A stretch of DNA of 64,000 nucleotides from Terriglobia bacterium. GTDB taxonomy: Bacteria; Acidobacteriota; Terriglobia; Terriglobales; Acidobacteriaceae. The stretch lies in contig JAIQGF010000019.1 of the NCBI GenBank assembly GCA_020072845.1, forward strand, positions 1 through 64,000, in the 5' to 3' direction. A program made the position numbers and the translations under genes. Under the pieces are notes generated by a model. That model was not told the DNA's origin and did not search any database. It saw nothing but the letters and a program-made list of their open reading frames with translations. The stretch's first letter is position 1, and each line of letters opens with the position of its first letter. Below, piece after piece: positions 1-64,000 of this stretch.

Positions 1-24
1 CTCGGGACTCGGGACTCGCGACTT

Positions 25-1074
25 CTACCCCTTCGCCTTCATCTCACCCAACTTCTTCAGCGATTCCCCATACGGCGCCCGCGCCACCCCCAGCTCGGTG
101 ATGATCGCCGTCACGTACTGATGCGGCGTGACGTCGAAGGCCGGGTTCTCCACCTTCACGCCGGTGGGCGCAATCTGCCGGTCGCCCATGTGCGTCACCT
201 CGCGCGCCGAACGCTGCTCGATGGGAATGCGGCTGCCGTCCGGCGTCTCCAGATCAATGGTCGAAAACGGCGCGGCGACGTAGAAGGGAATGGCGTGTTC
301 TTTGGCCAGTACGGCGACGGTGTAGGTGCCTACCTTATTGGCCACGTCGCCATTGGCGGCGATCCGGTCCGCTCCCACCACCACCGCGCCGATCTTGCCC
401 TGCTTCATGATCGCGCCCGACATGTTGTCGGCGATGACGGTGGTGGGAATTCCATCCTGCATCAGCTCCCAGGCGGTCAGGCGCGAGCCTTGCAGGAACG
501 GCCGCGTTTCATCGGCGAAGACGTGCAGCTTCTTGCCTTGTTCCACCGCCGCGCGGATCACGCCCAGCGCCGTTCCGTATCCGCAGGTCGCCAGCGCGCC
601 CGCATTGCAATGCGTGAGCACGCCGCCGCTGGCCGGCAACAGCACCGCCCCGTGGCGGCCCATGGCCTCGTTGGCCGCGATGTCTTCCAGGTACATCTGC
701 CGCGCCTCGGTGACCAGCGCCTGCTTGAGTTGCGGCAGCGGCAGCTCGCTGGCTTCCTCGAACTTACGCTCCATGCGCCGGATGGCCCAGAAGAGGTTGA
801 CCGCAGTGGGGCGCGTTTCGCCGAGGGTTTCGCAAATCTGCTCGAAATCGCGCCGCAGTTCCGAGAGGTGCTCCGCGTCCGAATCCCGCACCCCGAGCGC
901 GATGCCCATCGCCGCCGCCACCCCGATTGCGGGCGCGCCGCGCACCGTCATGTTGCGGATTGCCTCCGCCACCTCTTCGTAGGTGCTCGCTGTGACGTAG
1001 GTCTCTTCGGTCGGCAGTTTCCGCTGATCAATAAAGCGGACACCTTCTTCCGTCCATTCCAATGTCTTGAACAA
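25..1074 (-). CDS. mtnA: S-methyl-5-thioribose-1-phosphate isomerase
   Basis: Isomerises 5-methylthioribose-1-phosphate to methylthioribulose-1-phosphate in the cytosolic methionine salvage pathway. The 349-residue protein has the family layout: an N-terminal [17 protein letters not shown] stretch, VRGAPAIG near 44, the [10 protein letters not shown] segment with the likely catalytic Cys near 156, and the [10 protein letters not shown] segment with the likely catalytic Asp near 236. The frame stays open upstream to 1290, but that part overlaps pyrE and is not MtnA-like. I chose a TTG start at 1074 because a GAAGG ribosome-binding site lies about 7 bases upstream and the protein then begins as family members do. 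It follows pyrE on the same strand with a gap filled by a GAAACT array. No other salvage gene is visible. Confidence 0.93.
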
Positions 1075-1130
1075 AATCCGCCCTTCTTTGCTGACCGACC
1101 ACTGACCCCTAACCCCTAATCTGTTTTTTC

Positions 1131-1155
1131 TGAAACCGAAACTGAAACTGAAACT
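1131..1155 (+). repeat. GAAACT array ending at the pyrE stop codon
   Basis: TGAAACCGAAACTGAAACTGAAACT; its last T is the first base of the pyrE stop codon on the minus strand. Confidence 0.85.
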
Positions 1156-1787
1156 CACTTGCGCAGCTTGTTCAGCCGCAGGTGCTCTTCCCGGATCTCG
1201 GCAGCGGTGAAGATGGATGCGAACGGCGCCGGCGCCGCGGCCTGCTCCACGTTCGGCCGTCCGCCGGCCTCCTGGCGCTCCACCAGGCACAGGACGCCGA
1301 TGACCTCGAACCCGAACTCGCGCGCCGCCCGGATCGCTTCCACCGTCGAGGCGCCGGTGGTGCAGACGTCATCCACGATCACGACACGCGCTCCCTTCTC
1401 GCGGAATCCCTCGATGCGCTGCCCGGTGCCGTGTCCCTTTTCTCCCTTGCGAACGATGAACGCGTGAATCAGCCATGCCTCCTGCGTTTCCGCTTGCTCA
1501 CGCCCCGGCCGCCGCGACTGCACCTGCTGCGCGGTCAGCATGGCGACCGACACCACAATCGGATCGGCGCCCAGCGTCATGCCGCCGATGGCCTGCGGCG
1601 TCCAGCCGCGCCGGTACAGCTCGTCCAGAAACGTCCTGCCGGTGAGCCGTGCGCCCTCGGCATCGAGCGTGGTCGCGCGGCAATCGATGTAGTAGTCGCT
1701 GGTCCCGCCGGAGGAAAGCTTGAACTCGCCCAGCCGGAAGGACTTTTCCGCCAGCATGGCAAGTAACTCTTGTCGTGCCACGATCAT
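1155..1787 (-). CDS. pyrE: Orotate phosphoribosyltransferase
   Basis: Transfers phosphoribose from PRPP to orotate, giving OMP in pyrimidine synthesis. The 210-residue protein carries the PRPP-binding motif [13 protein letters not shown] at about 135-147, [13 protein letters not shown] near 25-37, and [10 protein letters not shown] near 68-77. An insertion of about 15 residues near 90-105 ([14 protein letters not shown]) separates the core from the [13 protein letters not shown] segment. The ATG at 1787 is the natural start; a longer open frame upstream is the antisense of the CPBP gene. Its stop codon (TGA) shares its last base with a GAAACT array, and mtnA follows on the same strand. Confidence 0.95.
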
Positions 1788-1822
1788 GGTCAACAAAATA
1801 CCACGCGCCGCGGTGGCCGCGT

Positions 1823-2653
1823 TCAGGACAGTCTTTCGAAATGCCGGAAGTGGTCGCTGGCCAGGTACAGCATGCCGAACAGGGTGCCGTTGTAGCCGAC
1901 GTGGATGAGAAACGTCGTGGCCACCGACTGCGTGCGCGCTCGCACCAGGGTCAGCACGACGCCGACGAAAAATAGCAGCAGCAGCGGCGCCCAGGCGTGG
2001 GCCAGTTGCGAGGCATGGATCGACGCGAACAGCGCCGAGGTCACCACCACGCCCGCCGCCAGGCCCCAGCGGCGCGCCACTGCGGGATACAGGAACCCGC
2101 GGAAAAACAGCTCCTCGACCAGCGGGGCGAAGGTCAGCCCGAAGGCGGCCATCATGTATGCGCCCAGCACGTCGCGGAAGTACCGGTCGATGGGCAGCGA
2201 CTTCGGAATCGGCAACAGCGCCGACGCGCTCTGCACCAGCAGCGCCAGCGCCACGCCCAGCGCCATCCACCCGAACCAGGTGGCGTGCGGCCACTTCCAG
2301 CGAATCGCCGTCCAGTAGGGCCGGCCCCGCGATCGCACCAGCCACACCATGTACGCGATCACCACCAGGTACGCCGCAAATTGCGCCGGCACCATCACCC
2401 GCGCATTGCGCGCCAGGTCCGCTGGCGCCGGGCGCGCCGGACCCGCAAAACGCAGCGCCAGCCCCAGCGCCAACGTGCTCAGCAGGCCGATGGCGATCAT
2501 CGCCACTACGGCGATGCGAACCACCTCCCAGATTCCCCACTCCGGATTTTCGCCCGCCTGGATCCCCGGCCCGGTGAACTCCGCGGCGCGCTCCTCGCTC
2601 ACCGGCGCGGGCATTTCCCGTTCGGGAGAAAGAGGATTTTCACCGTTGGACAA
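1823..2653 (-). CDS. CPBP-family intramembrane metalloprotease
   Basis: Predicted polytopic membrane protein of the CPBP (CAAX protease and bacteriocin-processing, 'Abi') family. About 40 polar N-terminal residues precede roughly seven hydrophobic segments. The family motifs are present in order: EELFFR at about 180-185 (Glu pair and Arg), FASIH at about 209-213, and a second His in FLIHVGYN near 250. The start is taken as TTG at 2653, with a GGAAG-like site just upstream; an ATG 13 codons in is the alternative. It lies 35 bases upstream of pyrE on the same strand. The substrate cannot be told from sequence; family roles include prenyl-protein processing and peptide immunity. Confidence 0.85.
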   Translation of the reverse strand: MSNGENPLSPEREMPAPVSEERAAEFTGPGIQAGENPEWGIWEVVRIAVVAMIAIGLLSTLALGLALRFAGPARPAPADLARNARVMVPAQFAAYLVVIAYMVWLVRSRGRPYWTAIRWKWPHATWFGWMALGVALALLVQSASALLPIPKSLPIDRYFRDVLGAYMMAAFGLTFAPLVEELFFRGFLYPAVARRWGLAAGVVVTSALFASIHASQLAHAWAPLLLLFFVGVVLTLVRARTQSVATTFLIHVGYNGTLFGMLYLASDHFRHFERLS

Positions 2654-2759
2654 TCGCTTCCGCCTCGATCACAACTGTACTTGGATGCGATGCGGGCGGC
2701 AAATCGAGACCGACGTTTCGCCCCGCTCCGCTTTCCGTTACACTGGTCGCACTCCACCT

Positions 2760-3560
2760 ATGGTTCGTTTGTACTCGATCCTTTCTTTCGCCCGCGGGCG
2801 TTTTGCCGGCCGGTTCGTTACTCCCGCGCTGTTGGTCGGGGTTGCCGTGCTGCTGACGATGCAAGTTCCGGACGTCGAACTGCATTCGTTCTTCAGCATT
2901 TTTCTGGCGGCGGTTGCGGTTGCGGCCTACGTGGGCGGATGGCAGGCGGGCGCCATTGCCTCGCTCTTTTCATTGATCGCGAGCGACATGTTTTTCCTGT
3001 CCCCAACCTGGGCCACGGCCGCTCAGGGCAGCGTCATGACGCGCGTCCGTGCAGCGCTGCTGATCGACAACCCCAGCGACTGGGTCCGCCTGATTGCCTT
3101 CGCCTTTACCGCATCTGTAATTTGCCTGCTGGCCGCGCTCATCGCGCGCAAGGAGCAAGCCTTGCATGGGGCGCAGCAGTTCCTGACCGAACAGCAGCAC
3201 GAGATGGAATTCCTCAAGAGCACTGCCAAGATCTGGTCCTGGGAATACGATTTGCAGACCTGTCGTGTCACCTGGACCAATATGTACAGCCCGGTGGTGC
3301 TGCGTCGCGAGGAGCCGCTGGACAGCTGGTTGGATTCCATCCACCCCGACGACCGCGTCCGCGTCAAGAATGCCCTCGACCGTGCGCTGGTGGAAGGTGA
3401 GTTCGAAGCTGAATACCGCGTCCTGGTGCACGGATCCGAGCCGTGCCGCATCATGGGCCGCGCCGTGCTTTATTCCATCGGCGGCCACATTGCTGGCTTG
3501 CGCGGCATCGAGATTGATCGCGAAATGCGCGCCGCCGCCGCTTCCCCTTCGCCGGTCTAA
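2760..3560 (+). CDS. DUF4118-like membrane domain with PAS domain, no kinase
   Basis: A 266-residue protein with three to four hydrophobic segments in the first 130 residues (pattern resembling DUF4118, the KdpD-type sensor membrane module), a short coiled linker near 130-150, then a PAS-like domain: [18 protein letters not shown], the SIHPDDR signature, and the PAC-like [10 protein letters not shown] segment. It ends there with no histidine kinase, GGDEF or other output. It starts divergently from the CPBP gene and converges on uvrA with overlapping stop codons (3557-3560). It is probably a sensor that acts through a partner, or a remnant of a longer kinase. No frameshifted continuation is visible. 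Confidence 0.75.
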
Positions 3561-6391
3561 ATCAACGCCGCCCGCCGGGCGAAATATTCCGCCAGCGCCT
3601 GCCCGGTGTACGACTTCCTCAGCTTGGCCACCTGCTCGGGCGTACCCTGCGCCACGATCCGCCCCCCGTCCTCGCCGCCCTCCGGTCCAAGGTCCACGAT
3701 CCAGTCCGCGTTGGCGACGACGTCGAGGTTGTGCTCGATAATGATGATGCTGTTGCCCAAGTCCGTCAGCCGGTGCAGCACGTCCAGCAGTTTGTGTACG
3801 TCATCGAAATGCAGCCCGGTCGTCGGCTCGTCCAGCAGGTAGAGCGTGCGCCCGGTTTGCCGTTTGGATAGCTCGCGCGCCAGCTTGATGCGCTGCGCCT
3901 CGCCGCCCGACAGCGTCACCGCCGACTGCCCCATGTGGATGTACCCCAGCCCAACGTCCACCAGCGTTTGCAGCTTCTGCCGCACCTGGGGGATGTTCTC
4001 CAGCAACGGCAGCGAGTCCGAGACCGGCATCTCCAGCAGGTCGGCGATGGAATTGTCCTTGTACTTCACCGCCAGGGTCTCGTGGTTGTAGCGTCGCCCG
4101 CCGCACACCTCGCACTGGACGTAAACATCGGGCAGAAAATTCATCTCGATGCGGCGTTGACCCTCGCCCTGGCACGCTTCACAGCGGCCGCCGGGCACAT
4201 TGAACGAAAAGCGCCCCGCCTTGTACCCGCGCTCGCGCGATTCCGGCAGCATGGCGTAGAGATCGCGGATGTGCGTGAACACGCCGGTGTAGGTCGCCGG
4301 GTTGGAGCGCGGCGTGCGCCCGATCGGCGACTGGTCAATGCGGATGACCTTGTCAATGCTCTCCGCGCCCGCAATGGATTTGTGTTCGCCGGGATCTTCC
4401 CGTGACCGGTAGAGCTGCTTGGCCAGCGCGCGATAGAGAATGTCGTTCACCAGCGTGGATTTTCCCGAGCCCGAAACCCCCGTCACCACCGTCATCACGC
4501 CCAGCGGGAAGCTGACGTCGAAGCCTTTCAGATTGTTCTCGCGCGCGCCCAGCACGGCGATGGCGGTGCCGTTGGTGTGGCGGCGCTCCGCCCGGTGCGG
4601 AATGCTTTTCTTGCCCGAGATGTACTGCCCCGTCAGCGACTCCGGCGCCTGGATGATTTCCTGCGGCGTGCCCGAGGCGACCAGCGCCCCGCCGTGCCGC
4701 CCCGCGCCCGGTCCCAGGTCCACCACGTAATCGGCGCGGCGGATGGTCTCCTCGTCATGCTCCACCACCAGCACCGTGTTGCCCAGATCGCGTAACGACT
4801 CCAGCGACTGCAGCAGCCGGTCATTGTCGCGGTGATGCAGCCCGATGGACGGTTCATCCAGCACGTACAGCACGCCGCGGAGTTTCGATCCGATCTGCGT
4901 GGCCAGCCGGATGCGTTGTCCTTCGCCGCCCGACAGCGTCGCCGCCGAACGGTCCAGCGAGATGTAGCCCAGCCCGACCGCGTTCAGGAATTGCAACCGC
5001 TCGGCAACTTCATTCACCACGCGCCCGGCTATCTGCGTTTCACGCTCGCTGAGCTTGATCTGCGGCACCGCGGCCCCGGCGCGCGACACCGGCAGGGCCG
5101 TGAAATCGGCGATGGACATTCCATTCACCTTCACCGCCAGGCTTTCCGGCCGCAGGCGTTGGCCCTGGCACGCGGGACACGGGGTGGCGCTCATGTAGTT
5201 CAGCAGCCACTCGCGATAGCTTTCCGACGTGGACTCTTCCAGCATCTGCCGCAAGAACGCCAGAATGCCGCGCCAGCCCAGCCGGGGCGCTCCATTGCCC
5301 TCCGCGCCATAAAGAAGATAGCTCTGGGCTTTGGCCGGAAGTTGCTCGAAGGGCAGGTTCAGGTCAATGCCCGCCGCCTCGGCCGCGATCTGCAGCATGT
5401 GCTGCAAGTTCGCCGAGCCCGAGCCCGGCCCCAGTCCGCCGTCCAGCAGCGGCTTCGACCAGTCCACGATCAACCTCGCGGGATCGAAATCGTACTTGCT
5501 GCCCAGCCCGTTACATGCCTTGCACGCGCCGTAGACGCTGTTGAACGAGAACGACCGCGGCTCCAGCGCCGGCACGCTGATCCCGCAATCCGGACACGCC
5601 AGCCGCGATGAATACAGGTGCTCCTCGCCGCCCACCACCGCCACCTGCACCAGTCCGCCCGCCAGTTTCATCGCCAGCGCCACCGATTGCTCCAGCCGCT
5701 TCTCGATTCCCGGCTTCACCAGCAGGCGGTCAATCACCACTTCAATGGTGTGGTTCTTGCGCTTGTCGAGCCGGATGTCGTCTTCCAGGTTGACCAGTTC
5801 GCCGTCGATGCGCGCCCGCGAAAACCCGTGCTGCGCCAGCTTCTCCATCTCTTTCTTGAATTCGCCTTTGCGCCCGCGCACGATCGGCGCCAGGATCATC
5901 ACCCGCTCTTCCGGCTTCTCGGCGTCCCCGGCGCCCCCGCCGTCGGCGCGCTGGGGTGAAAGCGCCATCACCCGCGACACGATCTGGTCCGCCGACTGCC
6001 GCGAGATCGGCTGCCCGCACTTCGGGCAATGCGGCACCCCGACCGAGGCGTACAGCAGCCGCAGGTAGTCGTAAATTTCTGTGATCGTGCCCACCGTGGA
6101 TCGCGGGCTGCGGCTGGTGGTCTTCTGCTCGATCGAGATGGACGGGCTCAGGCCGTCAATCGCATCCACGTCCGGCCGCTCCATCTGGTCGAGGAATTGC
6201 CGCGCGTAGGCCGACAGCGTTTCCACGTACCGCCGCTGGCCCTCGGCATAAATGGTGTCGAAGGCGAGCGAGGACTTGCCCGAACCGCTCAGCCCGGTCA
6301 CCACGGTCAGCGTGTTGCGTGGAATTTCGACGTCGATGTTCTTGAGGTTGTGTTGCCGCGCCCCGCGCACCGAAATCTTGGTGATTGTCAT
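3557..6391 (-). CDS. uvrA: UvrABC excinuclease subunit A
   Basis: Damage-recognition ATPase of nucleotide excision repair, 944 residues, the usual UvrA length. The first ABC module has Walker A GLSGSGKS at 33-40 and the signature [12 protein letters not shown]; the second has GVSGSGKST and [12 protein letters not shown], with Walker B-type [12 protein letters not shown]. Two zinc-finger CxxC pairs are visible (CPDCG...CKACNG and CEACQG...CEVCGG). An acidic Gly-rich insertion ([14 protein letters not shown]) lies near residues 145-160. The ATG at 6391 begins [20 protein letters not shown] as in the family; 48 further upstream codons do not align. A promoter candidate lies near 6519-6548. The stop overlaps that of the convergent PAS gene. 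Confidence 0.98.
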
Positions 6392-6397
6392 GAACGA

Positions 6398-6420
6398 CTT
6401 ATGTGGCGCGGGCGCCCTCG
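6398..6420. repeat. GC-rich REP-like hairpin in the uvrA leader
   Basis: GCGGGCGCCCTCGCCCGC forms a short, very stable dyad just upstream of the uvrA start codon. A related GGCGCCCTCGCG fragment occurs near 52048. It probably belongs to a dispersed extragenic palindrome family. Confidence 0.5.
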
Positions 6421-6518
6421 CCCGCGAATTCCGCGCCCGACCCGCGGACCATGTCCCTTGGAGATGTGGACGGTTCCCCTGAAAGGTCCCAGAGTAATGA
6501 GGCGCAACTGTACTCCGT

Positions 6519-6548
6519 ATCTTAGTTGCCAACACTAGCCAGCGTCAA
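6519..6548 (-). promoter_or_regulatory. Candidate sigma-70 promoter for uvrA
   Basis: Read on the minus strand: TTGACG (5/6 match to -35), an 18-base spacer, then TAAGAT (4/6 match to -10). It would give a leader of about 120 bases before the uvrA ATG. I see no clear LexA operator here. Confidence 0.5.
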
Positions 6549-6665
6549 CGGGAGCTACAGTGTTCAGTCCGTCGGCAACTCGTGGCGATGTCGGTGAGCC
6601 AAGCGGCCATCGATCTGCGACCAAAGCCTGCCCCGAGCGAAGTCGAGGGGACCAACGACGTTGTT

Positions 6666-6887
6666 ATGACCGAACATTGTTGCCAAACGCTGCGCGACGC
6701 GGTGGACGGAGACGCGATCCTCAATCAGCCGCTGCGCACCATGCACGGTCGCATTCTCAACGAAATCGATTCCGACTATGCCGTGCGCTCGCCCGAGGAC
6801 CGGCCCAATCTGTACCCGATCAATTTCTGTCCGTTTTGCGGACGAGCGGTGTCGCGGACCATCTGGAACGCGGAAAAGAAAAAATAG
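6666..6887 (+). CDS. Small protein with CPFCG motif, unknown function
   Basis: A 73-residue protein beginning MTEHCCQTLRDAV and containing a C-terminal NFCPFCGRAV segment. With the HCC pair near the N-terminus this could bind zinc, although only one CxxC knuckle is complete. The frame is open upstream to 6582, but that extension runs through a dispersed CCCGAGCGAAGTCGAGGGG repeat, so the ATG at 6666 is preferred; no strong ribosome-binding site is seen. I do not recognise the family. The residue composition (no low-complexity, sensible hydrophobic spacing) suggests a real gene. Confidence 0.5.
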   Translation: MTEHCCQTLRDAVDGDAILNQPLRTMHGRILNEIDSDYAVRSPEDRPNLYPINFCPFCGRAVSRTIWNAEKKK

Positions 6888-7037
6888 TTCCTCAGTATCT
6901 CGGTGCAAGACGATGAGCAAGAGTTCCGACAACCGATCGTGCGACGCCTTTCCGCTTACCCGTGAGCGGTTCGGAGGCGTCCGGGGTGGCACATCCGGAG
7001 TTGCCGGTTCCCGCTTCCAAGGAAAGGTCGGTCGGCC

Positions 7038-7208
7038 GTGAACCCGTTGATCGTCGTTCTCACGCTTCTCGTCACCATCGCTGCCGCGCTCGCCCTGGGC
7101 GTGGCCCTCGGCTATGCCGCCGTCTACACCATTCTCCGTGCCATGCGACGACAGTCCCGGAGCGTCACCGAACACGCCCTCGCCGCCACCCAGGCCAGCG
7201 GCGACTAG
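7038..7208 (+). CDS. Small single-pass membrane protein, unknown function
   Basis: A 56-residue frame starting GTG: VNPLIVVLTLLVTIAAALALG and onward gives one long hydrophobic helix (residues 4-32), then a basic RAMRRQSR segment and a polar tail. This is the layout of small bitopic inner-membrane proteins with a positive-inside cytoplasmic tail. A GGAAAGG purine run lies about 11 bases upstream. It is not assigned to a family. Confidence 0.4.
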   Translation: MNPLIVVLTLLVTIAAALALGVALGYAAVYTILRAMRRQSRSVTEHALAATQASGD

Positions 7209-7251
7209 ACGCCTCATTGCTCGTCTCTTGGACCTGATTATCTTTTGAGTT

Positions 7252-7299
7252 TGTCATTCCGACCCTGAGCGGAGCCGAAGGGGAGGAATTGCGGTTTTT
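7252..7299 (+). repeat. Dispersed GTCATTCCGA...GAGGAAT module
   Basis: One of several related intergenic modules (see also 22965, 46272, 51151, 54047, 56378, 56446) of the form GTCATTCCGA, then a GAGCGAAGCCGAAG-like core, then GGAGGAATCTG and a T-run. Here it leads directly into a GAAACT array. Confidence 0.75.
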
Positions 7300-7313
7300 C
7301 TGAAACTGAAACT
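7300..7313 (+). repeat. GAAACT array 2 bases from the STN-protein stop codon
   Basis: CTGAAACTGAAACT, at the end of the dispersed module at 7252 and 2 bases from the minus-strand stop codon at 7316. Confidence 0.85.
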
Positions 7314-7315
7314 TC

Positions 7316-8140
7316 TTACTCCTGCTGCGGCTGGCGCCGGCCCTGCTGCTGCTGCTGCTGCTGCATTCTTTGCAGCTCCTTCAGCAACTGCTCTGGCGTC
7401 TTCACTTCGTTGGGCTTTCCCTGCTGGCCCGGTTCCAGGTTTGGCGGTCCGGGTTGCTCAGCTCCCGATACCGATTGCGGAGGCGGCGGTTGGTACACGG
7501 GCGGTTGGTACACGGGCGGCTGGGGTTCTGCCGCGGCCTCATCGTCGTCGGCGTTTATTTCCGGTCGTCCCGCGCCGCCGGCGATACGCGGCATAATCAT
7601 TTGCTGGCTGCCGCCTGGTAGCGGGATCGAGGCGTCGTTCCCAGGTTTCCCGCCGCTGCCGCCGGCATGCGGCGTAAGAATTATTTCCGACAGCGCGTCC
7701 GGATCGGTAGGCGAGCCAATCACGATGTAGTCGAACCGCGATCCCTGCAGCAGCGACGCCAGCACATCGCGCGGATTCCCCGGCCCGAGCTGCGCGGCGG
7801 CCCGATCGTTGGCCGTGTCCGCCGGCATCTCCACCCGCGCTCCGGTGCGCGCTCGCACCGCCGTCAGGATCGAACTCAACGTCGAATTTTGTGCCTGGAT
7901 GCTGAGCAGTCCGTCCTGATACGTAACCTGCGGCGGCACCGGCGTCATCTGCTCCGGACGCGGCGGCGCCACCACCTGGGGCGGCGCTTGCGACGGTGGC
8001 TGCGCTGCCGGGGCCTTCGGCGATTTCACCACGGTGCGCGTCGCGCGCGGTCTCGCCGGCCCCTGCCCAGGCCCTTGCGCCAACCCGCTTGCGGTTAGCC
8101 CCGCCGCCAGCCCCACCAACGCCAATTTGCGAATCGCCAT
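7316..8140 (-). CDS. Secreted protein with STN/secretin-like domain and poly-Gln tail
   Basis: A 274-residue exported protein with an N-terminal signal peptide (MAIRKLALVGLAAGLTASGLAQ). A Pro/Ala-rich linker leads to a domain near 70-150 (VTYQDGLLSIQAQNSTLSSILTAVRARTGARVEMP...DVLASLLQGSRFDYIVIG) that reads like the STN short domain found at the N-terminus of secretins and TonB receptors. The C-terminal part is low complexity: a tandem PPVYQ repeat, then a Gln-rich coiled tail near 255-265. No secretin barrel follows, so it may be a periplasmic or envelope adaptor. Family assignment is by pattern only. Confidence 0.65.
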   Translation of the reverse strand: MAIRKLALVGLAAGLTASGLAQGPGQGPARPRATRTVVKSPKAPAAQPPSQAPPQVVAPPRPEQMTPVPPQVTYQDGLLSIQAQNSTLSSILTAVRARTGARVEMPADTANDRAAAQLGPGNPRDVLASLLQGSRFDYIVIGSPTDPDALSEIILTPHAGGSGGKPGNDASIPLPGGSQQMIMPRIAGGAGRPEINADDDEAAAEPQPPVYQPPVYQPPPPQSVSGAEQPGPPNLEPGQQGKPNEVKTPEQLLKELQRMQQQQQQQGRRQPQQE

Positions 8141-8275
8141 TGGAGAAATTCTACACCTTTTCTACGATGCCCATGAGTGCCCGTTTTGGCCCCTGGTGAT
8201 GGCAATTTGAGCGTCTGAACTGCCGGAATCCAGCATCCAATCGTGTATAGCGTCATACTAAAGACTGAGAGTCCC

Positions 8276-9274
8276 ATGATCAGCAATTCGTGCCGGCGGC
8301 GTGCCTCGTTCCTTGTCCTGCTCGTCGTTGCCCTCGCCGGCCCGCTGGCCGCGCAGAACTGCCTGACTGCCGACGATCTCGATGCCGGCGCCCGGTCCAC
8401 GCTCCAGAACACCGCACAGCAATTTTTCCGTATGTCCGCCGCCGGCGACTATGCCGGCATGAAAGCCGCTTCCGTTCCCTCGCTGGCCGCCAGTTTCGCC
8501 GGAGTCGAAAGCGCCGTCACCGGCCACAAGCCCGACTTCACCGGAGCGCAGGCCACGCCGTCGGCCGTTTACGTGTTGGAAAACGCGGCTAAGGCGACCA
8601 TGGAACGCGCCGAGTACTATTGCGGCGTTTTCAACTCGCAAGACCGCGTCCTGTTCGTGATTCCCAACCTTGCGCCCGGACGCTACGCCGTGGTCACCGA
8701 GGACGTGAGCGGTGGCCGGCAGCCGGTGAAGCTCACCTTCGTCTTGCAGCAGCAGGGAAACCACTGGGCCCTGGCCGGCTACACCGTCAAACCCACGCAG
8801 GTCGCCGGCCACGATATGAGCTGGTATCTCACGCAGGCGCGCCAGTACAAATCCCGCGGCCAGAACCTGGCTGCTTACCTCTACTACCTGGAAGCTTGGT
8901 ACCTGTCGCAGCCGGTCGAAATCGAGTACACCGTGCAGCAGGACAGGCTGGCCGACGATATGCAGCAGGCCCGGCCCGCCGATTGGCCCTCGCCTAGTCA
9001 GCCCATGAACCTGATGGCAGGGGGCAAGACCTACCGCGTCACCCAGATCTTCCCCGATAGCGTGGGCAACGATCTTGACCTGATCGTCAAGTACCAGGCC
9101 GCCACCGACCTCTCCAACACCGCCGCCGCTTTCCAGGACAACCTGGCGGTCATCAAGGCAGTCGTGGCCAGGTATCCCGAACTCCGCGACGCCTTCGCCG
9201 GCGTGGTCGCACGCGCCGTGGACTCCTCCGGCCGCGACTACGGCTCTCTGCTGGCGATGAAGGACGTGAAGTAG
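8276..9274 (+). CDS. Secreted protein, unknown function
   Basis: A 332-residue protein with a clear signal peptide (MISNSCRRRASFLVLLVVALAGPLAAQ, cleavage after AAQ). The mature part has a region near 30-60 resembling a small helical repeat (STLQNTAQQFFRMSAAGDYAGMKA), a beta-rich middle (FVLQQQGNHWALAGYTVKPTQVAG) of the kind seen in DUF4878/NTF2-like folds, and a helical C-terminus. I do not recognise a named family. It is divergent from the STN-domain protein with a 135-base gap. The ATG at 8276 is chosen because it begins the signal peptide. Confidence 0.6.
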   Translation: MISNSCRRRASFLVLLVVALAGPLAAQNCLTADDLDAGARSTLQNTAQQFFRMSAAGDYAGMKAASVPSLAASFAGVESAVTGHKPDFTGAQATPSAVYVLENAAKATMERAEYYCGVFNSQDRVLFVIPNLAPGRYAVVTEDVSGGRQPVKLTFVLQQQGNHWALAGYTVKPTQVAGHDMSWYLTQARQYKSRGQNLAAYLYYLEAWYLSQPVEIEYTVQQDRLADDMQQARPADWPSPSQPMNLMAGGKTYRVTQIFPDSVGNDLDLIVKYQAATDLSNTAAAFQDNLAVIKAVVARYPELRDAFAGVVARAVDSSGRDYGSLLAMKDVK

Positions 9275-9285
9275 CGATTTGCTTT

Positions 9286-9352
9286 TGCCATCGACCAACG
9301 ACCATCGACCAACGACCCGCCGCCAATCGCTAATTGCTAACTGCTAATTGCT
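9286..9352. repeat. Gene-boundary arrays CATCGACCAACGACC and GCTAATTGCTAA
   Basis: Two short degenerate tandem arrays follow one another: CATCGACCAACGAC repeated twice (9290-9318), then GCTAATTGCTAACTGCTAATTGCT (9329-9352). The first recurs near 17400 and 55386, the second near 62505-62575. They fill most of the gap between the secreted protein and scoA. Confidence 0.8.
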
Positions 9353-9396
9353 CGCACTACAATCATTCGTTTCCCATTCCTCATCCGGACTTTCTT

Positions 9397-10098
9397 ATGA
9401 ACAAAGTCGTTGCCAACGCCGACGAGGCCATCCACGACCTGCAGGACGGGGCCACCATCCTGGTCGGCGGTTTCGGCCTCTGCGGCATTCCTGAAAATCT
9501 CATTGCTGCCGTGGTTCGCAAAGGCGTGAAGGACCTCACCACCATCAGCAACAACGCCGGCGTGGACGATTTCGGCCTCGGCCTGCTGCTGCGCACCGGG
9601 CAAATCCGCAAACATATCGGCAGCTACGTCGGCGAAAACAAGCTGTTGGAGCAGATGGTCCTCAGCGGCGAACTCGAGCTGGAGCTCAATCCGCAAGGCA
9701 CGCTGGCGGAACGCATTCGCGCCGGCGGCGCCGGCATTGCCGCCTTCTTCACTCCCACCGGCTTTGGCACGGTGATCGCCGAAGGCAAGGAAACCCGCGA
9801 CTTCGACGGCCGCCCCTATGTCATGGAGCGTGGCTTGAAGGCGGATTTCGCCTTCATCAAGGCCTGGAAGGGCGACCAGTGGGGCAACCTCGTCTATCGC
9901 AAGACGGCGCGCAACTTCAATCCCATGATGGCCACCGCCGCGCGTGTCACCATCGCCGAGGTGGAGCACTTGGTCGAAGTCGGCCAGATCGATCCCGACG
10001 ACGTCCACACTCCCAGCGTCTACGTGAAACGCATCTTCCAGGGAACGAATTACGAGAAGCGCATCGAGAAGCACACGGTACGAAAGGCAGGTGCCTAG
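9397..10098 (+). CDS. scoA: 3-oxoacid CoA-transferase subunit A
   Basis: Alpha subunit of a succinyl-CoA:3-oxoacid CoA-transferase (ScoA/PcaI/AtoD family), which activates acetoacetate or a related oxoacid with CoA. The 233-residue protein shows DGATILVGGFGLCGIPENLI near 17-36 (CoA-binding GGFGLCG motif), the NNAGVDDFGLG segment, and GAGIAAFFTPTGFGT near 110. The partner subunit scoB follows at 10491, separated by a small unknown gene. The ATG at 9397 matches the family N-terminus. Substrate choice between oxoadipate and acetoacetate cannot be decided from sequence alone. Confidence 0.93.
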   Translation: MNKVVANADEAIHDLQDGATILVGGFGLCGIPENLIAAVVRKGVKDLTTISNNAGVDDFGLGLLLRTGQIRKHIGSYVGENKLLEQMVLSGELELELNPQGTLAERIRAGGAGIAAFFTPTGFGTVIAEGKETRDFDGRPYVMERGLKADFAFIKAWKGDQWGNLVYRKTARNFNPMMATAARVTIAEVEHLVEVGQIDPDDVHTPSVYVKRIFQGTNYEKRIEKHTVRKAGA

Positions 10099-10158
10099 TG
10101 GCCAGTGGTCAGTGGCCAGTCACGTTTCGCTGGCCACTGACCACTGACCACTGGCCAC
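10097..10158. repeat. Inverted array of CAGTGGCCAGTGGT units (long hairpin)
   Basis: The whole gap between scoA and the next gene is a dyad: GTGGCCAGTGGTCAGTGGCCAGT, an 11-base spacer, then GGCCACTGACCACTGACCACTGGCCAC. The array begins within the scoA stop codon and ends 6 bases before the next ATG. A partial copy lies at 28828-28850. Confidence 0.85.
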
Positions 10159-10163
10159 TTTTC

Positions 10164-10448
10164 ATGCCCATGCCGGAGAGCACCGCCGACGAAGTCCGCA
10201 CCTCGGTCCTGCGCTACCTGCGCATGTACGAGGAAGGGAACTTCACGCTCGGCGACCTGGCAGCGGAACTGGCGGTCATGACCAGCGCCTACGAGCACGC
10301 CATGGGCGGCATCGCGGATTCATTCGGCGCGCTGCTTTCGACCGCATCAATTTACCGCGCCCAATCCGCCGCCGATGCCCGCGCCTCGTACTCAGATTTT
10401 GAACGGGCTTTAACCGAATTCCGCCGCACCGAAGCGGCCTGGGACTGA
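10164..10448 (+). CDS. Small helical protein between CoA-transferase subunits, unknown function
   Basis: A 94-residue, acidic, largely helical protein starting MPMPESTADEVRTSVLRYLRMYEEGNF. It sits between scoA and scoB, which are normally adjacent. The gaps on both sides consist of short tandem arrays, one ending 6 bases before its ATG and one starting right after its stop codon. No domain is recognised. A second ATG (MPESTADEV) two codons in is equally possible. It could be an accessory factor of the transferase or an unrelated insertion. Confidence 0.55.
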   Translation: MPMPESTADEVRTSVLRYLRMYEEGNFTLGDLAAELAVMTSAYEHAMGGIADSFGALLSTASIYRAQSAADARASYSDFERALTEFRRTEAAWD

Positions 10449-10489
10449 CCACCGATAACCGATAACCGATAACCGAGAACCGAGAACTC
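10449..10489 (+). repeat. Tandem array CCGATAACCGATAACCGAGAAC
   Basis: The 42-base gap between the small gene and scoB is a degenerate array of a 7-8 base unit (CCGATAA, repeated about three times, then CCGAGAA twice). It starts directly after one stop codon and ends at the next start codon. Related sequence occurs at 52085-52100. Confidence 0.85.
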
Positions 10490-10490
10490 T

Positions 10491-11180
10491 ATGGTCACCA
10501 CACCGAAAGCTCCGAAGGCGCAAGACACCACCAAGCGCGACCGCATCGTCCGCCGCATCGCCCAGGAACTGCGCGACGGCTATTACGTCAATCTTGGCAT
10601 CGGCATGCCCACGCTGGTCGGCAACTGCGTCCCGGAAGGCATGCACGTTGTGCTTCAATCCGAGAACGGCATGCTCGGCATCGGTCCCTACCCGCTCGAG
10701 GGCCAGGAAGATCCCGACCTCATCAATGCCGGCAAGGAGACCGTCACCGAAATTCCCGGCACTTCGTATTTCTCCAGTGCCGAATCCTTTGCCATGATCC
10801 GCGGCGGGCACGTTGACCTCAGCGTACTCGGCGCCATGGAAGTGGACGCCGAAGGCAATCTCGCCAACTGGATGATCCCCGGCAAGATGGTCAAAGGCAT
10901 GGGCGGCGCCATGGACCTGGTCGCCGGCGCGCGCCGCGTCTTCATCGCCATGGAGCACACCACCAAGGACGGTCAGCCCAAAATCCTCACCCGGTGCACC
11001 CTGCCGCTCACCGGCGTCAAGGTCGTCAACCACATTGTCACCGAGATGGCCTACATCACCGTGACGGACAAGGGTTTACTGCTGGAAGAGGTTGCCCCTG
11101 GCCTGACCGCCGACGACGTGCAGCGCGCCACCGAAGCCCGCCTCATCGTCAGTCCCAACCTGAAGACAATGGGCGGCTAG
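10491..11180 (+). CDS. scoB: 3-oxoacid CoA-transferase subunit B
   Basis: Beta subunit of the CoA-transferase, 229 residues. The catalytic glutamate lies in QSENGMLG (Glu near 58), preceded by [14 protein letters not shown], both hallmarks of the family; the later segment [19 protein letters not shown] is also typical. It completes the enzyme begun by scoA 400 bases upstream. There is no clear ribosome-binding site, since the upstream gap is a tandem array; the ATG is used because the protein needs no extension. Confidence 0.94.
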
Positions 11181-11234
11181 CTGAAACGTCCCTCTACGCC
11201 TAACGGTCCGCATTCATCGCGACGGCCAACCCGT

Positions 11235-11263
11235 AAGAGCTAAGAGCTAAGAGCTAAGAGCTG
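11235..11263 (+). repeat. Tandem array AGCTAAG
   Basis: AAGAGCT is repeated about four times (unit 7 bases, itself near-palindromic). A second array of the same family abuts the CHAD gene at 48318-48352. Confidence 0.85.
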
Positions 11264-11268
11264 AAAAG

Positions 11269-11394
11269 AGCGCGGGCGGCCATAAGGGTGTGGTGGGAGC
11301 CACCCGCGCACTAGACCCTAACCCGAGGAGAGTGCCGGGAAAGGGTTACCTCCTGCCCAGGTGAGTAGCAGGAGAACCTGAGATCTTGTGCGCT
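11269..11394 (+). ncRNA. Candidate structured RNA, unknown class
   Basis: A 126-base segment in the gap between two convergent genes. Its ends can pair (AGCGC with GCGCT). Hairpin 1 pairs GCGCGGGCGGC (11270-11280) with GCCACCCGCGC (11299-11309), one mismatch. Hairpin 2 pairs CTCCTG (11350-11355) with CAGGAG (11369-11374). CAGGT in its loop (11358-11362) could pair with ACCTG (11376-11380), but the connecting loop would be very short. AACCC and GGGTT in the middle can also pair. No protein-coding signal and no known riboswitch core is seen. The strand is uncertain. Confidence 0.35.
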
Positions 11395-11413
11395 AACTAA
11401 ATGGGACGGGCGG

Positions 11414-11683
11414 CTAGCAGAGCCGGGCGGTGGTCAGATCGACGATGTCGGAACCGCGGGTGAGCAGGTGTGCAGGCTTTTCCATCAGCCAAAACGTGCG
11501 CGTGGCATCGACGACCGCGGTAAACAAAAGGGCGGATACGGGAGCGACAAAATGCGGCGGCTGGACCGTCTGCTTGGAACGCAGGGTGGTCAGCGGCGAT
11601 GGGACGACCGGCGACACCAGGATCAGCATGACGGCATACGCCATCACGATCGCGGTAATCCACTGCATGCGCCCCACGCTCAT
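11414..11683 (-). CDS. Small membrane-anchored protein, unknown function
   Basis: An 89-residue protein starting MSVGRMQWITAIVMAYAVMLILVSPVVPSP, that is a signal anchor or signal peptide of about 20 hydrophobic residues, followed by a segment with a second moderately hydrophobic stretch (FVAPVSALLFTAVVD). The open frame extends to 11764, but the internal ATG at 11683 begins the hydrophobic helix. The family is not recognised. Confidence 0.5.
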   Translation of the reverse strand: MSVGRMQWITAIVMAYAVMLILVSPVVPSPLTTLRSKQTVQPPHFVAPVSALLFTAVVDATRTFWLMEKPAHLLTRGSDIVDLTTARLC

Positions 11684-11813
11684 ACTCAAACATACATATC
11701 CTCGACCCGCGTTTCGGTCAAGGGCAAACTGTGAGTTCCGGGCAGGGGCGCCGCGCCGGGACACTTTTAGGCAAAAACAGAGTTTAGGGCTTGACCCGAT
11801 GCCGGAGACCTGC

Positions 11814-13118
11814 TCACGCGGCGTTGTGCCGTTCGTTACCCACTGCCGGGGCCCTTGGCGGAAAACCCGGTAGGTCCGTGTCGCCGGTAATCAACCGGGC
11901 GGCGCGCTCGTAGGTCAGGTACGACCACGACCATTCCAGCATCACCAGCACGCGGTTGCGGAAGCCGATCAGGAACATGATGTGCACGAACAGCCACAGA
12001 ATCCAGGCGATGAATCCAGTGACATGGAATTTGCCGAAATCGGCGACGGCGGCGGCGCGGCCGATCGTCGCCAGGGTGCCGCGGTCCTTGTAGCGGAACT
12101 CCTCGCGCGCCACCCCGCGCATCGCGCGCCCGATGTTGCCGGCCACCGCGCGGCCTTGCTGCATCGCCACCGGCGCCAGTCCGGGCAGCGGCTTGCCATC
12201 TTTGCCGGGCAGGCTCGCCAGGTCGCCGATAACAAACACCTCGGGATGTCCGGGCACGCTCAGGTCGGGCGCCACCAGCACGCGACCGGCTTGGTCGGTC
12301 GGGCCGAGCATGCGGCCCAGCGGCGATGCCGAAACGCCTGCGGCCCACAGCGTTACCGCCGAGGGCAGTACGGTTTCGCCCAGCAGCACGCGTCCCGGCT
12401 CGACTTCCGTCACCCTGGTCGAAGTCCGCACTTCCACGCCGAGCTGCCGCAGTTGCTCCAGCGCGCTGAGCGACAGATCTTCCGGATAGGCAGGCAGCAC
12501 GCGCGGCAGGCCTTCCACCAGCACCACCCGCGCCTTGCGCGGATCGATGGCGCGGAAGTCCTTGGCCAGCGTGCGCCGCGCCACCTCCGCCAGCGTTCCC
12601 GCCAGCTCCACGCCGGTAGGGCCGGCGCCGATGACGACGAAATTCAGCGGCTCGTGTGTGCCGGTGGCAACCGCTTGCCGTTCCGCCAGTTCGAAGGCCA
12701 GCAGCACCCGGCGGCGGATCTCGAGCGCATCCTCGATGGTCTTCAATCCGGGCGCGGCGGCGGCCCACTCGTCGTGGCCGAAATAGGAGTGCGTGGCGCC
12801 GGCGGCGACGATCAGGTAGTCGTACTCGATCTCGAGGTCGCTCAGCTTGACGCAGCGCTTTTCCAGGTCGAAGCCGCCGACCTCGGCCATGAGCACCGAG
12901 ACGTTCTTGTAACGCCGCAGCACGCCGCGAATGGGCGCGGCGATTTCTCCGGGCGACAATCCGGCGGTCGCCACCTGGTAGAGCAGCGGCTGAAAGGTGT
13001 GGTGGTTCTTACGGTCAAGCACGGTCACCGAAACCGGCAAGCGCGCCACCGCCGCCGCCGCGGTCAACCCGCCGAATCCTGCGCCTACGATGACGACTCT
13101 GGGCTTCGCCATACTCAT
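11814..13118 (-). CDS. ndh: Type II NADH dehydrogenase
   Basis: Membrane-associated, non-proton-pumping NADH:quinone oxidoreductase of 434 residues. It has the FAD-binding GAGFGG motif near 12-17, the HHTFQPLLYQVATAGLSPGEI segment typical of NDH-2, a second dinucleotide fold (VVIGAGPTGVELAG near 165), and the C-terminal FAD motif VFVIGDLAS. The C-terminal part has a hydrophobic stretch (FIAWILWLFVHIMFLIGF) that would attach it to the membrane. The ATG at 13118 gives the family N-terminus. A GGCTTCA array separates it from the next gene upstream. Confidence 0.95.
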   Translation of the reverse strand: MSMAKPRVVIVGAGFGGLTAAAAVARLPVSVTVLDRKNHHTFQPLLYQVATAGLSPGEIAAPIRGVLRRYKNVSVLMAEVGGFDLEKRCVKLSDLEIEYDYLIVAAGATHSYFGHDEWAAAAPGLKTIEDALEIRRRVLLAFELAERQAVATGTHEPLNFVVIGAGPTGVELAGTLAEVARRTLAKDFRAIDPRKARVVLVEGLPRVLPAYPEDLSLSALEQLRQLGVEVRTSTRVTEVEPGRVLLGETVLPSAVTLWAAGVSASPLGRMLGPTDQAGRVLVAPDLSVPGHPEVFVIGDLASLPGKDGKPLPGLAPVAMQQGRAVAGNIGRAMRGVAREEFRYKDRGTLATIGRAAAVADFGKFHVTGFIAWILWLFVHIMFLIGFRNRVLVMLEWSWSYLTYERAARLITGDTDLPGFPPRAPAVGNERHNAA

Positions 13119-13131
13119 TGGATGGAGGCGC

Positions 13132-13152
13132 AAGGCTTCAGGCTTCAGGCTA
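13132..13152. repeat. GGCTTCA array abutting a stop codon
   Basis: GGCTTCAGGCTTCAGGC runs directly into the stop codon of the minus-strand membrane protein that ends at 13150. Relatives lie at 15962-15995 (spanning the uspA-like stop), 21238-21272, 21626-21652 (abutting the argG stop) and 61083-61173. Confidence 0.8.
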
Positions 13153-14952
13153 GTGCGCGGCGGGCGCGCGCTGGTAGATCGTGTAGTTATCAAGTTCCTC
13201 AGTTTTGGTGAATCCCTGGAGCAGCAACCCAAGCAATCGCTGCCTGTCCTCTACCGGGTCGGCTGCGAGTTGCAGGTCGCGCTTGACCACCAGCCAGCGC
13301 ACGTTGCGGGCGCGAGCCATCTCCACCACTTCTTCCGGACGGTAGGGATTCACGGTATGGTCGAACATCAGCACCGGGAAACGGGGTGCCCGGCCGGTGG
13401 CGTAATAGAAGAGGTCCTCGCCGGGGATCATCAAGAGCGCATCGTGCGCGGGGATGTTGGCGTTTGCGTAGGCTGCCAGCTCGTCAAACTGCGGAAGCCA
13501 GGGGCCGCGGACGGACAATCCGCGCAGGGCCGGCAACTGCGAGTGTTCCACCTCGCCGTCGGCCACGTTTGCGTAGTCTAGGCGCTCATGGCTCCAGACA
13601 TAGTTCCCGCCGGAAATGATTAGCGACAGCGCGACCGCCAGGGGCAACATCAACTCGACGATGCGATGCTGTATCGGCGGCGTGGCGAGCGCAGTGATGA
13701 CTCCGGCGATGAGCACAATGGCGAGCGGCCAGATTGCGTAGGTCGAACCCCATAACTGTTGCGATAAAAAGGCGCCATGCACGGTGGCGATCACGATGAA
13801 CGGCGCCACCAGCGCCATGCCTTGACGTCGCCGGACCTCGCGCAGTGACAATACGAACGAAACCATCAGCACCAAGGGCCAGAGCGACAGCAGGCACTCA
13901 GCCTGATCGGAGGAATCCGTCTGGGTGAGTACGCAGGCCGCGGTCCAGGCAAATGGAAGGACCAGCAGAACTCCCGCCAACACGCCCAACCAGCGGCTGG
14001 CGCGGGCACGCGACAGCAAGAGCGCTCCGGCCGCAAACGAAGGCAGCCACCAAAGCAGGAGCCGGTTGTCGTAGACCGTCAACATGTCCATGGGCGACGG
14101 CATTCGGCGCGCCGCCGCGAATTGGACGGTCCAGTGCCGATAGTTTTCCAGTCCAGCGGTGTAATGAAGCAGCAGCGCCGACAGACCGAGTCCCACAGCG
14201 GTTCCAGCCAGGATGAAGGCGTACCCGCGGACGGATTCTGTCCGCCGGGTTGCGATTGCCATGAGAACCACGATGGCCACCACGCTGCTGCCCAGAAATG
14301 CCAGGCCGGTGTTTTGCTTGACCAGCGCCGGCACAACCAGGACGATGCCGGCGACAAAGCTCAAACCGGCAGGGAAGCCTTTCTTCTCCACATGCAGGAG
14401 CAGGAGTAAGCAAGCGAGGACGGCGAAGGTGCAGTCGCAGTCGTAGAACGGGTGCGGAAAAATGCAGTAGATGCCCAGGACAACGAGCGGCGCGCTCAGG
14501 AGAAATGCGAGCAGCCGCGGACTTCGGGCCGGCCCAGCCAGGTACAGAAGGATTCGCCAAGTCAGGAGCGTGGCGATGCCGCCGGCGACAGCAGCGTAGA
14601 TGACGTGATGAAAGTAGATCCTTCCGGTGAACTTGATCAGCGCCGCTTGCGCCAGGAAAGTCAGCGGCGGATAGGGCAGCGGAAAATCCCGGTAGGGCAT
14701 CTGGCCGACGGAAATGCGCCAGCCATTCTCCAGGATGTAGCTGAGGTCCCACAACACAGCCAGGCGGGAGTTCTGCCACAGCACTACGCCGGCAGTCGCG
14801 CAGAAGAGCAGCGAGGCCGCGAGGACGTCCGGCCAGCGGCGACGGTCGGTTTGGCGATCAACGTTGATCGGGACATGGTAGCGGATCAGGCGTACCACCC
14901 GTCCCCATCCTGTCATTTGCGTCTGAGGTTGGCCAATGGGCAAGGAGCTCAT
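13150..14952 (-). CDS. Polytopic glycosyltransferase-like membrane protein
   Basis: A 600-residue protein with about 11-13 hydrophobic segments after a cytosolic N-terminus, and a hydrophilic C-terminal domain of about 150 residues. The DFPLPYPPLTFLAQA segment after the first extracytoplasmic loop (LWDLSYILENGW) matches the layout of GT-C/GT39-like (ArnT/PMT-type) lipid-linked sugar transferases, where acidic residues in loop 1 are catalytic. The specific substrate is unknown. The frame extends to a GTG at 14979, but the ATG at 14952 is preferred. It is flanked by NDH-2 downstream and a divergent universal stress protein upstream. Confidence 0.7.
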   Translation of the reverse strand: MSSLPIGQPQTQMTGWGRVVRLIRYHVPINVDRQTDRRRWPDVLAASLLFCATAGVVLWQNSRLAVLWDLSYILENGWRISVGQMPYRDFPLPYPPLTFLAQAALIKFTGRIYFHHVIYAAVAGGIATLLTWRILLYLAGPARSPRLLAFLLSAPLVVLGIYCIFPHPFYDCDCTFAVLACLLLLLHVEKKGFPAGLSFVAGIVLVVPALVKQNTGLAFLGSSVVAIVVLMAIATRRTESVRGYAFILAGTAVGLGLSALLLHYTAGLENYRHWTVQFAAARRMPSPMDMLTVYDNRLLLWWLPSFAAGALLLSRARASRWLGVLAGVLLVLPFAWTAACVLTQTDSSDQAECLLSLWPLVLMVSFVLSLREVRRRQGMALVAPFIVIATVHGAFLSQQLWGSTYAIWPLAIVLIAGVITALATPPIQHRIVELMLPLAVALSLIISGGNYVWSHERLDYANVADGEVEHSQLPALRGLSVRGPWLPQFDELAAYANANIPAHDALLMIPGEDLFYYATGRAPRFPVLMFDHTVNPYRPEEVVEMARARNVRWLVVKRDLQLAADPVEDRQRLLGLLLQGFTKTEELDNYTIYQRAPAAH

Positions 14953-15011
14953 TTCAGCGAGAAGCCCGCGACGGAGCACAGGATGACTTGAGCGCCTGAT
15001 TGCGCGGTGTT

Positions 15012-15968
15012 ATGGTTAAGGGCCCCGCGGGCGACGCCATGTCGGATATGCCGCTCCAACCTTCTGCTGCTGTCCCCACCCTGGACGCTTCCACGCCAGT
15101 TTCCATGCAGCGCATCATGCTGGCGACTGACTTCGACCCAGTGTCGGAATCGGCGCTGCACTATTCGCTGTCCATCGCGCGGCGCTACGCATCGAAGGTG
15201 TACCTGCTGCACGTGGTCGCGCCGGAAACGTTTCAGTTCCTCGCCGGCGACGCCCGCCAGCGCGCGCTCGAGGACGCGTGGCGCAACGCACAGCGCCACA
15301 TGACCGACCTGCTGATCGCCGGGCACCTGGAAGGCGTGGACCACCAGGTCCTGGTGGAGCAGGGCGATGTCTGGGACGTGCTCTCGCACAAGATCAACGG
15401 CCTGTTCATCAACTTGCTGGTGATCGGGACGCATGCGCGCGGGCGCGTGGGCAAGCTGCTGCTGGGGTCGGTGGCGGAGACGATTTTTCGCCAGGCGCCA
15501 TGCCCGGTGCTGATGGTGGGGCCGCGAGCGGTGCAAGTCAGCGAGCGCACCCCGCAGCAGCCCATCCTGTTCTGCACCGGATTCAGTGCGCACTCGCTGA
15601 AGGCCGGGGGATACGCCCTGTCGCTGGCGCAGCACCAGGGCGCGCAATTGCTGATGATGCACGTCAGCAAGGAGACGCCGCAAACCCAGGCCGAGCGCAA
15701 GCGGATTGTGGATGGCGCCAGGCAGCGGCTGGCTTCGCTGATTCCCGCCGGCACGCAACTGGTGGCGCCGCCGGAGACGATTGTCGAGTTTGGGACCGCC
15801 GCCGACTGTATCCTCAATGTGGCGCAACAGCGCAAGCCGGGACTGATTGTGCTCGGAGTACGCCAGCCGGTGGGCTTCGCGCGCCGGCTGAAGTGGGCGA
15901 CAGCCTACGAAGTGGTGGCCAACGCGCCCTGCCCGGTGCTGACGGTCAGGATGAGTGAGCCAGCCTGA
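15012..15968 (+). CDS. Tandem universal stress protein (UspA)
   Basis: A 318-residue cytosolic protein with two UspA-like halves. The first half (from IMLATDFDPVSESALHY to about 165) has the complete ATP-binding GTHARGRVGKLLLGSVAETI motif; the second half lacks a clear equivalent loop (VLGVRQPVGFARRLKWATAYEVV), so it may be degenerate. Two starts are possible, ATG at 15012 or at 15039 (MSDMPLQPS); neither has a strong ribosome-binding site. Its stop codon is inside a GCCTGAA tandem array. The rhomboid-TPR gene follows on the same strand. Confidence 0.88.
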   Translation: MVKGPAGDAMSDMPLQPSAAVPTLDASTPVSMQRIMLATDFDPVSESALHYSLSIARRYASKVYLLHVVAPETFQFLAGDARQRALEDAWRNAQRHMTDLLIAGHLEGVDHQVLVEQGDVWDVLSHKINGLFINLLVIGTHARGRVGKLLLGSVAETIFRQAPCPVLMVGPRAVQVSERTPQQPILFCTGFSAHSLKAGGYALSLAQHQGAQLLMMHVSKETPQTQAERKRIVDGARQRLASLIPAGTQLVAPPETIVEFGTAADCILNVAQQRKPGLIVLGVRQPVGFARRLKWATAYEVVANAPCPVLTVRMSEPA

Positions 15969-16042
15969 AGCCTGAAGCCTGGAGCCCGAAGCCATCCGCT
16001 GAACCGCATGCCGCCGAGCCCCTGTCGACCAAGCGCACGCCG

Positions 16043-17335
16043 TTGTCGATAACCGCGGTGCTGGTCGCCATCAACCTTCTCATTTTCATTGCCATGGTGG
16101 TGAAGGGCGCGTCGGTAACGCAGCCCACGGCTGACCAAATTCTGCGCTGGGGAGCGAACTTCGGGCCGCTCACTCTAACCGGGCAGTGGTGGCGGCTGCT
16201 GACGGCGATGTTCGTGCACATCGGCCTGGTTCACCTGGCGCTGAACATGTGGTGCTTGTGGCAGCTCGGATTGTTGGCGGAATACCTGTACGGGCGAAAA
16301 ACATTTTTAGCGCTGTACGTGATGTCGGGACTGGCGGCCAGCATCGTGAGCCTGGCGCGCAATCCCCTGGTGGTGACGGCGGGGGCATCGGGCGCGATCT
16401 TCGGCCTCGCGGGCGCCCTCATTGCCACCTTGTACCTGGGAAAATTGGCGGCGCCGAAGGGCGCGTGGCGCACCAGCCTGATCAGCCTGGTGGCGTTTGC
16501 GGGGTACAACCTGGCGTACGGATTTGTAAAAGCCGGCATCGACAACGGCGCACATATCGGCGGCCTGCTTTCCGGGCTGCTGCTGGGCTCGGTGCTGAGC
16601 GTGGACTTCCGGCAGCCGGCGCCGCGCCAGTCGCGCATGCGGCCGATGCTGTTTCCCGCATTTGTCATCGTGCTGGTGGCGGGCGCGGTGGCGGTGCGTT
16701 TTGCGCACATGCCGGTGGTCCGGTTGGAACATGCCGAACAACAATTGCGCCAGGGCGACAACGCGGGCGCTGTGCGCGAGTTGACCGAGGTGGTCAAGCT
16801 TCGGCCGAATTACGTGCCGGCGTGGATGCTGCTGGGCAGCGCGTACCTGCGCACGCAGCAGGACTCGCAGGCGGAGGCGGCGTTCCAGCGCGCGGCGCAG
16901 TTGAATCCGAAAAATCCGGCCGTGCTGGCGCAACTGGGCGTGCTGTATTTGCGCGACAAGCGTTATGAACCGGCGCGCCAGGCATTTCAGCAGATCACGG
17001 AGTTGAACCCCAAGGATGTTGAAGCGCAGGTCAATCTCGGGGTTGCGCTGAACCAGTTGGGCCGCAGCGACGAAGCGCTGACCCAATTCCGCAAAGCCAC
17101 CGAACTCAATCCCAACCTGCCGCAGGCCTGGTACAACCTCGGGCTCGGTTCGATGAAATTGCAGCGCTACGACGACGCGGTGGACGCCTTCACGCGCGCC
17201 ACCAAGCTGGCGCCGAAGGATGCGGAAGCCTGGATCTGGCTGGCCAACGCCTACCAGGCCAAGGGTATGACCGAGCAGGCGGACCAGGCGTATTTGACCG
17301 GATACAAGTTGCGGGCGCAGACGAAAAGGCGCTAG
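16043..17335 (+). CDS. Rhomboid protease fused to TPR repeats
   Basis: A 430-residue membrane protein. The N-terminal rhomboid domain of about six helices contains HLALNMW near 64-70, the catalytic serine in GASGAIFG (Ser116) and the catalytic histidine in NGAHIGG (His171). A seventh hydrophobic helix near 205-222 leads to at least five TPR repeats (residues about 235-425, e.g. PNYVPAWMLLGSAYLRTQQ and PNLPQAWYNLGLGSMKLQRYDDA). The start is uncertain: a TTG at 16043 fits the first helix, and the frame is open further upstream. The TPR part should lie outside the membrane and may choose substrates or partners. Confidence 0.88.
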   Translation: MSITAVLVAINLLIFIAMVVKGASVTQPTADQILRWGANFGPLTLTGQWWRLLTAMFVHIGLVHLALNMWCLWQLGLLAEYLYGRKTFLALYVMSGLAASIVSLARNPLVVTAGASGAIFGLAGALIATLYLGKLAAPKGAWRTSLISLVAFAGYNLAYGFVKAGIDNGAHIGGLLSGLLLGSVLSVDFRQPAPRQSRMRPMLFPAFVIVLVAGAVAVRFAHMPVVRLEHAEQQLRQGDNAGAVRELTEVVKLRPNYVPAWMLLGSAYLRTQQDSQAEAAFQRAAQLNPKNPAVLAQLGVLYLRDKRYEPARQAFQQITELNPKDVEAQVNLGVALNQLGRSDEALTQFRKATELNPNLPQAWYNLGLGSMKLQRYDDAVDAFTRATKLAPKDAEAWIWLANAYQAKGMTEQADQAYLTGYKLRAQTKRR

Positions 17336-17398
17336 GCACAAGGAAGGCGCACGGCGGGACGATTGCGGATTGTAGACTCAAGAAAACGCGAGGTCGGC

Positions 17399-17429
17399 GG
17401 CCATCGACCAACGACCATCGACCAACGAC
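17399..17429. repeat. CATCGACCAACGACC array beside the kynA stop
   Basis: CCATCGACCAACGA is repeated twice, 7 bases from the stop codon of the tryptophan dioxygenase gene. It has the same family and phase as the array at 9290. Confidence 0.8.
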
Positions 17430-17435
17430 GGATTG

Positions 17436-18161
17436 TTAGTAGCGGCCATCCGGCTTTTGCGGGCCGGTGTTCATCTTCGCCGTGATCTGGTTACGGACAT
17501 CCCACAAGGGCTTATACAGCGTGCCGTGCTCCATGCGCTGGCGCAGGATTTCGACCGGCGTTCCCATGGTGCCCACCACTTCGCCGCCGATAATCCGCTG
17601 CGCCAGCTTCAGGTGATGAAAGCGGAAGGCCTGCATGCGCTCGTCGAATTCCAGCAGTTGCTCGGCGAGTTCGTGCAGGGAGAAGAACTCGCTGTGGCGG
17701 CGGTAGAGGTCGTCCACCGTGAGGCCGGTTTTCTCGAGCTGGTGAAAGAATATTTCGCCCAGGCGCGGCCCGATGTGCAGCAGGGCAACAAAGCCGGGGG
17801 AATCCAGGCCGCTGCCGTGCCCCAGGCCGGCGCGGATGATGTGGTAGTCGTACGGAGTGATGGTTTCCAGGATGTGCAGCATGTCGATGGGATAATCGAG
17901 CATGCGGTTGGCGCGGCGCAGCAGGCGGGCAGCGTTGTCGAAATCGCCGCTTTCAACCAGGTCGCGGGCGCGGGAAAGCTCCCAGGCGGCGGCCTTCAAC
18001 AGCAACTCGGAGCTCTGGTGGATGACCTGGAAGGTGAGCTCGTCGGGGTGCGACATAGCTTCGGGCCGCTTCTGCAGATCGAGAAGCTCGTCGGTGTGCA
18101 GGTAGCGTTCGTAGTCGGAAGCGCCCTTGCCGGGCAGGATTGGTTTCTGCAGGTTGTCCAT
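17436..18161 (-). CDS. kynA: Tryptophan 2,3-dioxygenase
   Basis: Heme enzyme that opens the indole ring of tryptophan to N-formylkynurenine. The 241-residue protein has the conserved HPDELTFQVIHQSSELLLK segment (active-site His near 48), GLGHGSGLDSPGF near 112, and RFHHLKLAQRIIG near 190, which should hold the heme-ligating histidine. It is shorter than many homologues (about 280), mainly at the C-terminus. No other kynurenine-pathway gene is visible, so the product may feed NAD synthesis or degradation encoded elsewhere. An ABC ATPase gene lies just upstream on the same strand (18-base gap). Confidence 0.93.
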   Translation of the reverse strand: MDNLQKPILPGKGASDYERYLHTDELLDLQKRPEAMSHPDELTFQVIHQSSELLLKAAAWELSRARDLVESGDFDNAARLLRRANRMLDYPIDMLHILETITPYDYHIIRAGLGHGSGLDSPGFVALLHIGPRLGEIFFHQLEKTGLTVDDLYRRHSEFFSLHELAEQLLEFDERMQAFRFHHLKLAQRIIGGEVVGTMGTPVEILRQRMEHGTLYKPLWDVRNQITAKMNTGPQKPDGRY

Positions 18162-18179
18162 GGCGAAGTCCCCACCATC

Positions 18180-18872
18180 CTAGGGCCGAATCTTACTCTC
18201 CTCGCCGATGATCTGGCCGTCGCGCATGTGCAGGATGCGCCCGGCAAAGGCCGCCGCTTCGAGGTTGTGGGTGATCATCAGCACCGTCTGCCCGAAGCTC
18301 TGGTTGGTTTCGCGCAGCAGGCGGAGGACGATCTCGGAATTCCTGGTGTCGAGGTTGCCGGTGGGCTCGTCGGCAAGCACGATGGCCGGCTTGTTGATGA
18401 GCGCGCGCGCCAGGGCGACGCGCTGCTGCTCGCCGCCGGATAGCTCGGAGGGGCGATGGTCGAGGCGGTCCGTGATGCCGAGCAACTTGGTGATGTCGTC
18501 GAACCACTTGCCGTCGGTGCTGTCGCGGCCGGCGATGTCCTGCGCAATCTGGATATTCATGCGCGCATTCAGCGTCGGCAGCAGGTTGAACTTCTGGAAC
18601 ACGAAACCGATTTTGCGCTTCCGCATGCGGGTGCGCTCGGCGTCGGAGAGGCGTGCGAAGTCGTCGCCATCAACAATGACGCGGCCGGAATTGGCGTGCG
18701 TCAGCCCGCCCAGCATGTAGAACAAAGTTGATTTGCCGCTGCCCGATGGCCCGACCACGGCCACGAATTCGCCTTGATTCACGCTGAAGGAGACGCCGCG
18801 GACGGCGGGCACGTCCACTTTGCCGACGCGATAAATTCGGGTGACGTTTTCGACTTGAATGATCGGCGGCAT
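18180..18872 (-). CDS. ABC transporter ATP-binding protein (MacB/LolD type)
   Basis: A 230-residue ATPase with Walker A GPSGSGKST, Q-loop in GFVFQKFNLLPTL, signature LSGGEQQRVALARAL, Walker B VLADEPTGNLD and switch His in MITHNLE. The DEPTGNLDT context and the NLLPTL Q-loop place it with the MacB/LolD/FtsE branch that works with FtsX-like permeases. No permease is next to it, so its partner must be elsewhere. The ATG at 18872 has an AGGAA site upstream; an ATG 8 codons earlier is less likely. Confidence 0.92.
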   Translation of the reverse strand: MPPIIQVENVTRIYRVGKVDVPAVRGVSFSVNQGEFVAVVGPSGSGKSTLFYMLGGLTHANSGRVIVDGDDFARLSDAERTRMRKRKIGFVFQKFNLLPTLNARMNIQIAQDIAGRDSTDGKWFDDITKLLGITDRLDHRPSELSGGEQQRVALARALINKPAIVLADEPTGNLDTRNSEIVLRLLRETNQSFGQTVLMITHNLEAAAFAGRILHMRDGQIIGEESKIRP

Positions 18873-18973
18873 CAGCGCAATTCCTGATCTTACCATTACG
18901 ATGCGCCGCCCAAGCCGGCCGGGCTTCGCGATATAATCCGCGCGCTGAAGCGCCTCGGGGGAAGGTGAGCGAT

Positions 18974-19669
18974 ATGGCTTTGCAGGTGGAAGCGCGTCAC
19001 GTGGGCAAGGTCACGGTGGTGAAGTGCGCCGGCCGGATTGTGGCCGGAGACGAATCCGAGCACCTGCACAAGGAATTTGGCAAGCTGCTGCCGGAACACA
19101 AGCATTTTGTGCTGCACCTGGGCGAGGTGAATTTTGTGGACAGCAGCGGTCTGGGCCTGCTGGTGCGCCTGGCGGCCTCGGCGCGAACCGCGCGCGGCGA
19201 CCTCAAGCTGTGCAACGTGACCAAAGAAGTGGCGCACACCCTCAGCATTACCAACCTCAACCGGCTTCTGGAGGTGCAGGCATCCGAGGTGGACGCGGTC
19301 TCGGCGTTCTACCAGCGCGGAACTGCCAAGGACGGCGCGTTGCGCTCGGGCAAGACGGTGGTGTGCGTGGAACAGTCGGCGAACGTGCTGGCGTATGTGC
19401 GCGAAGTGCTGCGCCACGCCGGGTACGATCCGCTGACCACGCCCAATGTGTCGGATGCGCGCATCTTGATCAAAGCGGCGAAACCGGCGGTGGTGATCCT
19501 GGGACCCAACGTGATGGTGCGCGGCGGCGAAAAAAGCGATGCGCTGCGCCACGTGCTGGCTGGCATTCCGACCATCGAGTTGGGAAGCGCCTTCTCCACC
19601 ATGGACGCAACCGAAGCGGCGCAGCAGGTGCTGGAGCAGGTGAAGGCGCACACCGCGGGGAAGTCTTAG
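18974..19669 (+). CDS. STAS domain fused to a pseudo-receiver domain
   Basis: A 231-residue protein. Residues 1-110 form a STAS (anti-sigma factor antagonist, SpoIIAA-like) domain with VNFVDSSGLGLLVRL; the phosphorylatable Ser is in DSSG near 57-58. Residues about 120-231 (GKTVVCVEQSANVLAYVREVLRHAGYDPLTT...) follow a response-regulator pattern, but the phosphoacceptor position reads VVILGPNVM rather than an Asp. It therefore looks like a pseudo-receiver. A GGAAGGTGAG ribosome-binding site precedes the ATG; a GTG at 18965 is an alternative. It is probably part of a partner-switching regulator whose kinase and phosphatase are elsewhere. Confidence 0.82.
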   Translation: MALQVEARHVGKVTVVKCAGRIVAGDESEHLHKEFGKLLPEHKHFVLHLGEVNFVDSSGLGLLVRLAASARTARGDLKLCNVTKEVAHTLSITNLNRLLEVQASEVDAVSAFYQRGTAKDGALRSGKTVVCVEQSANVLAYVREVLRHAGYDPLTTPNVSDARILIKAAKPAVVILGPNVMVRGGEKSDALRHVLAGIPTIELGSAFSTMDATEAAQQVLEQVKAHTAGKS

Positions 19670-19715
19670 TGTTGTCTCGCCACTCGCAACCGACCTCTAA
19701 CCCTGAGAAGGCGTC

Positions 19716-19778
19716 ATCCTGAGTTCGCGCCCTGGGAAGCCCGCCCTGAGCGAAGTCGAAGGGGCGCGAACTCAGGAT
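19716..19778. repeat. 17-bp perfect inverted repeat between convergent genes
   Basis: ATCCTGAGTTCGCGCCC (19716-19732) is exactly complementary to 19762-19778. The 29-base loop holds the dispersed motif CCTGAGCGAAGTCGAAGG. It may act as a bidirectional transcription barrier between the STAS gene and argH. Confidence 0.8.
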
Positions 19779-19811
19779 CTATGCTTTTCTGCTCCGCAAA
19801 CGAAAATCGGC

Positions 19812-21230
19812 TCAGGATGACATTCGCCTGGAGCGCCGGGTCCGCGGCATGGCTGCGGCGTTCGTAATCTTGCCAATCCTTCGCCGCGCCTCGCCCAGCG
19901 CTTTCCGCACTCGCCCGGGCGCTGTGCCGCCAGCTACATCATGACTGGCGAGCACTGCCTCAAGCTTCAGCGAATTGAAGAAGTCGCGATCGAATTCCGG
20001 GCGGAATTGCTTCAGTTCTTGTAGGCTCAGCCCATCCAGCTCACATTTCTTCTCCAGCGCCAACCGTACCGCCTGACCGACCGCCGAATGTGCCAGGCGG
20101 AACGCGACCCCTTTTTTCACCAGGTAACGCGCGGCGGCGGTGGCATTGAGAAATCCGGCGCTCGCGGCCTGTTTCATGCGCTCGGTGTCCAGCGCGACGG
20201 TGGCCACGAAGCCGGTGGCGATGGCGAGCGCGGCCAGAACGCTGTCGGTGGCGGCAAACAGCGGCTCCTGCGCTTCCTGCAAGTCCTTGTTGTAGGCCAG
20301 AGGCAAGCCCTTCAGCACGGTTTGCAACGCGGTGGCGGCGCCGAGAATGCGGCCGGTCTTGCCGCGCAGCAACTCCAGCGCATCCGGATTTTTTTTCTGC
20401 GGCATGGCGCTCGACCCGGTGGAGTATGGTTCCGGCAACTGCACGAAGCCGTACTCTACGGTTGAAAACAGCGCCATCTCCTCCGCCCAGCGGCTCACGT
20501 GCAGCGCCAGCAAGCCGAGCGCGTGCAGGTATTCCAGCTCAAAATCGCGGTCGCTGGTGGCATCCATGCTGTTGCCGGAGATGGTTTCGAAGCCGAGTTC
20601 TTTGGCGATGGCGGCGCGATCCAATTCCATGCCCGGCCCGGCGACCGCGCCCGAACCCAGCGGCAGCACGTTGACGCGGCGGCGGCAGTCGGTGAGACGC
20701 GCGGCGTCGCGCAACCACATCTCCACCCAGGCCAGCAGCCAGTGCGCGACCAGCACGGGCTCCGCGCGCTGCATGTGCGTGTAGGAGGGCATGACGTCAT
20801 CTTTATACTGCTCGGCCTTGGCGACGAAGGCGGAGGCGAGCGCGGCGATGGCGGCCACGATGGCGTCAATGCTGCGCCGCGTGTAGAGGCGGAGGTCGGT
20901 CGAGATCTGCTCGTTGCGGCTGCGGCCGGCGTGCAGCTTGTAGCCCGTGTCGCCGATCAGCGACACCAGTTCCTGCTCGACGAACTGGTGAACGTCTTCG
21001 ACTCCGGGATGATCCGCGGGATTGGGAATGCCCTTGGCAGCGATGGCGCCGAGCGCGTGCACCACCGATTCCAGTTCGGTCGTGGTAAAGACGCCGGCCT
21101 TGGCGAGCGCACGGGCGTAGGCGCGGCTGGCGGCGAGTTCGTCGGGAAGCAGGCGAACGTCGAAGGCGAACGAGCGCTGCCACTGCTCGAATTCGGGATC
21201 AAGCGGCTCGCGAAAGCGGCCGGACCACAT
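19812..21230 (-). CDS. argH: Argininosuccinate lyase
   Basis: Last enzyme of arginine synthesis, splitting argininosuccinate to arginine and fumarate. The 472-residue protein has the superfamily signature GSSAMPQKKNPDALE, THMQRAEPVLVAHW near 150 and HAGRSRNEQISTDLRLY near 100. The ATG at 21230 (MWSGRFREPLDPEFEQW) matches the family start. The C-terminal tail (MPRTRRSRRMSS) is not family-like: its last codons and the stop are made from a TGTCATCCTGAG repeat, which suggests the gene end was replaced by a repeat. It lies at the end of an argR-argF-argG-argH run on the minus strand. Confidence 0.96.
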   Translation of the reverse strand: MWSGRFREPLDPEFEQWQRSFAFDVRLLPDELAASRAYARALAKAGVFTTTELESVVHALGAIAAKGIPNPADHPGVEDVHQFVEQELVSLIGDTGYKLHAGRSRNEQISTDLRLYTRRSIDAIVAAIAALASAFVAKAEQYKDDVMPSYTHMQRAEPVLVAHWLLAWVEMWLRDAARLTDCRRRVNVLPLGSGAVAGPGMELDRAAIAKELGFETISGNSMDATSDRDFELEYLHALGLLALHVSRWAEEMALFSTVEYGFVQLPEPYSTGSSAMPQKKNPDALELLRGKTGRILGAATALQTVLKGLPLAYNKDLQEAQEPLFAATDSVLAALAIATGFVATVALDTERMKQAASAGFLNATAAARYLVKKGVAFRLAHSAVGQAVRLALEKKCELDGLSLQELKQFRPEFDRDFFNSLKLEAVLASHDVAGGTAPGRVRKALGEARRRIGKITNAAAMPRTRRSRRMSS

Positions 21231-21651
21231 CTTTTTCAAGGCTTCAGGCTCCAGGCGTCTGGCTTCAGGCCGGAAATTCTCGCACATCGTCGAAAAGTGG
21301 TGACCACAGCGCCGCAGGCGCGGCAGAGCCTAGCCCGGCACGTAAGTGCCGGGACTCCGCCTAACAAATGTTCCTGAGTCCCGTAGGAGTCTGTGTCGTA
21401 ACCTCAAGGTGATGAAAAAAGTGGTCCGAAGCACGCGAAATCAGCCCGCGAAGCGGGCGCAATTCGTTAGCCCACCGCGGCAGCGGTGGGGAAAGTGGAT
21501 CAATATCGCAGAGCGCCAGCGGCGCGGCACACTTACGACACAGACTCCGTAGGGACGGCACCAACCACACAATGGTTCGCATCCTGAGCGGTTGGGGTAG
21601 TTGTCTGAACCACAAAATCTTGCCTGAGCCCTACGCCTGTAGCCTGAAGCC
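21231..21651. other. argG-argH gap filled with repeats
   Basis: The 421-base gap holds no convincing gene. From left to right it has a GGCTTCA array (21238-21272), two hairpins (GCGCCGCAGGCGC at about 21309 and CCGGCACGTAAGTGCCGG at about 21334), copy 1 of the 162-bp structured element (21386-21548) and a GCCTGAAGCC array that abuts the argG stop codon. Confidence 0.7.
21386..21548. repeat. Structured terminal-inverted-repeat element, copy 1
   Basis: Ends are a perfect 16-bp inverted repeat, GGAGTCTGTGTCGTAA (21386-21401) against 21533-21548. Inside are hairpins CCCGC-GAA-GCGGG (about 21454), CCCACCGC-GGCA-GCGGTGGG (21471-21490) and GCGCC-AGC-GGCGC (about 21513). Compared with copy 2 at 41532, both arms of the terminal stem and both arms of the central hairpin have changed together. 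There is no transposase; the element is about 163 bp. Confidence 0.85.
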
Positions 21652-22905
21652 CTAATCCGCCGCCGTGGTCGCCTTCAGAAACTCCTTGCCGCGCACGCGC
21701 TCCGACACCTCTTTCTTATGGCGCAACGGCGCCTGGACACGCGCCGGCAGCCCGAGGATGCGAATGAAGCCTTCCGCGTCTTTCGGATTGTAGCCGTCCA
21801 TGGTGAAGGCGGCGAGACCGGTCTGGTAGAGCGAGAACTTGGATTGCCGTCCGGCGACGCTGATGTTTCCTTTATAGAGCCTGAGCGTAACCGAGCCGGT
21901 GACGGTCTGCTGGGTGGAGGTAATGAAGGCGTCGAGCGCCTCGCGCAGCGGCGTGAACCACAGGCCGAAGTACACCATCTCGGCGTACTTGAGCGCGATC
22001 TGTTGCTTGAAGTGCATGACCTCGCGATCGAGGCACAGCGATTCCAGTTCGCGATGCGCGGTCAGCAGCAGCGTGCCGCCGGGAGTTTCATAGCAGCCGC
22101 GCGATTTGATGCCGACGAAGCGGTTTTCCACCAGGTCAACCCGGCCGATGCCATGGCGCCCGCCGATGGTGTTCAGTTCTTCCACCAGCGCCACCGGATG
22201 CAAGCCCTTGCCATTCACCGCGACCGGCGTGCCCTGCTCGAAGGTGATGGTGACTTGCTCGGCGCGATCCGGCGCCTGCTGCGGCGATACCGTGATCTGC
22301 CACATGTCGTCGTTGGGAGAATTGTTGGGATCCTCCAACTCGCCGCCTTCGTGGCTGAGGTGCCAGAGATTGCGGTCGCGGGAATAAATTTTCTCGCGGC
22401 TGGCTTCCACCGGAATCCCGCGCGCCTCGGCATAATCGAGACAATCCTCGCGCGAATTCAGCGTCCACTCGCGCCACGGCGCGATCACTTTCAGCGAGGG
22501 CTCCAGCGCCTGGTAGGCGTGCTCGAAGCGGACCTGGTCGTTGCCCTTGCCGGTGCAGCCATGCGCTACGGAGGTTGCGCCTTCGGCGACCGCTACCTCC
22601 ACCTGCCGCTTGGCGATCACCGGCCGCGCCATCGAAGTTCCCAGCAGGTAGGTGTACTCGTACACCGCGCCGGCGCGCAGGCAGGGAAAGACGTAGTCGG
22701 CGAGGAATTCCCGGCGCAGGTCCTCGACATAGACCTTGCTGGCGCCCGTCTTCTTGGCTTTCTCGATGACGGCGGGAATGTCGTCGCCCTGGCCGACGTC
22801 GGCCACCATGGCGATGACCTCACAGCCGTAATTTTCCTTCAGCCACGGAATGATAATGGATGTGTCGAGACCGCCGGAATATGCCAACACCACCTTTTCA
22901 GTCAT
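21652..22905 (-). CDS. argG: Argininosuccinate synthase
   Basis: ATP-dependent ligation of citrulline and aspartate, the step before argH. The 417-residue protein starts MTEKVVLAYSGGLDTS with the PP-loop ATP motif at 8-16, then GQGDD near 40, TSVAHGCTGKGNDQVRFE near 118 and the GIGRVDLVENRFVGIKSRG segment. The ATG at 22905 is preceded by a GAGGTGG ribosome-binding site 6-7 bases upstream, so the 15 extra upstream codons are left out. It is transcribed with argF upstream and argH downstream. Confidence 0.97.
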   Translation of the reverse strand: MTEKVVLAYSGGLDTSIIIPWLKENYGCEVIAMVADVGQGDDIPAVIEKAKKTGASKVYVEDLRREFLADYVFPCLRAGAVYEYTYLLGTSMARPVIAKRQVEVAVAEGATSVAHGCTGKGNDQVRFEHAYQALEPSLKVIAPWREWTLNSREDCLDYAEARGIPVEASREKIYSRDRNLWHLSHEGGELEDPNNSPNDDMWQITVSPQQAPDRAEQVTITFEQGTPVAVNGKGLHPVALVEELNTIGGRHGIGRVDLVENRFVGIKSRGCYETPGGTLLLTAHRELESLCLDREVMHFKQQIALKYAEMVYFGLWFTPLREALDAFITSTQQTVTGSVTLRLYKGNISVAGRQSKFSLYQTGLAAFTMDGYNPKDAEGFIRILGLPARVQAPLRHKKEVSERVRGKEFLKATTAAD

Positions 22906-22964
22906 CTCTGCCCACCTCAACTGATTGCCACTCATCAACTGACTTGTCATTCCTCAACTGATTT

Positions 22965-23010
22965 GTCATTCCGACCCTGAGCGAAGCCGAAGCGGAGGAA
23001 TCTGCTCTTA
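22965..23010 (+). repeat. Dispersed GTCATTCCGA...GAGGAATCTG module
   Basis: GTCATTCCGACCCTGAGCGAAGCCGAAG followed by GGAGGAATCTGC, leading into a GAAACT array that ends near the argF stop codon. Nearly the same composite stands at 7252. Confidence 0.8.
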
Positions 23011-23037
23011 CTGAAACTGAAACTGAAACTCGAAACT
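23011..23037 (+). repeat. GAAACT array 4 bases from the argF stop codon
   Basis: CTGAAACTGAAACTGAAACTCGAAACT, at the end of the module at 22965. Confidence 0.85.
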
Positions 23038-23041
23038 GCCG

Positions 23042-24061
23042 TTACGCTCTTCCCGCACGCATCCCCGACGCCGACTTTGCCCCTTTTCGCGTCCCAGCCA
23101 GCAGCACCAGGATGGCATTCTGCACGTGCAGGCGATTCTCGGCCTCGTCGTAGACCACCGACTGCGGCGAATCCAGAACTTCGTCGGTGACTTCATGGCC
23201 GCGGTGGGCCGGCAGGCAATGCATGAATACGGCGAGCGGCGCGGCCAGCGACATCAACGTCCGGTTCACCTGGAACGGGCGGAAGATGGCGTCGCGCTGG
23301 CCCGCTTCACTCTCCTGGCCCATGCTCGCCCACACGTCGGTATAGACGGCATCGGCGCCGGACACGGCCGCCTGCGGGTCGCACGTGATTTCGATGGTTG
23401 CCCCGGTGCGCGCGGCGATCTTGGCGGCGGCTTGCACTATGTCCTTCGCCGGCTCGTAGCCTTGCGGCGCGGCCAGGGCGAAGTGGCCGCCTAAAATGGC
23501 CGCCGTCAGCATGAGCGAGTGCGCCACATTGTTGCCGTCGCCGACAAATGCGACCTTCAGCTTCTTCAAGTCGCCGAATTTTTCCAGCAGCGTGTAGTAG
23601 TCGGCCAGCGCCTGGCAGGGATGCTCGCGCTCGGTAAGCGCGTTGATCACCGGCACGTTGGCGTTGGCTGCCATCTCCGTGACCGTCGAGTGCTTGAAGG
23701 TGCGCAGGATGATGCCCTGCACCCAGCGCTCCAGGTTGCGCGCCACGTCGGCGGCCTTTTCGCGCGACTCGATGCCGCCGGGGCACTCCATGAACAGCGC
23801 GTGCCCGCCCAGCGAGTTGATGCCGGCTTCAAAGGTCACGCGCGTGCGTAGCGAGGGCTTTTCGAACATCATGGCGTACTGCTTGCCCTTCAGCGCGCTG
23901 CTGAACATCGCCGGGCGCGCCTTGATGTCCTTGGTGAGCGCGAAAATTTCGTGCACCTCGTAGGGCGACAAATCGCCGATGGAGAGCAGATCGGTCTGCT
24001 GAAAGATTGCGGGGGCGGAACGCGTCGCCTTCGCGGGCAGTGCCGGACGCGCGGTGACCAT
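23042..24061 (-). CDS. argF: Ornithine carbamoyltransferase
   Basis: Makes citrulline from ornithine and carbamoyl phosphate. The 339-residue protein has the carbamoyl-phosphate motif as SLRTR (70-74; STRTR is more usual), HPCQALADYY near 160 and the ornithine motif HCLPAHRGHEV. The N-terminal 20 residues (Ala/Pro-rich) and C-terminal tail (GTRKGAKSASGMRAGRA) extend beyond the core. The ATG at 24061 is used. The gap to argR upstream consists of a hairpin-forming array. The arginine cluster lacks the early genes argC, argJ, argB and argD within the window. Confidence 0.96.
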   Translation of the reverse strand: MVTARPALPAKATRSAPAIFQQTDLLSIGDLSPYEVHEIFALTKDIKARPAMFSSALKGKQYAMMFEKPSLRTRVTFEAGINSLGGHALFMECPGGIESREKAADVARNLERWVQGIILRTFKHSTVTEMAANANVPVINALTEREHPCQALADYYTLLEKFGDLKKLKVAFVGDGNNVAHSLMLTAAILGGHFALAAPQGYEPAKDIVQAAAKIAARTGATIEITCDPQAAVSGADAVYTDVWASMGQESEAGQRDAIFRPFQVNRTLMSLAAPLAVFMHCLPAHRGHEVTDEVLDSPQSVVYDEAENRLHVQNAILVLLAGTRKGAKSASGMRAGRA

Positions 24062-24073
24062 GGGTGACTCCTT

Positions 24074-24158
24074 GAATTAGTCTTCAGTCGTCAGTCTTCA
24101 GTCGTGAGGCTAGCGACGATTGCCTCCTGACGACTGAAGACCGGAGACTGACGACTGC
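24074..24158. repeat. Inverted CAGTCGTCAGTCTT arrays (hairpin) between argR and argF
   Basis: The gap is [AGTCTTCAGTCGTCAGTCTTC] - spacer - [CTGACGACTGAAGACC...ACTGACGACTG], an imperfect dyad able to fold on itself. It ends next to the argR stop codon. The same family flanks the structured element at 41532-41693. Confidence 0.8.
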
Positions 24159-24608
24159 TTACGCCATCAGTTCGCGAATGCGCTTGCCGAGCTGGCGGCG
24201 GCTCTTGGTGTCGGAGCTGATCACCACGATGGTGTCATCGCCGGCGATCGTGCCCACCAGTTCGGGCCAGCTCTCGGCGTCGATCGCCCTCGCCACCGGC
24301 TGCGCGCTGCCCGGCGGCGTTTTCAGCACCAGCAGGTTCTGCGCCTCGCGGACATCCACCACGAACTCGCGCAGCAGGTGCGACAACGAGGGCGTGGGTA
24401 CGGCATCGGCGATCGTGCTCGGGGCGGCGTAGCCGTCCGCGCTCTTGACCAGGCCGAGTTCCTTGATGTCGCGCGACAGCGTCGCCTGCGTGACTTTCAG
24501 TCCCTGCCGCGTTAGCCGCCGCACCATCTCCTCCTGCGTGACCATGGGCTCGCTCGAAACCAGCTCGAGGATGCGGTGGTGCCGCAGGGCTTTGGGCGTC
24601 GAACGCAT
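24159..24608 (-). CDS. argR: Arginine repressor
   Basis: Arginine-responsive transcription factor, 149 residues. The N-terminal winged helix has QEEMVRRLTRQGLKVTQATLSRDIKELGLVKS near 25-56, with the family SRD element. The C-terminal oligomerisation and arginine-binding domain has TPPGSAQPVARAID near 96 and GTIAGDDTIVVI near 118, where the GT-AGDDT motif binds arginine. It is first in the argR-F-G-H series and likely represses it. An ARG-box-like site lies just upstream of its own start. Confidence 0.95.
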   Translation of the reverse strand: MRSTPKALRHHRILELVSSEPMVTQEEMVRRLTRQGLKVTQATLSRDIKELGLVKSADGYAAPSTIADAVPTPSLSHLLREFVVDVREAQNLLVLKTPPGSAQPVARAIDAESWPELVGTIAGDDTIVVISSDTKSRRQLGKRIRELMA

Positions 24609-24621
24609 GTTTATGCACGAA

Positions 24622-24637
24622 CTGAATAATTATGCGG
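24622..24637 (-). promoter_or_regulatory. Candidate ARG box upstream of argR
   Basis: CTGAATAATTATGCGG resembles half-site TGAAT, an AT spacer and a weak second half-site (ATGCG for ATTCA). It lies 14 bases before the argR ATG in a locally AT-rich patch, as expected for an autoregulatory operator. One of the two half-sites is poor. Confidence 0.45.
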
Positions 24638-24739
24638 TCGCGGCATGGGGCTGTCAACCGAAAACGCGCTCCCCCTCCTCGCGTTGTCCAATCCGCTCTT
24701 GCCGGGTTACGCTTGCTGTTTGCATGGGAGGAGTCCGGG

Positions 24740-26392
24740 ATGAGGTTGTGCCGCCGTGCCCTGCTGCTGTTTCTGCTGCTCTTCAACCTGAGCGCTCTGG
24801 CGCAGACATCGGCCACGCGCTTCCAGGTCTCGTTTCCCGCCTCGGCGCACGCCCAGCCGATTACCGGGCGCGTGCTTGTCATCATCACCCGTCGCGACAG
24901 CCCCGAGCCCCGCCTGCAGGCGGGTTGGTGGTTCCAGCAGACGCCCATCTATGGCGCCGACATCCACCAGCTTCCGCCGGGGCAGGCGGCGGTCATGGAC
25001 GCGGCCACCCTCGGCTATCCCTTCAAGAGCCTGATGCAACTGCCACCAGGCGAGTACTACGTCCAGGCGCTGATCAACGTCTATACCGAGTTCCACCGCG
25101 CCGACGGGCACACCATCTGGGCCCACATGGACCAATGGGAAGGGCAGCAGTTCGCCAAATCGCCGGGCAATTTGTACAGCGAGGTTCAGAAGGTGCGCTT
25201 GGATCCCGCTGCCGGGTACGACGTCAAGCTCGAGGCCGGCAATGTGATCCCGCCGGTCGAAGTTCCGCCGGACACCAAATACGTGAAGCGCGTGAAATTC
25301 GCCAGCAAGCTGCTCAGCCAATTCTGGGGCCACCCCATGTACATCGGCGCCACCGTGCTGCTCCCCAAGGGGTACGACGAGCACCCCAACCAGCGCTATC
25401 CGGTGGTGTACATCCAGGACCACTTTTCGCTGCGCGCGCCCTTTGGTTTCCGGGATGACGGCGACGATGAGGATAGTTGGCCATCGCGGAATGAGGCGCG
25501 CCGCTTCAGCCAGGCTTGGTTGTCCAACAATTTTCCGCGCATGATCATGGTCACATTTCAGCATCCCACGCCGTTTTTCGACGACTCCTACGCCGTCAAC
25601 TCGGCCAACCAGGGTCCCTACGGCGACGCCCTCATGCAGGAGCTGATCCCCTACCTGGAGACCAACTTCCGCATCGTGCGCGAGCCCTGGGCGCGGGTGT
25701 TGACCGGCGGGTCCACGGGTGGGTGGGAATCACTCGCGCTGCAGGTGCTGCATCCCGAGTTTTTCGGCGGGACGTGGACGTTTTTCCCTGACCCGATTGA
25801 CTTCCACAATTATCAACTGGTGGACATCTACCAGGACGACAGCGCGTTTGAAGCACCCGGGTCCGAGTACATCCCGCCGGAGCGGCCGATGATGCGCAGC
25901 TCCGAAGGCCAGGTGCTGGTCACTGTCCGGCAGATGAGCCTGCTGGAGGAGGTGCTGGGCACCCACGGGCGCAGCGGACAACAGTACGAGGAGTGGGAGG
26001 CGGCGTACGGGCCGGTGGGCCCCGACGGCTACCCGCGGCCGTTATGGGACAAGCGGACCGGCAAGATCGATCATGAGGTTGCCAACTACATGCGCGATCA
26101 CGGATTCGATCTGACCTATGACCTGGAGAAAAACTGGCCGAAGATCGGGCCCCATCTGGTGGGCAAGCTTCACCTCTTCTGCGGGGACATGGACAATTAC
26201 TACCTCAACCTGGCGGTCTACCGGCTGGAGAAGTTCCTCGCCAACACCAAAGATCCGTACTACGCCGGGTCCTTTGGCTACGGCCGGCCGATGAAGGGGC
26301 ACGGTTGGAGTCCGTACACGGTTACCGAGCTGGTGAAGGTAATGGCGGACGCGATCGAGAAGAACCGCCCGAAATCCGCGGCCGCCAGATAG
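24740..26392 (+). CDS. Secreted putative esterase (alpha/beta hydrolase)
   Basis: A 550-residue exported protein. MRLCRRALLLFLLLFNLSALAQ is a signal peptide. An N-terminal beta-rich region (about 25-190) precedes an esterase D/Fes-like alpha/beta-hydrolase domain: ATVLLPKGYDE, RYPVVYIQDHF, and nucleophile Ser325 in GGSTGGWES. The catalytic His may be in PMKGHGWSPY near the C-terminus. AGGAG lies 7 bases before the ATG at 24740. It is divergent from argR. The substrate is unknown. Confidence 0.78.
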   Translation: MRLCRRALLLFLLLFNLSALAQTSATRFQVSFPASAHAQPITGRVLVIITRRDSPEPRLQAGWWFQQTPIYGADIHQLPPGQAAVMDAATLGYPFKSLMQLPPGEYYVQALINVYTEFHRADGHTIWAHMDQWEGQQFAKSPGNLYSEVQKVRLDPAAGYDVKLEAGNVIPPVEVPPDTKYVKRVKFASKLLSQFWGHPMYIGATVLLPKGYDEHPNQRYPVVYIQDHFSLRAPFGFRDDGDDEDSWPSRNEARRFSQAWLSNNFPRMIMVTFQHPTPFFDDSYAVNSANQGPYGDALMQELIPYLETNFRIVREPWARVLTGGSTGGWESLALQVLHPEFFGGTWTFFPDPIDFHNYQLVDIYQDDSAFEAPGSEYIPPERPMMRSSEGQVLVTVRQMSLLEEVLGTHGRSGQQYEEWEAAYGPVGPDGYPRPLWDKRTGKIDHEVANYMRDHGFDLTYDLEKNWPKIGPHLVGKLHLFCGDMDNYYLNLAVYRLEKFLANTKDPYYAGSFGYGRPMKGHGWSPYTVTELVKVMADAIEKNRPKSAAAR

Positions 26393-26641
26393 GCAGCAAG
26401 CGCCACCGATGATCCGAAACGCCAACCAGTGCCAGATCGGGTTTAGTCACCCCCAAAAGTGACGACCATACTTGCTTCCGGCATGGTTCGGGGCTAGCGT
26501 GAAGGAGGTCGGACACCGCTTGCCGTGGAGGTGTCCATTGTTCATGCTATGCTCCACAACCCGCTTCGGACCCAAACTCCCAACCAACCAACACTCTATT
26601 TTTTCCGGAGCTCGTGTGTCTCCACGGTGAGGGAGGACGCT

Positions 26642-27049
26642 ATGAAGAACCTGAAAATCATCGTCGGCGCCGTCACGGTGGTGTTGATCGTCCTGCTGAC
26701 CGCGGTTACGTCCCGCAAACAACCCGACTCGCTCTCCTATAGCGCCAGCAATGAAGCCACGGTCGCAGGCACGGTGGAGGATGTGCAGGAATTCCTCTGT
26801 CCGGTGACCGATGACCGCGGCACGCATGTCGTGCTCAAGACCGGCAGCGGAACCATCCTGGTGCACGTTGCCATTGCGCGCTTCCTGCGCGACAACAAAT
26901 TTGTGATCCGGCCCGGAGAACGCTTGCAGGTGACGGGCGCCAGGATCCGTTACCAGGGCAAGGAAAGCATGATCGCGCGCGAGATCATCCGCGGCGACGA
27001 GGTATTCACCCTGCGCGATGCTGCGGGGAAGCCGCTCTGGTCGAATTGA
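26642..27049 (+). CDS. Membrane-anchored OB-fold-like protein, unknown function
   Basis: A 135-residue protein with an N-terminal signal anchor (MKNLKIIVGAVTVVLIVLLTAVTS) and a small beta-rich domain (EATVAGTVEDVQEF...GTHVVLKTGSGTILVHVAIARFLRDNKF...PGERLQVTGARIRYQGKESMIAREII). The strand order resembles an OB fold of the kind that tunes metal or nucleic-acid binding, but I cannot name a family. A GGGAGGA ribosome-binding site precedes the ATG. It converges on the PilZ gene. Confidence 0.6.
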   Translation: MKNLKIIVGAVTVVLIVLLTAVTSRKQPDSLSYSASNEATVAGTVEDVQEFLCPVTDDRGTHVVLKTGSGTILVHVAIARFLRDNKFVIRPGERLQVTGARIRYQGKESMIAREIIRGDEVFTLRDAAGKPLWSN

Positions 27050-27058
27050 GCGGGAGTT

Positions 27059-27424
27059 TCAGGCGTTGCCGGTGGAGCTGCGGAGCACTTCGCGGAAGTG
27101 CTCGACTTCTTCGCGCTCGCCGGCGTTCTCGGTAAGAAATTCCAGGCCGTAGTAGTAGCCATAGCGATTGCGCACCGAGGCCCACACGCGCAGCGCATCG
27201 GGTGTGTAGGGTGCGGTGAATTCCAGTTCGATCTGGTCGCCGAGATTCAGTTCCACGCCGGCGAAGATGCACATGCCACCTTCATTGAGCTCGGTGCCGC
27301 GCCCGTTGATGCGCGCCGTGAGGTCGCCGCGATGCACCACCAACCGCACCGGAACGCGGATCTGGTAGCGCTTCCATCTGCGCTGGGCCTCAAACGGCCC
27401 GGGAGAGTGTGCCGTCGCAATCAT
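27059..27424 (-). CDS. PilZ-domain protein
   Basis: A 121-residue single-domain protein. RRWKRYQIRVPVRL near 15-28 and the RGTELNEGGMCIF motif near 42-54 match the RxxxR and (D/N)xSxxG c-di-GMP contacts, here as NEGG with Glu in place of the usual Ser. That substitution may weaken c-di-GMP binding. The rest is a PilZ-like beta barrel (LELEFTAPYTPDALRVWASVRNR). It probably reports c-di-GMP or cyclic-dinucleotide state to a partner that is not visible here. Confidence 0.75.
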   Translation of the reverse strand: MIATAHSPGPFEAQRRWKRYQIRVPVRLVVHRGDLTARINGRGTELNEGGMCIFAGVELNLGDQIELEFTAPYTPDALRVWASVRNRYGYYYGLEFLTENAGEREEVEHFREVLRSSTGNA

Positions 27425-27483
27425 GGGTCAATCCTAGGCCGGATGCCGGCCGAAGGCGAGATTACCTCGGTTGCTGTCCTTCT

Positions 27484-27515
27484 GGCCGGGTTATGCCCGG
27501 CGGCGCAACCCGGCC
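27484..27515. repeat. 9-bp perfect hairpin upstream of asnA
   Basis: GGCCGGGTT (27484-27492) is exactly complementary to AACCCGGCC (27507-27515) with a 14-base loop. It sits in the PilZ-asnA divergent gap about 170 bases before the asnA start and could be a leader element or an extragenic palindrome. Confidence 0.6.
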
Positions 27516-27681
27516 TTCCGCCGGTACCGTTGATGTAAGGCCCCGAGGTCCCCAGCAAAGCGAATTCCCAATTGAAACCGGCGCACACCGCTTGGTGACG
27601 ACCGGCACTGCCGCGCGGCCCGAGCCGGGGGACATTAATAGGTTCGACATCTGTCATTTCCGCCGAACAGGAGACGCACGC

Positions 27682-28821
27682 ATGGCAACCCTGGCTGTCA
27701 AAAAGGCCGACCTCGCCGGACCGGGCATCGGCGACTACGCCGAACTGGAAAAGATCCTGCCCAATGATTACCGCTCGCTGCTGACGCCGCGCGAAACCCA
27801 GAAAGCGATCTTCGCCGCCAAGAACTACATCGAGGAAAACCTCTGCAAGGAACTCGATTTAATGATGGTCACCGTGCCGCTGATTGTGGACGTGGAAAGC
27901 GGCGTCAACGACCTGCTGGACCGCGACGGCTCGCGCACTCCCATCCAGTTCCACATTTCCAACGATTACGACAAGCACCCCGTGGATGCGCAGGTGGTGC
28001 AGGCGGCGACGAAGTGGAAACGCGTGGCCCTGCGGCAGTTCGACTGCAAACTCGGCGAGGGCATTTGCACCGACATGCGCGCCGTGCGCAAGGACTACTT
28101 CCTCGATCACGACCATTCCTGCTACGTGGATCAGTGGGACTGGGAGCGTGTCATCCGGCCGGAGCAGCGCAACCTCGCGTTTCTGAAGGAAGTCGTCGGC
28201 CGCATCTGGAAAGTGCTGGTCGGGGCGGAGAGATTCGTCCAGGAGATGTTCCCCAAGCTCAAGGACCCGCGCTATCCCAACCTGCCGGAAAAGCTGACCT
28301 TCCTGCACGCGGAAGAAATCCTGGAGATGTTTCCCGACCTGCCGCGCAAGCAGCGTGAAACCCAGGTGCTGCAGCAATACCCGGCGATTTTCATCATCGG
28401 CATCGGGTGGCCGCTCGCCGACGGCCTGCCGCACGAGAACCGCGCCGCCGATTACGACGACTGGGTCACCGACACGCGCCATGAAACCGGCAAGAACACG
28501 CACGGGCTCAACGGTGACATCCTGGTGTGGAACCACGTGACCAAGCGGCGTCACGAACTGACGTCCATGGGAATCCGGGTGAACGCCGAGACGCTGAAGC
28601 AGCAGCTCGAGTTGTCGAACCTGACCGATTTCCTGAAGTTCCCTTATCACCAGGCGATCGTCAGAAACGAGATACCGCTGTCCATCGGCGGCGGCATCGG
28701 GCAGGCGCGCACCCTGATGACCCTGCTGCGCAAGGCGCACCTGGGCGAGGTCAGCGTGACCGTGTGGCCGAAGATCCTGAAAGACATGTGCGCGAAAAAG
28801 AACATCTTCGTGCTGGAATAA
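27682..28821 (+). CDS. asnA: Aspartate-ammonia ligase
   Basis: ATP-dependent synthesis of asparagine from aspartate and ammonia. The 379-residue protein has the AsnA class-II-tRNA-synthetase-like core: VPLIVDVESGVNDLLDRDG near 74, YVDQWDWERVI near 150, and the C-terminal NEIPLSIGGGIGQARTLMTLL with the motif-3-like Gly-rich loop. CAGGAGA serves as ribosome-binding site before the ATG at 27682. The enzyme uses ammonia rather than glutamine. Confidence 0.95.
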   Translation: MATLAVKKADLAGPGIGDYAELEKILPNDYRSLLTPRETQKAIFAAKNYIEENLCKELDLMMVTVPLIVDVESGVNDLLDRDGSRTPIQFHISNDYDKHPVDAQVVQAATKWKRVALRQFDCKLGEGICTDMRAVRKDYFLDHDHSCYVDQWDWERVIRPEQRNLAFLKEVVGRIWKVLVGAERFVQEMFPKLKDPRYPNLPEKLTFLHAEEILEMFPDLPRKQRETQVLQQYPAIFIIGIGWPLADGLPHENRAADYDDWVTDTRHETGKNTHGLNGDILVWNHVTKRRHELTSMGIRVNAETLKQQLELSNLTDFLKFPYHQAIVRNEIPLSIGGGIGQARTLMTLLRKAHLGEVSVTVWPKILKDMCAKKNIFVLE

Positions 28822-28932
28822 AGAAAAGTGGTCAGTGGCTGGTGGCCAGTACCAAGGTCCTGCTACTGCCCCCTGCTTTTCCGACGCGTATAATTCATGC
28901 TTCCCATAAGCCACATAGAGGAGACGTGTGTC

Positions 28933-31900
28933 ATGAGGAACTGGCTGTGCTGTGCATTCATACTTTCCTTCGCAATCCTGGTCCAGGCACAGAAGCCGTT
29001 GCTGCTGCACAAACCGGCGGCCAGCGCGTCGCAACTGGTATTCAGTTACGGGGACGATCTTTGGAGCGCACCTCGCGACGGTGGCCCGGCTCACCCGCTC
29101 ACCACTGGCGCCGGAACCAAGACCGACGCAGCGATCTCTCCCGACGGCAAATGGATCGCCTACACCGGCACCTATGAGGGCAATGCGGACGTCTACGTGA
29201 TGCCGGCGAGCGGCGGCGTGCCGGCACGGCTGACTTTTCATCCCGCCGCCGACGTGGTGGTCGGCTGGACGCCCGACAGCAAGCAAGTCCTGTTCCGCTC
29301 TTCGCGCAACAGCTACGCCGGATTCGACCGCCTGTTCACGATTGGGTTGGAGGGCGGGCTGCCGCATGAAATTCCGCTGCCGGAAGGCGTGATGGGATCG
29401 TTCTCACCCGACGGCAAGCAGTTGGCGTACGTGCCGGTGTGGAACTGGCAGCCGGGGCGCGCTTGGAAGAACTACCGCGGCGGGCGCACAGCGCGCGTCT
29501 GGATCGCACAATTGTCCGATTCCAGCGTCATCGAAATTCCTCGCGACAACAATTCCAACGACTTCGATCCGCTCTGGATCGGCGAGAAGATTTACTTCCT
29601 CTCCGACCGCAGCGGCCCCGTCACCCTGTTCGTGTACGACACGCGCAGCAAGAAAGTGGAGCAGGTGCTGCCGCCGACCTCCGATATCAAGTGCGCCTCG
29701 GCCGCGCCGGGGGAAATCGTGTATGAGCAGCTCGGTTCGTTGCGCCGGCTTGACCTGCGCAGCGGCAAATCAGCGGCGATCAACGTCGAGGTGGCCGGCG
29801 ACCTGCCCAGCTTGCGGCCGCATTATGTGAAAGCCGGCGACCACATTCAAAATTACGCCATTTCGCCGACCGGGGTGCGCGCCGTTTTCGAAGCCCACGG
29901 GGAAGTCTTCAGCGTTCCGGCGGACAAGGGCGATATTCGCAACCTGACCAATACCACGGCCGCGGCCGAGCGCGACCCGGCGTGGTCGCCCGACGGCAAG
30001 TGGATTGCCTACTTTTCCGACGAGAGTGGCGAGTACGCGCTGCACCTGCGTTCGCAGGACGGCACGGAACTGAAGAAGATCGGATTGGGCGAGCCGCCGA
30101 CGTTTTACTACGGGCCCAGGTGGTCGCCCGACAGCAAGAAAATTGCGTATTACGACAAGCGGCTCAACCTCTGGTACGTGGACTTGGCGAAGGGCGCGCC
30201 GGTGAAGGTGGACACCGATTATTACGAAGGTCCGTTCCACTCGCTGGACCCGGCGTGGGCGCCCGACAGCAAGTGGATCGCCTACACAAAACAACTTCCC
30301 AGCCACATGCGCGCGGTGTTCGTGTACTCGCTGGAGAGCGGCAAGGCGCAGCAGATCACCGACGGCATGAGCGACGCGCGCTATGCCGCCTTCGACCGCG
30401 ACGGCAAGTATCTGTACTTCACCGCCAGCACCAATGTCGGGCCGACCAATGGCTGGCTCGATCTCTCCAGCTTCGCGCGTCCGGTGACGCGCAGCGTGTA
30501 CGTCGTCGTATTGCGCAAGGACCTGCCGTCGCCGATTGCGCCGCAGAGCGATGAAGAGAAAGCGGCGGCGGAATCGAAGCCGGAGGACAAACCAGCCGGT
30601 GTCGCCATGCAGGCGTCAGGCAGCGAAGAAAAGGGCGCCGCGAGCGATGAGAAAACCGCGGACAGGAAGCCCAAGCAGCCGGTGATCGTCAAGATCGATT
30701 TCGAGAACATTGACCAGCGCATCCTGGCTCTGCCCATCCCGGCGCGCAATTACGCCGGGCTGGAGGCGGGCGCCAGCGGCATGATTTATCTGGGAGAGCG
30801 GCCCGTGGTGCCGACCGCCGGCCCGGGAGGCGTAAGCACGACGGTGTACCGCTTTGAGCTGGAGCCGCGCAAGACCACCAAGCTGCTCGACGGCGTGACC
30901 GCGTTCGCGCTTTCTTTCGACGGCAAAAAGATGTTGTACCGGCAGGGCATCGGGGAGCACGCCAAGTGGCTGATCGCCGGCGTGCCGCCGCCCAGCAAGT
31001 CGGGCGAGCCGCCGAGTGCCGCTGCCGAGCAAGGCCCGCGGATCGCCGGCATGCCGCTCAAGCTCGACGACATGGAGGTCTACGTCGATCCGCGCGCCGA
31101 GTGGCAGCAGGAGTATCGCGAAGTGTGGCGCATCGAGCGCGACTTCTTCTATGACCCCAACCTGCATGGCGTGAACCTGACCGCGGCGGAGAAACACTAC
31201 GCGCCTTACGTCGAGGCCGCCGCCAGCCGCGCCGATCTCGACTATGTCTTCACCGATATGCTCGGCGAAATGTCGGTGGGGCACATGAACGTGCGCCCGC
31301 CGCAGCCGCCTCGTTCCACGCAGCCCAAGACGGGGCTGCTCGGCGCCGATTACAGGATCGAGAATGGCCGGTACCGTTTCGCGAAAATCTACCAAGGCGA
31401 GAACTGGAACCCCGAACTGCGCGCGCCGCTCACCGAGCCGGGTGTCAACGTCAAAGAAGGTGACTACCTGCTGGAGGTGGCGGGACGCGAGCTGAAGGGA
31501 TCGGACAACCTTTTCAGTTTCTTCCAGGCGACCGCGGGCAAGTCGGTGGTCATCAAGGTCGGCAGCGATCCCGGCGGCAAGGGCGCGCGCACCGCCACCG
31601 TCGTGCCCATTGATAACGAAACCAACCTGCGCAGTCGCGCTTGGATTGACGCCAACCGCCGCAAGGTCGAAGAACTGGGCGGCGGGCGCGTGGCCTACGT
31701 CTATCTTCCCGACACGGCCGTGGGCGGCTACACCTATTTCAACCGCTACTTCTACGCGCAGATTAACGCCCAGGGCGCGGTGCTGGACGAGCGCTTCAAT
31801 CGCGGCGGCCAGGCGGCGGACTACATCATCGACAATTTGCGCAAGCCGCTGATGAACTACTGGTTCACGCGCGAGGGACACCCGTTCACTACTCCGGTGG

Positions 31901-32319
31901 GCTCGATTTTCGGCCCCAAGGTGATGGTGATCAATATGTACGCGGGTTCCGGTGGCGACGCCCTGCCCTGGTACTTCCGCCACGAAAAGATCGGACCGCT
32001 GGTGGGCACGCGCACCTGGGGCGGGCTGGTCGGGATTTACGATTACCCGCCGCTGATGGATGGCGGCTCGGTCACGGCGCCGCGGGTGGCGTTTTACAAC
32101 CCGCAAGGCGAGTGGGATGTGGAGAACGCCGGCGTGCCACCCGATTACGAGGTCCCGTTCGATCCCGCGGCATGGCGTCTGGGCCGCGATCCGCAACTGG
32201 AGAAGGCGGTGGACCTGGTGCTGGACCAGTTGAAGAAATCGCCGCGCAAATCGGTTGATCACCAGCCCTTTCCCAACTATCACCCGACCAAGGGGACGGC
32301 GGCCGGCGGCGTGCGCTGA
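28933..32319 (+). CDS. Tricorn-like protease (S41), secreted
   Basis: A 1128-residue exported protein: signal peptide MRNWLCCAFILSFAILVQAQ; WD40-like/PD40 beta-propeller repeats from about 30 to 540 with repeated SPDGKWIAY and SPDSKKIAYY blades; a low-complexity charged stretch (EEKAAAESKPEDK...); then the tricorn core. VGHMNVRPP holds the likely charge-relay His, a PDZ-like region follows (LREG/EGDYLLEVAGRELKGSDN), and the S41 domain has nucleophile Ser1006 in AGSGGDAL with DERFNRGGQAADYI upstream. Catalytic residues appear intact. GAGGAG lies 9 bases before the ATG at 28933. The kumamolisin gene follows, suggesting a secreted proteolysis pair. Confidence 0.9.
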   Translation: MRNWLCCAFILSFAILVQAQKPLLLHKPAASASQLVFSYGDDLWSAPRDGGPAHPLTTGAGTKTDAAISPDGKWIAYTGTYEGNADVYVMPASGGVPARLTFHPAADVVVGWTPDSKQVLFRSSRNSYAGFDRLFTIGLEGGLPHEIPLPEGVMGSFSPDGKQLAYVPVWNWQPGRAWKNYRGGRTARVWIAQLSDSSVIEIPRDNNSNDFDPLWIGEKIYFLSDRSGPVTLFVYDTRSKKVEQVLPPTSDIKCASAAPGEIVYEQLGSLRRLDLRSGKSAAINVEVAGDLPSLRPHYVKAGDHIQNYAISPTGVRAVFEAHGEVFSVPADKGDIRNLTNTTAAAERDPAWSPDGKWIAYFSDESGEYALHLRSQDGTELKKIGLGEPPTFYYGPRWSPDSKKIAYYDKRLNLWYVDLAKGAPVKVDTDYYEGPFHSLDPAWAPDSKWIAYTKQLPSHMRAVFVYSLESGKAQQITDGMSDARYAAFDRDGKYLYFTASTNVGPTNGWLDLSSFARPVTRSVYVVVLRKDLPSPIAPQSDEEKAAAESKPEDKPAGVAMQASGSEEKGAASDEKTADRKPKQPVIVKIDFENIDQRILALPIPARNYAGLEAGASGMIYLGERPVVPTAGPGGVSTTVYRFELEPRKTTKLLDGVTAFALSFDGKKMLYRQGIGEHAKWLIAGVPPPSKSGEPPSAAAEQGPRIAGMPLKLDDMEVYVDPRAEWQQEYREVWRIERDFFYDPNLHGVNLTAAEKHYAPYVEAAASRADLDYVFTDMLGEMSVGHMNVRPPQPPRSTQPKTGLLGADYRIENGRYRFAKIYQGENWNPELRAPLTEPGVNVKEGDYLLEVAGRELKGSDNLFSFFQATAGKSVVIKVGSDPGGKGARTATVVPIDNETNLRSRAWIDANRRKVEELGGGRVAYVYLPDTAVGGYTYFNRYFYAQINAQGAVLDERFNRGGQAADYIIDNLRKPLMNYWFTREGHPFTTPVGSIFGPKVMVINMYAGSGGDALPWYFRHEKIGPLVGTRTWGGLVGIYDYPPLMDGGSVTAPRVAFYNPQGEWDVENAGVPPDYEVPFDPAAWRLGRDPQLEKAVDLVLDQLKKSPRKSVDHQPFPNYHPTKGTAAGGVR

Positions 32320-32371
32320 CGGACACCTCAGGCCCGGTCTGCTAGCGTCATATGCAGGTGAAACTTTCCTT

Positions 32372-32437
32372 GCTCCGCGGTGTTTGCAAGCTCATTAGCC
32401 CGGCCACTGGGCTAGCTTGCGCGCCACAACACGGAGC
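32372..32437. repeat. 66-bp imperfect palindrome between protease genes
   Basis: Nested arms: GCTCC with GGAGC, GTGTT with AACAC, and GCAAGCT(catt)AGCCC with GGGCTAGCTTGC around the loop GGCCACT. It may be a terminator for the tricorn gene or a cruciform; there is no T-run. Confidence 0.65.
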
Positions 32438-32469
32438 GAGTCTCCGCATTTCCCGTTCGTGAAGGTGTC

Positions 32470-34893
32470 ATGCGACGCAGATTGACGGGCTTTTTCATTC
32501 TCCTGCTTTGCTCACTGGCTACTTTGTTATTTCCGGCATTGCTGCCCGCGCAGGTCCACGACCGCATCGCTCAGCCGCTCCAGGTCAGCGAGAGCCAGCC
32601 GGTACGCGGCAACGTTCATCCCTTCACCCGAACCGAAAACGATCAGGGCGAGGTCGCCGGATCCATGATGCTGAACCGCATGGTGATGACGTTCAATCCC
32701 AGTGCGGCGCAGCAGGCCGACCTGGCCGCAATCCTCAGCGAGCAGCAGAATCCGCTTTCTCCTTATTACCACCAGTGGCTGACGCCGGAGCAGTTCGCCG
32801 ACCGCTTCGGGATGAGCGCGGGCGATGTCGGCAAAGTCGTTGACTGGCTGCAGAGCCGGGGATTTTCCGTGGATGAAACCGCGCGCAGCCGCTCCTACGT
32901 GGCTTTCAGCGGCACGGCGGCGCAGGTGGCAGCCTCATTCGGCACACCCATCCATCACTACCGGGTGAACGGCGAGTTACATTACGCCAACGTTTCCGAC
33001 CCGAAGCTGCCGTGGCCGCTGGCCAACGTGGTCACCGGCATTCGCGGCTTGAACGACTTTCGTCCTAAGCCGCGCGGCGGTGTCGGGCGAACTTCGCCGC
33101 GGCCGCAGTTCACGTCCAGCATCAGCGGCAGCCATTTCCTTGCTCCCGACGACTTCGCCACCATCTACAACCTGAAGCCGCTTTACAACTCCGGGATTGA
33201 CGGCACCGGGCAAAGAATCGCCGTCATGGGCCAGACCGACCTGATTCAGTCGGACATTGCGACCTTCCGCAGCGTTTCCGGACTGCCGGCGAGCGCGCCC
33301 ACCGTGGTCCTGGTGCCGGGTTCGGCCGACCCCGGCGTGGTGAATAGCGATATCGGCGAAGCGGACCTGGATGTGGAGTGGTCGGGAGCGGTCGCGCCCA
33401 AGGCCACCATCGTCTACGTCAATTCCAACAACGGCGTATTCGACTCGCTGAATTACGCCATCTCGCAGAACCTGGCGCCGGTGATCAGCATCAGCTACGG
33501 CGATTGCGAACCGAATTTCAGCACTTCCGACATCAATACGCTGGTTGCTTGGGGCCAGCAGGCGAATGCGCAGGGACAAACCATCGTGGGACCATCCGGC
33601 GACAGCGGCGCCGCCGATTGCGACTACCCGCTCACTGCCACTTCGGTCGTAGCGTCGGCAATCCACGGCCTGCAAGTGGACGTTCCCGCCGCGCTGCCCT
33701 ACGTCACCGGCATCGGCGGCACCACCTTCAACGAGGGTTCAGGGACATTTTGGAGTTCGACCAACAACGCCAACAACGGCTCGGCTTTGTCCTACATCCC
33801 GGAGACGGCGTGGAACGACACCGCTTTTGAAATCGCTCCCCCACAAAACAGATCGCTGGCCGCCACCGGCGGCGGTGTGAGCAAGCTGTTCACTAAGCCA
33901 AGCTGGCAAACCGGCACCGGCGTTCCCAACGACGGCCAGCGCGACGTTCCCGACATTTCGTTTGCTGCTTCCTTCGATCACGATGGCTACCTGGTCTGCT
34001 CGCAGGGGAGCTGTGTCAATGGCTTTCGCATGGCGAACAACAATCTGTTCGTTGTCGGCGGGACCTCGGCGGGAGTGCCGACATTTGCAGGAATTATGGC
34101 GCTCATTAACCAGAAGTTGAGCGCGGCACAAGGCAACGTCAACCCTCGCCTGTATCAGTTAGCGGGCACTTCCATCGACGCATTTCACGATATCACCACC
34201 GGCGACAACAAGGTGCCGTGCACCCCGGGAACGACCAATTGCCCTTCGGGGACCACTTCGATCGGATTCAGCGTGGGCGTGGGCTATGACCCGGTCACCG
34301 GGTTGGGATCGGTGAATGCGTTCAACCTGGTCAACGAATGGAGCAGCTCGACCCCGGATTTCCAGGCCGGCGTTTCGCCCTCCAGCTTAACGTTGACCGC
34401 CGGCACCATCGCCAATGTCGGCACATCAACGTTGACCATTTCCGCGCTGAACGGGTTTACCGGAAGCGTCGCCCTGAGTTGCACCGTGCCCTCATCGCTG
34501 CCCGGAACGACATGTACGGTTTTGCCGGCTTCGCTGACCAACTCGGGGAACGCCACCGTCACCGTCACGGCTCCGACTACGCGCACCGTCAACCTGCGCG
34601 CGCCAAAATTGTTCCCCCATTTCTTCCCCTGGACTGACGGTTCCTTCGCCATCGCCATGGGATTGATGATTGCCGGCAAGCGGCAGCGCACCTCGAAGAA
34701 AACCAAGATGGCAATCCTGGCCGTGATGCTGATCATCGCAATCGCGATCATGATCGGCTGTGGCGGCGGAGGCAGTTCCACCACCACAACCTCGTCCGGC
34801 GGCACTTCGGTCACGGGAACCGGCACAGTGACGCTGACTGCGATCAGCGGCTCTCTGACCCACTCGGCGGCCATTACCGTAACCGTTAATTAG
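32470..34893 (+). CDS. Pro-kumamolisin family (S53) protease with C-terminal anchor
   Basis: An 807-residue sedolisin-family serine-carboxyl protease. The signal peptide (to about 27) is followed by an activation propeptide (about 40-200), then the catalytic domain. The catalytic pair Glu297/Asp301 is in EADLDVEW and nucleophile Ser533 in GGTSAGVP; the oxyanion Asp is likely in SGDSGAADCDY. VGVGYDPVTGLGSVN near the domain end fits the calcium loop. A C-terminal Ig-like region (ASPSSLTLTAG) is followed by a basic stretch, a hydrophobic helix (MAILAVMLIIAIAIMIGCG) and a Thr/Ser/Gly tail. That looks like a membrane or cell-surface anchor. Acid-active secreted proteolysis is the likely role. Confidence 0.9.
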   Translation: MRRRLTGFFILLLCSLATLLFPALLPAQVHDRIAQPLQVSESQPVRGNVHPFTRTENDQGEVAGSMMLNRMVMTFNPSAAQQADLAAILSEQQNPLSPYYHQWLTPEQFADRFGMSAGDVGKVVDWLQSRGFSVDETARSRSYVAFSGTAAQVAASFGTPIHHYRVNGELHYANVSDPKLPWPLANVVTGIRGLNDFRPKPRGGVGRTSPRPQFTSSISGSHFLAPDDFATIYNLKPLYNSGIDGTGQRIAVMGQTDLIQSDIATFRSVSGLPASAPTVVLVPGSADPGVVNSDIGEADLDVEWSGAVAPKATIVYVNSNNGVFDSLNYAISQNLAPVISISYGDCEPNFSTSDINTLVAWGQQANAQGQTIVGPSGDSGAADCDYPLTATSVVASAIHGLQVDVPAALPYVTGIGGTTFNEGSGTFWSSTNNANNGSALSYIPETAWNDTAFEIAPPQNRSLAATGGGVSKLFTKPSWQTGTGVPNDGQRDVPDISFAASFDHDGYLVCSQGSCVNGFRMANNNLFVVGGTSAGVPTFAGIMALINQKLSAAQGNVNPRLYQLAGTSIDAFHDITTGDNKVPCTPGTTNCPSGTTSIGFSVGVGYDPVTGLGSVNAFNLVNEWSSSTPDFQAGVSPSSLTLTAGTIANVGTSTLTISALNGFTGSVALSCTVPSSLPGTTCTVLPASLTNSGNATVTVTAPTTRTVNLRAPKLFPHFFPWTDGSFAIAMGLMIAGKRQRTSKKTKMAILAVMLIIAIAIMIGCGGGGSSTTTTSSGGTSVTGTGTVTLTAISGSLTHSAAITVTVN

Positions 34894-34922
34894 AGCAGTT
34901 CCATACCTCTCATACCTTACTG

Positions 34923-35031
34923 TCATCCCGAGCGAGGGAGGGTTCCCGCGCGCTTTTGTAACCGGGGTCCCCGGCACGCCTGCTTTGGCGTGCTGGGGTG
35001 GTCGTGCGCGGGAAACCCGAGTCGAGGGATC
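34923..35031. repeat. Nested extragenic hairpin
   Basis: The outer stem pairs GGGTTCCCGCGC with GCGCGGGAAACCC and the inner stem CCCGGCACGCC with GGCGTGCTGGG around TGCTTT. It begins with a TCATCCCGAGCG core shared with the dispersed GTCATTCCGAGCG modules and ends GAGGGATCTCGG. It lies between the S53 gene and the convergent acyltransferase gene. Confidence 0.75.
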
Positions 35032-35179
35032 TCGGCTTTCCTCCCTCGGCTACACTGATCCTGAAACTGCTTTCGCCGCTCCGGGAAATGGGCAATCAAC
35101 AATCGGCACCTGGAAACCGCATCTCCGTTTTTCCTCTGTGTCCTCTGTGGCTAAAAACAGGGCGTCGCAAGGTGGGGCA

Positions 35180-36310
35180 TCATTGTGCCGTGGCGGCGGC
35201 TTGGGTCTGACGCGTGAGACCGCTGCGCGATTTCCATTCTGTCCGCAGGCGCGACAGAACCAGCATGGCCACGGTGATGAAAAGCAAGCCCAACGTCGCA
35301 ACAGGAATGCTGTTGGCGTGGCTGGGCAGAATGCGCAAGCGGCCGCCGTACACGAATTCGATGTGAACCCAATAGACCAGCAGCGACGTTTGACCGAGCT
35401 GAATTAGCGGGCTGAATCCCCAGGTGGCCGCGCCCCACCGGCACCACACGTAGAGCGCCGACAGGATCAGCAGCAGCAGGCCGACACGGATGAAGAAGAA
35501 ATTCGGGCTGGTGTGCCAGAAATCATACACGGGGTAGAGTTGGCGGGGGCTGTGGTCCAGGGTTCGCGCCAGCGCGATCAGAGCCACTCCGCATGCGGCC
35601 AGGATGGCGAATACGGCGGCTTCGCGGCGGCGCGCCCAGTCGCTGAGCAGCAGAAAGCCGACCGCCAGGCCGGCGAAGGCGAAGCCGGTCCAGGGGAAAA
35701 TCGGGAAAAGGTAACCCTGCGGTTGCGAGTAGGTGTGAACGCCGCAAATGTAGGACTCAAGCGGCCAGGGCAACCAGCGCAGACGCCAGGTGGTCCAGAG
35801 CAGAGGCGTCAGCAGCGTGATTACGATCGCGACCAGCGCGGCCATCGCAATCGAGCGCAGGCGCATCGCGACAGCGGACGTGCCGGCAGCGGCAAGCCAG
35901 CAGACCAGGCCCATCAGCATCATGGAGACGCCGATGGTGTTGAGCACATCGACCCTCAGGAGGTCGGTCCAGGGGGCCCACGGCCAGGCGAGCACAAACG
36001 CTTGCAGCCGGAAGAGCAAACCGAGACCGAGGATTTCTGCGCCGCGGCGAATCGTGGTTTTGGCGATCTCTGCGCGCGCGGCGCCGCGCTGGCGGAGCTT
36101 GTCGGTAACCAGCGCGAACGAGATGCCGGCCAGGAACAAGAACAGCGGCGCGGGGAGCGTTCCGCCTAACTGCGACCACATGAAAAACGTGGTTTTGCGG
36201 GCCGGCGGCGCGAGCCAGGAGTCGTAGCAGTGCGTCTGAAACATCAGCACACACGCCAAGCCGCGCATCCAGTCGATGTAGGCGAGACGGGATTTTGCGG
36301 ATGGCGGCAA
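35180..36310 (-). CDS. Polytopic acyltransferase-like protein (DUF1624/HGSNAT-like)
   Basis: A 376-residue protein with about ten hydrophobic segments. The start region SRLAYIDWMRGLACVLMFQTHCYD has the family (I/L)DxxRG pattern, and the QLGGTLPAPLFLFLAGISFALV segment follows, as in the heparan-alpha-glucosaminide N-acetyltransferase/YeiB-like group. WVHIEFVYG near 320 would hold a conserved His. The TTG start at 36310 is needed to keep the IDWMRG segment and has AGAGGAAG about 6 bases upstream. It probably transfers an acyl group to an extracytoplasmic sugar; the substrate is unknown. Confidence 0.7.
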   Translation of the reverse strand: MPPSAKSRLAYIDWMRGLACVLMFQTHCYDSWLAPPARKTTFFMWSQLGGTLPAPLFLFLAGISFALVTDKLRQRGAARAEIAKTTIRRGAEILGLGLLFRLQAFVLAWPWAPWTDLLRVDVLNTIGVSMMLMGLVCWLAAAGTSAVAMRLRSIAMAALVAIVITLLTPLLWTTWRLRWLPWPLESYICGVHTYSQPQGYLFPIFPWTGFAFAGLAVGFLLLSDWARRREAAVFAILAACGVALIALARTLDHSPRQLYPVYDFWHTSPNFFFIRVGLLLLILSALYVWCRWGAATWGFSPLIQLGQTSLLVYWVHIEFVYGGRLRILPSHANSIPVATLGLLFITVAMLVLSRLRTEWKSRSGLTRQTQAAATAQ

Positions 36311-36390
36311 ACCACACTTCCTCTAGCGCCTCGGAATCGGCGGGCTTTCACGCAAGATAGCAGAACTTCTGGGAGAAGCGCGTCGGAGCA

Positions 36391-36430
36391 CAAGTTACGC
36401 CCAAAACGGAGCTCCGGCCCGCGTAACTTG
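36391..36430. promoter_or_regulatory. Nested palindromes, candidate operator
   Basis: CAAGTTACGC (36391-36400) is repeated inverted and exact as GCGTAACTTG (36421-36430). Centred in the 20-base spacer is a second palindrome, CGGAGCTCCG (36407-36416). The arms start 30 bases apart, so they face the same side of the helix, and the set lies about 37 bases upstream of a -10 candidate. Confidence 0.5.
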
Positions 36431-36466
36431 CGCTAAGGCGACTTATCGACACTTACACAGCGGCGC

Positions 36467-36472
36467 TATACT
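36467..36472 (+). promoter_or_regulatory. Candidate -10 element for the DUF4386 gene
   Basis: TATACT (5/6 match) lies 34 bases before the start codon; the best -35 at a proper distance is weak (TTATCG). Confidence 0.35.
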
Positions 36473-36505
36473 GCGAGGCTTGGAAACGGCTAAGGAGAGC
36501 GAGGC

Positions 36506-37204
36506 ATGCACCCAACCGACAAAGCCGCACGAGTCGCAGGATTACTGTATCCGTTAATGGGAATACCCGCTGTGTTTAGCTTCTTCTATGTCCCCCGCAA
36601 GCTGATCGTGCCAGGGAACGCGACGGCGACCGCCAACAAAATCCTGGCTTCCGAGATGCTTTTCCGTCTGGGTATCGTCGCTTGGCTGATCGCTGCGGTC
36701 TTTTTTCTTTTGCTGGTAATGGCTCTCTACCGCTTGCTCAGCGGAGTGAACAAGAATCATGCCCGGCTGATGGTGGGTCTGGTTCTGGTGTCTGTCGCGA
36801 TCACGTTTGCGAATGCGCTGAACAACATCGCCGCCCTGACCCTCTTCCGTGGCGCCGATTACCTCTCGGTGTTCGACAAACCCCAGCGGGACGCCCTGGC
36901 AATGTTCTTCCTCCGTCTGCATGGCCAGGGACTTGCAGTCAACGATATCTTTTGGGGTCTGTGGCTTTTCCCCTTTGGTCTCCTGGTGATGAGATCGCGC
37001 TTCCTTCCCCGCATCCTTGGGCTCCTGCTGATCGTGAACTGTTTTGCCTATGTGGCCATCAGTGTTACGTCGTTACTCCTGCCAGCTTACGGAAATGTTG
37101 TTTTCCGAGCCTCGATGCCGGCGCTGTTGGGAGAATTGTGGATCATGTTGTGGCTTGTCATTAAGGGCGCAAAGGTGCAATCAGTCATCGCCGCAGCTCG
37201 TTGA
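36506..37204 (+). CDS. DUF4386-like membrane protein
   Basis: A 232-residue protein with about six hydrophobic helices. HPTDKAARVAGLLYPLMGIPAVFSF at the N-terminus and the ASEMLFRLGIVAWLIAAV, DALAMFFLRLHGQGL and DIFWGLWLFPFGLLVMRSRFLPRILG segments match the layout of DUF4386. The function of that family is unknown. AAGGAG lies 9 bases before the ATG at 36506. The upstream region has nested palindromes and a -10 candidate, so expression may be regulated. Confidence 0.8.
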   Translation: MHPTDKAARVAGLLYPLMGIPAVFSFFYVPRKLIVPGNATATANKILASEMLFRLGIVAWLIAAVFFLLLVMALYRLLSGVNKNHARLMVGLVLVSVAITFANALNNIAALTLFRGADYLSVFDKPQRDALAMFFLRLHGQGLAVNDIFWGLWLFPFGLLVMRSRFLPRILGLLLIVNCFAYVAISVTSLLLPAYGNVVFRASMPALLGELWIMLWLVIKGAKVQSVIAAAR

Positions 37205-37440
37205 TCGCGCGCAATGGTTGGTGATAACAGCCCTTATCACTTGTTACGACTGGCACCGCGCTGAACTGCGTCAGCGTTGGCTTGTTCGGGAATCCGGCCT
37301 TCATGTTCCTCCGATACGTGATTATTATGCGGATACCCCACCCGGCGAGGAAAAGCAGGGGCAGCGACAATTGTGGCTGCACAAGCCCACCTAGCGGTTT
37401 TCATGTTGCCCTCCGGCCTCATTACCTGCTCGCCGGTTCT

Positions 37441-37539
37441 TGGCGGAAGCGTGTCGGAGTCGAACCGACCCTCGGCAGCGCAAAGCTGTCGAGCGCTGGT
37501 TTTGAAGACCAGGAGGATCACCGGACCCCATGCGCTTCC
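37441..37539 (-). tRNA. selC: tRNA-Sec (UCA anticodon)
   Basis: A 99-base selenocysteine tRNA. The minus-strand sequence starts GGAAGCGC and ends CGCTTCC-G-CCA, with CCA encoded. The D-arm is the long form (GGGGTC-CGGT-GATCCT), the anticodon stem CTGGT/ACCAG holds loop CTTCAAA with anticodon TCA (reads UGA), the variable arm is long (about 25 bases) and the T-arm is GGTCGG-TTCGACT-CCGACA. The sequence is very close in layout to E. coli selC. It implies that the organism makes selenoproteins; selA, selB and selD are not in this window. Confidence 0.96.
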
Positions 37540-37597
37540 GTTTAGCTCCAGGCGCCGGTTGGCAGGCTGTCGGCGGGAGAGTGATCAGCACATCGTG

Positions 37598-37626
37598 AGT
37601 GTAGCGCGCGCGGGCGCGCCCGACAA
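37598..37626 (-). promoter_or_regulatory. Candidate promoter for selC
   Basis: On the minus strand TTGTCG (37621-37626), a 17-base spacer made of GC alternations, and TACACT (37598-37603). It would start transcription about 50 bases before the tRNA 5' end. The two hexamers match consensus at 4/6 each. Confidence 0.45.
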
Positions 37627-37666
37627 AATCGGGTCACGTCCGTGCGCCCTCTGGGCATGGTCGCGG

Positions 37667-38506
37667 GTGCGGCCCTACGGACTGAGCCTGTTCTATCCGC
37701 TGGTCAACATTGCACAGTTCTCCGCGGCTTACGTTTTGTTGCCTGCCGTGGCGCTGGCCATTGCGGCGCTGCTGTATTGGCGCTGGACGCGGGAGCTTCC
37801 GGTACTGAAGTTTGCCGCCGCCTGGTTTCTGCTTACCCTGCTGCCGGTCATCGGTGAATTCAGTTGGGTGCAACTGCACGACCGGCATCTCTACCTGCCA
37901 TCGTTCGGGATGGCGCTGATGCTGGCCGTGCTGTTGCAGCGTGCGGCGGGGTGGGCGCGTTTCCGCTCGGAGCACGCGCCTGCCATCGCGGCCCTGGTGA
38001 TTGCGGCGGTGCTGGCGGGCATCAGTGCCCGCGAGGCGCGGTTCTGGGACAACGGCCTCGTCCTCTGTGAACGCGCGGTTGCGGTGGCGCCCGCCAATCC
38101 CGACGCGCTCAGTCTGCTGGCCGACACCTATGACTTTTCAGGGGCGCCGGACAAGGCCGCGGCCACCCTGCAGTCCGCGTTGCAGTACTATCCGCGGTCG
38201 GCGAAGTTCAACTTCGCCCTGGCGCACCGCTATTACACCTTGCGCCGCTACGCCGCCGCCCGGCCCTACCTGGAACGCGCGCTGGCCATCGGCGGCGACA
38301 ACGACACCCGATCCACCGCGCTCTACGAACTCGCCATGCTGGAGCAAACAGATGGGAAGCGCGACGCGGCCGAGCAGCACCTGCGCGAAGCCATCCGCCT
38401 CGCGCCGCACATCGCCGGCTGCAAACGCGCGCTCGCCACGCTGCTGCGGGCGCCCGCTTCAGCCACTGCATCACCGGCGGCGCCCCCCGCCGACCGCAAG
38501 CCGTAA
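37667..38506 (+). pseudogene. N-terminally truncated TPR membrane glycosyltransferase-like gene
   Basis: About 280 residues that read as the C-terminal half of a large membrane protein: a few transmembrane helices (FYPLVNIAQFSAAYVLLPAVAL; ELPVLKFAAAWFLLTLLPVIG), the HDRHLYLPSFG motif typical of the TMTC/O-mannosyltransferase-like TPR proteins, then TPR-like repeats (PDALSLLADTYDFSGAPDKAAATLQSAL; RDAAEQHLREAIRLAPHIAG). The N-terminal catalytic half is absent; upstream is selC and its promoter. The frame opens before 37667, but without homology. I call it a remnant. A GTG at 37667 could still start a short product. Confidence 0.6.
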
Positions 38507-38567
38507 TCCCCCGCACGTGCCATTCCGCGCCATTCTTGAGAAAAGAGTCGTTTGGCGACGCAAATCC

Positions 38568-38595
38568 TTGACATCAGCCTGAAGTCAGGTATTTT
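38568..38595 (+). promoter_or_regulatory. Promoter candidate for the porin gene
   Basis: TTGACA (exact -35) at 38568-38573, a 16-base spacer, and TATTTT at 38590-38595. It would give a leader of about 145 bases before the porin ATG. Confidence 0.6.
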
Positions 38596-38613
38596 ATCCG
38601 GAACCTTTGCGAA

Positions 38614-38635
38614 GGAAGAGAATAAGGGCTCTTCC
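38614..38635 (+). promoter_or_regulatory. Leader hairpin 1 of the porin transcript
   Basis: GGAAGAG (38614-38620) pairs perfectly with CTCTTCC (38629-38635) around an 8-base loop, just after the predicted transcription start. It could serve as a pause or anti-terminator partner for the terminator-like hairpin that follows. Confidence 0.45.
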
Positions 38636-38666
38636 TCGTTAGTGTCTGTTGTTCTGAAACTTTTCT

Positions 38667-38694
38667 GGCCACCGGTCTTCGTGGCGGCCTTTTT
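38667..38694 (+). terminator. Terminator-like hairpin inside the porin leader
   Basis: GGCCACC pairs with GGCGGCC (one mismatch) and is followed directly by five Ts (38690-38694). It lies between the promoter candidate and the porin start codon, so it would act as an attenuator rather than a gene end; it could also end transcription coming from upstream. Confidence 0.5.
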
Positions 38695-38747
38695 AGCTAT
38701 ACGTTGTGGGCCCAAGTTTCCCTAATCCCCCTCGGAGAGAAAAACAA

Positions 38748-40541
38748 ATGCGACGCTCACTGATCACATCCCTCGTCGTTGTTGTGTGCCTCGGCGTGTT
38801 GGGCTTGCCCAGTTATGCCGAAGAACCAGCAACCCCCGCCGACAAATCCGCTAAACCCTATTCGTCATCTACGACCAGCGCAAGCAAGGAAGACGTTCAG
38901 CAGTTGCGCGGCGAGTTGGCGTCACAACAGGAAACAATGGCGTCACAACAGAAAACCATTGAAGAGCTGAAAGTGATGGTCTCTGAGCTGGCGCAGCGGT
39001 TGGGGACCACCGAGGCTCGCGTCCTGCCCACGGCCGGAACGCAAGGCGCGCACGTGCAGACGCTCGGCTACACCGCGCCATCGCTGGAGGAAGCTCTCTA
39101 CGGCACGGCCGCCTCGGGGCAAACCGCACAAGCTAACCTTGTGCACCAGAAAGCGCCCGAGAAAAAACCCTCCAACAACCTGGAGTGGACGGTCGGTGGC
39201 ACCAAGGTCCAGATCTACGGCCATAGCGACGTCTCGTACGACTACGTCGACAACGGCATCAGCAGAGCCATGGAAGCGACCAACCCGTTGGCGGGGCCCG
39301 CGGGCATCCGCGGCAACAACGGCTGGTTGGGACAGCTCTCCAGCAACCTCTCGTACTTCGGCGTTCGCGGCTCGCACAAGGTCAACGATTATCTGACCGG
39401 CGTATTCCAGTTTGAGACCGAGGTCATGATGTCCGACACCCCGGGACCCACCTCCGACCTGCAGTGCAAGTACTGTCTCGGGTCGCGCGACACCTATGTG
39501 GGGATCTCGGGTCCGTGGGGCGCGGTCAAGCTGGGCAAGGAGGACGCGCCGTACAAGAAAACGACGACTGGCGCCTTCGATCCTTTCATTAACACCATCG
39601 GCGACCAAAGGAGCATCATCGGCAACAGCGGTGGCGACAACCGCGCCGAGTTCATGGGTCGCGTATCCCACGCCATCTGGTACGAGACCCCGACGCACAA
39701 GGGGCTCTATGCCAGTATCCTATTTGCTCCCAATCAAAACCGCTCCAGCGACAACGGCGGCTACCCCCGCGGCGAACCCAATTGCGCCGGCGGCAATGGT
39801 GCGTTCACCCTCAGCTGGGCAAACAGAGGGAACGTCCCCGAAGTGGTAGTTGGGCCGAATTCCAATCCCTGCAACGACGGCGCTTTTGGCAACGTGCTGA
39901 GCGCCGCTGCCACTTACCGCGGGCATGGTCTGTATGCCTTTGGCGGGTACGAGCATCACGCCCACGTCAACCGCCTAGGCGACCTTGTTGGGGTCGCCGA
40001 TGAAGCCGCCTGGAAGTTCGGCGGGGAGTACACCATCAAGGCGACCGGCACGACGCCGAGCTTCGTCTATGAGAAGCTGAAGCACTATGGCGCCACCGCG
40101 ATCTCCGCCGCGGATGGACAGCCCACGGTGCTTCCAGGCCTCGACGAGCGCTCGCGGCCTACCGCTACCTGGCTGGCAGTAAGGCAAAAACTAACCAAGA
40201 ACGACACCTTGAATTTCTCCTGGATTTACGCCGGCAAAACACCCGGTGACCCGGGGAACTGCACTTCCGTTAGTGAGGATGGGAACACCTGTTTAGCCGC
40301 CCTACCGGTCCACACGATCAACAACAGCACCAACATGTACGCCGTCGGCGTGAAGCACAGTTGGTCCAGGAACATGACAAGCTACTTCGTCTATGCTCGT
40401 CAGGCCAACCACCCCGACGCGCACTACGATCTGGGCGCCGTCGGACACGGCATCGTGGTGGACAAGAAAGACTTCACGGGGCAAAGTTTTAACGGCACCA
40501 CACTCCAGGGGCTGTCGGCCGGACTGACGTTTGATTTCTAA
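38748..40541 (+). CDS. Outer-membrane porin with N-terminal coiled coil
   Basis: A 597-residue exported protein. The signal peptide is MRRSLITSLVVVVCLGVLGLPSYA. Residues 45-90 form a coiled coil (KEDVQQLRGELASQQETMASQQKTIEELKVMVSELAQRL), made partly by a 21-bp tandem duplication. The rest is a beta-barrel (SSNLSYFGVRGSHKVNDYLTGVFQFETEV; AVKLGKEDAPYKKTTTGAFDPF) of gram-negative porin type, ending in Phe (GLTFDF) as the Bam signal requires. The coiled coil probably spans the periplasm or binds peptidoglycan. A GGAGAGA site precedes the ATG. The substrate is not known. Confidence 0.85.
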   Translation: MRRSLITSLVVVVCLGVLGLPSYAEEPATPADKSAKPYSSSTTSASKEDVQQLRGELASQQETMASQQKTIEELKVMVSELAQRLGTTEARVLPTAGTQGAHVQTLGYTAPSLEEALYGTAASGQTAQANLVHQKAPEKKPSNNLEWTVGGTKVQIYGHSDVSYDYVDNGISRAMEATNPLAGPAGIRGNNGWLGQLSSNLSYFGVRGSHKVNDYLTGVFQFETEVMMSDTPGPTSDLQCKYCLGSRDTYVGISGPWGAVKLGKEDAPYKKTTTGAFDPFINTIGDQRSIIGNSGGDNRAEFMGRVSHAIWYETPTHKGLYASILFAPNQNRSSDNGGYPRGEPNCAGGNGAFTLSWANRGNVPEVVVGPNSNPCNDGAFGNVLSAAATYRGHGLYAFGGYEHHAHVNRLGDLVGVADEAAWKFGGEYTIKATGTTPSFVYEKLKHYGATAISAADGQPTVLPGLDERSRPTATWLAVRQKLTKNDTLNFSWIYAGKTPGDPGNCTSVSEDGNTCLAALPVHTINNSTNMYAVGVKHSWSRNMTSYFVYARQANHPDAHYDLGAVGHGIVVDKKDFTGQSFNGTTLQGLSAGLTFDF

Positions 40542-40573
40542 TTGCTGATTTGTTTCACCGCTGTCCCCTCTAC

Positions 40574-40604
40574 GGCTCCTTCTGCCAAGGAAGGAGCCTT
40601 TTTT
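40574..40604 (+). terminator. Rho-independent terminator after the porin gene
   Basis: GGCTCCTT pairs with AAGGAGCC, followed by six Ts. It is 33 bases after the stop codon. Confidence 0.9.
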
Positions 40605-40815
40605 CTTGCCGGGTAAACCCTGGCGATGAATCGGTTCTGATTTGAGGCGTAGCGGCTCCGTGCGGCGCCTCACCTTTCTGCGCCTTTTCTGATGGTTGCG
40701 AGTCTAATGGAGCGTTGGCCCTGCCATACAACCTGGCTGTTCTTGTGCGCATTGCTTTCCCGCGCGCTTTGCCATGTCGAGTTACGGGGCCTGTCAAAAT
40801 TGAAGGAGGTGTGCA

Positions 40816-41496
40816 ATGAGTCTCAAGCTTGGTGATGTCGCTCCCGATTTCGAAGCCCAAACCACCGAAGGCCGCATTCACTTTCATGATTGGATCGGCA
40901 ATTCCTGGGCGGTGCTGTTTTCCCACCCCAAGGACTTTACCCCCGTCTGCACCACCGAACTCGGCGCCATGGCCAAACTGAAGCCCGAGTTCGACAAGCG
41001 CAACACCAAAATCATCGGCCTCAGCGTCGATCCCGTCGACAACCACAAGAAATGGTCGATCGACATCAAGGAAACCCAGGGCCACGCGCCGAACTATCCC
41101 ATGATCGGCGATACCGACCTGTTGATTTCCAAGCTCTACGGCATGCTGCCTGCCACCGTCGAGGGCTCGTGCGAGGGCAGGACGGCTGCCGACAATATGA
41201 CGGTGCGCAATGTTTTCGTGGTCGGTCCCGACAAGAAGATCAAGCTGATCCTCGTCTATCCCATGACCACCGGGCGCAACTTCGACGAAGTGTTGCGCGT
41301 GATCGACTCACTGCAACTGACGGCCAGGCACAAAGTGGCGACTCCGGCCAATTGGCAGCAGGGCGATGACGTGATCATTGCCGGCTCCGTTTCCAACGAC
41401 GATGCCAAGAAGATATTCGGCACGTGGAAGGAGCCGCGGCCGTACATCCGCATCGTTCCGCAACCGAAAGAAGCGGCTGAGAAGAAGTCGGCTTAA
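40816..41496 (+). CDS. 1-Cys (Prx6-type) peroxiredoxin
   Basis: Thiol peroxidase reducing hydrogen peroxide, alkyl hydroperoxides or peroxynitrite. The 226-residue protein begins LKLGDVAPDFEAQTTEG; the peroxidatic Cys45 is in SHPKDFTPVCTTELG. The length, the long C-terminal extension (VATPANWQQGDDVIIAGSVSNDDAKKIFG) and IIGLSVDPVDNHKKWS place it with Prx6/AhpC-TSA type. A second Cys in EGSCEGR may form the resolving bond, which would make it two-Cys in mechanism. AAGGAGGT lies 5 bases before the ATG, so it should be strongly translated. Confidence 0.94.
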   Translation: MSLKLGDVAPDFEAQTTEGRIHFHDWIGNSWAVLFSHPKDFTPVCTTELGAMAKLKPEFDKRNTKIIGLSVDPVDNHKKWSIDIKETQGHAPNYPMIGDTDLLISKLYGMLPATVEGSCEGRTAADNMTVRNVFVVGPDKKIKLILVYPMTTGRNFDEVLRVIDSLQLTARHKVATPANWQQGDDVIIAGSVSNDDAKKIFGTWKEPRPYIRIVPQPKEAAEKKSA

Positions 41497-41531
41497 TGGT
41501 TCGAGTCTTGCGTCGTCAGTCGTCGGTCTTC

Positions 41532-41693
41532 AGAGTCTGTGTGAGAACTCACTTTCGGAAGCGCAGTGGTCCAAGCGCACCCACGATCCAGCCGCGGAGC
41601 GGCGGAACTCGTTAGCCCAGCGCGGCAGCGCTGGGGAAAGTGGAACAGAATTATCTAGCGCCAGCGGCGCGGTACAGTTCTCACACAGACTCT
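41532..41693. repeat. Structured terminal-inverted-repeat element, copy 2
   Basis: The most complete copy. Terminal arms AGAGTCTGTGTGAGAACT (41532-41549) and 41676-41693 are an exact 18-bp inverted repeat. Internal hairpins are CCGC-GGA-GCGG (about 41592), CCCAGCGC-GGCA-GCGCTGGG (41616-41635) and GCGCC-AGC-GGCGC (about 41658). It lies inside CAGTCGT/CGACTG arrays that are themselves inverted around it (41505-41531 and 41697-41728). It occupies nearly all of the peroxiredoxin-phzF gap. Confidence 0.9.
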
Positions 41694-41733
41694 TCAGGCC
41701 TGGCGACTGACGACTGGAGACTGGCGGCGATCT

Positions 41734-42627
41734 ATGACTACGACCCCACGCCGGTTTCAGTACGTGCAGGTGGACGTCTTCACCTCGCATCCGCTCGAGG
41801 GCAACGCGCTCGCCGTGTTCACCGACGCGCGCGGGCTCAGCGACGCGGAGATGCAGGCGCTGGCGCGGGAAACCAATTTTTCCGAGACCACGTTCGTTCT
41901 CCCGCGGGACGCGGCCACCGAACGTGAGCGCGGGCGCCGCGTCCGCATCTTCACCACCCGGGAGGAGCTTCCGTTCGCCGGACATCCCACCCTGGGTACC
42001 GCAACCGTGCTGCGCGGCGCGGATGGCGCCGGCCTGGTCGAACTGGACCTCAACGTCGGCAAAATTCCCGTCCGCTTCACCACCGGCGCTGATGGCCTGG
42101 TCTTCGGCGAAATGCAGCAGCGCGATCCCGAGTTCGGCCCCCGCCACGCTCGCGAGGACGTTGCCCGGGCCGCCGGCCTGAAGCTGGACGACATCGCCGA
42201 CGACCTCCCCATCCAGACCGTTTCCACTGGCTTGACCTTCACCATCGTGCCGGTGCGCACGCTCGCGGCTATGCGCGCGCTGCGCCCCGACTTGAAGGTC
42301 GCTGCCGAGTACCTGGAACGCAGCGCCGGCAAATTTTTTTATTTCGTGAGCCGCGAAACCGTGGACAAGTCCGCCCGCCTGCACGCGCGCATGATCTTCT
42401 ATAACGGCGAGGACCCCGCCACCGGGTCCGCGGCGGGCTGCACTGCGGCGTGGATGGTCGCGCACGGCGTCGCCCAGCCGGAGGAGAGCGCCGCCATCGA
42501 GCAGGGAATCGAAATCATGCGGCCGAGTCGCCTCGTCGTCCGCGCCGGACGCGAAGGTGACCGGATTGTCACTGTGCGTGTCGGTGGAAATTCTGTGGAG
42601 GTCATGCGCGGCGAACTGTTTCTCTGA
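41734..42627 (+). CDS. PhzF-family isomerase
   Basis: A 297-residue member of the phenazine-biosynthesis-like (PhzF) fold. The family acid is in ETNFSETTFV (Glu51); GHPTLGTA near 86 and the DPATGSAAG motif near 230 are intact. Many members are epimerases or isomerases of small amino- or carbohydrate-derived substrates and are not involved in phenazine synthesis; the substrate here is unknown. The ATG at 41734 is 5 bases after an array with no clear ribosome-binding site. Confidence 0.88.
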   Translation: MTTTPRRFQYVQVDVFTSHPLEGNALAVFTDARGLSDAEMQALARETNFSETTFVLPRDAATERERGRRVRIFTTREELPFAGHPTLGTATVLRGADGAGLVELDLNVGKIPVRFTTGADGLVFGEMQQRDPEFGPRHAREDVARAAGLKLDDIADDLPIQTVSTGLTFTIVPVRTLAAMRALRPDLKVAAEYLERSAGKFFYFVSRETVDKSARLHARMIFYNGEDPATGSAAGCTAAWMVAHGVAQPEESAAIEQGIEIMRPSRLVVRAGREGDRIVTVRVGGNSVEVMRGELFL

Positions 42628-42867
42628 CGCGCATGCGCCCGCGATGCCTTCCAGCGCGGCGCTTCGCAACCTGCCAAAATAAAATTCTTTGCAATAGGCC
42701 AGATGCCTATTATCTTTCGCGCCACTTTACAATGCGTTCGTCTGCCCGTAGGATGCGCACTGTTTTTATTCGCCCTATTGATACAAAAATTTCTGGAAGT
42801 TCCGCGCCTCGGCGCCGGCGCAAGTTGCCGCCCTGGGTGTGGCTCCCATAGGCACTGCGGAAGGGCC

Positions 42868-43296
42868 ATGAAGCCGAAACGGACGATTCTCTGCATTGAC
42901 GACAATGAACAATCCCTCTCCATCCGCAAGGTCATGCTGGAAACCCGCGGTTATCGCGTTGTCGCCTGCCACAACAGCCTTGACGCGTTGGAGCAATTCA
43001 AGCAGGGCGGCATCGACCTGGTCCTGTCGGACCTGATCATGCCCGGGCTCGACGGCCACCGCTTGATCGAGGAGATCAAGAAGCTTTCGCCGCACACCCC
43101 GGCCATCTTGTTTTCCGGCAAGGTCAAAATCTACGAGCGCAACCTGCAGGCCGATGTCTTTCTTCCCAAGGGCATGTACGCGCCGGTCGAGCTTTTGGAA
43201 CGCATTCGCTTGCTGCTGGTTCGCAAGCGCGGCCCCAAACGCATCCTGCCCTTTAGCATGACCACCGGCGGCCGGCCCGGAGCGGCAGCCTCCTAG
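42868..43296 (+). CDS. Single-domain response regulator
   Basis: A 142-residue receiver domain without an output domain. Acidic pair DD at 11-12, phosphoacceptor Asp55 in LVLSDLIMPGLDGH, Ser83 in LFSGK at the usual Thr/Ser position, and Lys101 in FLPKGM are all present, so it should be phosphorylatable. The C-terminal 25 residues are basic (RKRGPKRILPF). A GGAAGGG site precedes the ATG. It comes before ppk1, and the gap is an inverted array. The 240-base upstream gap holds AT-rich sequence with no confident promoter. Confidence 0.88.
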   Translation: MKPKRTILCIDDNEQSLSIRKVMLETRGYRVVACHNSLDALEQFKQGGIDLVLSDLIMPGLDGHRLIEEIKKLSPHTPAILFSGKVKIYERNLQADVFLPKGMYAPVELLERIRLLLVRKRGPKRILPFSMTTGGRPGAAAS

Positions 43297-43302
43297 GCTT
43301 TC

Positions 43303-43389
43303 GGTCTTTCAGTCTGTCAGTCTTTCAGTCACTCGGATTTATGATTCCAGACTGAAGGACCGACCGACTGACCGATCGACCGACAGACC
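43303..43389. repeat. Inverted TCTTTCAGTCTGTCAG arrays (hairpin) before ppk1
   Basis: GGTCTTTCAGTCTGTCAGTCTTTCAGTC, a spacer, then GACTGAAGGACCGACCGACTGACCGATCGACCGACAGACC. The two arms are imperfect complements. The array begins 6 bases after the response-regulator stop codon. Confidence 0.8.
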
Positions 43390-43442
43390 TCGCTGCACAC
43401 TTGCCGTGCCTCCTCTCTCGTCGCTACCATCTACCTGCGTCT

Positions 43443-45602
43443 ATGCGCCGCGTCTCGCTGGAAAATCCCGCGTTTTACATCAACCCCCAGGTCTCCTGGC
43501 TGGCCTTCAACCGCCGTGTCCTGGAGGAGGCCGAGGATGAGCGCAACCCGCTGCTGGAGCGGGTGAAATTCCTCGCCATCACCGCCAACAATCTCGACGA
43601 ATTTTTTGAGGTCCGCATTGCCGGCCTGGTGCAGCGCATTGAAGATGGTTACACCGAGGCCGGTGCCGACGGCCTGGAGCCCAGCGAGGAACGCGACCGG
43701 CTCGCGCGCGAGGCCCACGAATTCGTGGACGCCCAGTACCGCTGCTGGAACCAGCAGTTGCTGCCCGCGCTGTCCGAGCACGGCGTCCGCGTGCTCTCCC
43801 TGCACGATCTCAACCCCGAGCAGGAATCGTTTATCGCCGAATATAACGAGCGCGAGCTCGACCCGCTGCTCACGCCCGTGACGGTGGACCCGGCGCATCC
43901 TTTTCCGCGCGTCATCAACAAGGCGCTGTGCGTCGCCTTCCTGCTCAAGCGCCGGCGCCGCGCCGCCACCACCTTCATGGGCGTGATCACTGTCCCGCGC
44001 TCGCTGCCGCGCCTGGTTCGCCTGCCGTCGGAAAAGGGCAGCGACAACTACATTTTTCTGGCCGATCTTGTCGCCTATCACGCCGCCAGCGTGTATCGCG
44101 GCTACGACATCCTGAGTTCGGCTGCCTTTCGCGTCACCCGCAACAGCAATCTTTATTTGCAGGAAGAAGAATCGCGCAGCCTGCTGGAGTCGGTGCGCAC
44201 TGAGTTGCACAACCGCCGCCGCGGGGACGCCGTGCGCCTGGAAATCGAGGCCGGCGCCGACCCCGAGATCATCGAGCGCCTGCGCACCACCTTCGAGTTG
44301 GAAAACTGGCAGGTCTTCCAGACTGATGGGCCCGTCAACCTGTCGCGCCTGTTCACGCTCCACCAGCAATCCGACCGCCCCGACCTCAAGTTCCGCCCCT
44401 TCGTTCCGCGCCAACTCCACCTCACCGCCAAGTCGCGCGACCTCTTCGAGGAACTGCGCCGCCACGACCTGCTCCTGCACCACCCCTTCGACTCCTACGA
44501 CACGGTCGTGGGATTCATCGAGGCCGCCGCCGCCGATCCGCGCGTGCTCTCCATCAAGCAGACCCTCTATCGCACCAGCGAGGATTCACCCATCATGCGC
44601 GCGCTGGTGGAAGCCGCGGCCCGGAAGGAAGTCACCGTCGTGGTGGAACTCAAGGCGCGCTTCGATGAAGCTTCCAACATCACCTGGGCGCGGCACCTGG
44701 AAGATGCCGGCGTGCAGGTGTTCCACGGCCTGGTCGGGCTCAAGACGCACTGCAAGCTCGCCTTGCTGGTCCGCCGCGACCCCGATGGCGCCACGCGCAG
44801 CTACGCCCACCTCGGCACCGGCAATTACAACCACGTCACTTCGCGGCTTTACACCGACCTGAGCCTGCTCACCGCCGATGCGCGCATGACCTCCTCGGTG
44901 CACGCGGTGTTCAATTTCCTCACCGCCTACGCCGAGCAGAGCGACTACGATCCCCTGCTGGTGTCGCCGCTCGACATCGCGCAGAAGACCATCAACTTCA
45001 TCGACCGCGAGGCCGATCACGCCCGCCACAAGCGCCCCGCGCGGATTGTTGCCAAGATGAACGCGCTCACCGACAACCAGGTCATCCAGGCGCTCTATCG
45101 CGCCTCGCAGGCCGGCGTGCCCATTGACCTGATCGTGCGCGGCATGTGCTCGCTGGTTCCCGGAGTGCGCGGCGTCAGCGACCGCATTCGCGTGCGCAGC
45201 ATCGTCGGGCGGTTCCTCGAACATTCGCGCATTTTTTATTTCCTCAACGGCGGTGAAGAGGGTGTCTGGATCGGCAGCGCCGACTGGATGCCGCGGAATC
45301 TGTACGATCGCGTTGAAGTCCTGTTCCCCGTCGCGGACGCGCTGCTTTGCCAGCGCCTCAAGCAGGAAGTTCTCGCCGCCTACCTCGCCGATACCGTGAA
45401 GGCACGGTTCTTGCAGCCCGATCGATCGTATGTTCGCGCCGGCCAGTTGCCCCAGGCGGCGCGCAGCGCGCTGCAACTGCCGAAACTCGAATTCTCCGCC
45501 CAGGATTTCCTCACGGGGTTGGCGGAAGGGCGGCAGACGGTGGACAATATTCCCACACGAACTGCCAGGCGGCGCGCGCCTCAAGCCCGCAAAGTGCGAT
45601 AA
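43443..45602 (+). CDS. ppk1: Polyphosphate kinase 1
   Basis: Reversible polymerisation of ATP gamma-phosphate into polyphosphate at the membrane. The 719-residue protein opens with FYINPQVSWLAFNRRVLEEAED, has the IKQTLYRTSEDSPI segment, and the autophosphorylated His436 in GLKTHCKLALLV. The second phospholipase-D-like His region (DRYLEHSRIFYFLNGG as FLEHSRIFYF) follows. Length is typical. It is the first gene of a compact polyphosphate island with sixA-like, ppx and PPK2 genes. The ATG at 43443 fits the family N-terminus. Confidence 0.97.
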   Translation: MRRVSLENPAFYINPQVSWLAFNRRVLEEAEDERNPLLERVKFLAITANNLDEFFEVRIAGLVQRIEDGYTEAGADGLEPSEERDRLAREAHEFVDAQYRCWNQQLLPALSEHGVRVLSLHDLNPEQESFIAEYNERELDPLLTPVTVDPAHPFPRVINKALCVAFLLKRRRRAATTFMGVITVPRSLPRLVRLPSEKGSDNYIFLADLVAYHAASVYRGYDILSSAAFRVTRNSNLYLQEEESRSLLESVRTELHNRRRGDAVRLEIEAGADPEIIERLRTTFELENWQVFQTDGPVNLSRLFTLHQQSDRPDLKFRPFVPRQLHLTAKSRDLFEELRRHDLLLHHPFDSYDTVVGFIEAAAADPRVLSIKQTLYRTSEDSPIMRALVEAAARKEVTVVVELKARFDEASNITWARHLEDAGVQVFHGLVGLKTHCKLALLVRRDPDGATRSYAHLGTGNYNHVTSRLYTDLSLLTADARMTSSVHAVFNFLTAYAEQSDYDPLLVSPLDIAQKTINFIDREADHARHKRPARIVAKMNALTDNQVIQALYRASQAGVPIDLIVRGMCSLVPGVRGVSDRIRVRSIVGRFLEHSRIFYFLNGGEEGVWIGSADWMPRNLYDRVEVLFPVADALLCQRLKQEVLAAYLADTVKARFLQPDRSYVRAGQLPQAARSALQLPKLEFSAQDFLTGLAEGRQTVDNIPTRTARRRAPQARKVR

Positions 45603-45611
45603 TCCTCATCG

Positions 45612-45635
45612 CTGAAACTAACTGAAACTGAAACT
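45612..45635 (+). repeat. GAAACT array ending 5 bases before the sixA-like start
   Basis: CTGAAACTAACTGAAACTGAAACT. It points toward the sixA-like gene and takes the place of a ribosome-binding site. Confidence 0.85.
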
Positions 45636-45640
45636 GATTC

Positions 45641-46162
45641 ATGCTCGTCTACTTTTTTCGCCACGCCAGCGCCGGTGTCGCCAAGAACGATCCCATCAAG
45701 GATGAAAAGCGTCCCCTGGACCGCGACGGCGTCGAGCAATGCGGCTACGTCGGCCGTACGCTCGCCGTCCTGGAAACGCACGTCGATGTCATCGTCTCCA
45801 GCCCGCTGAAGCGCGCCACCCAGACGGCCGCGCTGGTCGCCAACGAACTCGCCTACGAAGGCAAGATTTCGCTCGATCCCGCGCTGCGTCCCGGCGCCAC
45901 CTTTCCTCAATTCCGCGACCTGTTGACCAAATACGGCAACCAGGAAGCGATCATGGTGGTCGGGCATAACCCGAACCTCAGCGAATTTCTCGGACGCTTG
46001 ATTGGCGGGGGAAGCCGCACCGGCATTGATCTGAAGAAGGCGGGCGTGGCGCGCGTCGAGGTCAACCACCATCGCGGCGTGCTCCACTGGTGTCTCACGC
46101 CCAAGCTGGTGCGGACCTTGACCGAAGCTTCGCCGCCGCCGTCAAAGTCCGCGAGAAAGTAG
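45641..46162 (+). CDS. sixA: SixA-type phosphohistidine phosphatase
   Basis: A 173-residue histidine phosphatase. The RHASAG motif near 8-13 supplies the catalytic His, SSPLKRATQTA near 54 the second phosphate contact and VVGHNPNLSE near 108 the second catalytic His. SixA acts on phosphohistidine (phosphorelay, PTS), but placed between ppk1 and ppx a role in phosphate-storage metabolism is equally likely. There is no ribosome-binding site; a GAAACT array ends 5 bases before the ATG. Confidence 0.9.
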   Translation: MLVYFFRHASAGVAKNDPIKDEKRPLDRDGVEQCGYVGRTLAVLETHVDVIVSSPLKRATQTAALVANELAYEGKISLDPALRPGATFPQFRDLLTKYGNQEAIMVVGHNPNLSEFLGRLIGGGSRTGIDLKKAGVARVEVNHHRGVLHWCLTPKLVRTLTEASPPPSKSARK

Positions 46163-46200
46163 AAGCGGTTTACTGGTTTCTGGTTTCAAAAATCGGTTCT

Positions 46201-46251
46201 TGGGAAGGGCACGGCGGAACCTGTCCTGAGCGAAGTCGAAGGAGCCGTGCC
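46201..46251 (+). repeat. GGGCACGGC...GCCGTGCC cassette, left of ppx
   Basis: TTGGGAAGGGCACGGCGGAACC...GAGCGAAGTCGAAGG...GCCGTGCC; the 8-bp stem GGCACGGC/GCCGTGCC encloses the CTGAGCGAAGTCGAAGG core. A near-identical cassette in the same orientation lies on the other side of ppx at 47941-47991. Confidence 0.8.
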
Positions 46252-46271
46252 GAACAAGTTCTTTATTCTTG

Positions 46272-46343
46272 TCATTCCGAACGGGCGGAACTTGTCCCGA
46301 GCGCAGCGAGGGAGCCCGCGAGGAATCTGCTGTTTGACTTTTC
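46272..46343 (+). repeat. Dispersed GTCATTCCGAACGGGCGGAACTTG module
   Basis: GTCATTCCGAACGGGCGG, then GAGCGCAGCGAGGGAGCCCGCGAGGAATCTGC. It leads into the GAAACT array that ends 1 base before the ppx stop codon. A near-identical module is at 51151. Confidence 0.8.
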
Positions 46344-46364
46344 CTGAAAACTGAAACTGAAACT
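46344..46364 (+). repeat. GAAACT array ending at the ppx stop codon
   Basis: CTGAAAACTGAAACTGAAACT ends 1 base from the minus-strand stop codon of ppx (46366). ppx has a second array in the opposite orientation at its start, so it is framed by inward-pointing arrays. Confidence 0.85.
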
Positions 46365-46365
46365 C

Positions 46366-47892
46366 TTACACGATCTCCATTTGCAGGTCCCGCCCAAACA
46401 CCGCGCGAAAATACGCGCGCTCTTTCTTCAGCGCCCATAGCTCCAGGTCGGCGCCGGTGGCGCGACGGGCGGAGATCCGCAGCACAACCTGGCTGTCCCG
46501 CGCCCGCGACCGGATGGAGGTGACGGCGCGACGCCGACCCTGGTTGAGCGCCCGCGCCACCCGCAGCAACGCCACCGCCTTGGGCACATGGTCGCGGTCC
46601 TCGGGTTCCAGCGTTTTCACCAGCTTGTCCCCCGACGATGGCAGCGCGCTGCCCAGGTAGCGCGTGATCGCCGCGATCACCCGGCGCTGCGCCGGGGTGT
46701 AGCCCAGGATTTCCGAATTGGCGATCAGGTAATACGCATGGCGATGCCAGCCGGTGCGGTTCACATACGCGCCCATCTCATGCAGGATCGCCGCCGCCGA
46801 CACCCATTCCTCATAATCCGCCGGCAAGCGGTGCACGCTCTTGAGTCCTGCGAACAACTGCAGCACCAGGCCGCGCACATGCTGGGCCTGCTCCATGTCC
46901 ACGCGGTAGCGTTTCGCCATGGCGACCAGTGCGTCCCATCGTTCCGATTCCAACTGCTGCGTGCCCTTGGCGGTGCGCGAGTAGTCGGCGGCCATCTGGG
47001 CCAGCAGCCCGTCGCGCAGTCCGAGCTCGGAATAACGGAACCCGCCCAGGTCGCAGCGCTGCATCAGGTCGGCGAACACCGCCGCCCCCGCCAGGATGAT
47101 TTCTCCCCGCCGCGTGCCGATGCCGGGAATCCTGATGCGCTGTGCGTAGCTCATCCGGGCGAGCTTGGCGGCCAGCCGGACCAGGGCGCGCGTCGGCACC
47201 ATGTTTTCTTTTCCGGGATTCTTCAACAGCGACTGCGCGCTGGTCGCCAGGGCCGCGGCCGTGCCCGAGGTCGCGATCACCGCCTGCGGCCGCGCCGCCA
47301 CGATCTTGCGCGCCGCCCGTTGCACCTCCTCGGCGATGTAGCTGTGCAGCCGTTGCAGCTCGTAATCCTGCGGCGGATCGTGGTGCAGGAATTCCTGCGT
47401 CAGCCGCACCGCTCCCACCGGCAGGCTCACCGTCTCGCGGATATGCCGGCGGGCCGACACCGTCAGTTCGCAACTGCCGCCGCCCAGGTCGATCAGCAGC
47501 AGCGGCGATGCCGTCACCCGCAGGTTGGTGATGATGCCCAGGTGGATGAGCCGCGCCTCTTCCGTTCCGGAGATCACTTCCACCCGCCAGCCGGTGCGCA
47601 TGTGCACCCAGTCAATAAACGCCTGCGCGTTGCGCGCATCGCGCAGTGCGCTGGTCGCGACCACCCGCACTTGCACGTCCCCGTGCTGCTGCACCGATTT
47701 GTGAAAGCGCCGCAGTACCTTGACCGTCTGCGCCATCGCCGGCGGCGCCAGCATTCCCGCCTGGAACACCGATTCGCCCAGGCGCACCACCTCGCGGTCT
47801 TCGTGCACCGTCCGCAGGCGCTGGCGTACCAGGCGCGCGACCTTCAGTCGTACCGAGTTGGCTCCGATATCAACTGCGGCAAAGGTGGGCAT
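46366..47892 (-). CDS. ppx: Exopolyphosphatase / Ppx-GppA family phosphatase
   Basis: A 508-residue member of the ASKHA-fold Ppx/GppA family that removes phosphate from polyphosphate ends or from pppGpp. VDIGANSVRLKVAR near 7 and the LLLIDLGGGSCELTV segment near 135 are the two phosphate-binding loops; VISGTEEARL carries the catalytic Glu. The C-terminal 200 residues form an HD-like helical domain (AAAILHEMGAYVNRTGWHRHAYYLI). Polyphosphate is favoured over pppGpp by the neighbours. A second GAAACT array is centred 5-25 bases before its ATG. Confidence 0.93.
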   Translation of the reverse strand: MPTFAAVDIGANSVRLKVARLVRQRLRTVHEDREVVRLGESVFQAGMLAPPAMAQTVKVLRRFHKSVQQHGDVQVRVVATSALRDARNAQAFIDWVHMRTGWRVEVISGTEEARLIHLGIITNLRVTASPLLLIDLGGGSCELTVSARRHIRETVSLPVGAVRLTQEFLHHDPPQDYELQRLHSYIAEEVQRAARKIVAARPQAVIATSGTAAALATSAQSLLKNPGKENMVPTRALVRLAAKLARMSYAQRIRIPGIGTRRGEIILAGAAVFADLMQRCDLGGFRYSELGLRDGLLAQMAADYSRTAKGTQQLESERWDALVAMAKRYRVDMEQAQHVRGLVLQLFAGLKSVHRLPADYEEWVSAAAILHEMGAYVNRTGWHRHAYYLIANSEILGYTPAQRRVIAAITRYLGSALPSSGDKLVKTLEPEDRDHVPKAVALLRVARALNQGRRRAVTSIRSRARDSQVVLRISARRATGADLELWALKKERAYFRAVFGRDLQMEIV

Positions 47893-47897
47893 GAGTA

Positions 47898-47915
47898 AGT
47901 TTCAGTTTCAGTTTC
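47898..47915 (-). repeat. GAAACT array (reverse) before the ppx start
   Basis: AGTTTCAGTTTCAGTTTC on the plus strand, so GAAACTGAAACTGAAACT reading toward ppx; 5 bases separate it from the ATG. Confidence 0.85.
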
Positions 47916-48142
47916 TAGCACAGGGTTCAAAAGTCGTTCTTGGGAAGGGCACGGCGGAACCTGTCCCGAGCGAAGCCGAGGGAGCCGTGCCGCCGAACCC
48001 GCAAGAATACTGGGATTTAGCCCCTGAGGGATTAACCTCCAACGCCCTGGCCGACTTCTGAAACCAGTTCTAGGAATAATTCCGCTTTCAGCTTCGACCA
48101 ATGAATCCGTTGTCAGTTTCGAGCAGCAATTCCGCCGAAAAT

Positions 48143-48248
48143 CCAGCCGCGGAGCGGCGGCATTCGTTAGCCCAGCGCGGTAGCGCTGGGGGAAGTGGAA
48201 CATAATTATCGAGCGCCAGCGGCGCGGCACAGTTCTCACACAGACTCT
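48143..48248. repeat. Structured terminal-inverted-repeat element, copy 3 (left end lost)
   Basis: From CAGCCGCGGAGCGG to the right arm AGTTCTCACACAGACTCT (48231-48248). The spacing from CGTTAGCCC to the right end is 83 bases, the same as in copy 2. The central hairpin is CCCAGCGC-GGTA-GCGCTGGG. The left terminal arm is absent and replaced by unrelated sequence. Confidence 0.8.
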
Positions 48249-48317
48249 TCAGTGCCGGGTAGTCATCTTTCCAGTATGCCGAAGTCCCGCTAGGGACGAT
48301 TGAAAAACTGCAACCAG

Positions 48318-48352
48318 AGCTGAAAGCCAAGAGCTAAGAGCTAAGAGCTGCT
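48318..48352 (+). repeat. AGCTAAG array ending at the CHAD stop codon
   Basis: GAGCTGAAAGCCAAGAGCTAAGAGCTAAGAGCTGCT; its last base is directly before the stop codon of the minus-strand CHAD gene. Same family as 11235. Confidence 0.85.
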
Positions 48353-49420
48353 TCACGCGACTTCCGCCTGCCTTACACCCGCCGCCACTGCCGACTTGCT
48401 CGGAATCGCCGGCGGCAGTGGCATTTCCGTCTGGCGATCCCGCACTGCTGTCTGGCGTGACCGGCGGGCCATGGAACGTTGCGGCGCCAGGACGCGCTGC
48501 ATCCGTTGCCTCGCCAGCATCGCCCGGTACTCTGCCAGCAGCGCGCGGCGCGCTTCCTGGCAGACGCCGCGTGCCTGCACGAACTTGGCATTGGTCACAT
48601 TGCGCAAGGCAGCGACCAGGCCGCTTTCCAGCGCGCGCGAAAACAGCGACTCCGCCGTTTGGGTGAGCGTCTGCCAATCGTGCCAGTCCCCGGCCGCATC
48701 CTGCATGCGCTTCAACTGGCCCACGATGCGCTTTGCCTCGGGAACGTTTCCCGCCATCTCGGCGACGTAGCGTATCCGCTTGCAGCGCGTGCGGTAGGCG
48801 TGCAAATTTTCCGGCGTCAGCGTTCTCACCTGGCGCGCCAGCGAGGCGAACCTGCGCAGCGACGCCGCGACCTCGTCGTATTTGCCCATTCCTGTCGGGG
48901 CCGCCGGCACCCCCGGCTTTGCGCTGCTGATGCCCGCCGACCAGCGGTGAAGCGCCTTGCGCACCTTCTGCACGTCTTTGTCGGCGAGCGCCTTGGCCAG
49001 CCCCTGCTCGCGTTGGCTGCGCTGCTCGTTCAGCGCCTGCATCAGCCGTGCCTTGCGCTCCAACTCGCGCCCGATCTTCAGCTTGCGCAGGGCTGCAATC
49101 TGGACGTCAATGTCGCGCACGCCGCCGGCCTTCCGCCGTAATCGCTTGAGGCGCTTGCGCAGCCTGCGCTGCTTGCGGTCAGCACCACTGCCCCGCGTCT
49201 CCAGCAGTGCCTCCAGCCGGCGCGCGGTGGTGCGGATCAGGTGCACGCGTTCCGGCGCCAACGGTTCATCCGCCTTGGCCAGCGAGCGGTCCAGCTTTCG
49301 TATGAGTGCGAGCGATCTTGCGTTATCCACTGCCACGATCTTTCCTGACTTTGCTCTTGCAACACTTCCTTGCCCACATGAATGCGAATCGACACGGCTA
49401 AACACGGATGGGGAATTCAT
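48353..49420 (-). CDS. CHAD-domain protein
   Basis: A 355-residue helical, strongly basic protein of the CHAD (conserved histidine alpha-helical domain) family, known to bind polyphosphate. HLIRTTARRLEALLETRG near 68, KRLKRLRRKAGGVRDIDVQ near 95, LHAYRTRCKRIRYVAEM near 205 and AAGDWHDWQTL near 240 give the repeating Arg/His/Lys pattern. The ATG at 49420 is used; a GTG about 30 codons in (VAVDNARSLALI) has a better ribosome-binding site and may be the real start. It lies 17 bases after a PPK2 gene, so it is likely in the same transcript. Confidence 0.88.
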   Translation of the reverse strand: MNSPSVFSRVDSHSCGQGSVARAKSGKIVAVDNARSLALIRKLDRSLAKADEPLAPERVHLIRTTARRLEALLETRGSGADRKQRRLRKRLKRLRRKAGGVRDIDVQIAALRKLKIGRELERKARLMQALNEQRSQREQGLAKALADKDVQKVRKALHRWSAGISSAKPGVPAAPTGMGKYDEVAASLRRFASLARQVRTLTPENLHAYRTRCKRIRYVAEMAGNVPEAKRIVGQLKRMQDAAGDWHDWQTLTQTAESLFSRALESGLVAALRNVTNAKFVQARGVCQEARRALLAEYRAMLARQRMQRVLAPQRSMARRSRQTAVRDRQTEMPLPPAIPSKSAVAAGVRQAEVA

Positions 49421-49437
49421 CCGTGGCGATTCCGCGG

Positions 49438-50145
49438 TTAACTCAATCTCTTCTCGATCGCATCCGCGATCGTCTTCACCACTTTCACGCGCGCGAAGTA
49501 CTTGTTTTCCGCCTCCACCACCGTCCACGGTGCGTACGATGTGCTGGTGTGCAGCAGCATGTCTTCCACCGCTTCCAGGTAGCGGTCCCACTTGGCGCGG
49601 TTGCGCCAATCCTCTTCCGTCAGCTTGTACGACCGGAACGGGTCCACCTCGCGGCTCTTGAAGCGGCGCAATTGTTCTTGCTTGGAGATGTGCAGCCAGA
49701 ACTTGCAGATCACCATGCCGTACCCCGCCTGGTGCGCCTCGAATTCATTGATCTCGCGGAAGGCGCGCCGCCATTCGTCCTCGTTGCAGAAGCCTTCCAC
49801 CCGCTCCACCAGCACCCGCCCGTAATGGCTGCGGTCCCATATCCCGATGTGCCCGGCGCGCGGCAGGTGGTTCCAGAAGCGCCAGAGATAATGGTGCGTC
49901 TTCTCCTCGCCGCGCGGCGCCGCGAAGGCCGATACCGTGAACCCGCGCGGATCCAGCGTTTCCGTCACCCGCTTGATCGCTCCGCCCTTGCCCGCCGCGT
50001 CCCAGCCCTCGAATAGGCACAGCACCGGCGCCTGCTGCTTGAAAAGATTGAACTCCAGTTCGCGCATCCGCACCTGCGCTTTTCCAATCTGCACGCGGTA
50101 CTGCGGCGCCGACATTTTCTTGTTGGCGTTCAGCTTCTCAAGCAT
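49438..50145 (-). CDS. Polyphosphate kinase 2 family protein (C-terminal-domain-like)
   Basis: A 235-residue nucleotide phosphotransferase using polyphosphate as donor. Walker A is GWDAAGKGG, followed by DPRGFTV, and the lid/Walker B segment DRSHYGRVLVERVEGF. FWLHISKQEQLRRFKSRE and NRAKWDRYLEAVEDMLLHTST are PPK2-family hallmarks. Its ATG (50145) overlaps the end of the upstream PPK2 gene by 8 bases, so translation is likely coupled. Its sequence reads like the second domain of the two-domain polyphosphate:AMP phosphotransferase. Adjacent CHAD protein may deliver polyphosphate. Confidence 0.92.
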   Translation of the reverse strand: MLEKLNANKKMSAPQYRVQIGKAQVRMRELEFNLFKQQAPVLCLFEGWDAAGKGGAIKRVTETLDPRGFTVSAFAAPRGEEKTHHYLWRFWNHLPRAGHIGIWDRSHYGRVLVERVEGFCNEDEWRRAFREINEFEAHQAGYGMVICKFWLHISKQEQLRRFKSREVDPFRSYKLTEEDWRNRAKWDRYLEAVEDMLLHTSTSYAPWTVVEAENKYFARVKVVKTIADAIEKRLS

Positions 50146-51010
50146 GGGCCGCCTCCGCCTTCCGCCGCGCCGCCGGTTGCGTTCGCTTCGCGCCGGCGTC
50201 CTCCATGGCGGCCTCATCCTTGTCCTTGATCCCGGCGCGCAGCGCCTGCATGAGCGGTTGCGCCACCGCCGAGCGCGACACGGCGCCCGGCGACGCCTTG
50301 CGTTTCGCCAGCGCTTCTTCGATCTTCTCCACCAGGGTCCGGAACACCTTGACGCGCGCCCAGCGCATGTCGGTAGCCTCCACCAGAGTCCACGGCGCGT
50401 GCGGAGAGTCGGTCTTCGCCAGCATCTCTTCCACCGCGGCCGTCCACTTGTTGTACTGCCGGTGATGCCGCTTGTATTCCTTGGTGATCTTCCATCGCAG
50501 CGCGGGGTCGCACAGGCAGGCGCGGAACCTCTTTTTCTGTTCCGCCTTGGAGATGTGCATCCAGAACTTCAGCAGGACCTGTCCATCATCGGCCAGCCAA
50601 CGCTCGAACTGGTTGATCTCTTCGTACGCCTGCTTCCAGTCTTTCTTGTTGCAGAGCTTGTCGCAGCGCTCCACCAGGACCCGCCCGTACCAGGAGTGAT
50701 CGAACACCACCATCTCGCCGTCATTGGGCAGCGCCGTCTGATACCGCCACAGAAAATGGTAACGCTTCTCCAGCGACGTGGGCGGCGTTCCGGGATGCAC
50801 CCGAAACAGCCGCGGGTCCAGCTTCTCGGTGAGCTTCTTGACGATCATTCCTTTGCCCGCCGTGTCCCAGCCCTCTAGGCAGATGATCACCGGGACCTCC
50901 GCCTCTTTCGCCGCATACTGCAAGCCGCGCAGCCTCTCCTGCAACGCGCCCATGGTCTTGGTGTAGGCGGGCTTCGACAGCGTTTTCTTGAGATCGACAG
51001 TTTCCAGCAT
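50138..51010 (-). CDS. Polyphosphate kinase 2 family protein (N-terminal-domain-like)
   Basis: A 290-residue PPK2. It begins LETVDLKKTLSKPAYTKTMGALQERLRGLQY as the first domain of polyphosphate:AMP phosphotransferase does, then Walker A GWDTAGKGM, DPRLFRVHPG, and FDHSWYGRVLVERCDKL. The C-terminal 45 residues are Ala/Lys-rich and unlike the family core. AGGAGG lies 5 bases before the ATG at 51010, so the upstream extension to 51094 is left out. It heads a PPK2-PPK2-CHAD operon. Confidence 0.93.
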   Translation of the reverse strand: MLETVDLKKTLSKPAYTKTMGALQERLRGLQYAAKEAEVPVIICLEGWDTAGKGMIVKKLTEKLDPRLFRVHPGTPPTSLEKRYHFLWRYQTALPNDGEMVVFDHSWYGRVLVERCDKLCNKKDWKQAYEEINQFERWLADDGQVLLKFWMHISKAEQKKRFRACLCDPALRWKITKEYKRHHRQYNKWTAAVEEMLAKTDSPHAPWTLVEATDMRWARVKVFRTLVEKIEEALAKRKASPGAVSRSAVAQPLMQALRAGIKDKDEAAMEDAGAKRTQPAARRKAEAAHA

Positions 51011-51150
51011 GACGCCTCCTGGCGGGGCGCAGAGCACAAGGGGCCGATGTATGGGGGTGGTGAGAATACTATCCGAAACTCCGCGCTTTTTCACTGCTCA
51101 GAAACCCGTCGCGCGTTATCGGACGTTCCATAACGAAACCTTCTATTTGT

Positions 51151-51214
51151 GTCATTCCGAGCGGGCGGAACTTGTCCCGAGCGCAGCGAGGGAGCCCACG
51201 AGGAATCTGCTTTT
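51151..51214 (+). repeat. Dispersed GTCATTCCGAGCGGGCGGAACTTG module
   Basis: Nearly identical over about 60 bases to 46272-46335, ending GAGGAATCTGCTTTT; here no GAAACT array follows. Confidence 0.8.
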
Positions 51215-51272
51215 GCTCGCCACTCGGGACTCCGTGCCGCCCACGTAACTCTTTCTCCTTCCCGCGCATCTT

Positions 51273-52031
51273 ATGAGCGTGACTCGATTCCTTCGCATCA
51301 GCGCTATGTTGTTGCTGGCCAACGTCTTAGTCGGTGGCGTCGAGCCCAGCGCCAAGCTTGACCGGGTCCCTGTCCTGGTCGAACTGTTCACCTCGGAGGG
51401 CTGTTCCAGTTGCCCACCCGCCGACGCTCTGCTGATGGATCTTGATCTGCGCCAACCCGTCGCCGGCGCCGAGGTCGTCGCTCTCGGCGAACACGTTGAT
51501 TACTGGAATGAGCTGGGATGGAAAGACCGCTTCTCCTCCTCTGACTACACCCAGCGCCAGGGCCGCTACGCTGCGCGCTTCCACCTCGGCTCGGTTTATA
51601 CCCCGCAGATGGTCATCAACGGCCGCACCGAATTTGTCGGCAACGACACCGCACGCGCCGAGAAGGCCATCGCCGGCGCCGCCCAACGCCGTGACACCCA
51701 ACCCAGCATCGCGATCGCTGCTGCCGGAAACGTGGTCGATGTAAACATCACCGACGCAGGCCCGCACCCGCTCGATGTCCTGCTCGCGATCACGGAATCG
51801 GATTTGAGCACCCAGGTCGGCCGCGGCGAGAATCACGGCCGCCTGCTCCGCCACACCGCCGTGGTGCGCGACCTCCGCAAAATCGGTGAGACTTCCTCCG
51901 GCCAATTCGCGGCCCACCCGCAGCTCAAGCTCAAACCGGACTGGCGCCACGACAAACTTCGCGCCGTCATCTTCCTTCAGGACCCTGCCACGCTGGAGAT
52001 CACCGGCGCCGCGCAAGCGGCTTGGAAATAG
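51273..52031 (+). CDS. DUF1223 secreted thioredoxin-fold protein
   Basis: A 252-residue exported protein: signal peptide to about 22, then VLVELFTSEGCSSCPPADALL with a CxxC-like CSSC redox site, HVDYWNELGWKDRFSS, and VYTPQMVINGRTEFVG. This is the DUF1223 pattern (thioredoxin-like fold); function is unknown. It lies downstream of a repeat module and upstream of the nucleoside-salvage run, with no obvious functional link. Confidence 0.85.
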   Translation: MSVTRFLRISAMLLLANVLVGGVEPSAKLDRVPVLVELFTSEGCSSCPPADALLMDLDLRQPVAGAEVVALGEHVDYWNELGWKDRFSSSDYTQRQGRYAARFHLGSVYTPQMVINGRTEFVGNDTARAEKAIAGAAQRRDTQPSIAIAAAGNVVDVNITDAGPHPLDVLLAITESDLSTQVGRGENHGRLLRHTAVVRDLRKIGETSSGQFAAHPQLKLKPDWRHDKLRAVIFLQDPATLEITGAAQAAWK

Positions 52032-52151
52032 CCGCCTGATGTAGCACAGGCGCCCTCGCGTTCGTGCAGAAAACCGACGACCGCCAACCGATAACCGATG
52101 ACCTCTTAAGCCGCTTGACGATTCAACCCAACTCGCCTTTAATGCCAATCT

Positions 52152-52583
52152 GTGTCCGGCGTTCCGCCCCACATCGTCGCTAAACCGCCTTTGTCCGGGG
52201 CTGAGAAGGAACGCCTTTTCGTCGCCGCGCGCGAAGTCCTTACCCGCGCCTATGCGCCTTATTCCAAGTTCCATGTCGGCGCCGCCGTGCTCGCCGCATC
52301 CGGTGCTGTCTATGCCGGCTGTAATGTCGAGAATGCTTCCTACGGCCTCACCATCTGTGCCGAGCGCTCCGCCATCTCCGCCGGCGTGGCTGCCGAAGGC
52401 GCGTCCTTCAAGATTCGCGCCGTCGCCGTGTTCAACGGTAACGACGCCCCCTGCTCCCCCTGCGGCGCCTGTCGCCAGGTGATCTTCGAGTTCGGTCCGG
52501 ATGCGGATGTGATCTTCCAGGGCCGCCCGGGTTTGGAGCACTCCACCGCCCGCGCCTTGCTCCCGGCGGGTTTCACGCTGTGA
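52152..52583 (+). CDS. cdd: Cytidine deaminase
   Basis: Converts cytidine and deoxycytidine to uridine and deoxyuridine. The 143-residue protein shows the zinc motif CAERSAIS (Cys, catalytic Glu) near 71 and PCGACRQV near 104 (CxxC), and YSKFHVGAAVL near 38. Start is GTG at 52152. Its TGA stop overlaps the GTG start of the next gene by four bases, so translation is probably coupled. It begins the nucleoside-salvage run. Confidence 0.95.
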   Translation: MSGVPPHIVAKPPLSGAEKERLFVAAREVLTRAYAPYSKFHVGAAVLAASGAVYAGCNVENASYGLTICAERSAISAGVAAEGASFKIRAVAVFNGNDAPCSPCGACRQVIFEFGPDADVIFQGRPGLEHSTARALLPAGFTL

Positions 52584-53938
52584 GCGCTGGCGCATACCGC
52601 CCCGGAGCTGCGGGACGAGCGCGCAGCGTGCGCGTGGTTGACGTCATTCGCCGCAAGCGCGACGGCGGTGAACTCACCCGCGACGAAATCAACTATCTCG
52701 TCGCCGCCTATACCGCCGGCGCCATTCCCGACTATCAAATCTCCGCCTGGCTGATGGCTGTCGTTCTGAAGGGCATGACCGACGCCGAATTGGCCGCGCT
52801 CACCGAGGCCATGCTCCACTCCGGCCAGGTGCTCGACCTCTCCGACATTCCCGGGCGCAAGGTGGACAAGCACTCCACCGGCGGAGTCGGCGACAAGACC
52901 TCGCTGGTGCTGGCGCCCATCGTCGCCGCGGCGGGCGTGGCCGTCCCCATGATTAGCGGCCGCGGCCTCGGCCACACCGGCGGCACTCTCGACAAGCTTG
53001 AGTCCATCCCCGGTTTCAACGTCAACCTCTCGCTCGACGAGTTCCGCCGCGTCCTGCGCGAGTGCGGCTGCGGTCTGATCGGCCAGACCGCCGAAATTGC
53101 TCCCGCCGACAAAAAGCTCTACGCCCTGCGCGACGTCACCGGCACCGTCGAGAGTCCGTACCTGATCTGCGCCTCCATCATGAGCAAGAAACTCGCCGAA
53201 GGTCTCGATGCCCTGGTTCTCGACGTCAAGACCGGCTCCGGCGCATTCATGAAGAAGGAACAGGATGCCGTCTATCTCGCCGAATTGATGGTCGAAACCG
53301 GGCGCCGCATGGGCAAGCGCATGATGGCGCTCATCACCGATATGAACCAGCCACTCGGCCGCGCGGTTGGGAATGCGAACGAAGTTGCAGAATGTATTGA
53401 CGTGCTGAAAGGCAACGGCCCGGACGATTTGCGTGAACTTTCACTCGTGCTCGCCGGCTCTATGTTTTACCTTGGCCAGCGCGCCGCTTCTTTGAGCGAA
53501 GGCAAGAGCCTGGCAGAGGAGATGATCCGCAACGGGGCCGCGCTGGAGAAATTTCGGCGCATTGTCCAGCTCCAGGGTGGCGATGCCACGGTGGTGGACG
53601 ACCCCGGGCGCCTGCCCCGCGCGCGCCACTCGGTCGAGATCACGAGTCCTTCGGCCGGTTACGTCAGTTCCATCATGTGCGAGCAGGTCGGGACCGCCTG
53701 CGTGGTGCTCGGCGGCGGCCGCGAAAAGAAAGAAGACACGGTGGATCCCGCCGTCGGTATCATCGTCCGCAAGAAGTTGGGGGACGCGGTGGCGCAAGGC
53801 GAGCCCCTGTGCACCGTACATTACAATTCCGACGCGCGCCTGGATGAGGCCCGCCGCCTGCTGCTGTCGGCCTACACCATGGCGCCGCAGCCGCCGCCGT
53901 CCAAGCCGCCGCTGGTTCACCGCGTCATTGGCGAGTAG
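52580..53938 (+). CDS. deoA: Thymidine / pyrimidine-nucleoside phosphorylase
   Basis: Phosphorolysis of thymidine (and possibly uridine) to base and deoxyribose-1-phosphate. The 452-residue protein has the family signature DKHSTGGVGDKTSL near 94 and SGRGLGHTGGTLDKLE near 124; the C-terminal domain includes GGGREKKEDTVDPAVG. The GTG start overlaps the cdd stop. A choice between deoA and pdp by substrate cannot be made from sequence. It works with cdd upstream and the CNT transporter downstream. Confidence 0.95.
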   Translation: MSAGAYRPGAAGRARSVRVVDVIRRKRDGGELTRDEINYLVAAYTAGAIPDYQISAWLMAVVLKGMTDAELAALTEAMLHSGQVLDLSDIPGRKVDKHSTGGVGDKTSLVLAPIVAAAGVAVPMISGRGLGHTGGTLDKLESIPGFNVNLSLDEFRRVLRECGCGLIGQTAEIAPADKKLYALRDVTGTVESPYLICASIMSKKLAEGLDALVLDVKTGSGAFMKKEQDAVYLAELMVETGRRMGKRMMALITDMNQPLGRAVGNANEVAECIDVLKGNGPDDLRELSLVLAGSMFYLGQRAASLSEGKSLAEEMIRNGAALEKFRRIVQLQGGDATVVDDPGRLPRARHSVEITSPSAGYVSSIMCEQVGTACVVLGGGREKKEDTVDPAVGIIVRKKLGDAVAQGEPLCTVHYNSDARLDEARRLLLSAYTMAPQPPPSKPPLVHRVIGE

Positions 53939-54046
53939 CGATTTGATGAAGTGGAGGGCATTGCTTTAGCCGTGTGTATAGCTGGCACAAGCAGGTGGGG
54001 AAGGGCACGGCTTTAGCCGTGCCGACACGCTGCCCTTAATGATTAT

Positions 54047-54085
54047 CATTCCGAGCGGCTTTAGCCGCGTGGAATCTGGTTTTCG
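54047..54085 (+). repeat. ATCATTCCGAGCGGCTTTAGCCG module
   Basis: A variant of the dispersed modules with the hairpin GCGGCTTTAGCCGC, ending GGAATCTGGTTTT and leading into a GAAACT array. A related hairpin, GGCACGGCTTTAGCCGTGCC, lies just before it (54004-54026). Confidence 0.75.
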
Positions 54086-54111
54086 CTGAAACTGAAACTG
54101 AAACTGAAACT
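54086..54111 (+). repeat. GAAACT array ending 1 base before the CNT start codon
   Basis: CTGAAACTGAAACTGAAACTGAAACT, followed by T and then ATG; it replaces a ribosome-binding site. Confidence 0.85.
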
Positions 54112-54112
54112 T

Positions 54113-55384
54113 ATGTATCGCTTCGTCGGCATTCTCGGCTTGTTCTCCATGCTCGGCCTCGCCTTTGCGTTTTCCACGGCGCGCCGTGCCATCCGCCTCA
54201 AGACTCTGGCCTGGGGCATCGGACTGCAATTTGCCTTCGCTTTTCTGGTGCTGCGCTTTGACGTCGGACGCCTCGCCCTCGCCAAGGCCGGCGCCGGCGT
54301 CACCCGCCTGCTCGATTTCTCCTTCGCCGGATCGCAATTCATCTTCGGCGATCTCGGCAAGAAGTTGTCGCCCCAGGGCTTCATCTTCGCCTTCCAGGTG
54401 TTGCCGACCATCATCTTCATCTCGGCGTTTTTCGCCGTGCTCTACCACTTCGGCATCATGCAGTTCGTCATCAAGCAGTTCGCCAAGGTGATGAAGCTGA
54501 TGGGCGCCAGCGGCGCCGAATCCCTCGACGTTGCCGCCAGCATTTTCATGGGGCAGACCGAAGCTCCACTCAGCATCCGCCCGTTCCTGCCCTCGCTCAC
54601 CCGCTCCGAACTGATGACCGTCATGACGGCCGGCATGGCCCACGTTTCCGGCGGCATCATGGGCGCCTACATTCTCTACGGCATCGAGGCCAAGCACCTG
54701 CTCAGCGCCGTCATCATGACCGCCCCCGGCACCATCCTCATGGCCAAGATGCTGGTGCCCGAAACCGAAGTCCCGCTCACCGCTGACCGCAAAGCTTCCG
54801 GCGCCGACGCCGCCTCCACCGAAGCCGCCGCCGTCCCCGTGAAACTTGAAGACGTCAATCACAAGGATGAAAACGTTCTCGGCGCCATCGCCCGCGGCAC
54901 CATTGACGGCTTGCACCTGGCGCTCAACGTCGCCGCCATGCTCATCTCTTTTCTTGCGCTCATCGCCCTGGTCAACGGCATCTTCGGCGGCATTCACAAC
55001 CACTGGGCGAGCTGGTTTCCCTCCAGCCTGGAGAAAATTTTCGGCGTCATTTTCGCGCCCATCGCCTTTGTCATCGGCATTCCCTGGCGCGACTGCCTCG
55101 CCGTCGGCAATCTCCTCGGCACGCGCATGGTGATCAACGAACTGGTCGCCTTTGCCAACCTCGGCCAGATGAAGGCCGCGCTCGATCCGCGTTCGTTTAC
55201 CATCGCCACCTTTGCGCTCTGCGGATTTGCCAATTTCAGCTCGATTGGTATACAGATTGGCGGAATCAGCGCGCTGGCGCCCAACCGGCGATCGGACCTG
55301 GCCAGGCTCGGCTTCCGCGCCATGCTGGCCGGCACCATGGCCAACCTGATGTCCGCCTCGATTGTCGGGATTCTGATGAAATGA
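54113..55384 (+). CDS. nupC: Concentrative nucleoside transporter (CNT)
   Basis: A 423-residue inner-membrane proton- or sodium-nucleoside symporter with about ten helices. The family stretch FQVLPTIIFISAFFAVLYHFG near 100, GASGAESLDVAASIFMGQTEAP near 137 and the C-terminal GFANFSSIGIQIGGISALAPNRR segment are diagnostic. A hydrophilic insert of about 40 residues separates two helices near 225-260. It imports the nucleosides that cdd, the phosphorylases and uridine kinase then use. Confidence 0.95.
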   Translation: MYRFVGILGLFSMLGLAFAFSTARRAIRLKTLAWGIGLQFAFAFLVLRFDVGRLALAKAGAGVTRLLDFSFAGSQFIFGDLGKKLSPQGFIFAFQVLPTIIFISAFFAVLYHFGIMQFVIKQFAKVMKLMGASGAESLDVAASIFMGQTEAPLSIRPFLPSLTRSELMTVMTAGMAHVSGGIMGAYILYGIEAKHLLSAVIMTAPGTILMAKMLVPETEVPLTADRKASGADAASTEAAAVPVKLEDVNHKDENVLGAIARGTIDGLHLALNVAAMLISFLALIALVNGIFGGIHNHWASWFPSSLEKIFGVIFAPIAFVIGIPWRDCLAVGNLLGTRMVINELVAFANLGQMKAALDPRSFTIATFALCGFANFSSIGIQIGGISALAPNRRSDLARLGFRAMLAGTMANLMSASIVGILMK

Positions 55385-55385
55385 G

Positions 55386-55464
55386 ATATCGTCGATGGTC
55401 GATAGTCGATGGCCTATTGGGAATCCTTCTTAGCCATCGACCGTCGGCCGTCGACCGTCGACCT
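55386..55464. repeat. Inverted GTCGATGGTCGATAG arrays (hairpin) before the purine phosphorylase
   Basis: GTCGATGGTCGATAGTCGATGGC, spacer, GCCATCGACCGTCGGCCGTCGAC. The dyad fills the gap between the CNT stop and the next start codon. Confidence 0.85.
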
Positions 55465-55466
55465 TT

Positions 55467-56336
55467 ATGAAACATGCCCCCGAACCTGCCCCCCCGCCCG
55501 CCGACGACTTCACGCGCGCCGGCGAAGCCGCTGACTTTCTCCGTGCACGCACCAAGCTGCATCCCAAAGTCGCCCTTGTCCTCGGCTCCGGACTCGGCTC
55601 CTTCGCCGATCAACTCGCCGCCGCCGTTTCCATCCCCTACGCCGACATCCCGCACTTTCCCAGGCCCTCGGCCGAAGGTCACGCCGGCAAGCTGGTGATC
55701 GGCAACCTGGCATCCGTGCCCGTTGCCTGCATGCAAGGCCGGGTTCATTTGTACGAAGGGCACAGCGTGCGCGACGTCGTCTTCCCGGTGCGCGCGCTTG
55801 CCCGCTTCGGCATCAAAGGCTTGATCCTCACCAACGCCGCCGGCGGTATCAACCAGACCTACACCCAGGGCTGCCTGGTTGTACTCAAGGACCACATCAA
55901 CTTGCAGGGCGTCAATCCGCTCATCGGCGCCAACGACGAGCGTTTCGGCCCGCGTTTCCTCGACATGACCCAGGCCTACTTCCGCCCCTATCGCCAGATC
56001 ACGCTCGAGCAAGGCAAACGCCTCGGCATCGACATCTTCGAAGGCGTGTACGCCGCCCTATACGGCCCGATGTACGAAACCCCGGCCGAAATTCGCTATC
56101 TGCGCACCATCGGCGCCGACGTCGTGGGCATGTCCACCGTGGCCGAAGTCATCGCCGCGCGCCACCTCGGAATGCGCGTGCTCGCCATCTCCTGTGTGAC
56201 CAACATGGCCGCCGGCATGCTCGACCAGCCCATCAACCACAAGGAAGTGCTCGAAACCGGGGAACGCGTCAAAGGGAAGTTCATGCAGTTGCTGGAAGCC
56301 ATCATGCCGCAGGTGGAGGATCTCGCAGGATCCTAG
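55467..56336 (+). CDS. punA: Purine-nucleoside phosphorylase
   Basis: Phosphorolysis of purine nucleosides to base and ribose-1-phosphate, 289 residues, trimeric class. LVLGSGLGSFADQL near 37, the phosphate loop GRVHLYEGH near 92, TNAAGGINQTY near 118, the purine-binding MYETPAEIRYLRTIGADVVGMSTVAE near 200 and SCVTNMAAG near 245 are all as in PNP type I/II (PunA). It works on the purine side of the salvage run. Confidence 0.95.
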   Translation: MKHAPEPAPPPADDFTRAGEAADFLRARTKLHPKVALVLGSGLGSFADQLAAAVSIPYADIPHFPRPSAEGHAGKLVIGNLASVPVACMQGRVHLYEGHSVRDVVFPVRALARFGIKGLILTNAAGGINQTYTQGCLVVLKDHINLQGVNPLIGANDERFGPRFLDMTQAYFRPYRQITLEQGKRLGIDIFEGVYAALYGPMYETPAEIRYLRTIGADVVGMSTVAEVIAARHLGMRVLAISCVTNMAAGMLDQPINHKEVLETGERVKGKFMQLLEAIMPQVEDLAGS

Positions 56337-56377
56337 CTTTCTCGATCTTTTCTTTCTTGGTCAATTTTTGTTGTGTT

Positions 56378-56411
56378 GTCATTCCGAGCGCAGCGAGGAA
56401 TCCAGGTTTTC
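56378..56411 (+). repeat. GTCATTCCGAGCGCAGCGAGGAATC module
   Basis: Shortest form of the dispersed module, leading into the GAAACT array at 56412. Confidence 0.8.
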
Positions 56412-56437
56412 CTGAAACTGAAACTGAAACTGAAACT
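56412..56437 (+). repeat. GAAACT array upstream of uridine kinase
   Basis: CTGAAACTGAAACTGAAACTGAAACT; unlike the others it is 73 bases from the gene it faces, with a further GTCATCCCGAGCGCAGCGAAGGATCTG module (56446-56472) in between. Confidence 0.85.
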
Positions 56438-56445
56438 CTGAGTTT

Positions 56446-56476
56446 GTCATCCCGAGCGCAGCGAAGGATCTGTTCT
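56446..56476 (+). repeat. GTCATCCCGAGCGCAGCGAAGGATC module
   Basis: A second short-form module, between the GAAACT array and the uridine kinase start. Confidence 0.7.
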
Positions 56477-56509
56477 TACTCGGTACCGAGGTACTTAGGT
56501 ACTATTCTG

Positions 56510-57148
56510 ATGAGCACTCACATCATCGCTGTCGCCGGCCCTTCCTGTGCCGGTAAAACCGAACTGGCGAAGCGCCTCGCGCGCTCCCTCTCCGCCACCA
56601 TCCTGTCCATGGACGCCTACTACCGCGACCTCGCCTTCCTGCCGCTGGAATCGCGCAGCAAGTTCAACTTCGACCTCCCCGACTCCCTCGATCACACCCT
56701 GCTGCGCGAACACCTCACCGCCCTGGCCGCCGGCTTGCCTATCCAGCGCCCCGTCTATGACTTCACCATTCACACTCGTTCCTCGGTCTGGGAAACCGTC
56801 ACTCCCGGCCCCTTCCTGATTCTGGAGGGCCTCTTCGCGCTCTATTGGGACGACCTGCGTCCCCTTCTGACCACCAAGGTCTACGTGGACGCACCCGATG
56901 AGGTCTGCCTGGCGCGCCGCCAGGTCCGCGACGTTCTCGAGCGCGGGCGCACCGCCGAATCCGTCCACAAACAGTACATCGAAATCGTCCGCCCCATGGC
57001 CGAGCTTTACATCCATCCCACCCGCCGTTTTGCCGATGTCGTGGTCTCCGGGCAAGTGCCGCTCGAGCAGTCAACCGTCGAGGTGATGGCGCGAATCACC
57101 GCCGCCCCGCCCGCGGCGACGCCCGCTTCCGGCGCCAACCCGACTTAA
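56510..57148 (+). CDS. udk: Uridine kinase
   Basis: Phosphorylates uridine and cytidine to the monophosphate. The 212-residue P-loop kinase begins STHIIAVAGPSCAGKTELAKRL (Walker A GPSCAGKT), then ILSMDAYYRDL and NFDLPDSLDHTLL (base-binding), LEGLFALYW and the lid VFVDAPDEVCLARRQVRDVLERGR. The ATG at 56510 begins the domain; upstream open frame is repeat-derived. Last gene of the salvage run. Confidence 0.92.
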   Translation: MSTHIIAVAGPSCAGKTELAKRLARSLSATILSMDAYYRDLAFLPLESRSKFNFDLPDSLDHTLLREHLTALAAGLPIQRPVYDFTIHTRSSVWETVTPGPFLILEGLFALYWDDLRPLLTTKVYVDAPDEVCLARRQVRDVLERGRTAESVHKQYIEIVRPMAELYIHPTRRFADVVVSGQVPLEQSTVEVMARITAAPPAATPASGANPT

Positions 57149-57705
57149 CGCTGCTTTTGGCGCCTCTTAGCCGCTGAGGGCCATAGCTCCCCAGGTCCGC
57201 AGAATGACTTTTGAAACCAGCCCTACAAACTTTTGTATTTTTCCCGCCCGCCAATTTCAAAAACAGGAGGTGCTGACTATCTTTTTCCCACCGTGCCTTC
57301 ATTCCGCAAGCCCTAACGCGCGCCTGGATTTGGCTGGCAGCGTGCATGAGCATTGGCTTCCGAACCACCTGAAGACGGCGGCGCGCCTTGCCTGCCGCTG
57401 AGGAGCAACAGGCTATCGATACGGAGTGCCAGATCCGTTTGAGTATTCCTGCGCCGTCTGCCTCGGCCGTGGTGCAACTGCAGAGTTTTTCTTCAAATAT
57501 TCATCCCGGCAGTGTTCACAAGCAGAGACTCTCGTGTTATGTTTTGCCGCCCAGTCCAGCCGAAGGGAAGCATTCCGGCTACTGGATTCATTGGATGGCA
57601 TCCGGGGATCGTCCCGCAAGTTGCTCACAGCTTTGTAAGAAACCGTTTCTCGCTGGAAAACACTGTTTCTCGCTATAACACAATGTTGCTTCAGGGGGTT
57701 AGTCG
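57149..57705. other. 557-base gap before the TonB receptor
   Basis: No convincing gene. Short frames here (up to 71 codons) lack ribosome-binding sites and protein-like composition. The right end carries the candidate promoter of the TonB receptor gene (57645-57679). The left end has degraded repeat-like sequence (GGCGCCTCTTAGCCGCTGAGGG) related to the intergenic elements elsewhere. Confidence 0.6.
57645..57679 (+). promoter_or_regulatory. Direct repeat plus -10 element before the TonB receptor
   Basis: GTTTCTCGCT occurs at 57645-57654 and again at 57665-57674, a 20-base spacing (two helical turns). TATAAC (57674-57679) follows as -10. The repeats cover the -35 region, as for an activator. 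Confidence 0.5.
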
Positions 57706-60700
57706 ATGTCCAAGTTTAGCGTAACAAAATTCGTCGTTTGCCTGCTCATCCTGGCGATGGGGTTGTTGGCAACCCAAGCGTCGGCTCAATCGCAAGCCAG
57801 CGCCGGCCAGATCGCCGGGGTCGTCAAGGATTCCGCCGGCGCAGTCGTTGTCGGCGCCACCGTCACCGCCGCCAATCCGCAAACCGGATTCAGCCAAACC
57901 GTGACCTCCGGTGATAACGGTTACTACCGCATCGTGCTCCTGCCGCCCGGCAACTATAAGGTCACGGTAAGCCAGCAGGGCTTTGCCGAGGCTGTTGCGC
58001 GGGTGAGTGTCGGCGTTGGGCGCACCACCGATCTCAATGCTGTTCTTACGGTCGGCGGCCGCAAGGAAGAAGTGACCGTCAGCGCCGAGATGATTGAAGC
58101 CCAGCGCCATGAAATGGCCGCCTTCGTCGGTGCCGATATCGTCACCAACATTCCTCTCAACGGTCGTCGCTTCCACGACATCGTTAACACCACGCCGACC
58201 GCGCAAACCGATCCCTCGCGAGGCGGCATCAGTATGACCGGCCAGCGCATGGTCAATACCGGCAGCATCAATGTGGACGGCGCCGACTACGGCCAGCTCT
58301 TCTTCGGCGGCATTCGTGGCGGCGAGCGCGCCGGCTTCGCACCCACCATTCCCCTGGATTCCATCCAGGAGTTCCAGATCATCCGCGCCGGCTACACCGC
58401 CGAGTTCGGCCACTCCACCGGCGGCACCATCACTGCCATCACCAAGTCCGGCACCAATGCCATCCACGGCAACGCCGGCTTCGTCTGGCGTCCTGACGCC
58501 GCGGGCATGGGCAACGAGTTCTACGACACCATCAAAGCGTCGCTTGTCGCCAAGGGCTGCACCACCTGCGTCGTCAACCCCAATCCCACCCTCTACCAGT
58601 GGGGCGGTTCCGTGGGCGGTCCGGTTAAGAAGGACAAGCTGTTTTTCTTCGGCAGCTATGAGCAGCAGCGCCAGCGCATTCCTCACCAGGTCTTCTTCGA
58701 CAACCTCAACGCCTTGCTCGGCGTCAACCCTATTAGCAGCCTGCCGGTACAGCAGCAGGAAGCCGCTGATGCTTTCAACGGCGGCACTTTCAACGGGTAT
58801 GCCTACCCCAGCTTGCAACAGCCCTATCAGCAGACCAATGACGCCTATCTGTTTCTGATTAAGGGCGACTATCAATTCAGCAGCAAGCACCGCTTGAGCG
58901 TTCGCTACAACCACAGCAACTATCAGGGCATAGACGCCAGCTCGGTCGGTTCCGGGATCGCCCCGACCATCACCAACGCCGTCTCCAACAACGGCATTGA
59001 GATTGATAAGACCCGCACCGTGGTCGGCAACCTCAACAGCTTCTTCGGCCATTTCGCCAACGAGCTTCGCGGCCAGTACGCGAAAGAGATTCGCCCGCGC
59101 AACGCCAACGTGCTATCGCCCACCGTGGCCCCCAGCACCATCGGCACCTACGGTACCGTCAGCTTCTTGGGTCAGAACAGCGAGAACGACTACCGTCTCC
59201 AGTTTGCCGACAGCGTCACCTGGTTGAAGGGCGCCCACACTGTCAAATTCGGCGGCGAGTACAGCCACATCTTCGCCACCCAGACCTTCGGCTTTAATCA
59301 GGAGGGTCAGTTCAACTGGCTAAACAACAGTGCCGGCAATATCCCGGCGATCCTGGCCTCCATGTCAACCTGCGGCAACGCCGCTTGCACCGTCGCTGGA
59401 AATCGGTTTGACAACACCAACGTCACCTATTCGCACCAGCTCGGCAATCTGGCGGCAACCATGACGGGCGAGCAAGTGGCCTGGTTCATCCAGGACTCCT
59501 GGCGCATACGCTCCAACTTTACCCTTAACTACGGCCTGCGTTGGGACGGCGCCATTAACCCGCAGCCCGCAGCCAACAACGCCATGCTTCCCCTGGTGCA
59601 GGGATTCGTCTTCCCCAATGGAAAATCGTATAACCCCGCTAGCATTCCGAACCAGTTGGCCCAGTTCGCCCCCCGCTTGGGCTTCGCCTGGGATCCCAAG
59701 GGTGACGGCAAGACCGTGATTCGCGGATTTGGCGGCATCTACTTTGCCGCCACCCCGCTGTTGCTCTACGCCGGCTCGGTAAACAATTTCCGCGAGCCCC
59801 CCGGGGATCTCTCCATCCAGTTGCCCATCACCGTTCCGGCCGCCTTTGCCGCCCTCATCCCGGGCTGCCCGGCGCCCTGCAACACGGTTTACGACCAGCT
59901 CAGGATCGCCGGCATCAACCTCAACAGCTTCACCTTGGACAAGCTGCCCAACCCGACCATCGCCCAGATGAAAACCATCGCCGGCAACATCCTCACGGCG
60001 CAAGGCCTTGCGTTCAATCCGTACAACGGCGCGGCGCCCATCTTCACCGGCAACAACTACTCCAATCCCCGCTCCTACCAGGCGGGATTCGGCCTCGAGC
60101 ATGAGGTCGCTAGGGGCTGGACGCTGTCGCTGGAGGCAAACCTGATCAAGACGGTTCACCTGCAGCGCGATACCGACCTGAACGTGCCGATATCGCCCTG
60201 CCAGGATGCCGCCGGACGCCCGCTGTACCGCCTCACCGGCGCCGCCCCTGCGGGCAACAACTGCGCCGCCAACCTGCAGACCAGCTCGCAGCTTCTGGCG
60301 CGTCCCGTCCCCGGCCTCGGCAGCGTCATTATCCGCGACCCGAGCGCCAAGTCCCTCTATCGCGCCATGACCCTTCGCAGCACCGTCAACCGCAAGTGGG
60401 GACTGATCAACGCCTACTACACCCTGTCGGAGAACCTCGACAACGATTACCAGGAGCGGAGTGCCAGCGGCGTGCAGTATTACGACCGCTACAACTTCAA
60501 ACCTGACTACAGCTTCTCCGATCTCAACCGTCGCCACCAGTTCGTGGCCGAGCCCGTGTTCTTCCTGCCCTTCCAGATCGAGTTGTCCAGCGCCCTGCGC
60601 CTCCTCTCCGGTGCCCCCATCGGCGCCACCGTCGGCTCGGACGTGAACCAGGACAAGACCAACAACGACCGTCCCTACTGGGCTCTCGGCGTTCCCGCCA

Positions 60701-61020
60701 AGCGCAACTCCTTCACCAACCGCGCCTTGACCTTCGTCGACATGCGTGTGCAGAAAAACATCAAGCTCACCGAGTCGAAGTCGATCAAGCTCTCGGCCGA
60801 GATGTTCAACATTTTCAACTTCAAGAACTTGGCCTATTCGGGTACCACGGTGACGAACTTCTGTTCCAGCAGCGTCAACACCTGCGGTATCCCCGGCGGC
60901 GCTTGGACCAACAACCCGAATTTCCTGCACCTGCGCGACTCGGTCACCAACGCGTTGATCACTTCCAACAACGCCGGCACCCCGTTCGAGGCGCAGTTCT
61001 CGTTCAAGTTCATCTTCTAA
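57706..61020 (+). CDS. Oar-like TonB-dependent receptor
   Basis: An 1104-residue outer-membrane protein. Signal peptide (to about 28); carboxypeptidase-regulatory-like domain (GQIAGVVKDSAGAVVVGATVTAANPQTG, about 35-115); plug-like region (QTDPSRGGISMTGQRMVNTGSINVDGAD; GYTAEFGHSTGGTITAITKSGTN); then a long beta-barrel ending EAQFSFKFIF. No canonical TonB box was identified. Such proteins in acidobacteria take up oligosaccharides or other large ligands. A terminator follows. A second receptor lies on the opposite strand past the phosphodiesterase gene. Confidence 0.9.
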   Translation: MSKFSVTKFVVCLLILAMGLLATQASAQSQASAGQIAGVVKDSAGAVVVGATVTAANPQTGFSQTVTSGDNGYYRIVLLPPGNYKVTVSQQGFAEAVARVSVGVGRTTDLNAVLTVGGRKEEVTVSAEMIEAQRHEMAAFVGADIVTNIPLNGRRFHDIVNTTPTAQTDPSRGGISMTGQRMVNTGSINVDGADYGQLFFGGIRGGERAGFAPTIPLDSIQEFQIIRAGYTAEFGHSTGGTITAITKSGTNAIHGNAGFVWRPDAAGMGNEFYDTIKASLVAKGCTTCVVNPNPTLYQWGGSVGGPVKKDKLFFFGSYEQQRQRIPHQVFFDNLNALLGVNPISSLPVQQQEAADAFNGGTFNGYAYPSLQQPYQQTNDAYLFLIKGDYQFSSKHRLSVRYNHSNYQGIDASSVGSGIAPTITNAVSNNGIEIDKTRTVVGNLNSFFGHFANELRGQYAKEIRPRNANVLSPTVAPSTIGTYGTVSFLGQNSENDYRLQFADSVTWLKGAHTVKFGGEYSHIFATQTFGFNQEGQFNWLNNSAGNIPAILASMSTCGNAACTVAGNRFDNTNVTYSHQLGNLAATMTGEQVAWFIQDSWRIRSNFTLNYGLRWDGAINPQPAANNAMLPLVQGFVFPNGKSYNPASIPNQLAQFAPRLGFAWDPKGDGKTVIRGFGGIYFAATPLLLYAGSVNNFREPPGDLSIQLPITVPAAFAALIPGCPAPCNTVYDQLRIAGINLNSFTLDKLPNPTIAQMKTIAGNILTAQGLAFNPYNGAAPIFTGNNYSNPRSYQAGFGLEHEVARGWTLSLEANLIKTVHLQRDTDLNVPISPCQDAAGRPLYRLTGAAPAGNNCAANLQTSSQLLARPVPGLGSVIIRDPSAKSLYRAMTLRSTVNRKWGLINAYYTLSENLDNDYQERSASGVQYYDRYNFKPDYSFSDLNRRHQFVAEPVFFLPFQIELSSALRLLSGAPIGATVGSDVNQDKTNNDRPYWALGVPAKRNSFTNRALTFVDMRVQKNIKLTESKSIKLSAEMFNIFNFKNLAYSGTTVTNFCSSSVNTCGIPGGAWTNNPNFLHLRDSVTNALITSNNAGTPFEAQFSFKFIF

Positions 61021-61040
61021 TCTGCGGTTTCTCAGCAAAG

Positions 61041-61071
61041 GGCGGCGGATTCATCCGCCGCCTTTCTTTTT
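61041..61071 (+). terminator. Rho-independent terminator after the TonB receptor
   Basis: GGCGGCGGAT-TC-ATCCGCCGCC followed by TTTCTTTTT, 20 bases after the stop codon. Confidence 0.92.
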
Positions 61072-61082
61072 GCCCCAAGCCT

Positions 61083-61173
61083 GCGTGTCCTAAAGCCCAA
61101 AACCCAAGGCCCAAAGCCTGAAATCTAAAGCCTAGAACCTGAAGCCCAAGACCTAAAACCTAAGACCTAAAAC
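61083..61173 (+). repeat. Long AAGCCCAAAACCC / AAACCTAAGACC tandem array
   Basis: A degenerate array of an 8-11 base unit (AAAGCCTGA, AAACCTAAGACC and similar) of about 90 bases, the longest of the boundary arrays. It ends about 25 bases before the phosphodiesterase start codon. Confidence 0.8.
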
Positions 61174-61197
61174 CTGTTATTCTTCTCCGTCCTCCTC

Positions 61198-62526
61198 ATG
61201 ATCAAACTGCTCATCTCCCGAAAACTGCGGGCTTATGTTGTCCTCGTTCTCCTGCTGCTCGCCCACAGCGCCTTCGCTGCCGATGCCCGCCATCTGAAGC
61301 CCACCGTCATCCTGATTTCCATCGACGGCTTCCGCTACGACTATTTCGGCAAGGCCCCAACCCCCAATCTCGGCTCCCTCATCGCCCGCGGCGTGCGTGC
61401 CCGCTACATGGTCCCGTCGTTTCCCACCAAGACTTTTCCCAATCACTACACTATCGTGACCGGGCTCTACCCGGCCCATCACGGCATCGTTGCCAACAAC
61501 ATGTGGGACGACGACTTCCGCGCCACCTTCAAGATGTCCGACCGCCAGCAGGTGCGTGACCCCCGCTGGTGGGGCGGCGAGCCCATCTGGGTGACGGCGC
61601 AGAAGGCCGGGCAAAAGACTGCTCCCATGTACTGGCCGGGCAGCGAAGCCGCCATCGAAGGCCTCATGCCTACCTACGGGGAGGCCTTTGACGAGAAGAC
61701 CACCTTTGAATACCGTGTCAATAAGGTGCTCGCGTGGCTCGATCTGCCTGCGCCCGAGCGGCCCACGTTTCTCACTCTCTACTTCGAAAACGTGGACCAG
61801 GCTGGCCACGATTTCGGCCCGGACTCACCCCAACTTTTCGCCGCCATGGAGCGCGTTGACCAGGCAATCGGACTCCTGCTTCAAGGTCTGAGTGCTCGTG
61901 GCATTGAAGACAAGGTCAATATCATCGTCGTGTCCGATCACGGCATGGCTGCCTGCTCTCGCGAGCGCCTAATCATGCTCGACGACTACGTCAACCCCTC
62001 TAGCGTCATCGTGGTTGACACCACGCCCGTGCTGGCCGTCAAGGCGAAGGACGGCAACCATGCGGCGCTGCTCGCGAAACTCAAACTTGTGCCCCACCTC
62101 ACCGTCTACACCCCGGACACCGTGCCCCAGCGGCTGCACTTCAGCGGCAATCCGCGGATCACCCCGGTGATCGCGGTCGCCGATGTCGGTTGGACGATCA
62201 CTTCGCACGACTACCTTGCCAAACACCCCGACAAGAAGTACGGCGGCGATCACGGTTATGACAATGCCGCCCCGGAAATGCGCGCCATTTTTGTCGCCGC
62301 CGGTCCCGCCTTCAAGCCGCACCGTACCTTGCCTGGTTTCCCCAATGTGGACGTTTACCCCCTGCTGGCATATCTGCTCAACGTCGCCCCCGCCCGCAAC
62401 GATGGCGACATAAGGGTTTTCAAGCCTGTTTTGCGCCCAAGAACGACAAGCGGTCGCCGCGTCCCTATGATGGATCAGGTCAATCCGCCAAACACCGCCG
62501 CGGTGCTAATTAGCAATCACCAATAA
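61198..62526 (+). CDS. Secreted nucleotide pyrophosphatase/phosphodiesterase
   Basis: A 442-residue exported alkaline-phosphatase-superfamily enzyme. Signal peptide to about 28; metal-binding VILISIDGFRYDYF near 39 (Asp); nucleophile Thr79 in PTKTFPNHYTIVTGLYP; Asp/His metal ligands in DQAGHDFGPDS and VVSDHGMA, and GDHGYDNAAPEMRAIFVAAGPAFK near 350. This is the NPP pattern, hydrolysing nucleotide or lipid phosphodiesters. It could feed the nucleoside uptake genes, but the link is only inferred. Confidence 0.93.
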   Translation: MIKLLISRKLRAYVVLVLLLLAHSAFAADARHLKPTVILISIDGFRYDYFGKAPTPNLGSLIARGVRARYMVPSFPTKTFPNHYTIVTGLYPAHHGIVANNMWDDDFRATFKMSDRQQVRDPRWWGGEPIWVTAQKAGQKTAPMYWPGSEAAIEGLMPTYGEAFDEKTTFEYRVNKVLAWLDLPAPERPTFLTLYFENVDQAGHDFGPDSPQLFAAMERVDQAIGLLLQGLSARGIEDKVNIIVVSDHGMAACSRERLIMLDDYVNPSSVIVVDTTPVLAVKAKDGNHAALLAKLKLVPHLTVYTPDTVPQRLHFSGNPRITPVIAVADVGWTITSHDYLAKHPDKKYGGDHGYDNAAPEMRAIFVAAGPAFKPHRTLPGFPNVDVYPLLAYLLNVAPARNDGDIRVFKPVLRPRTTSGRRVPMMDQVNPPNTAAVLISNHQ

Positions 62527-62530
62527 AATC

Positions 62531-62554
62531 GGCCCGGCTATCTTCCGCCGGGCC
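62531..62554 (-). terminator. Terminator for the minus-strand receptor
   Basis: GGCCCGGC pairs with GCCGGGCC (8 bp). On the minus strand the stem is followed by GATTTTATTGG, a T-rich tail; on the plus strand no T-run follows. Confidence 0.65.
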
Positions 62555-62598
62555 TGTGCTAATTGCTAATCGCTGCCTTTAGAACGAGAAAAGCCTCC

Positions 62599-64000
62599 TC
62601 AGAAGGTGAAGCGGATGCCCACTTGCATGCGGCGCGCCAAGGTGCCGTCGGGCGGTATGGCATCGCCGGAGGGGATATACAGCAAGCTTGGCGACGCCGT
62701 GATCACGCCCTTGGCCTCCTGGTAAGCCCGGCTGCTGTTGTAGCCGGTGGCCACCCACGAGTTGGTAAGGTTGAACACGTCGAAGCTCAGAGCCACCTTG
62801 TAGCGTTCGGTAATCGGAATTATTTTGCTGAGCCGTGCATCCGCCCGGTAGAACGCTGGCAGCATGTAGCTATTCACCGGCAGCCACGGTACGCGGTAGC
62901 TTAACCCCGACCCGTTCACCGTGGAATTGGAATACATGCCGGTAACGGGGGTGTCAGTCACGTAGATCTGTGGGCTGCCGTATGGGTGACCACTCGCCAG
63001 CGTAGTGATGTTCGAGAGTTCCCAGTTATTCACCACGTACTTGAAGAACCCACCGTCGCGGTGCGTGAACGTGGGCGACGCGACCCAGGCGAACACGAAG
63101 CGATGACGCTGATCGAGGGCGCCAGTACCCCTATCACCCAGGTAGTTTCCGTTGTTGAGCCAGTACGTCGGTGAACTCAACCACAGGGTGTTGTTGCTTT
63201 GGGCGTAGGTTTGGCCATCGTCAATTTCGTGCGACCAGGTATACGAGGCCGCCGCCTGGAACCCGTGCGAGAAGCGTTTGTTTAACTGCACGGAGAGGCC
63301 GTTGTAGTAACTGTTCACGGCATTCTCCGCATAAGCGATGGTGTTGTAACGCGTATCCGGACGCTTTCCGGTGTACACGGGAGTGGTGTAACTGCCCACA
63401 GCATTCCCGCTGGCGTCGGCGATCTGGTAGGTGAAATTCGTCAAGGTTGTTGGCAGATTCAAGTCCCGAATCCCGTAGAGCTGCACGCCGCGGCTCCAGA
63501 GATAGGAGACGTTCAAAACCGTGTCTTTCGTGAGCTGGCGCTGGATGCCGAAATTGCCCTGCTCCGAATAGGGCGTTTTCAGATTCGGCGCCACCATCTG
63601 GATGCTGGGCACTGACGCCCCGGTGCCGCCGGCAGGAAGCGACGGCAGGGTGTTCGGGAAGACCGGGCCGGCGGTCTTTTGCGCTGCCTGGGTGGCATTC
63701 AGCGAGATGCTGGGCTGGTAGATGCCGTTGCCGGTGGTGTACAGGTCGTCGAGAGTGCCGCCTTGGAACCGCGCGTGGTAGATGCCGAAACCGGCTTGCA
63801 GAACCGTCTTGTCGTTCAGCGCGTAGGAAATGCCAATCCGCGGCGCCAGGTTCAGGTTCGACGAAGGAACGTGGCAGGTGAGCGGGTAATCCTGGTTACA
63901 GACCTTCGGCTGCGAAATCTGGGCATATTCGTAGCGCGCCCCGTAGTTGAGCGTCAGCTTCCGGGTCATACGCCACTGGTCTTGCAGGTAAAACCCCAAG
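62599..64000 (-). CDS. TonB-dependent receptor, C-terminal part (runs off the window)
   Basis: About 466 residues of a beta-barrel ending in Phe (MQVGIRFTF), truncated at the window edge; its N-terminus, signal peptide and carboxypeptidase-regulatory domain would lie beyond 64000. FYLQDQWRMTRKLTLNYGARYEY, LAPRIGISYALNDKTVLQAGFGIYHARF, QLTKDTVLNVSYLWSRGVQLYG, and YKVALSFDVFNLTN are typical of the same Oar-like family as the gene at 57706. It is convergent with the phosphodiesterase. Confidence 0.9.
   Translation of the reverse strand, partial: LGFYLQDQWRMTRKLTLNYGARYEYAQISQPKVCNQDYPLTCHVPSSNLNLAPRIGISYALNDKTVLQAGFGIYHARFQGGTLDDLYTTGNGIYQPSISLNATQAAQKTAGPVFPNTLPSLPAGGTGASVPSIQMVAPNLKTPYSEQGNFGIQRQLTKDTVLNVSYLWSRGVQLYGIRDLNLPTTLTNFTYQIADASGNAVGSYTTPVYTGKRPDTRYNTIAYAENAVNSYYNGLSVQLNKRFSHGFQAAASYTWSHEIDDGQTYAQSNNTLWLSSPTYWLNNGNYLGDRGTGALDQRHRFVFAWVASPTFTHRDGGFFKYVVNNWELSNITTLASGHPYGSPQIYVTDTPVTGMYSNSTVNGSGLSYRVPWLPVNSYMLPAFYRADARLSKIIPITERYKVALSFDVFNLTNSWVATGYNSSRAYQEAKGVITASPSLLYIPSGDAIPPDGTLARRMQVGIRFTF

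Follow-up and report, generated by a model that had tools for sequence, protein, structure and literature searches.

The textbook hallmark of bacterial tRNA-Sec, the '8/5' tRNA, is an acceptor stem of eight pairs. This eight-pair acceptor has been described as the chief determinant of SelB binding (PMC7609411, citing Baron and Bock 1991). Departures are on record: tRNA-Sec with a 12-bp acceptor/T-arm helix has been reported from Epsilonproteobacteria (PMC4607533) and from several phyla (PMC5330540). Both sets are 7/5 folds, those in PMC5330540 showing a bulge, an additional base or the lack of one. Among selenoproteins, FdhA was found in 67 of 75 Sec-using organisms (PMC1794560), and Sec peroxiredoxin (TxxU) and Prx-like thiol:disulfide oxidoreductase (UxxC) are listed selenoprotein families (PMC13188914). 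Sec use by Acidobacteria has already been published, with three families and four selenoproteins (PMC1794560), and three known selenoproteins are recorded for Occallatibacter riparius (PMC12013277).

The locus described here lies in a window of 64,000 nucleotides, the whole stretch of DNA that was analysed, from a Terriglobia bacterium. The window is part of contig C19 of a 4.23 Mb genome in 27 contigs that is rated 100% complete. ARAGORN identified a single tRNA gene in the window, a tRNA-SeC on the minus strand at 37441-37539 with anticodon tca at position 35. The Rfam model RF01852 matched at 37445-37539, also on the minus strand, with 66.8 bits (E 1.9e-11, gathering score 47 bits) and was covered in full. 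A model of the relatives' tRNAs, R1, which includes the window gene itself, gave 104.8 bits. ARAGORN and RF01852 therefore agree with the earlier note, which had called a tRNA-Sec with a TCA anticodon from the letters of the sequence and gave no strand for it. When the whole genome was searched with RF01852, the window gene alone exceeded 50 bits. The runner-up (48.8 bits, C11:343027) was rejected as a tRNA-Ser with anticodon tga, and further candidates, L003-L008 of the 14 genome matches, were tRNAs for Ser, Leu, Cys, Gly and Trp. No second tRNA-Sec was seen among the candidates examined in this search.

The gene is 99 nt long including the encoded CCA, and its parts were assigned on the minus strand by direct reading and by alignment of relatives. 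The acceptor stem is formed by GGAAGCGC (37532-37539) on the 5′ side and ACGCUUCC (37445-37452) on the 3′ side, giving seven standard pairs and one mismatch. The D-arm (37514-37529) has a stem of six pairs (GGGGUC/GAUCCU), closed by the 4-nt loop CGGU. It is followed by the anticodon UCA, which reads UGA (37503-37505), a long variable arm (37470-37495) with up to nine pairs and one mismatch by reading, a T-arm of five pairs (GUCGG/CCGAC) with a 7-nt loop (37453-37469), and the discriminator G with the encoded CCA (37441-37444, the CCA itself at 37441-37443). The long D-arm, long variable arm and encoded CCA noticed earlier are thus all present. Between discriminator and T-loop all 8+5 positions exist, 12 of them as standard pairs.

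The helices were tested on an alignment of 16 tRNAs, the window selC and 15 from relatives (15 distinct, a subset of the 28 known from the survey below). As drawn, 96.4% of the 360 cells held a standard pair, and 14 of 24 pairs were changed on both sides. Controls in which the helices were slid gave at most 53.6% paired cells and at most five pairs changed on both sides, and none of 500 shuffles matched the observed values. The D-stem was paired in 100% of cells, with five of its six pairs changed on both sides, and the T-stem was likewise paired in 100% of cells. The variable arm was not scored as a helix because the relatives fail to align there. A crude scan found no sigma-70-like promoter near the gene. 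We conclude that 37441-37539 is a genuine, complete selC gene, and infer that its tRNA is functional.

The mismatch lies at the eighth acceptor position, where C (37532) stands opposite A (37452). This position accounts for 12 of the 13 unpaired cells among the 360, nearly all other pairs being kept. Across 28 tRNAs (the window selC and 27 from relatives) the eighth pair was mismatched in 21: 16 of 17 from its own family, 4 of 9 from the next family and 1 of 2 beyond. The comparison set from outside the group was 51 named tRNA-Sec stretches, retrieved with a DNA pattern in which the first seven bases are fixed. The eighth position was C-G in 42 of these and U.C in 9. A mismatch at the eighth pair is therefore not unique to this group.

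The earlier note had proposed a search for selA, selB and selD, the absence of which from a complete genome would speak against its call. All three are present in this genome. The selB gene is at C5:7660-9564 (364.7 bits), selA at C27:235-1596 (563.7 bits) and selD at C11:217051-218031, the last scoring about 352 bits when its two matching pieces are joined, or 354.5 bits when read through a TGA. Together with selC they occupy four contigs. Contig C27 is only 4.1 kb long, and since selA sits on this small contig of its own, its assignment to the genome rests on binning. A 69.9-bit match on C27 that might have been a second SelD was rejected; it is thiL, thiamine-phosphate kinase. The SelD frame starts MADTKPIRLTEHVKAAGUASKLSP, where U is an in-frame TGA at the position that we take to be the catalytic cysteine. 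A short repeat-like in-frame insert, AVDRRPSTVDSAIDHRPTAIDSL, was observed in the region C11:217338-217393, between the two pieces matched by the selD model.

The genome contains at least five genes with an in-frame TGA, those for SelD and for four AhpC/TSA-family proteins, which bears out the prediction that selenoproteins would be encoded. Of 12 genome matches to PF00578 (AhpC/TSA) at E<=0.1, four carry one TGA: a PrxQ/BCP-type protein with the motif TPGU (C11:62685-63071), a TGGU peroxiredoxin (C8:216039-216425), and two UxxC Prx-like proteins, with WUPFC (C12:28325-28690) and WUPNC (C8:297431-297820). When nine genomes were surveyed with a cut-off of E<=1e-5, exactly one stop, always TGA, interrupted 27 of the 107 PF00578 matches; neither TAA nor TAG was seen. 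In all 27 the TGA stands at the active-site motif, the interrupted matches being spread over eight of the nine genomes, and the frames are intact after it. Cys homologues exist for the redox-active TGA sites; locus L154, read out of register at a contig edge, was left out of the motif counts. The PrxQ active site has U in G000-G004 and G027. In G005, with selB and tRNA-Sec undetected, PrxQ has TPGC and none of ten PF00578 matches carries a TGA. In G025 the Sec machinery is present, yet a PrxQ-like protein has Cys. In G026 a TPGU peroxiredoxin gene with a TGA directly adjoins the tRNA-Sec gene (L178, about 2760-3391).

Formate dehydrogenase, which had been suggested as a target, was not found: TIGR01591 had no match in the genome at E<=1e-60. 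In other genera three matches to this model (G010, G012, G016) carry one TGA each. At the cut-off used, the targets seen here are therefore SelD and the peroxiredoxins. The AhpD-like CMD family has two matches in the genome, with a TGA in neither. It had also been stated that no gene in the window is bridged across an in-frame TGA, and this held in two scans; none of six candidate TGA extensions had a Pfam domain spanning the TGA, upstream extensions being judged by eye. No selenoprotein was seen in the window, and the five TGA genes are on C8, C11 and C12. The consequence for annotators is that at least five genes here, and comparable ones in relatives, will be truncated at a TGA that does not mean stop.

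Sequences after the TGA were searched for hairpins with a simple bacterial-SECIS rule and compared with shuffles. Hairpins beat 95% of shuffles in two of the five genes, the two UxxC genes (0.02 and 0.045); the corresponding values were 0.13 for SelD and 0.445 for PrxQ. The TGGU gene had no hairpin satisfying the simple rule; a longer one is predicted there, with a 7-bp stem, a 15-nt loop and -17.6 kcal/mol. In the WUPxC group (four genomes) the hairpin begins 12 nt downstream of the TGA's first base and has the loop AGUU. Three of its seven pairs were changed on both sides among four sequences, against 0 or 1 in slid versions; 16 of 500 shuffles reached the observed three. The PrxQ hairpin, compared over six genomes, is weakly supported: one pair was changed on both sides, and 37 of 500 shuffles reached its covariation score.

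The distribution of the system was followed in 41 genomes, the genome itself and 40 relatives, with a selB cut-off of E<=1e-70. A tRNA-Sec was found in 28 and selB in 31; both were present in 27, neither in 9, and 5 were discordant (Fisher p 1.8e-5 for co-occurrence, relatedness ignored). In the 29 genomes taken as >=90% complete, 24 had both and 3 neither, and 2 disagreed. The discordant genomes are G001, with tRNA-Sec only, and G004, G010, G032 and G037, with selB only. The last four have completeness ratings of 75 to 90%, so absent sequence is presumably the plain explanation for their lack of a tRNA-Sec. One of them, G004, carries a TGA in four AhpC/TSA genes. The 13 relatives that lacked a tRNA-Sec were searched again with a model made from 16 of these tRNAs, which found none. 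A laxer RF01852 search of the same genomes gave nine matches, which were rejected as eight tRNA-Ser and one tRNA-Gly, and an apparent second tRNA-Sec in G014 was rejected as a tRNA called tRNA-Ile.

The neighbourhood of selC is not a sel operon. In G022, unlike the genome studied here, the tRNA-Sec directly adjoins selB on the same strand (G022:C9:402831-404898). Genes for a 1-Cys peroxiredoxin and for PhzF are in the window at 40816-41493 and 41734-42624, and both are also within about 12 kb of selC in G001, G002, G003, G009 and G021; the neighbourhood is therefore partly kept. Beside selC, the ORF at 37373-38503 is a 5′-truncated remnant of a TPR-protein gene that is without about 263 N-terminal residues, an intact 545-aa relative being present in G003 (L177:6461-8098). 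What looks like the N-terminus of this ORF is a translation of the strand antisense to the tRNA. In G002 the 3′ part of tRNA-Sec is repeated directly over 67 nt (L176:6877-6943), 88 nt downstream from the intact gene (6690-6788); an element that integrates with selC as its attachment site would leave such a copy. The window also contains four Acido-Lenti-1 RNAs (RF01687, 41.9 to 54.7 bits), all on the minus strand, at 21308-21353, 21443-21490, 41590-41635 and 48145-48190. This RNA family is typical of Acidobacteriota, the phylum to which the four copies point.

Taken as sequence evidence, the structure of the tRNA, the three protein genes, the conserved active-site TGAs and the co-occurrence with selB make it almost certain that this genome decodes UGA as selenocysteine, with selC, the machinery and TGA targets in SelD and four AhpC/TSA proteins. 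The selC tRNA would be charged with serine, and SelA would convert this to selenocysteyl-tRNA with selenophosphate made by SelD. SelB would then carry the selenocysteyl-tRNA to UGA codons followed by an mRNA hairpin. Among the recoded UGAs would be the active-site codons of SelD itself and of the four AhpC/TSA-family proteins. For the chemistry of selenocysteine, the reading of hairpins by SelB and the expression of selC, this scheme follows established knowledge.

The same tRNA might instead bring one of the standard amino acids to UGA codons, either serine or cysteine, and so behave like an allo-tRNA or like a tRNA-Cys of the selC* type. The mismatched eighth acceptor pair would fit such a tRNA, and allo-tRNAs have been reported from Acidobacteria (PMC7609411). 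We consider this very unlikely, as selA, selB and selD are all present and the TGA sites are redox-active positions with Cys homologues. The tRNA also has G1-C72, a G discriminator, a 6-bp D-stem with a 4-nt loop, and the 8+5 arrangement, unlike the 12-bp 8/4 or 9/3 allo-tRNAs (PMC7609411). Sequencing errors or pseudogene stops, with the tRNA as a relic, could in principle produce in-frame TGAs: the assemblies are drafts, the gene evidence comes from sequence, and the many copies of PF00578 could include dispensable ones. Errors or decay of this kind would hardly place all 27 interrupting stops as TGA at the active-site motif in eight of nine genomes and leave the matched frames intact beyond them, and compensating changes keep the tRNA helices. 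This explanation is the least credible of those weighed. The mismatch itself might mark a decaying tRNA-Sec in a family that is losing the function, 16 of the 17 family tRNAs being unpaired at the eighth position. This too is highly improbable: the unpaired cells are confined to that pair in all but one case, apart from G001, the genomes that have the mismatch retain selB, the TGA genes are kept in those checked (G000-G003 and G027), and 9 of 51 tRNAs from other bacteria also lack a pair at this position.

Selenocysteine decoding being the preferred reading, the position of the eighth pair can be considered on its own. It is possible, although we lean somewhat against it, that the tRNA-Sec of this family gave up the eighth pair and kept its bases, and that SelA, SelB and EF-Tu read an arm of 13 layers with a fixed mismatch instead of eight paired bases. 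If so, the 'eight-base-pair' rule of E. coli would be a rule of length, or the mismatch itself would be a local identity element. This mismatch, present family-wide, provides a natural test of how long or how fully paired the tRNA-Sec acceptor arm has to be.

Compared with known systems, the window selC resembles the E. coli-type bacterial tRNA-Sec (RF01852) in its UCA anticodon, 6-bp D-stem with 4-nt loop, long variable arm, G discriminator, 8+5 acceptor/T-arm positions and encoded CCA. It differs in its eighth pair, C.A, which leaves only 7+5 standard pairs around the mismatch. This number is shared with the tRNA-Sec of 12-bp arm (PMC4607533, PMC5330540), but where those are described with a bulge or with a base gained or lost, the window selC keeps both eighth-position bases, facing each other unpaired. 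In the extracts consulted we found no published description of an eighth position kept but unpaired in tRNA-Sec. The absence of a formate dehydrogenase at E<=1e-60 sets the genome apart from the 67 of 75 Sec users with FdhA (PMC1794560), and selenium here goes into antioxidant peroxiredoxins, no formate dehydrogenase target being seen. Its selenoproteins and those of its relatives belong to the same families, with the same active-site motifs, as the ones listed in PMC13188914, together with SelD. The Sec system of this genome is of the known, ordinary kind, real and well supported, with one structural oddity, the eighth-pair mismatch that it has in common with its relatives.

Follow-up and report, generated by a model that had tools for sequence, protein, structure and literature searches.

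A probable MITE with IS1182-type ends and a REP-type hairpin body containing the Acido-Lenti-1 motif in Acidobacteriota

The window analysed here, the whole 64,000-nucleotide stretch at positions 1 to 64,000 of contig JAIQGF010000019.1 from a Terriglobia bacterium, contains a recurring palindromic sequence of about 160 bp, which raises the question of what kind of element this is and whether its paired stems reflect a constraint on DNA or on RNA. The element is very probably a MITE with IS1182-type ends and a REP-type body, a reading that rests on sequence comparisons of its ends, target duplications, target sites, nesting, empty sites, body identity and association with Y1 genes.

Copy 2, placed by its sequence and by genome-wide BLAST, is full-length (160 bp, 41533..41692, plus strand) and runs from GAGTC to GACTC. 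These are the true bounds of the element, which is 160-161 bp long, because the extra bases outside them are duplicated target, TTCA in copy 2 and CGTAG in copy 1. The left terminal inverted repeat (TIR) of copy 2, GAGTCTGTGTGAGAACT, spans 17 bp (41533..41549, plus strand) and exactly matches the ends of an intact transposon, L205, discussed below; the right TIR (41676..41692, minus strand) is its exact reverse complement. The target-site duplication (TSD) TTCA is read on the left at 41529..41532 and on the right at 41693..41696, enclosed in turn by the arms of the target hairpin, GTCGTCAGTCG..GGTC at 41512..41528 and GGCC..CGACTGACGAC at 41697..41714, which were traced from the sequence and the corresponding locus of genome G003. 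Three hairpins make up the body. H1 (GCCGC-gga-GCGGC, 41591..41603) and H3 (GCGCC-agc-GGCGC, 41658..41670) were delimited by a per-sequence hairpin parse, and H2 (CCCAGCGC-ggca-GCGCTGGG, 41616..41635) by the hairpin parse and covariation. H1 and H2 together constitute a minus-strand match to RF01687, Acido-Lenti-1 (41590..41635; cmscan 52.1 bits, gathering score 37). Folded as single-stranded DNA, 41528-41697 reaches -55.5 kcal/mol (z -9.1), with none of 200 shuffles as stable. The closed outer stem that had been proposed is explained as the transposon TIR; a four-way junction is possible in single-stranded form, and is unneeded as an explanation. H1-H2 lies between two directly repeated copies of a GTGG(A/T)(A/C)C box, at positions of about 33-44 and 108-118 in alignment A1 (about 41565-41576 and 41640-41650 in the window), and the first box is near-invariant across genera despite its position outside the hairpins. 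Copy 2 lies 36 bp past the stop of a peroxiredoxin-like gene, and the copies are intergenic. Elsewhere in the window, a selenocysteine tRNA is located at 37445-37539 on the minus strand (66.8 bits).

Copy 1 (21387..21547, plus strand), identified from its sequence and the match of its body to the Y1 unit L062, is also full-length and carries the TIR variant GAGTCTGTGTCGTAAC. Its TSD, CGTAG, lies at 21382..21386 and 21548..21552, within the target GTCC-CGTAG-GGAC. Direct reading bears out several claims of the sequence-only reading: the arms of copies 1 and 2 are exact reverse complements, H2 differs on both sides, with CCCACCGC/GCGGTGGG in copy 1 and CCCAGCGC/GCGCTGGG in copy 2, and H1 differs between the two as described. 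Copy 3 (about 48141..48247, plus strand; sequence and BLAST) had been credited with the same ends and length, a claim that fails, as it is 5'-truncated and retains H1, H2, H3 and the right TIR; its left arm is missing in full, along with about 55 bp. A solitary REP matching RF01687 (21308..21353, minus strand, 54.7 bits) precedes copy 1 by 33 bp, in the gap that separates an argH-like from an argG-like gene; it has no IS1182-type ends and forms the hairpin CCCGGCAC-gtaa-GTGCCGGG.

The supposed family of three copies is far larger, with 46 BLAST matches to the element and 107 matches to the RF01687 core across the whole genome, the core being present in all three window copies and in the solitary one. 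Two genomes of the same genus, G001 and G002, have 105 and 95 RF01687 matches, the sister family has almost none, and collection of copies beyond this genome, as had been suggested, returned close variants in many other Acidobacteriota. The elements are short, non-coding and multi-copy and bear terminal inverted repeats, as MITEs do. Three end types occur among the extracted copies, GAGTCTGTGTGAGAACT, GTGTCTGTGTCATAGCT and GAGTCTGTGTCGTAAC, and both arms vary together, since both must fit one transposase. Copies of subfamilies B and C (TIR GTGTCTGTGTCATAGC / GAGTCTGTGTCGTAAC) show a 5-bp duplication, and the search for an autonomous partner of their ends found none. Some copies, including L059 (contig C11, 214424-214799), L052 and L056, contain body units duplicated in tandem, giving versions of 203-375 bp. 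Alignment of class I with class II bodies scores 8, against a shuffle mean of -31 (sd 9), which suggests common descent with replaced hairpins; independent capture is the alternative.

Short direct repeats stand directly outside GWGTC...GACWC in many copies. The search for target duplications proposed by the sequence-only reading covered 53 elements of this genome and of other acidobacterial ones and gave exact TSDs in 28 (21 of 4 bp, 7 of 5 bp), where 2.9 are expected from mismatched flanks. A recognisable TSD is absent in about half of the copies, a loss that is expected for old copies yet weakens the rule. In many cases the TSD coincides with the loop of a hairpin that was already in place and whose arms form the flanks, as in CCCGGCAC-GTCA / GTCA-GTGCCGGG and CCCAGGAC-GTAA / GTAA-GTCCTGGG. 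The 5-bp subfamilies are inserted in GTCC-CGTAG-GGAC or GTCC-CGCAG-GGAC. Of 50 copies, 11 have arms around the 4-bp TSD that are complementary at 7 or more of 8 positions, where the expectation is 1.3. The element therefore shares the palindromic target that is a trait of the IS1182 family. One copy in G001 is nested inside the TTCA loop of another element's H2, and its flanks, when joined, reproduce the sequence of uninterrupted relatives, the empty site. Copy 2 of the window has no counterpart at the orthologous locus of G001, G002 or G003, and G003 keeps a hairpin there that has identical arms and no interruption (GTCAGTCGCCG..CGGCGACTGAC; GTCAGTCG...CGACTGAC). The REP hairpins are cargo as well as landing sites, and copies can therefore nest.

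A class-wide search with the element ends found one pair 1,398 bp apart, and the reversed control pattern gave no matches. The pair bounds L205, an intact 1,398-bp IS1182-family transposon in Acidobacteria gp13 AA73 with TIRs identical to the 17-bp element ends. Its transposase of 414 aa scores 322 bits with the NCBIfam IS1182 model (NF033551, cut-off 270) and contains Pfam DUF772 and DDE domains. L205 itself has a hairpin target, GCCGCCC-TAAA-GGGCGGC, in whose loop it sits between two copies of TAAA, and ends of its type also bound short elements with other bodies (L194, L200, L211, L212). In the family-member genome G006, short translated fragments beside GAGCCTGTGTGAGAAC look IS1182 transposase-like by eye. 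Within the genome studied here, a protein search for IS1182 transposases related to P0001 gave no matches, paired element ends are separated by no more than about 400 bp, and no autonomous partner emerged by ends, Pfam DUF772 or protein search; the helper is therefore inferred from other species, and present-day mobility of the element is putative. The copies here are probably relics, or reliant on an outside helper. The proposal of a non-autonomous mobile element is supported. Two candidate helpers were set aside: a DUF772 match on contig C10 has unrelated ends and appears IS5-like by eye, and an IS630-like open frame just inside the left end of L144, at the end of contig C99 of G001, is more likely a second insertion into the copy. 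In G033, three contigs (L151-L153) break within a repeat that ends in GAGTCTGTGTGACAAC, with a reading frame starting MPYIPYSPNQA, probably a multi-copy IS1182-family transposon.

The body has a different affiliation. It corresponds to the H1-H2-H3 ends that stand, inverted relative to each other, on either side of Y1 genes of the IS200-like Y---Q--HH type in this genome and in relatives. Nine Y1_Tnp genes occur in the genome, all outside the window, and the Y1 unit L062 (C11:45515-45835; Y1 protein of 147 aa) is bounded by H1-H2-H3-like ends, one of which shares 80% identity over 91 bp with the body of copy 1. Relatives repeat this geometry with other sequences (H1 of 5-6 bp with a 3-nt loop; H2 CCC...GGG of 8 bp with a 4-nt loop; H3 of 5-7 bp), in the order H1, H2, H3, Y1 gene and then the mirror image. 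Matches to RF01687 lie on both sides, inverted, for 9 of the 12 Y---Q--HH Y1 genes read, and for 0 of 4 NP-type Y1 genes in this genome. Two of the NP-type genes, L066 and L067 (C9:183346 and C7:41540), have another long inverted repeat (AGGTTGCCCCACCCTTGTCGCTCC...) on their flanks. A Verrucomicrobiia Y---Q--HH gene is flanked in a similar manner, with RF01687 scores below threshold (32 and 29 bits), and weak matches also lie beside Y---Q--HH genes in Verrucomicrobiia and Saprospiraceae genomes (L324, L325). On H1-H2 of the element, RF01687 scores 42-53 bits, above its gathering score of 37. The GTAG/GT[AG]G motif is absent from the hairpin foot in alignment A1, where H2 is preceded by TTAG, ATAG, GCAG, ACAG or AAAG. 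The suggestion of a REP-associated transposase held in part: Y1 (TnpA-REP-like) genes exist in the genome, and the cognate Y1 protein reaches 64.8 bits with NF033573 (IS200/IS605, cut-off 55) and fails the REP-associated model NF047646 (19.2 bits, cut-off 80). Most likely, Acido-Lenti-1 represents a fragment of transposon DNA and not an sRNA.

Covariation was measured on 48 aligned elements (A1), with counts that include related copies, so that the events are not independent. For H2, 46 cells are changed on both sides, and covariation is 0.363 against 0.100 when shuffled (0/500) and at most 0.029 with slid partners; for the TIRs it is 0.186 against 0.090 (0/500). The compensatory changes seen by the sequence-only reading are thus genuine. 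MAFFT misplaces H3 between lineages, so this hairpin was excluded from the column-based measure and parsed in each sequence separately. From one lineage to another, the variable segment of the H2 stem is exchanged without loss of pairing. Change in RNA helices usually passes through G-U pairs, which appear as A-C on the opposite strand. Among 384 H2 pairs, 382 are Watson-Crick and none is G-T or A-C; H1 has 2 G-T and 4 A-C pairs, and H3 has 2 and 1, so that neither type predominates in these two stems. Without an excess of G-U, the constraint looks like that of a DNA palindrome.

This test gives no support to selection on a folded RNA, the other part of the earlier proposal. A structured non-coding RNA family, multi-copy by chance and covarying through RNA folding, would account for the RF01687 matches in all copies, the strong covariation and the very stable fold, but it has to contend with the missing G-U pairs, the arrangement of the hairpins as inverted pairs around Y1 transposase genes, the TIRs and TSDs, and 107 copies in one genome with nearly none in the sister family; it is highly improbable, and an RNA function is not needed to explain the element. 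Movement by a Y1 (TnpA-REP/IS200-like) enzyme alone, as a REPIN/BIME-like element whose outer arms are part of a larger hairpin, agrees with the identity of the body to a Y1 unit end and with the Y1 genes in the genome. Y1 (IS200/IS605) transposition is not known to make target duplications of 4-5 bp, and the TSDs lead us to reject Y1-only movement; the same ends also bound an IS1182 transposon and short elements with other bodies, and the NF047646 score is far below its cut-off, which leaves this explanation very unlikely. The intergenic positions, with copy 2 close behind the peroxiredoxin-like gene, could suggest that recombination has dispersed a passively duplicated palindrome or an intrinsic terminator. 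TSDs, empty sites and the nested insertion contradict it, as do neighbours that differ between copies and an occupancy that is lineage-specific, reducing its probability to practically nil.

For the preferred MITE with IS1182-type ends and a REP-type body, a DDE transposase of the L205 type would recognise the inverted repeats and attack the two loops of an extruded cruciform, whence the duplicated loop. The Y1 transposase would recognise the body as single-stranded DNA, and may still do so; derivation from, and perhaps continued recognition by, this enzyme would explain why the hairpins are kept as exact palindromes. A bolder version, tentative and on balance doubtful, is an element of two enzymes, in which the ends are DDE (IS1182) substrates on double-stranded or cruciform DNA, the body is still a Y1 single-strand substrate, body hairpins are swapped for those of the resident Y1 in each lineage, and REP landing pads let both systems spread each other.

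The IS1182 family, including IS1272/TnSha1, resembles the element in its TIRs (through L205) and in its hairpin or palindrome targeting. Hairpin targeting is known for this family, and IS1272 deletes or replaces the stem-loop with no TSD (PMC4923244, PMC5678879), a point counted against the loop-duplicating IS1182 reading. The element, unlike IS1272, encodes no transposase, and its target loop is duplicated (4-5 bp) and not replaced or deleted; a loop-duplicating route is drawn as variant 6c of the model in PMC5678879. Loop-duplicating hairpin insertion is new, and a literature search combining IS1182, MITE and hairpin returned no match. RUP, Correia/NEMIS and ERIC are likewise short, non-coding, intergenic and multi-copy with TIRs and TSDs, but the present element adds a hairpin-loop target and a REP body. 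REPs, REPINs, TIRYT and TIRtrons share high-copy palindromes flanking a Y1 gene, and repeated TIRs of Koribacter TIRYT genes have been on record since 2013 (PMC3116915, PMC3733652); the element differs by lacking the GTAG foot, by its three-hairpin unit and by being wrapped in DDE-type TIRs with TSDs. TnpA-Y1 subclass 1.2, defined by Y---Q--HH, is described as having, in general, no secondary structures at its ends and as found mainly in Cyanobacteria and Bacteroidetes (PMC6006769), whereas the flanked Y1 genes here share its signature and have symmetric triple-hairpin ends, in Acidobacteriota. Acido-Lenti-1 was described as RF01687 by Weinberg 2010 (PMC2864571), and H1-H2 matches it above gathering; instead of a free-standing sRNA, it would be a DNA transposon end, one module of a longer element. 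What is new is its assignment, as terminal repeat, to Y1 transposases for which such ends had been described as missing, and no link between Acido-Lenti-1 and a transposase was found in the available portions of the founding paper or of a 2026 paper (PMC13298647), which still treats these motifs as possible protease regulators in Tannerella.

The analysis offers a direct, testable answer to the identity of Acido-Lenti-1 and supplies terminal structures for Y1 transposases that were believed to have none. Dozens of natural insertions fit cruciform-loop attack, a step that for the IS1182 family has so far only been modelled. Rfam-based annotation would have to be revised for up to about 100 'sRNAs' in each acidobacterial genome.
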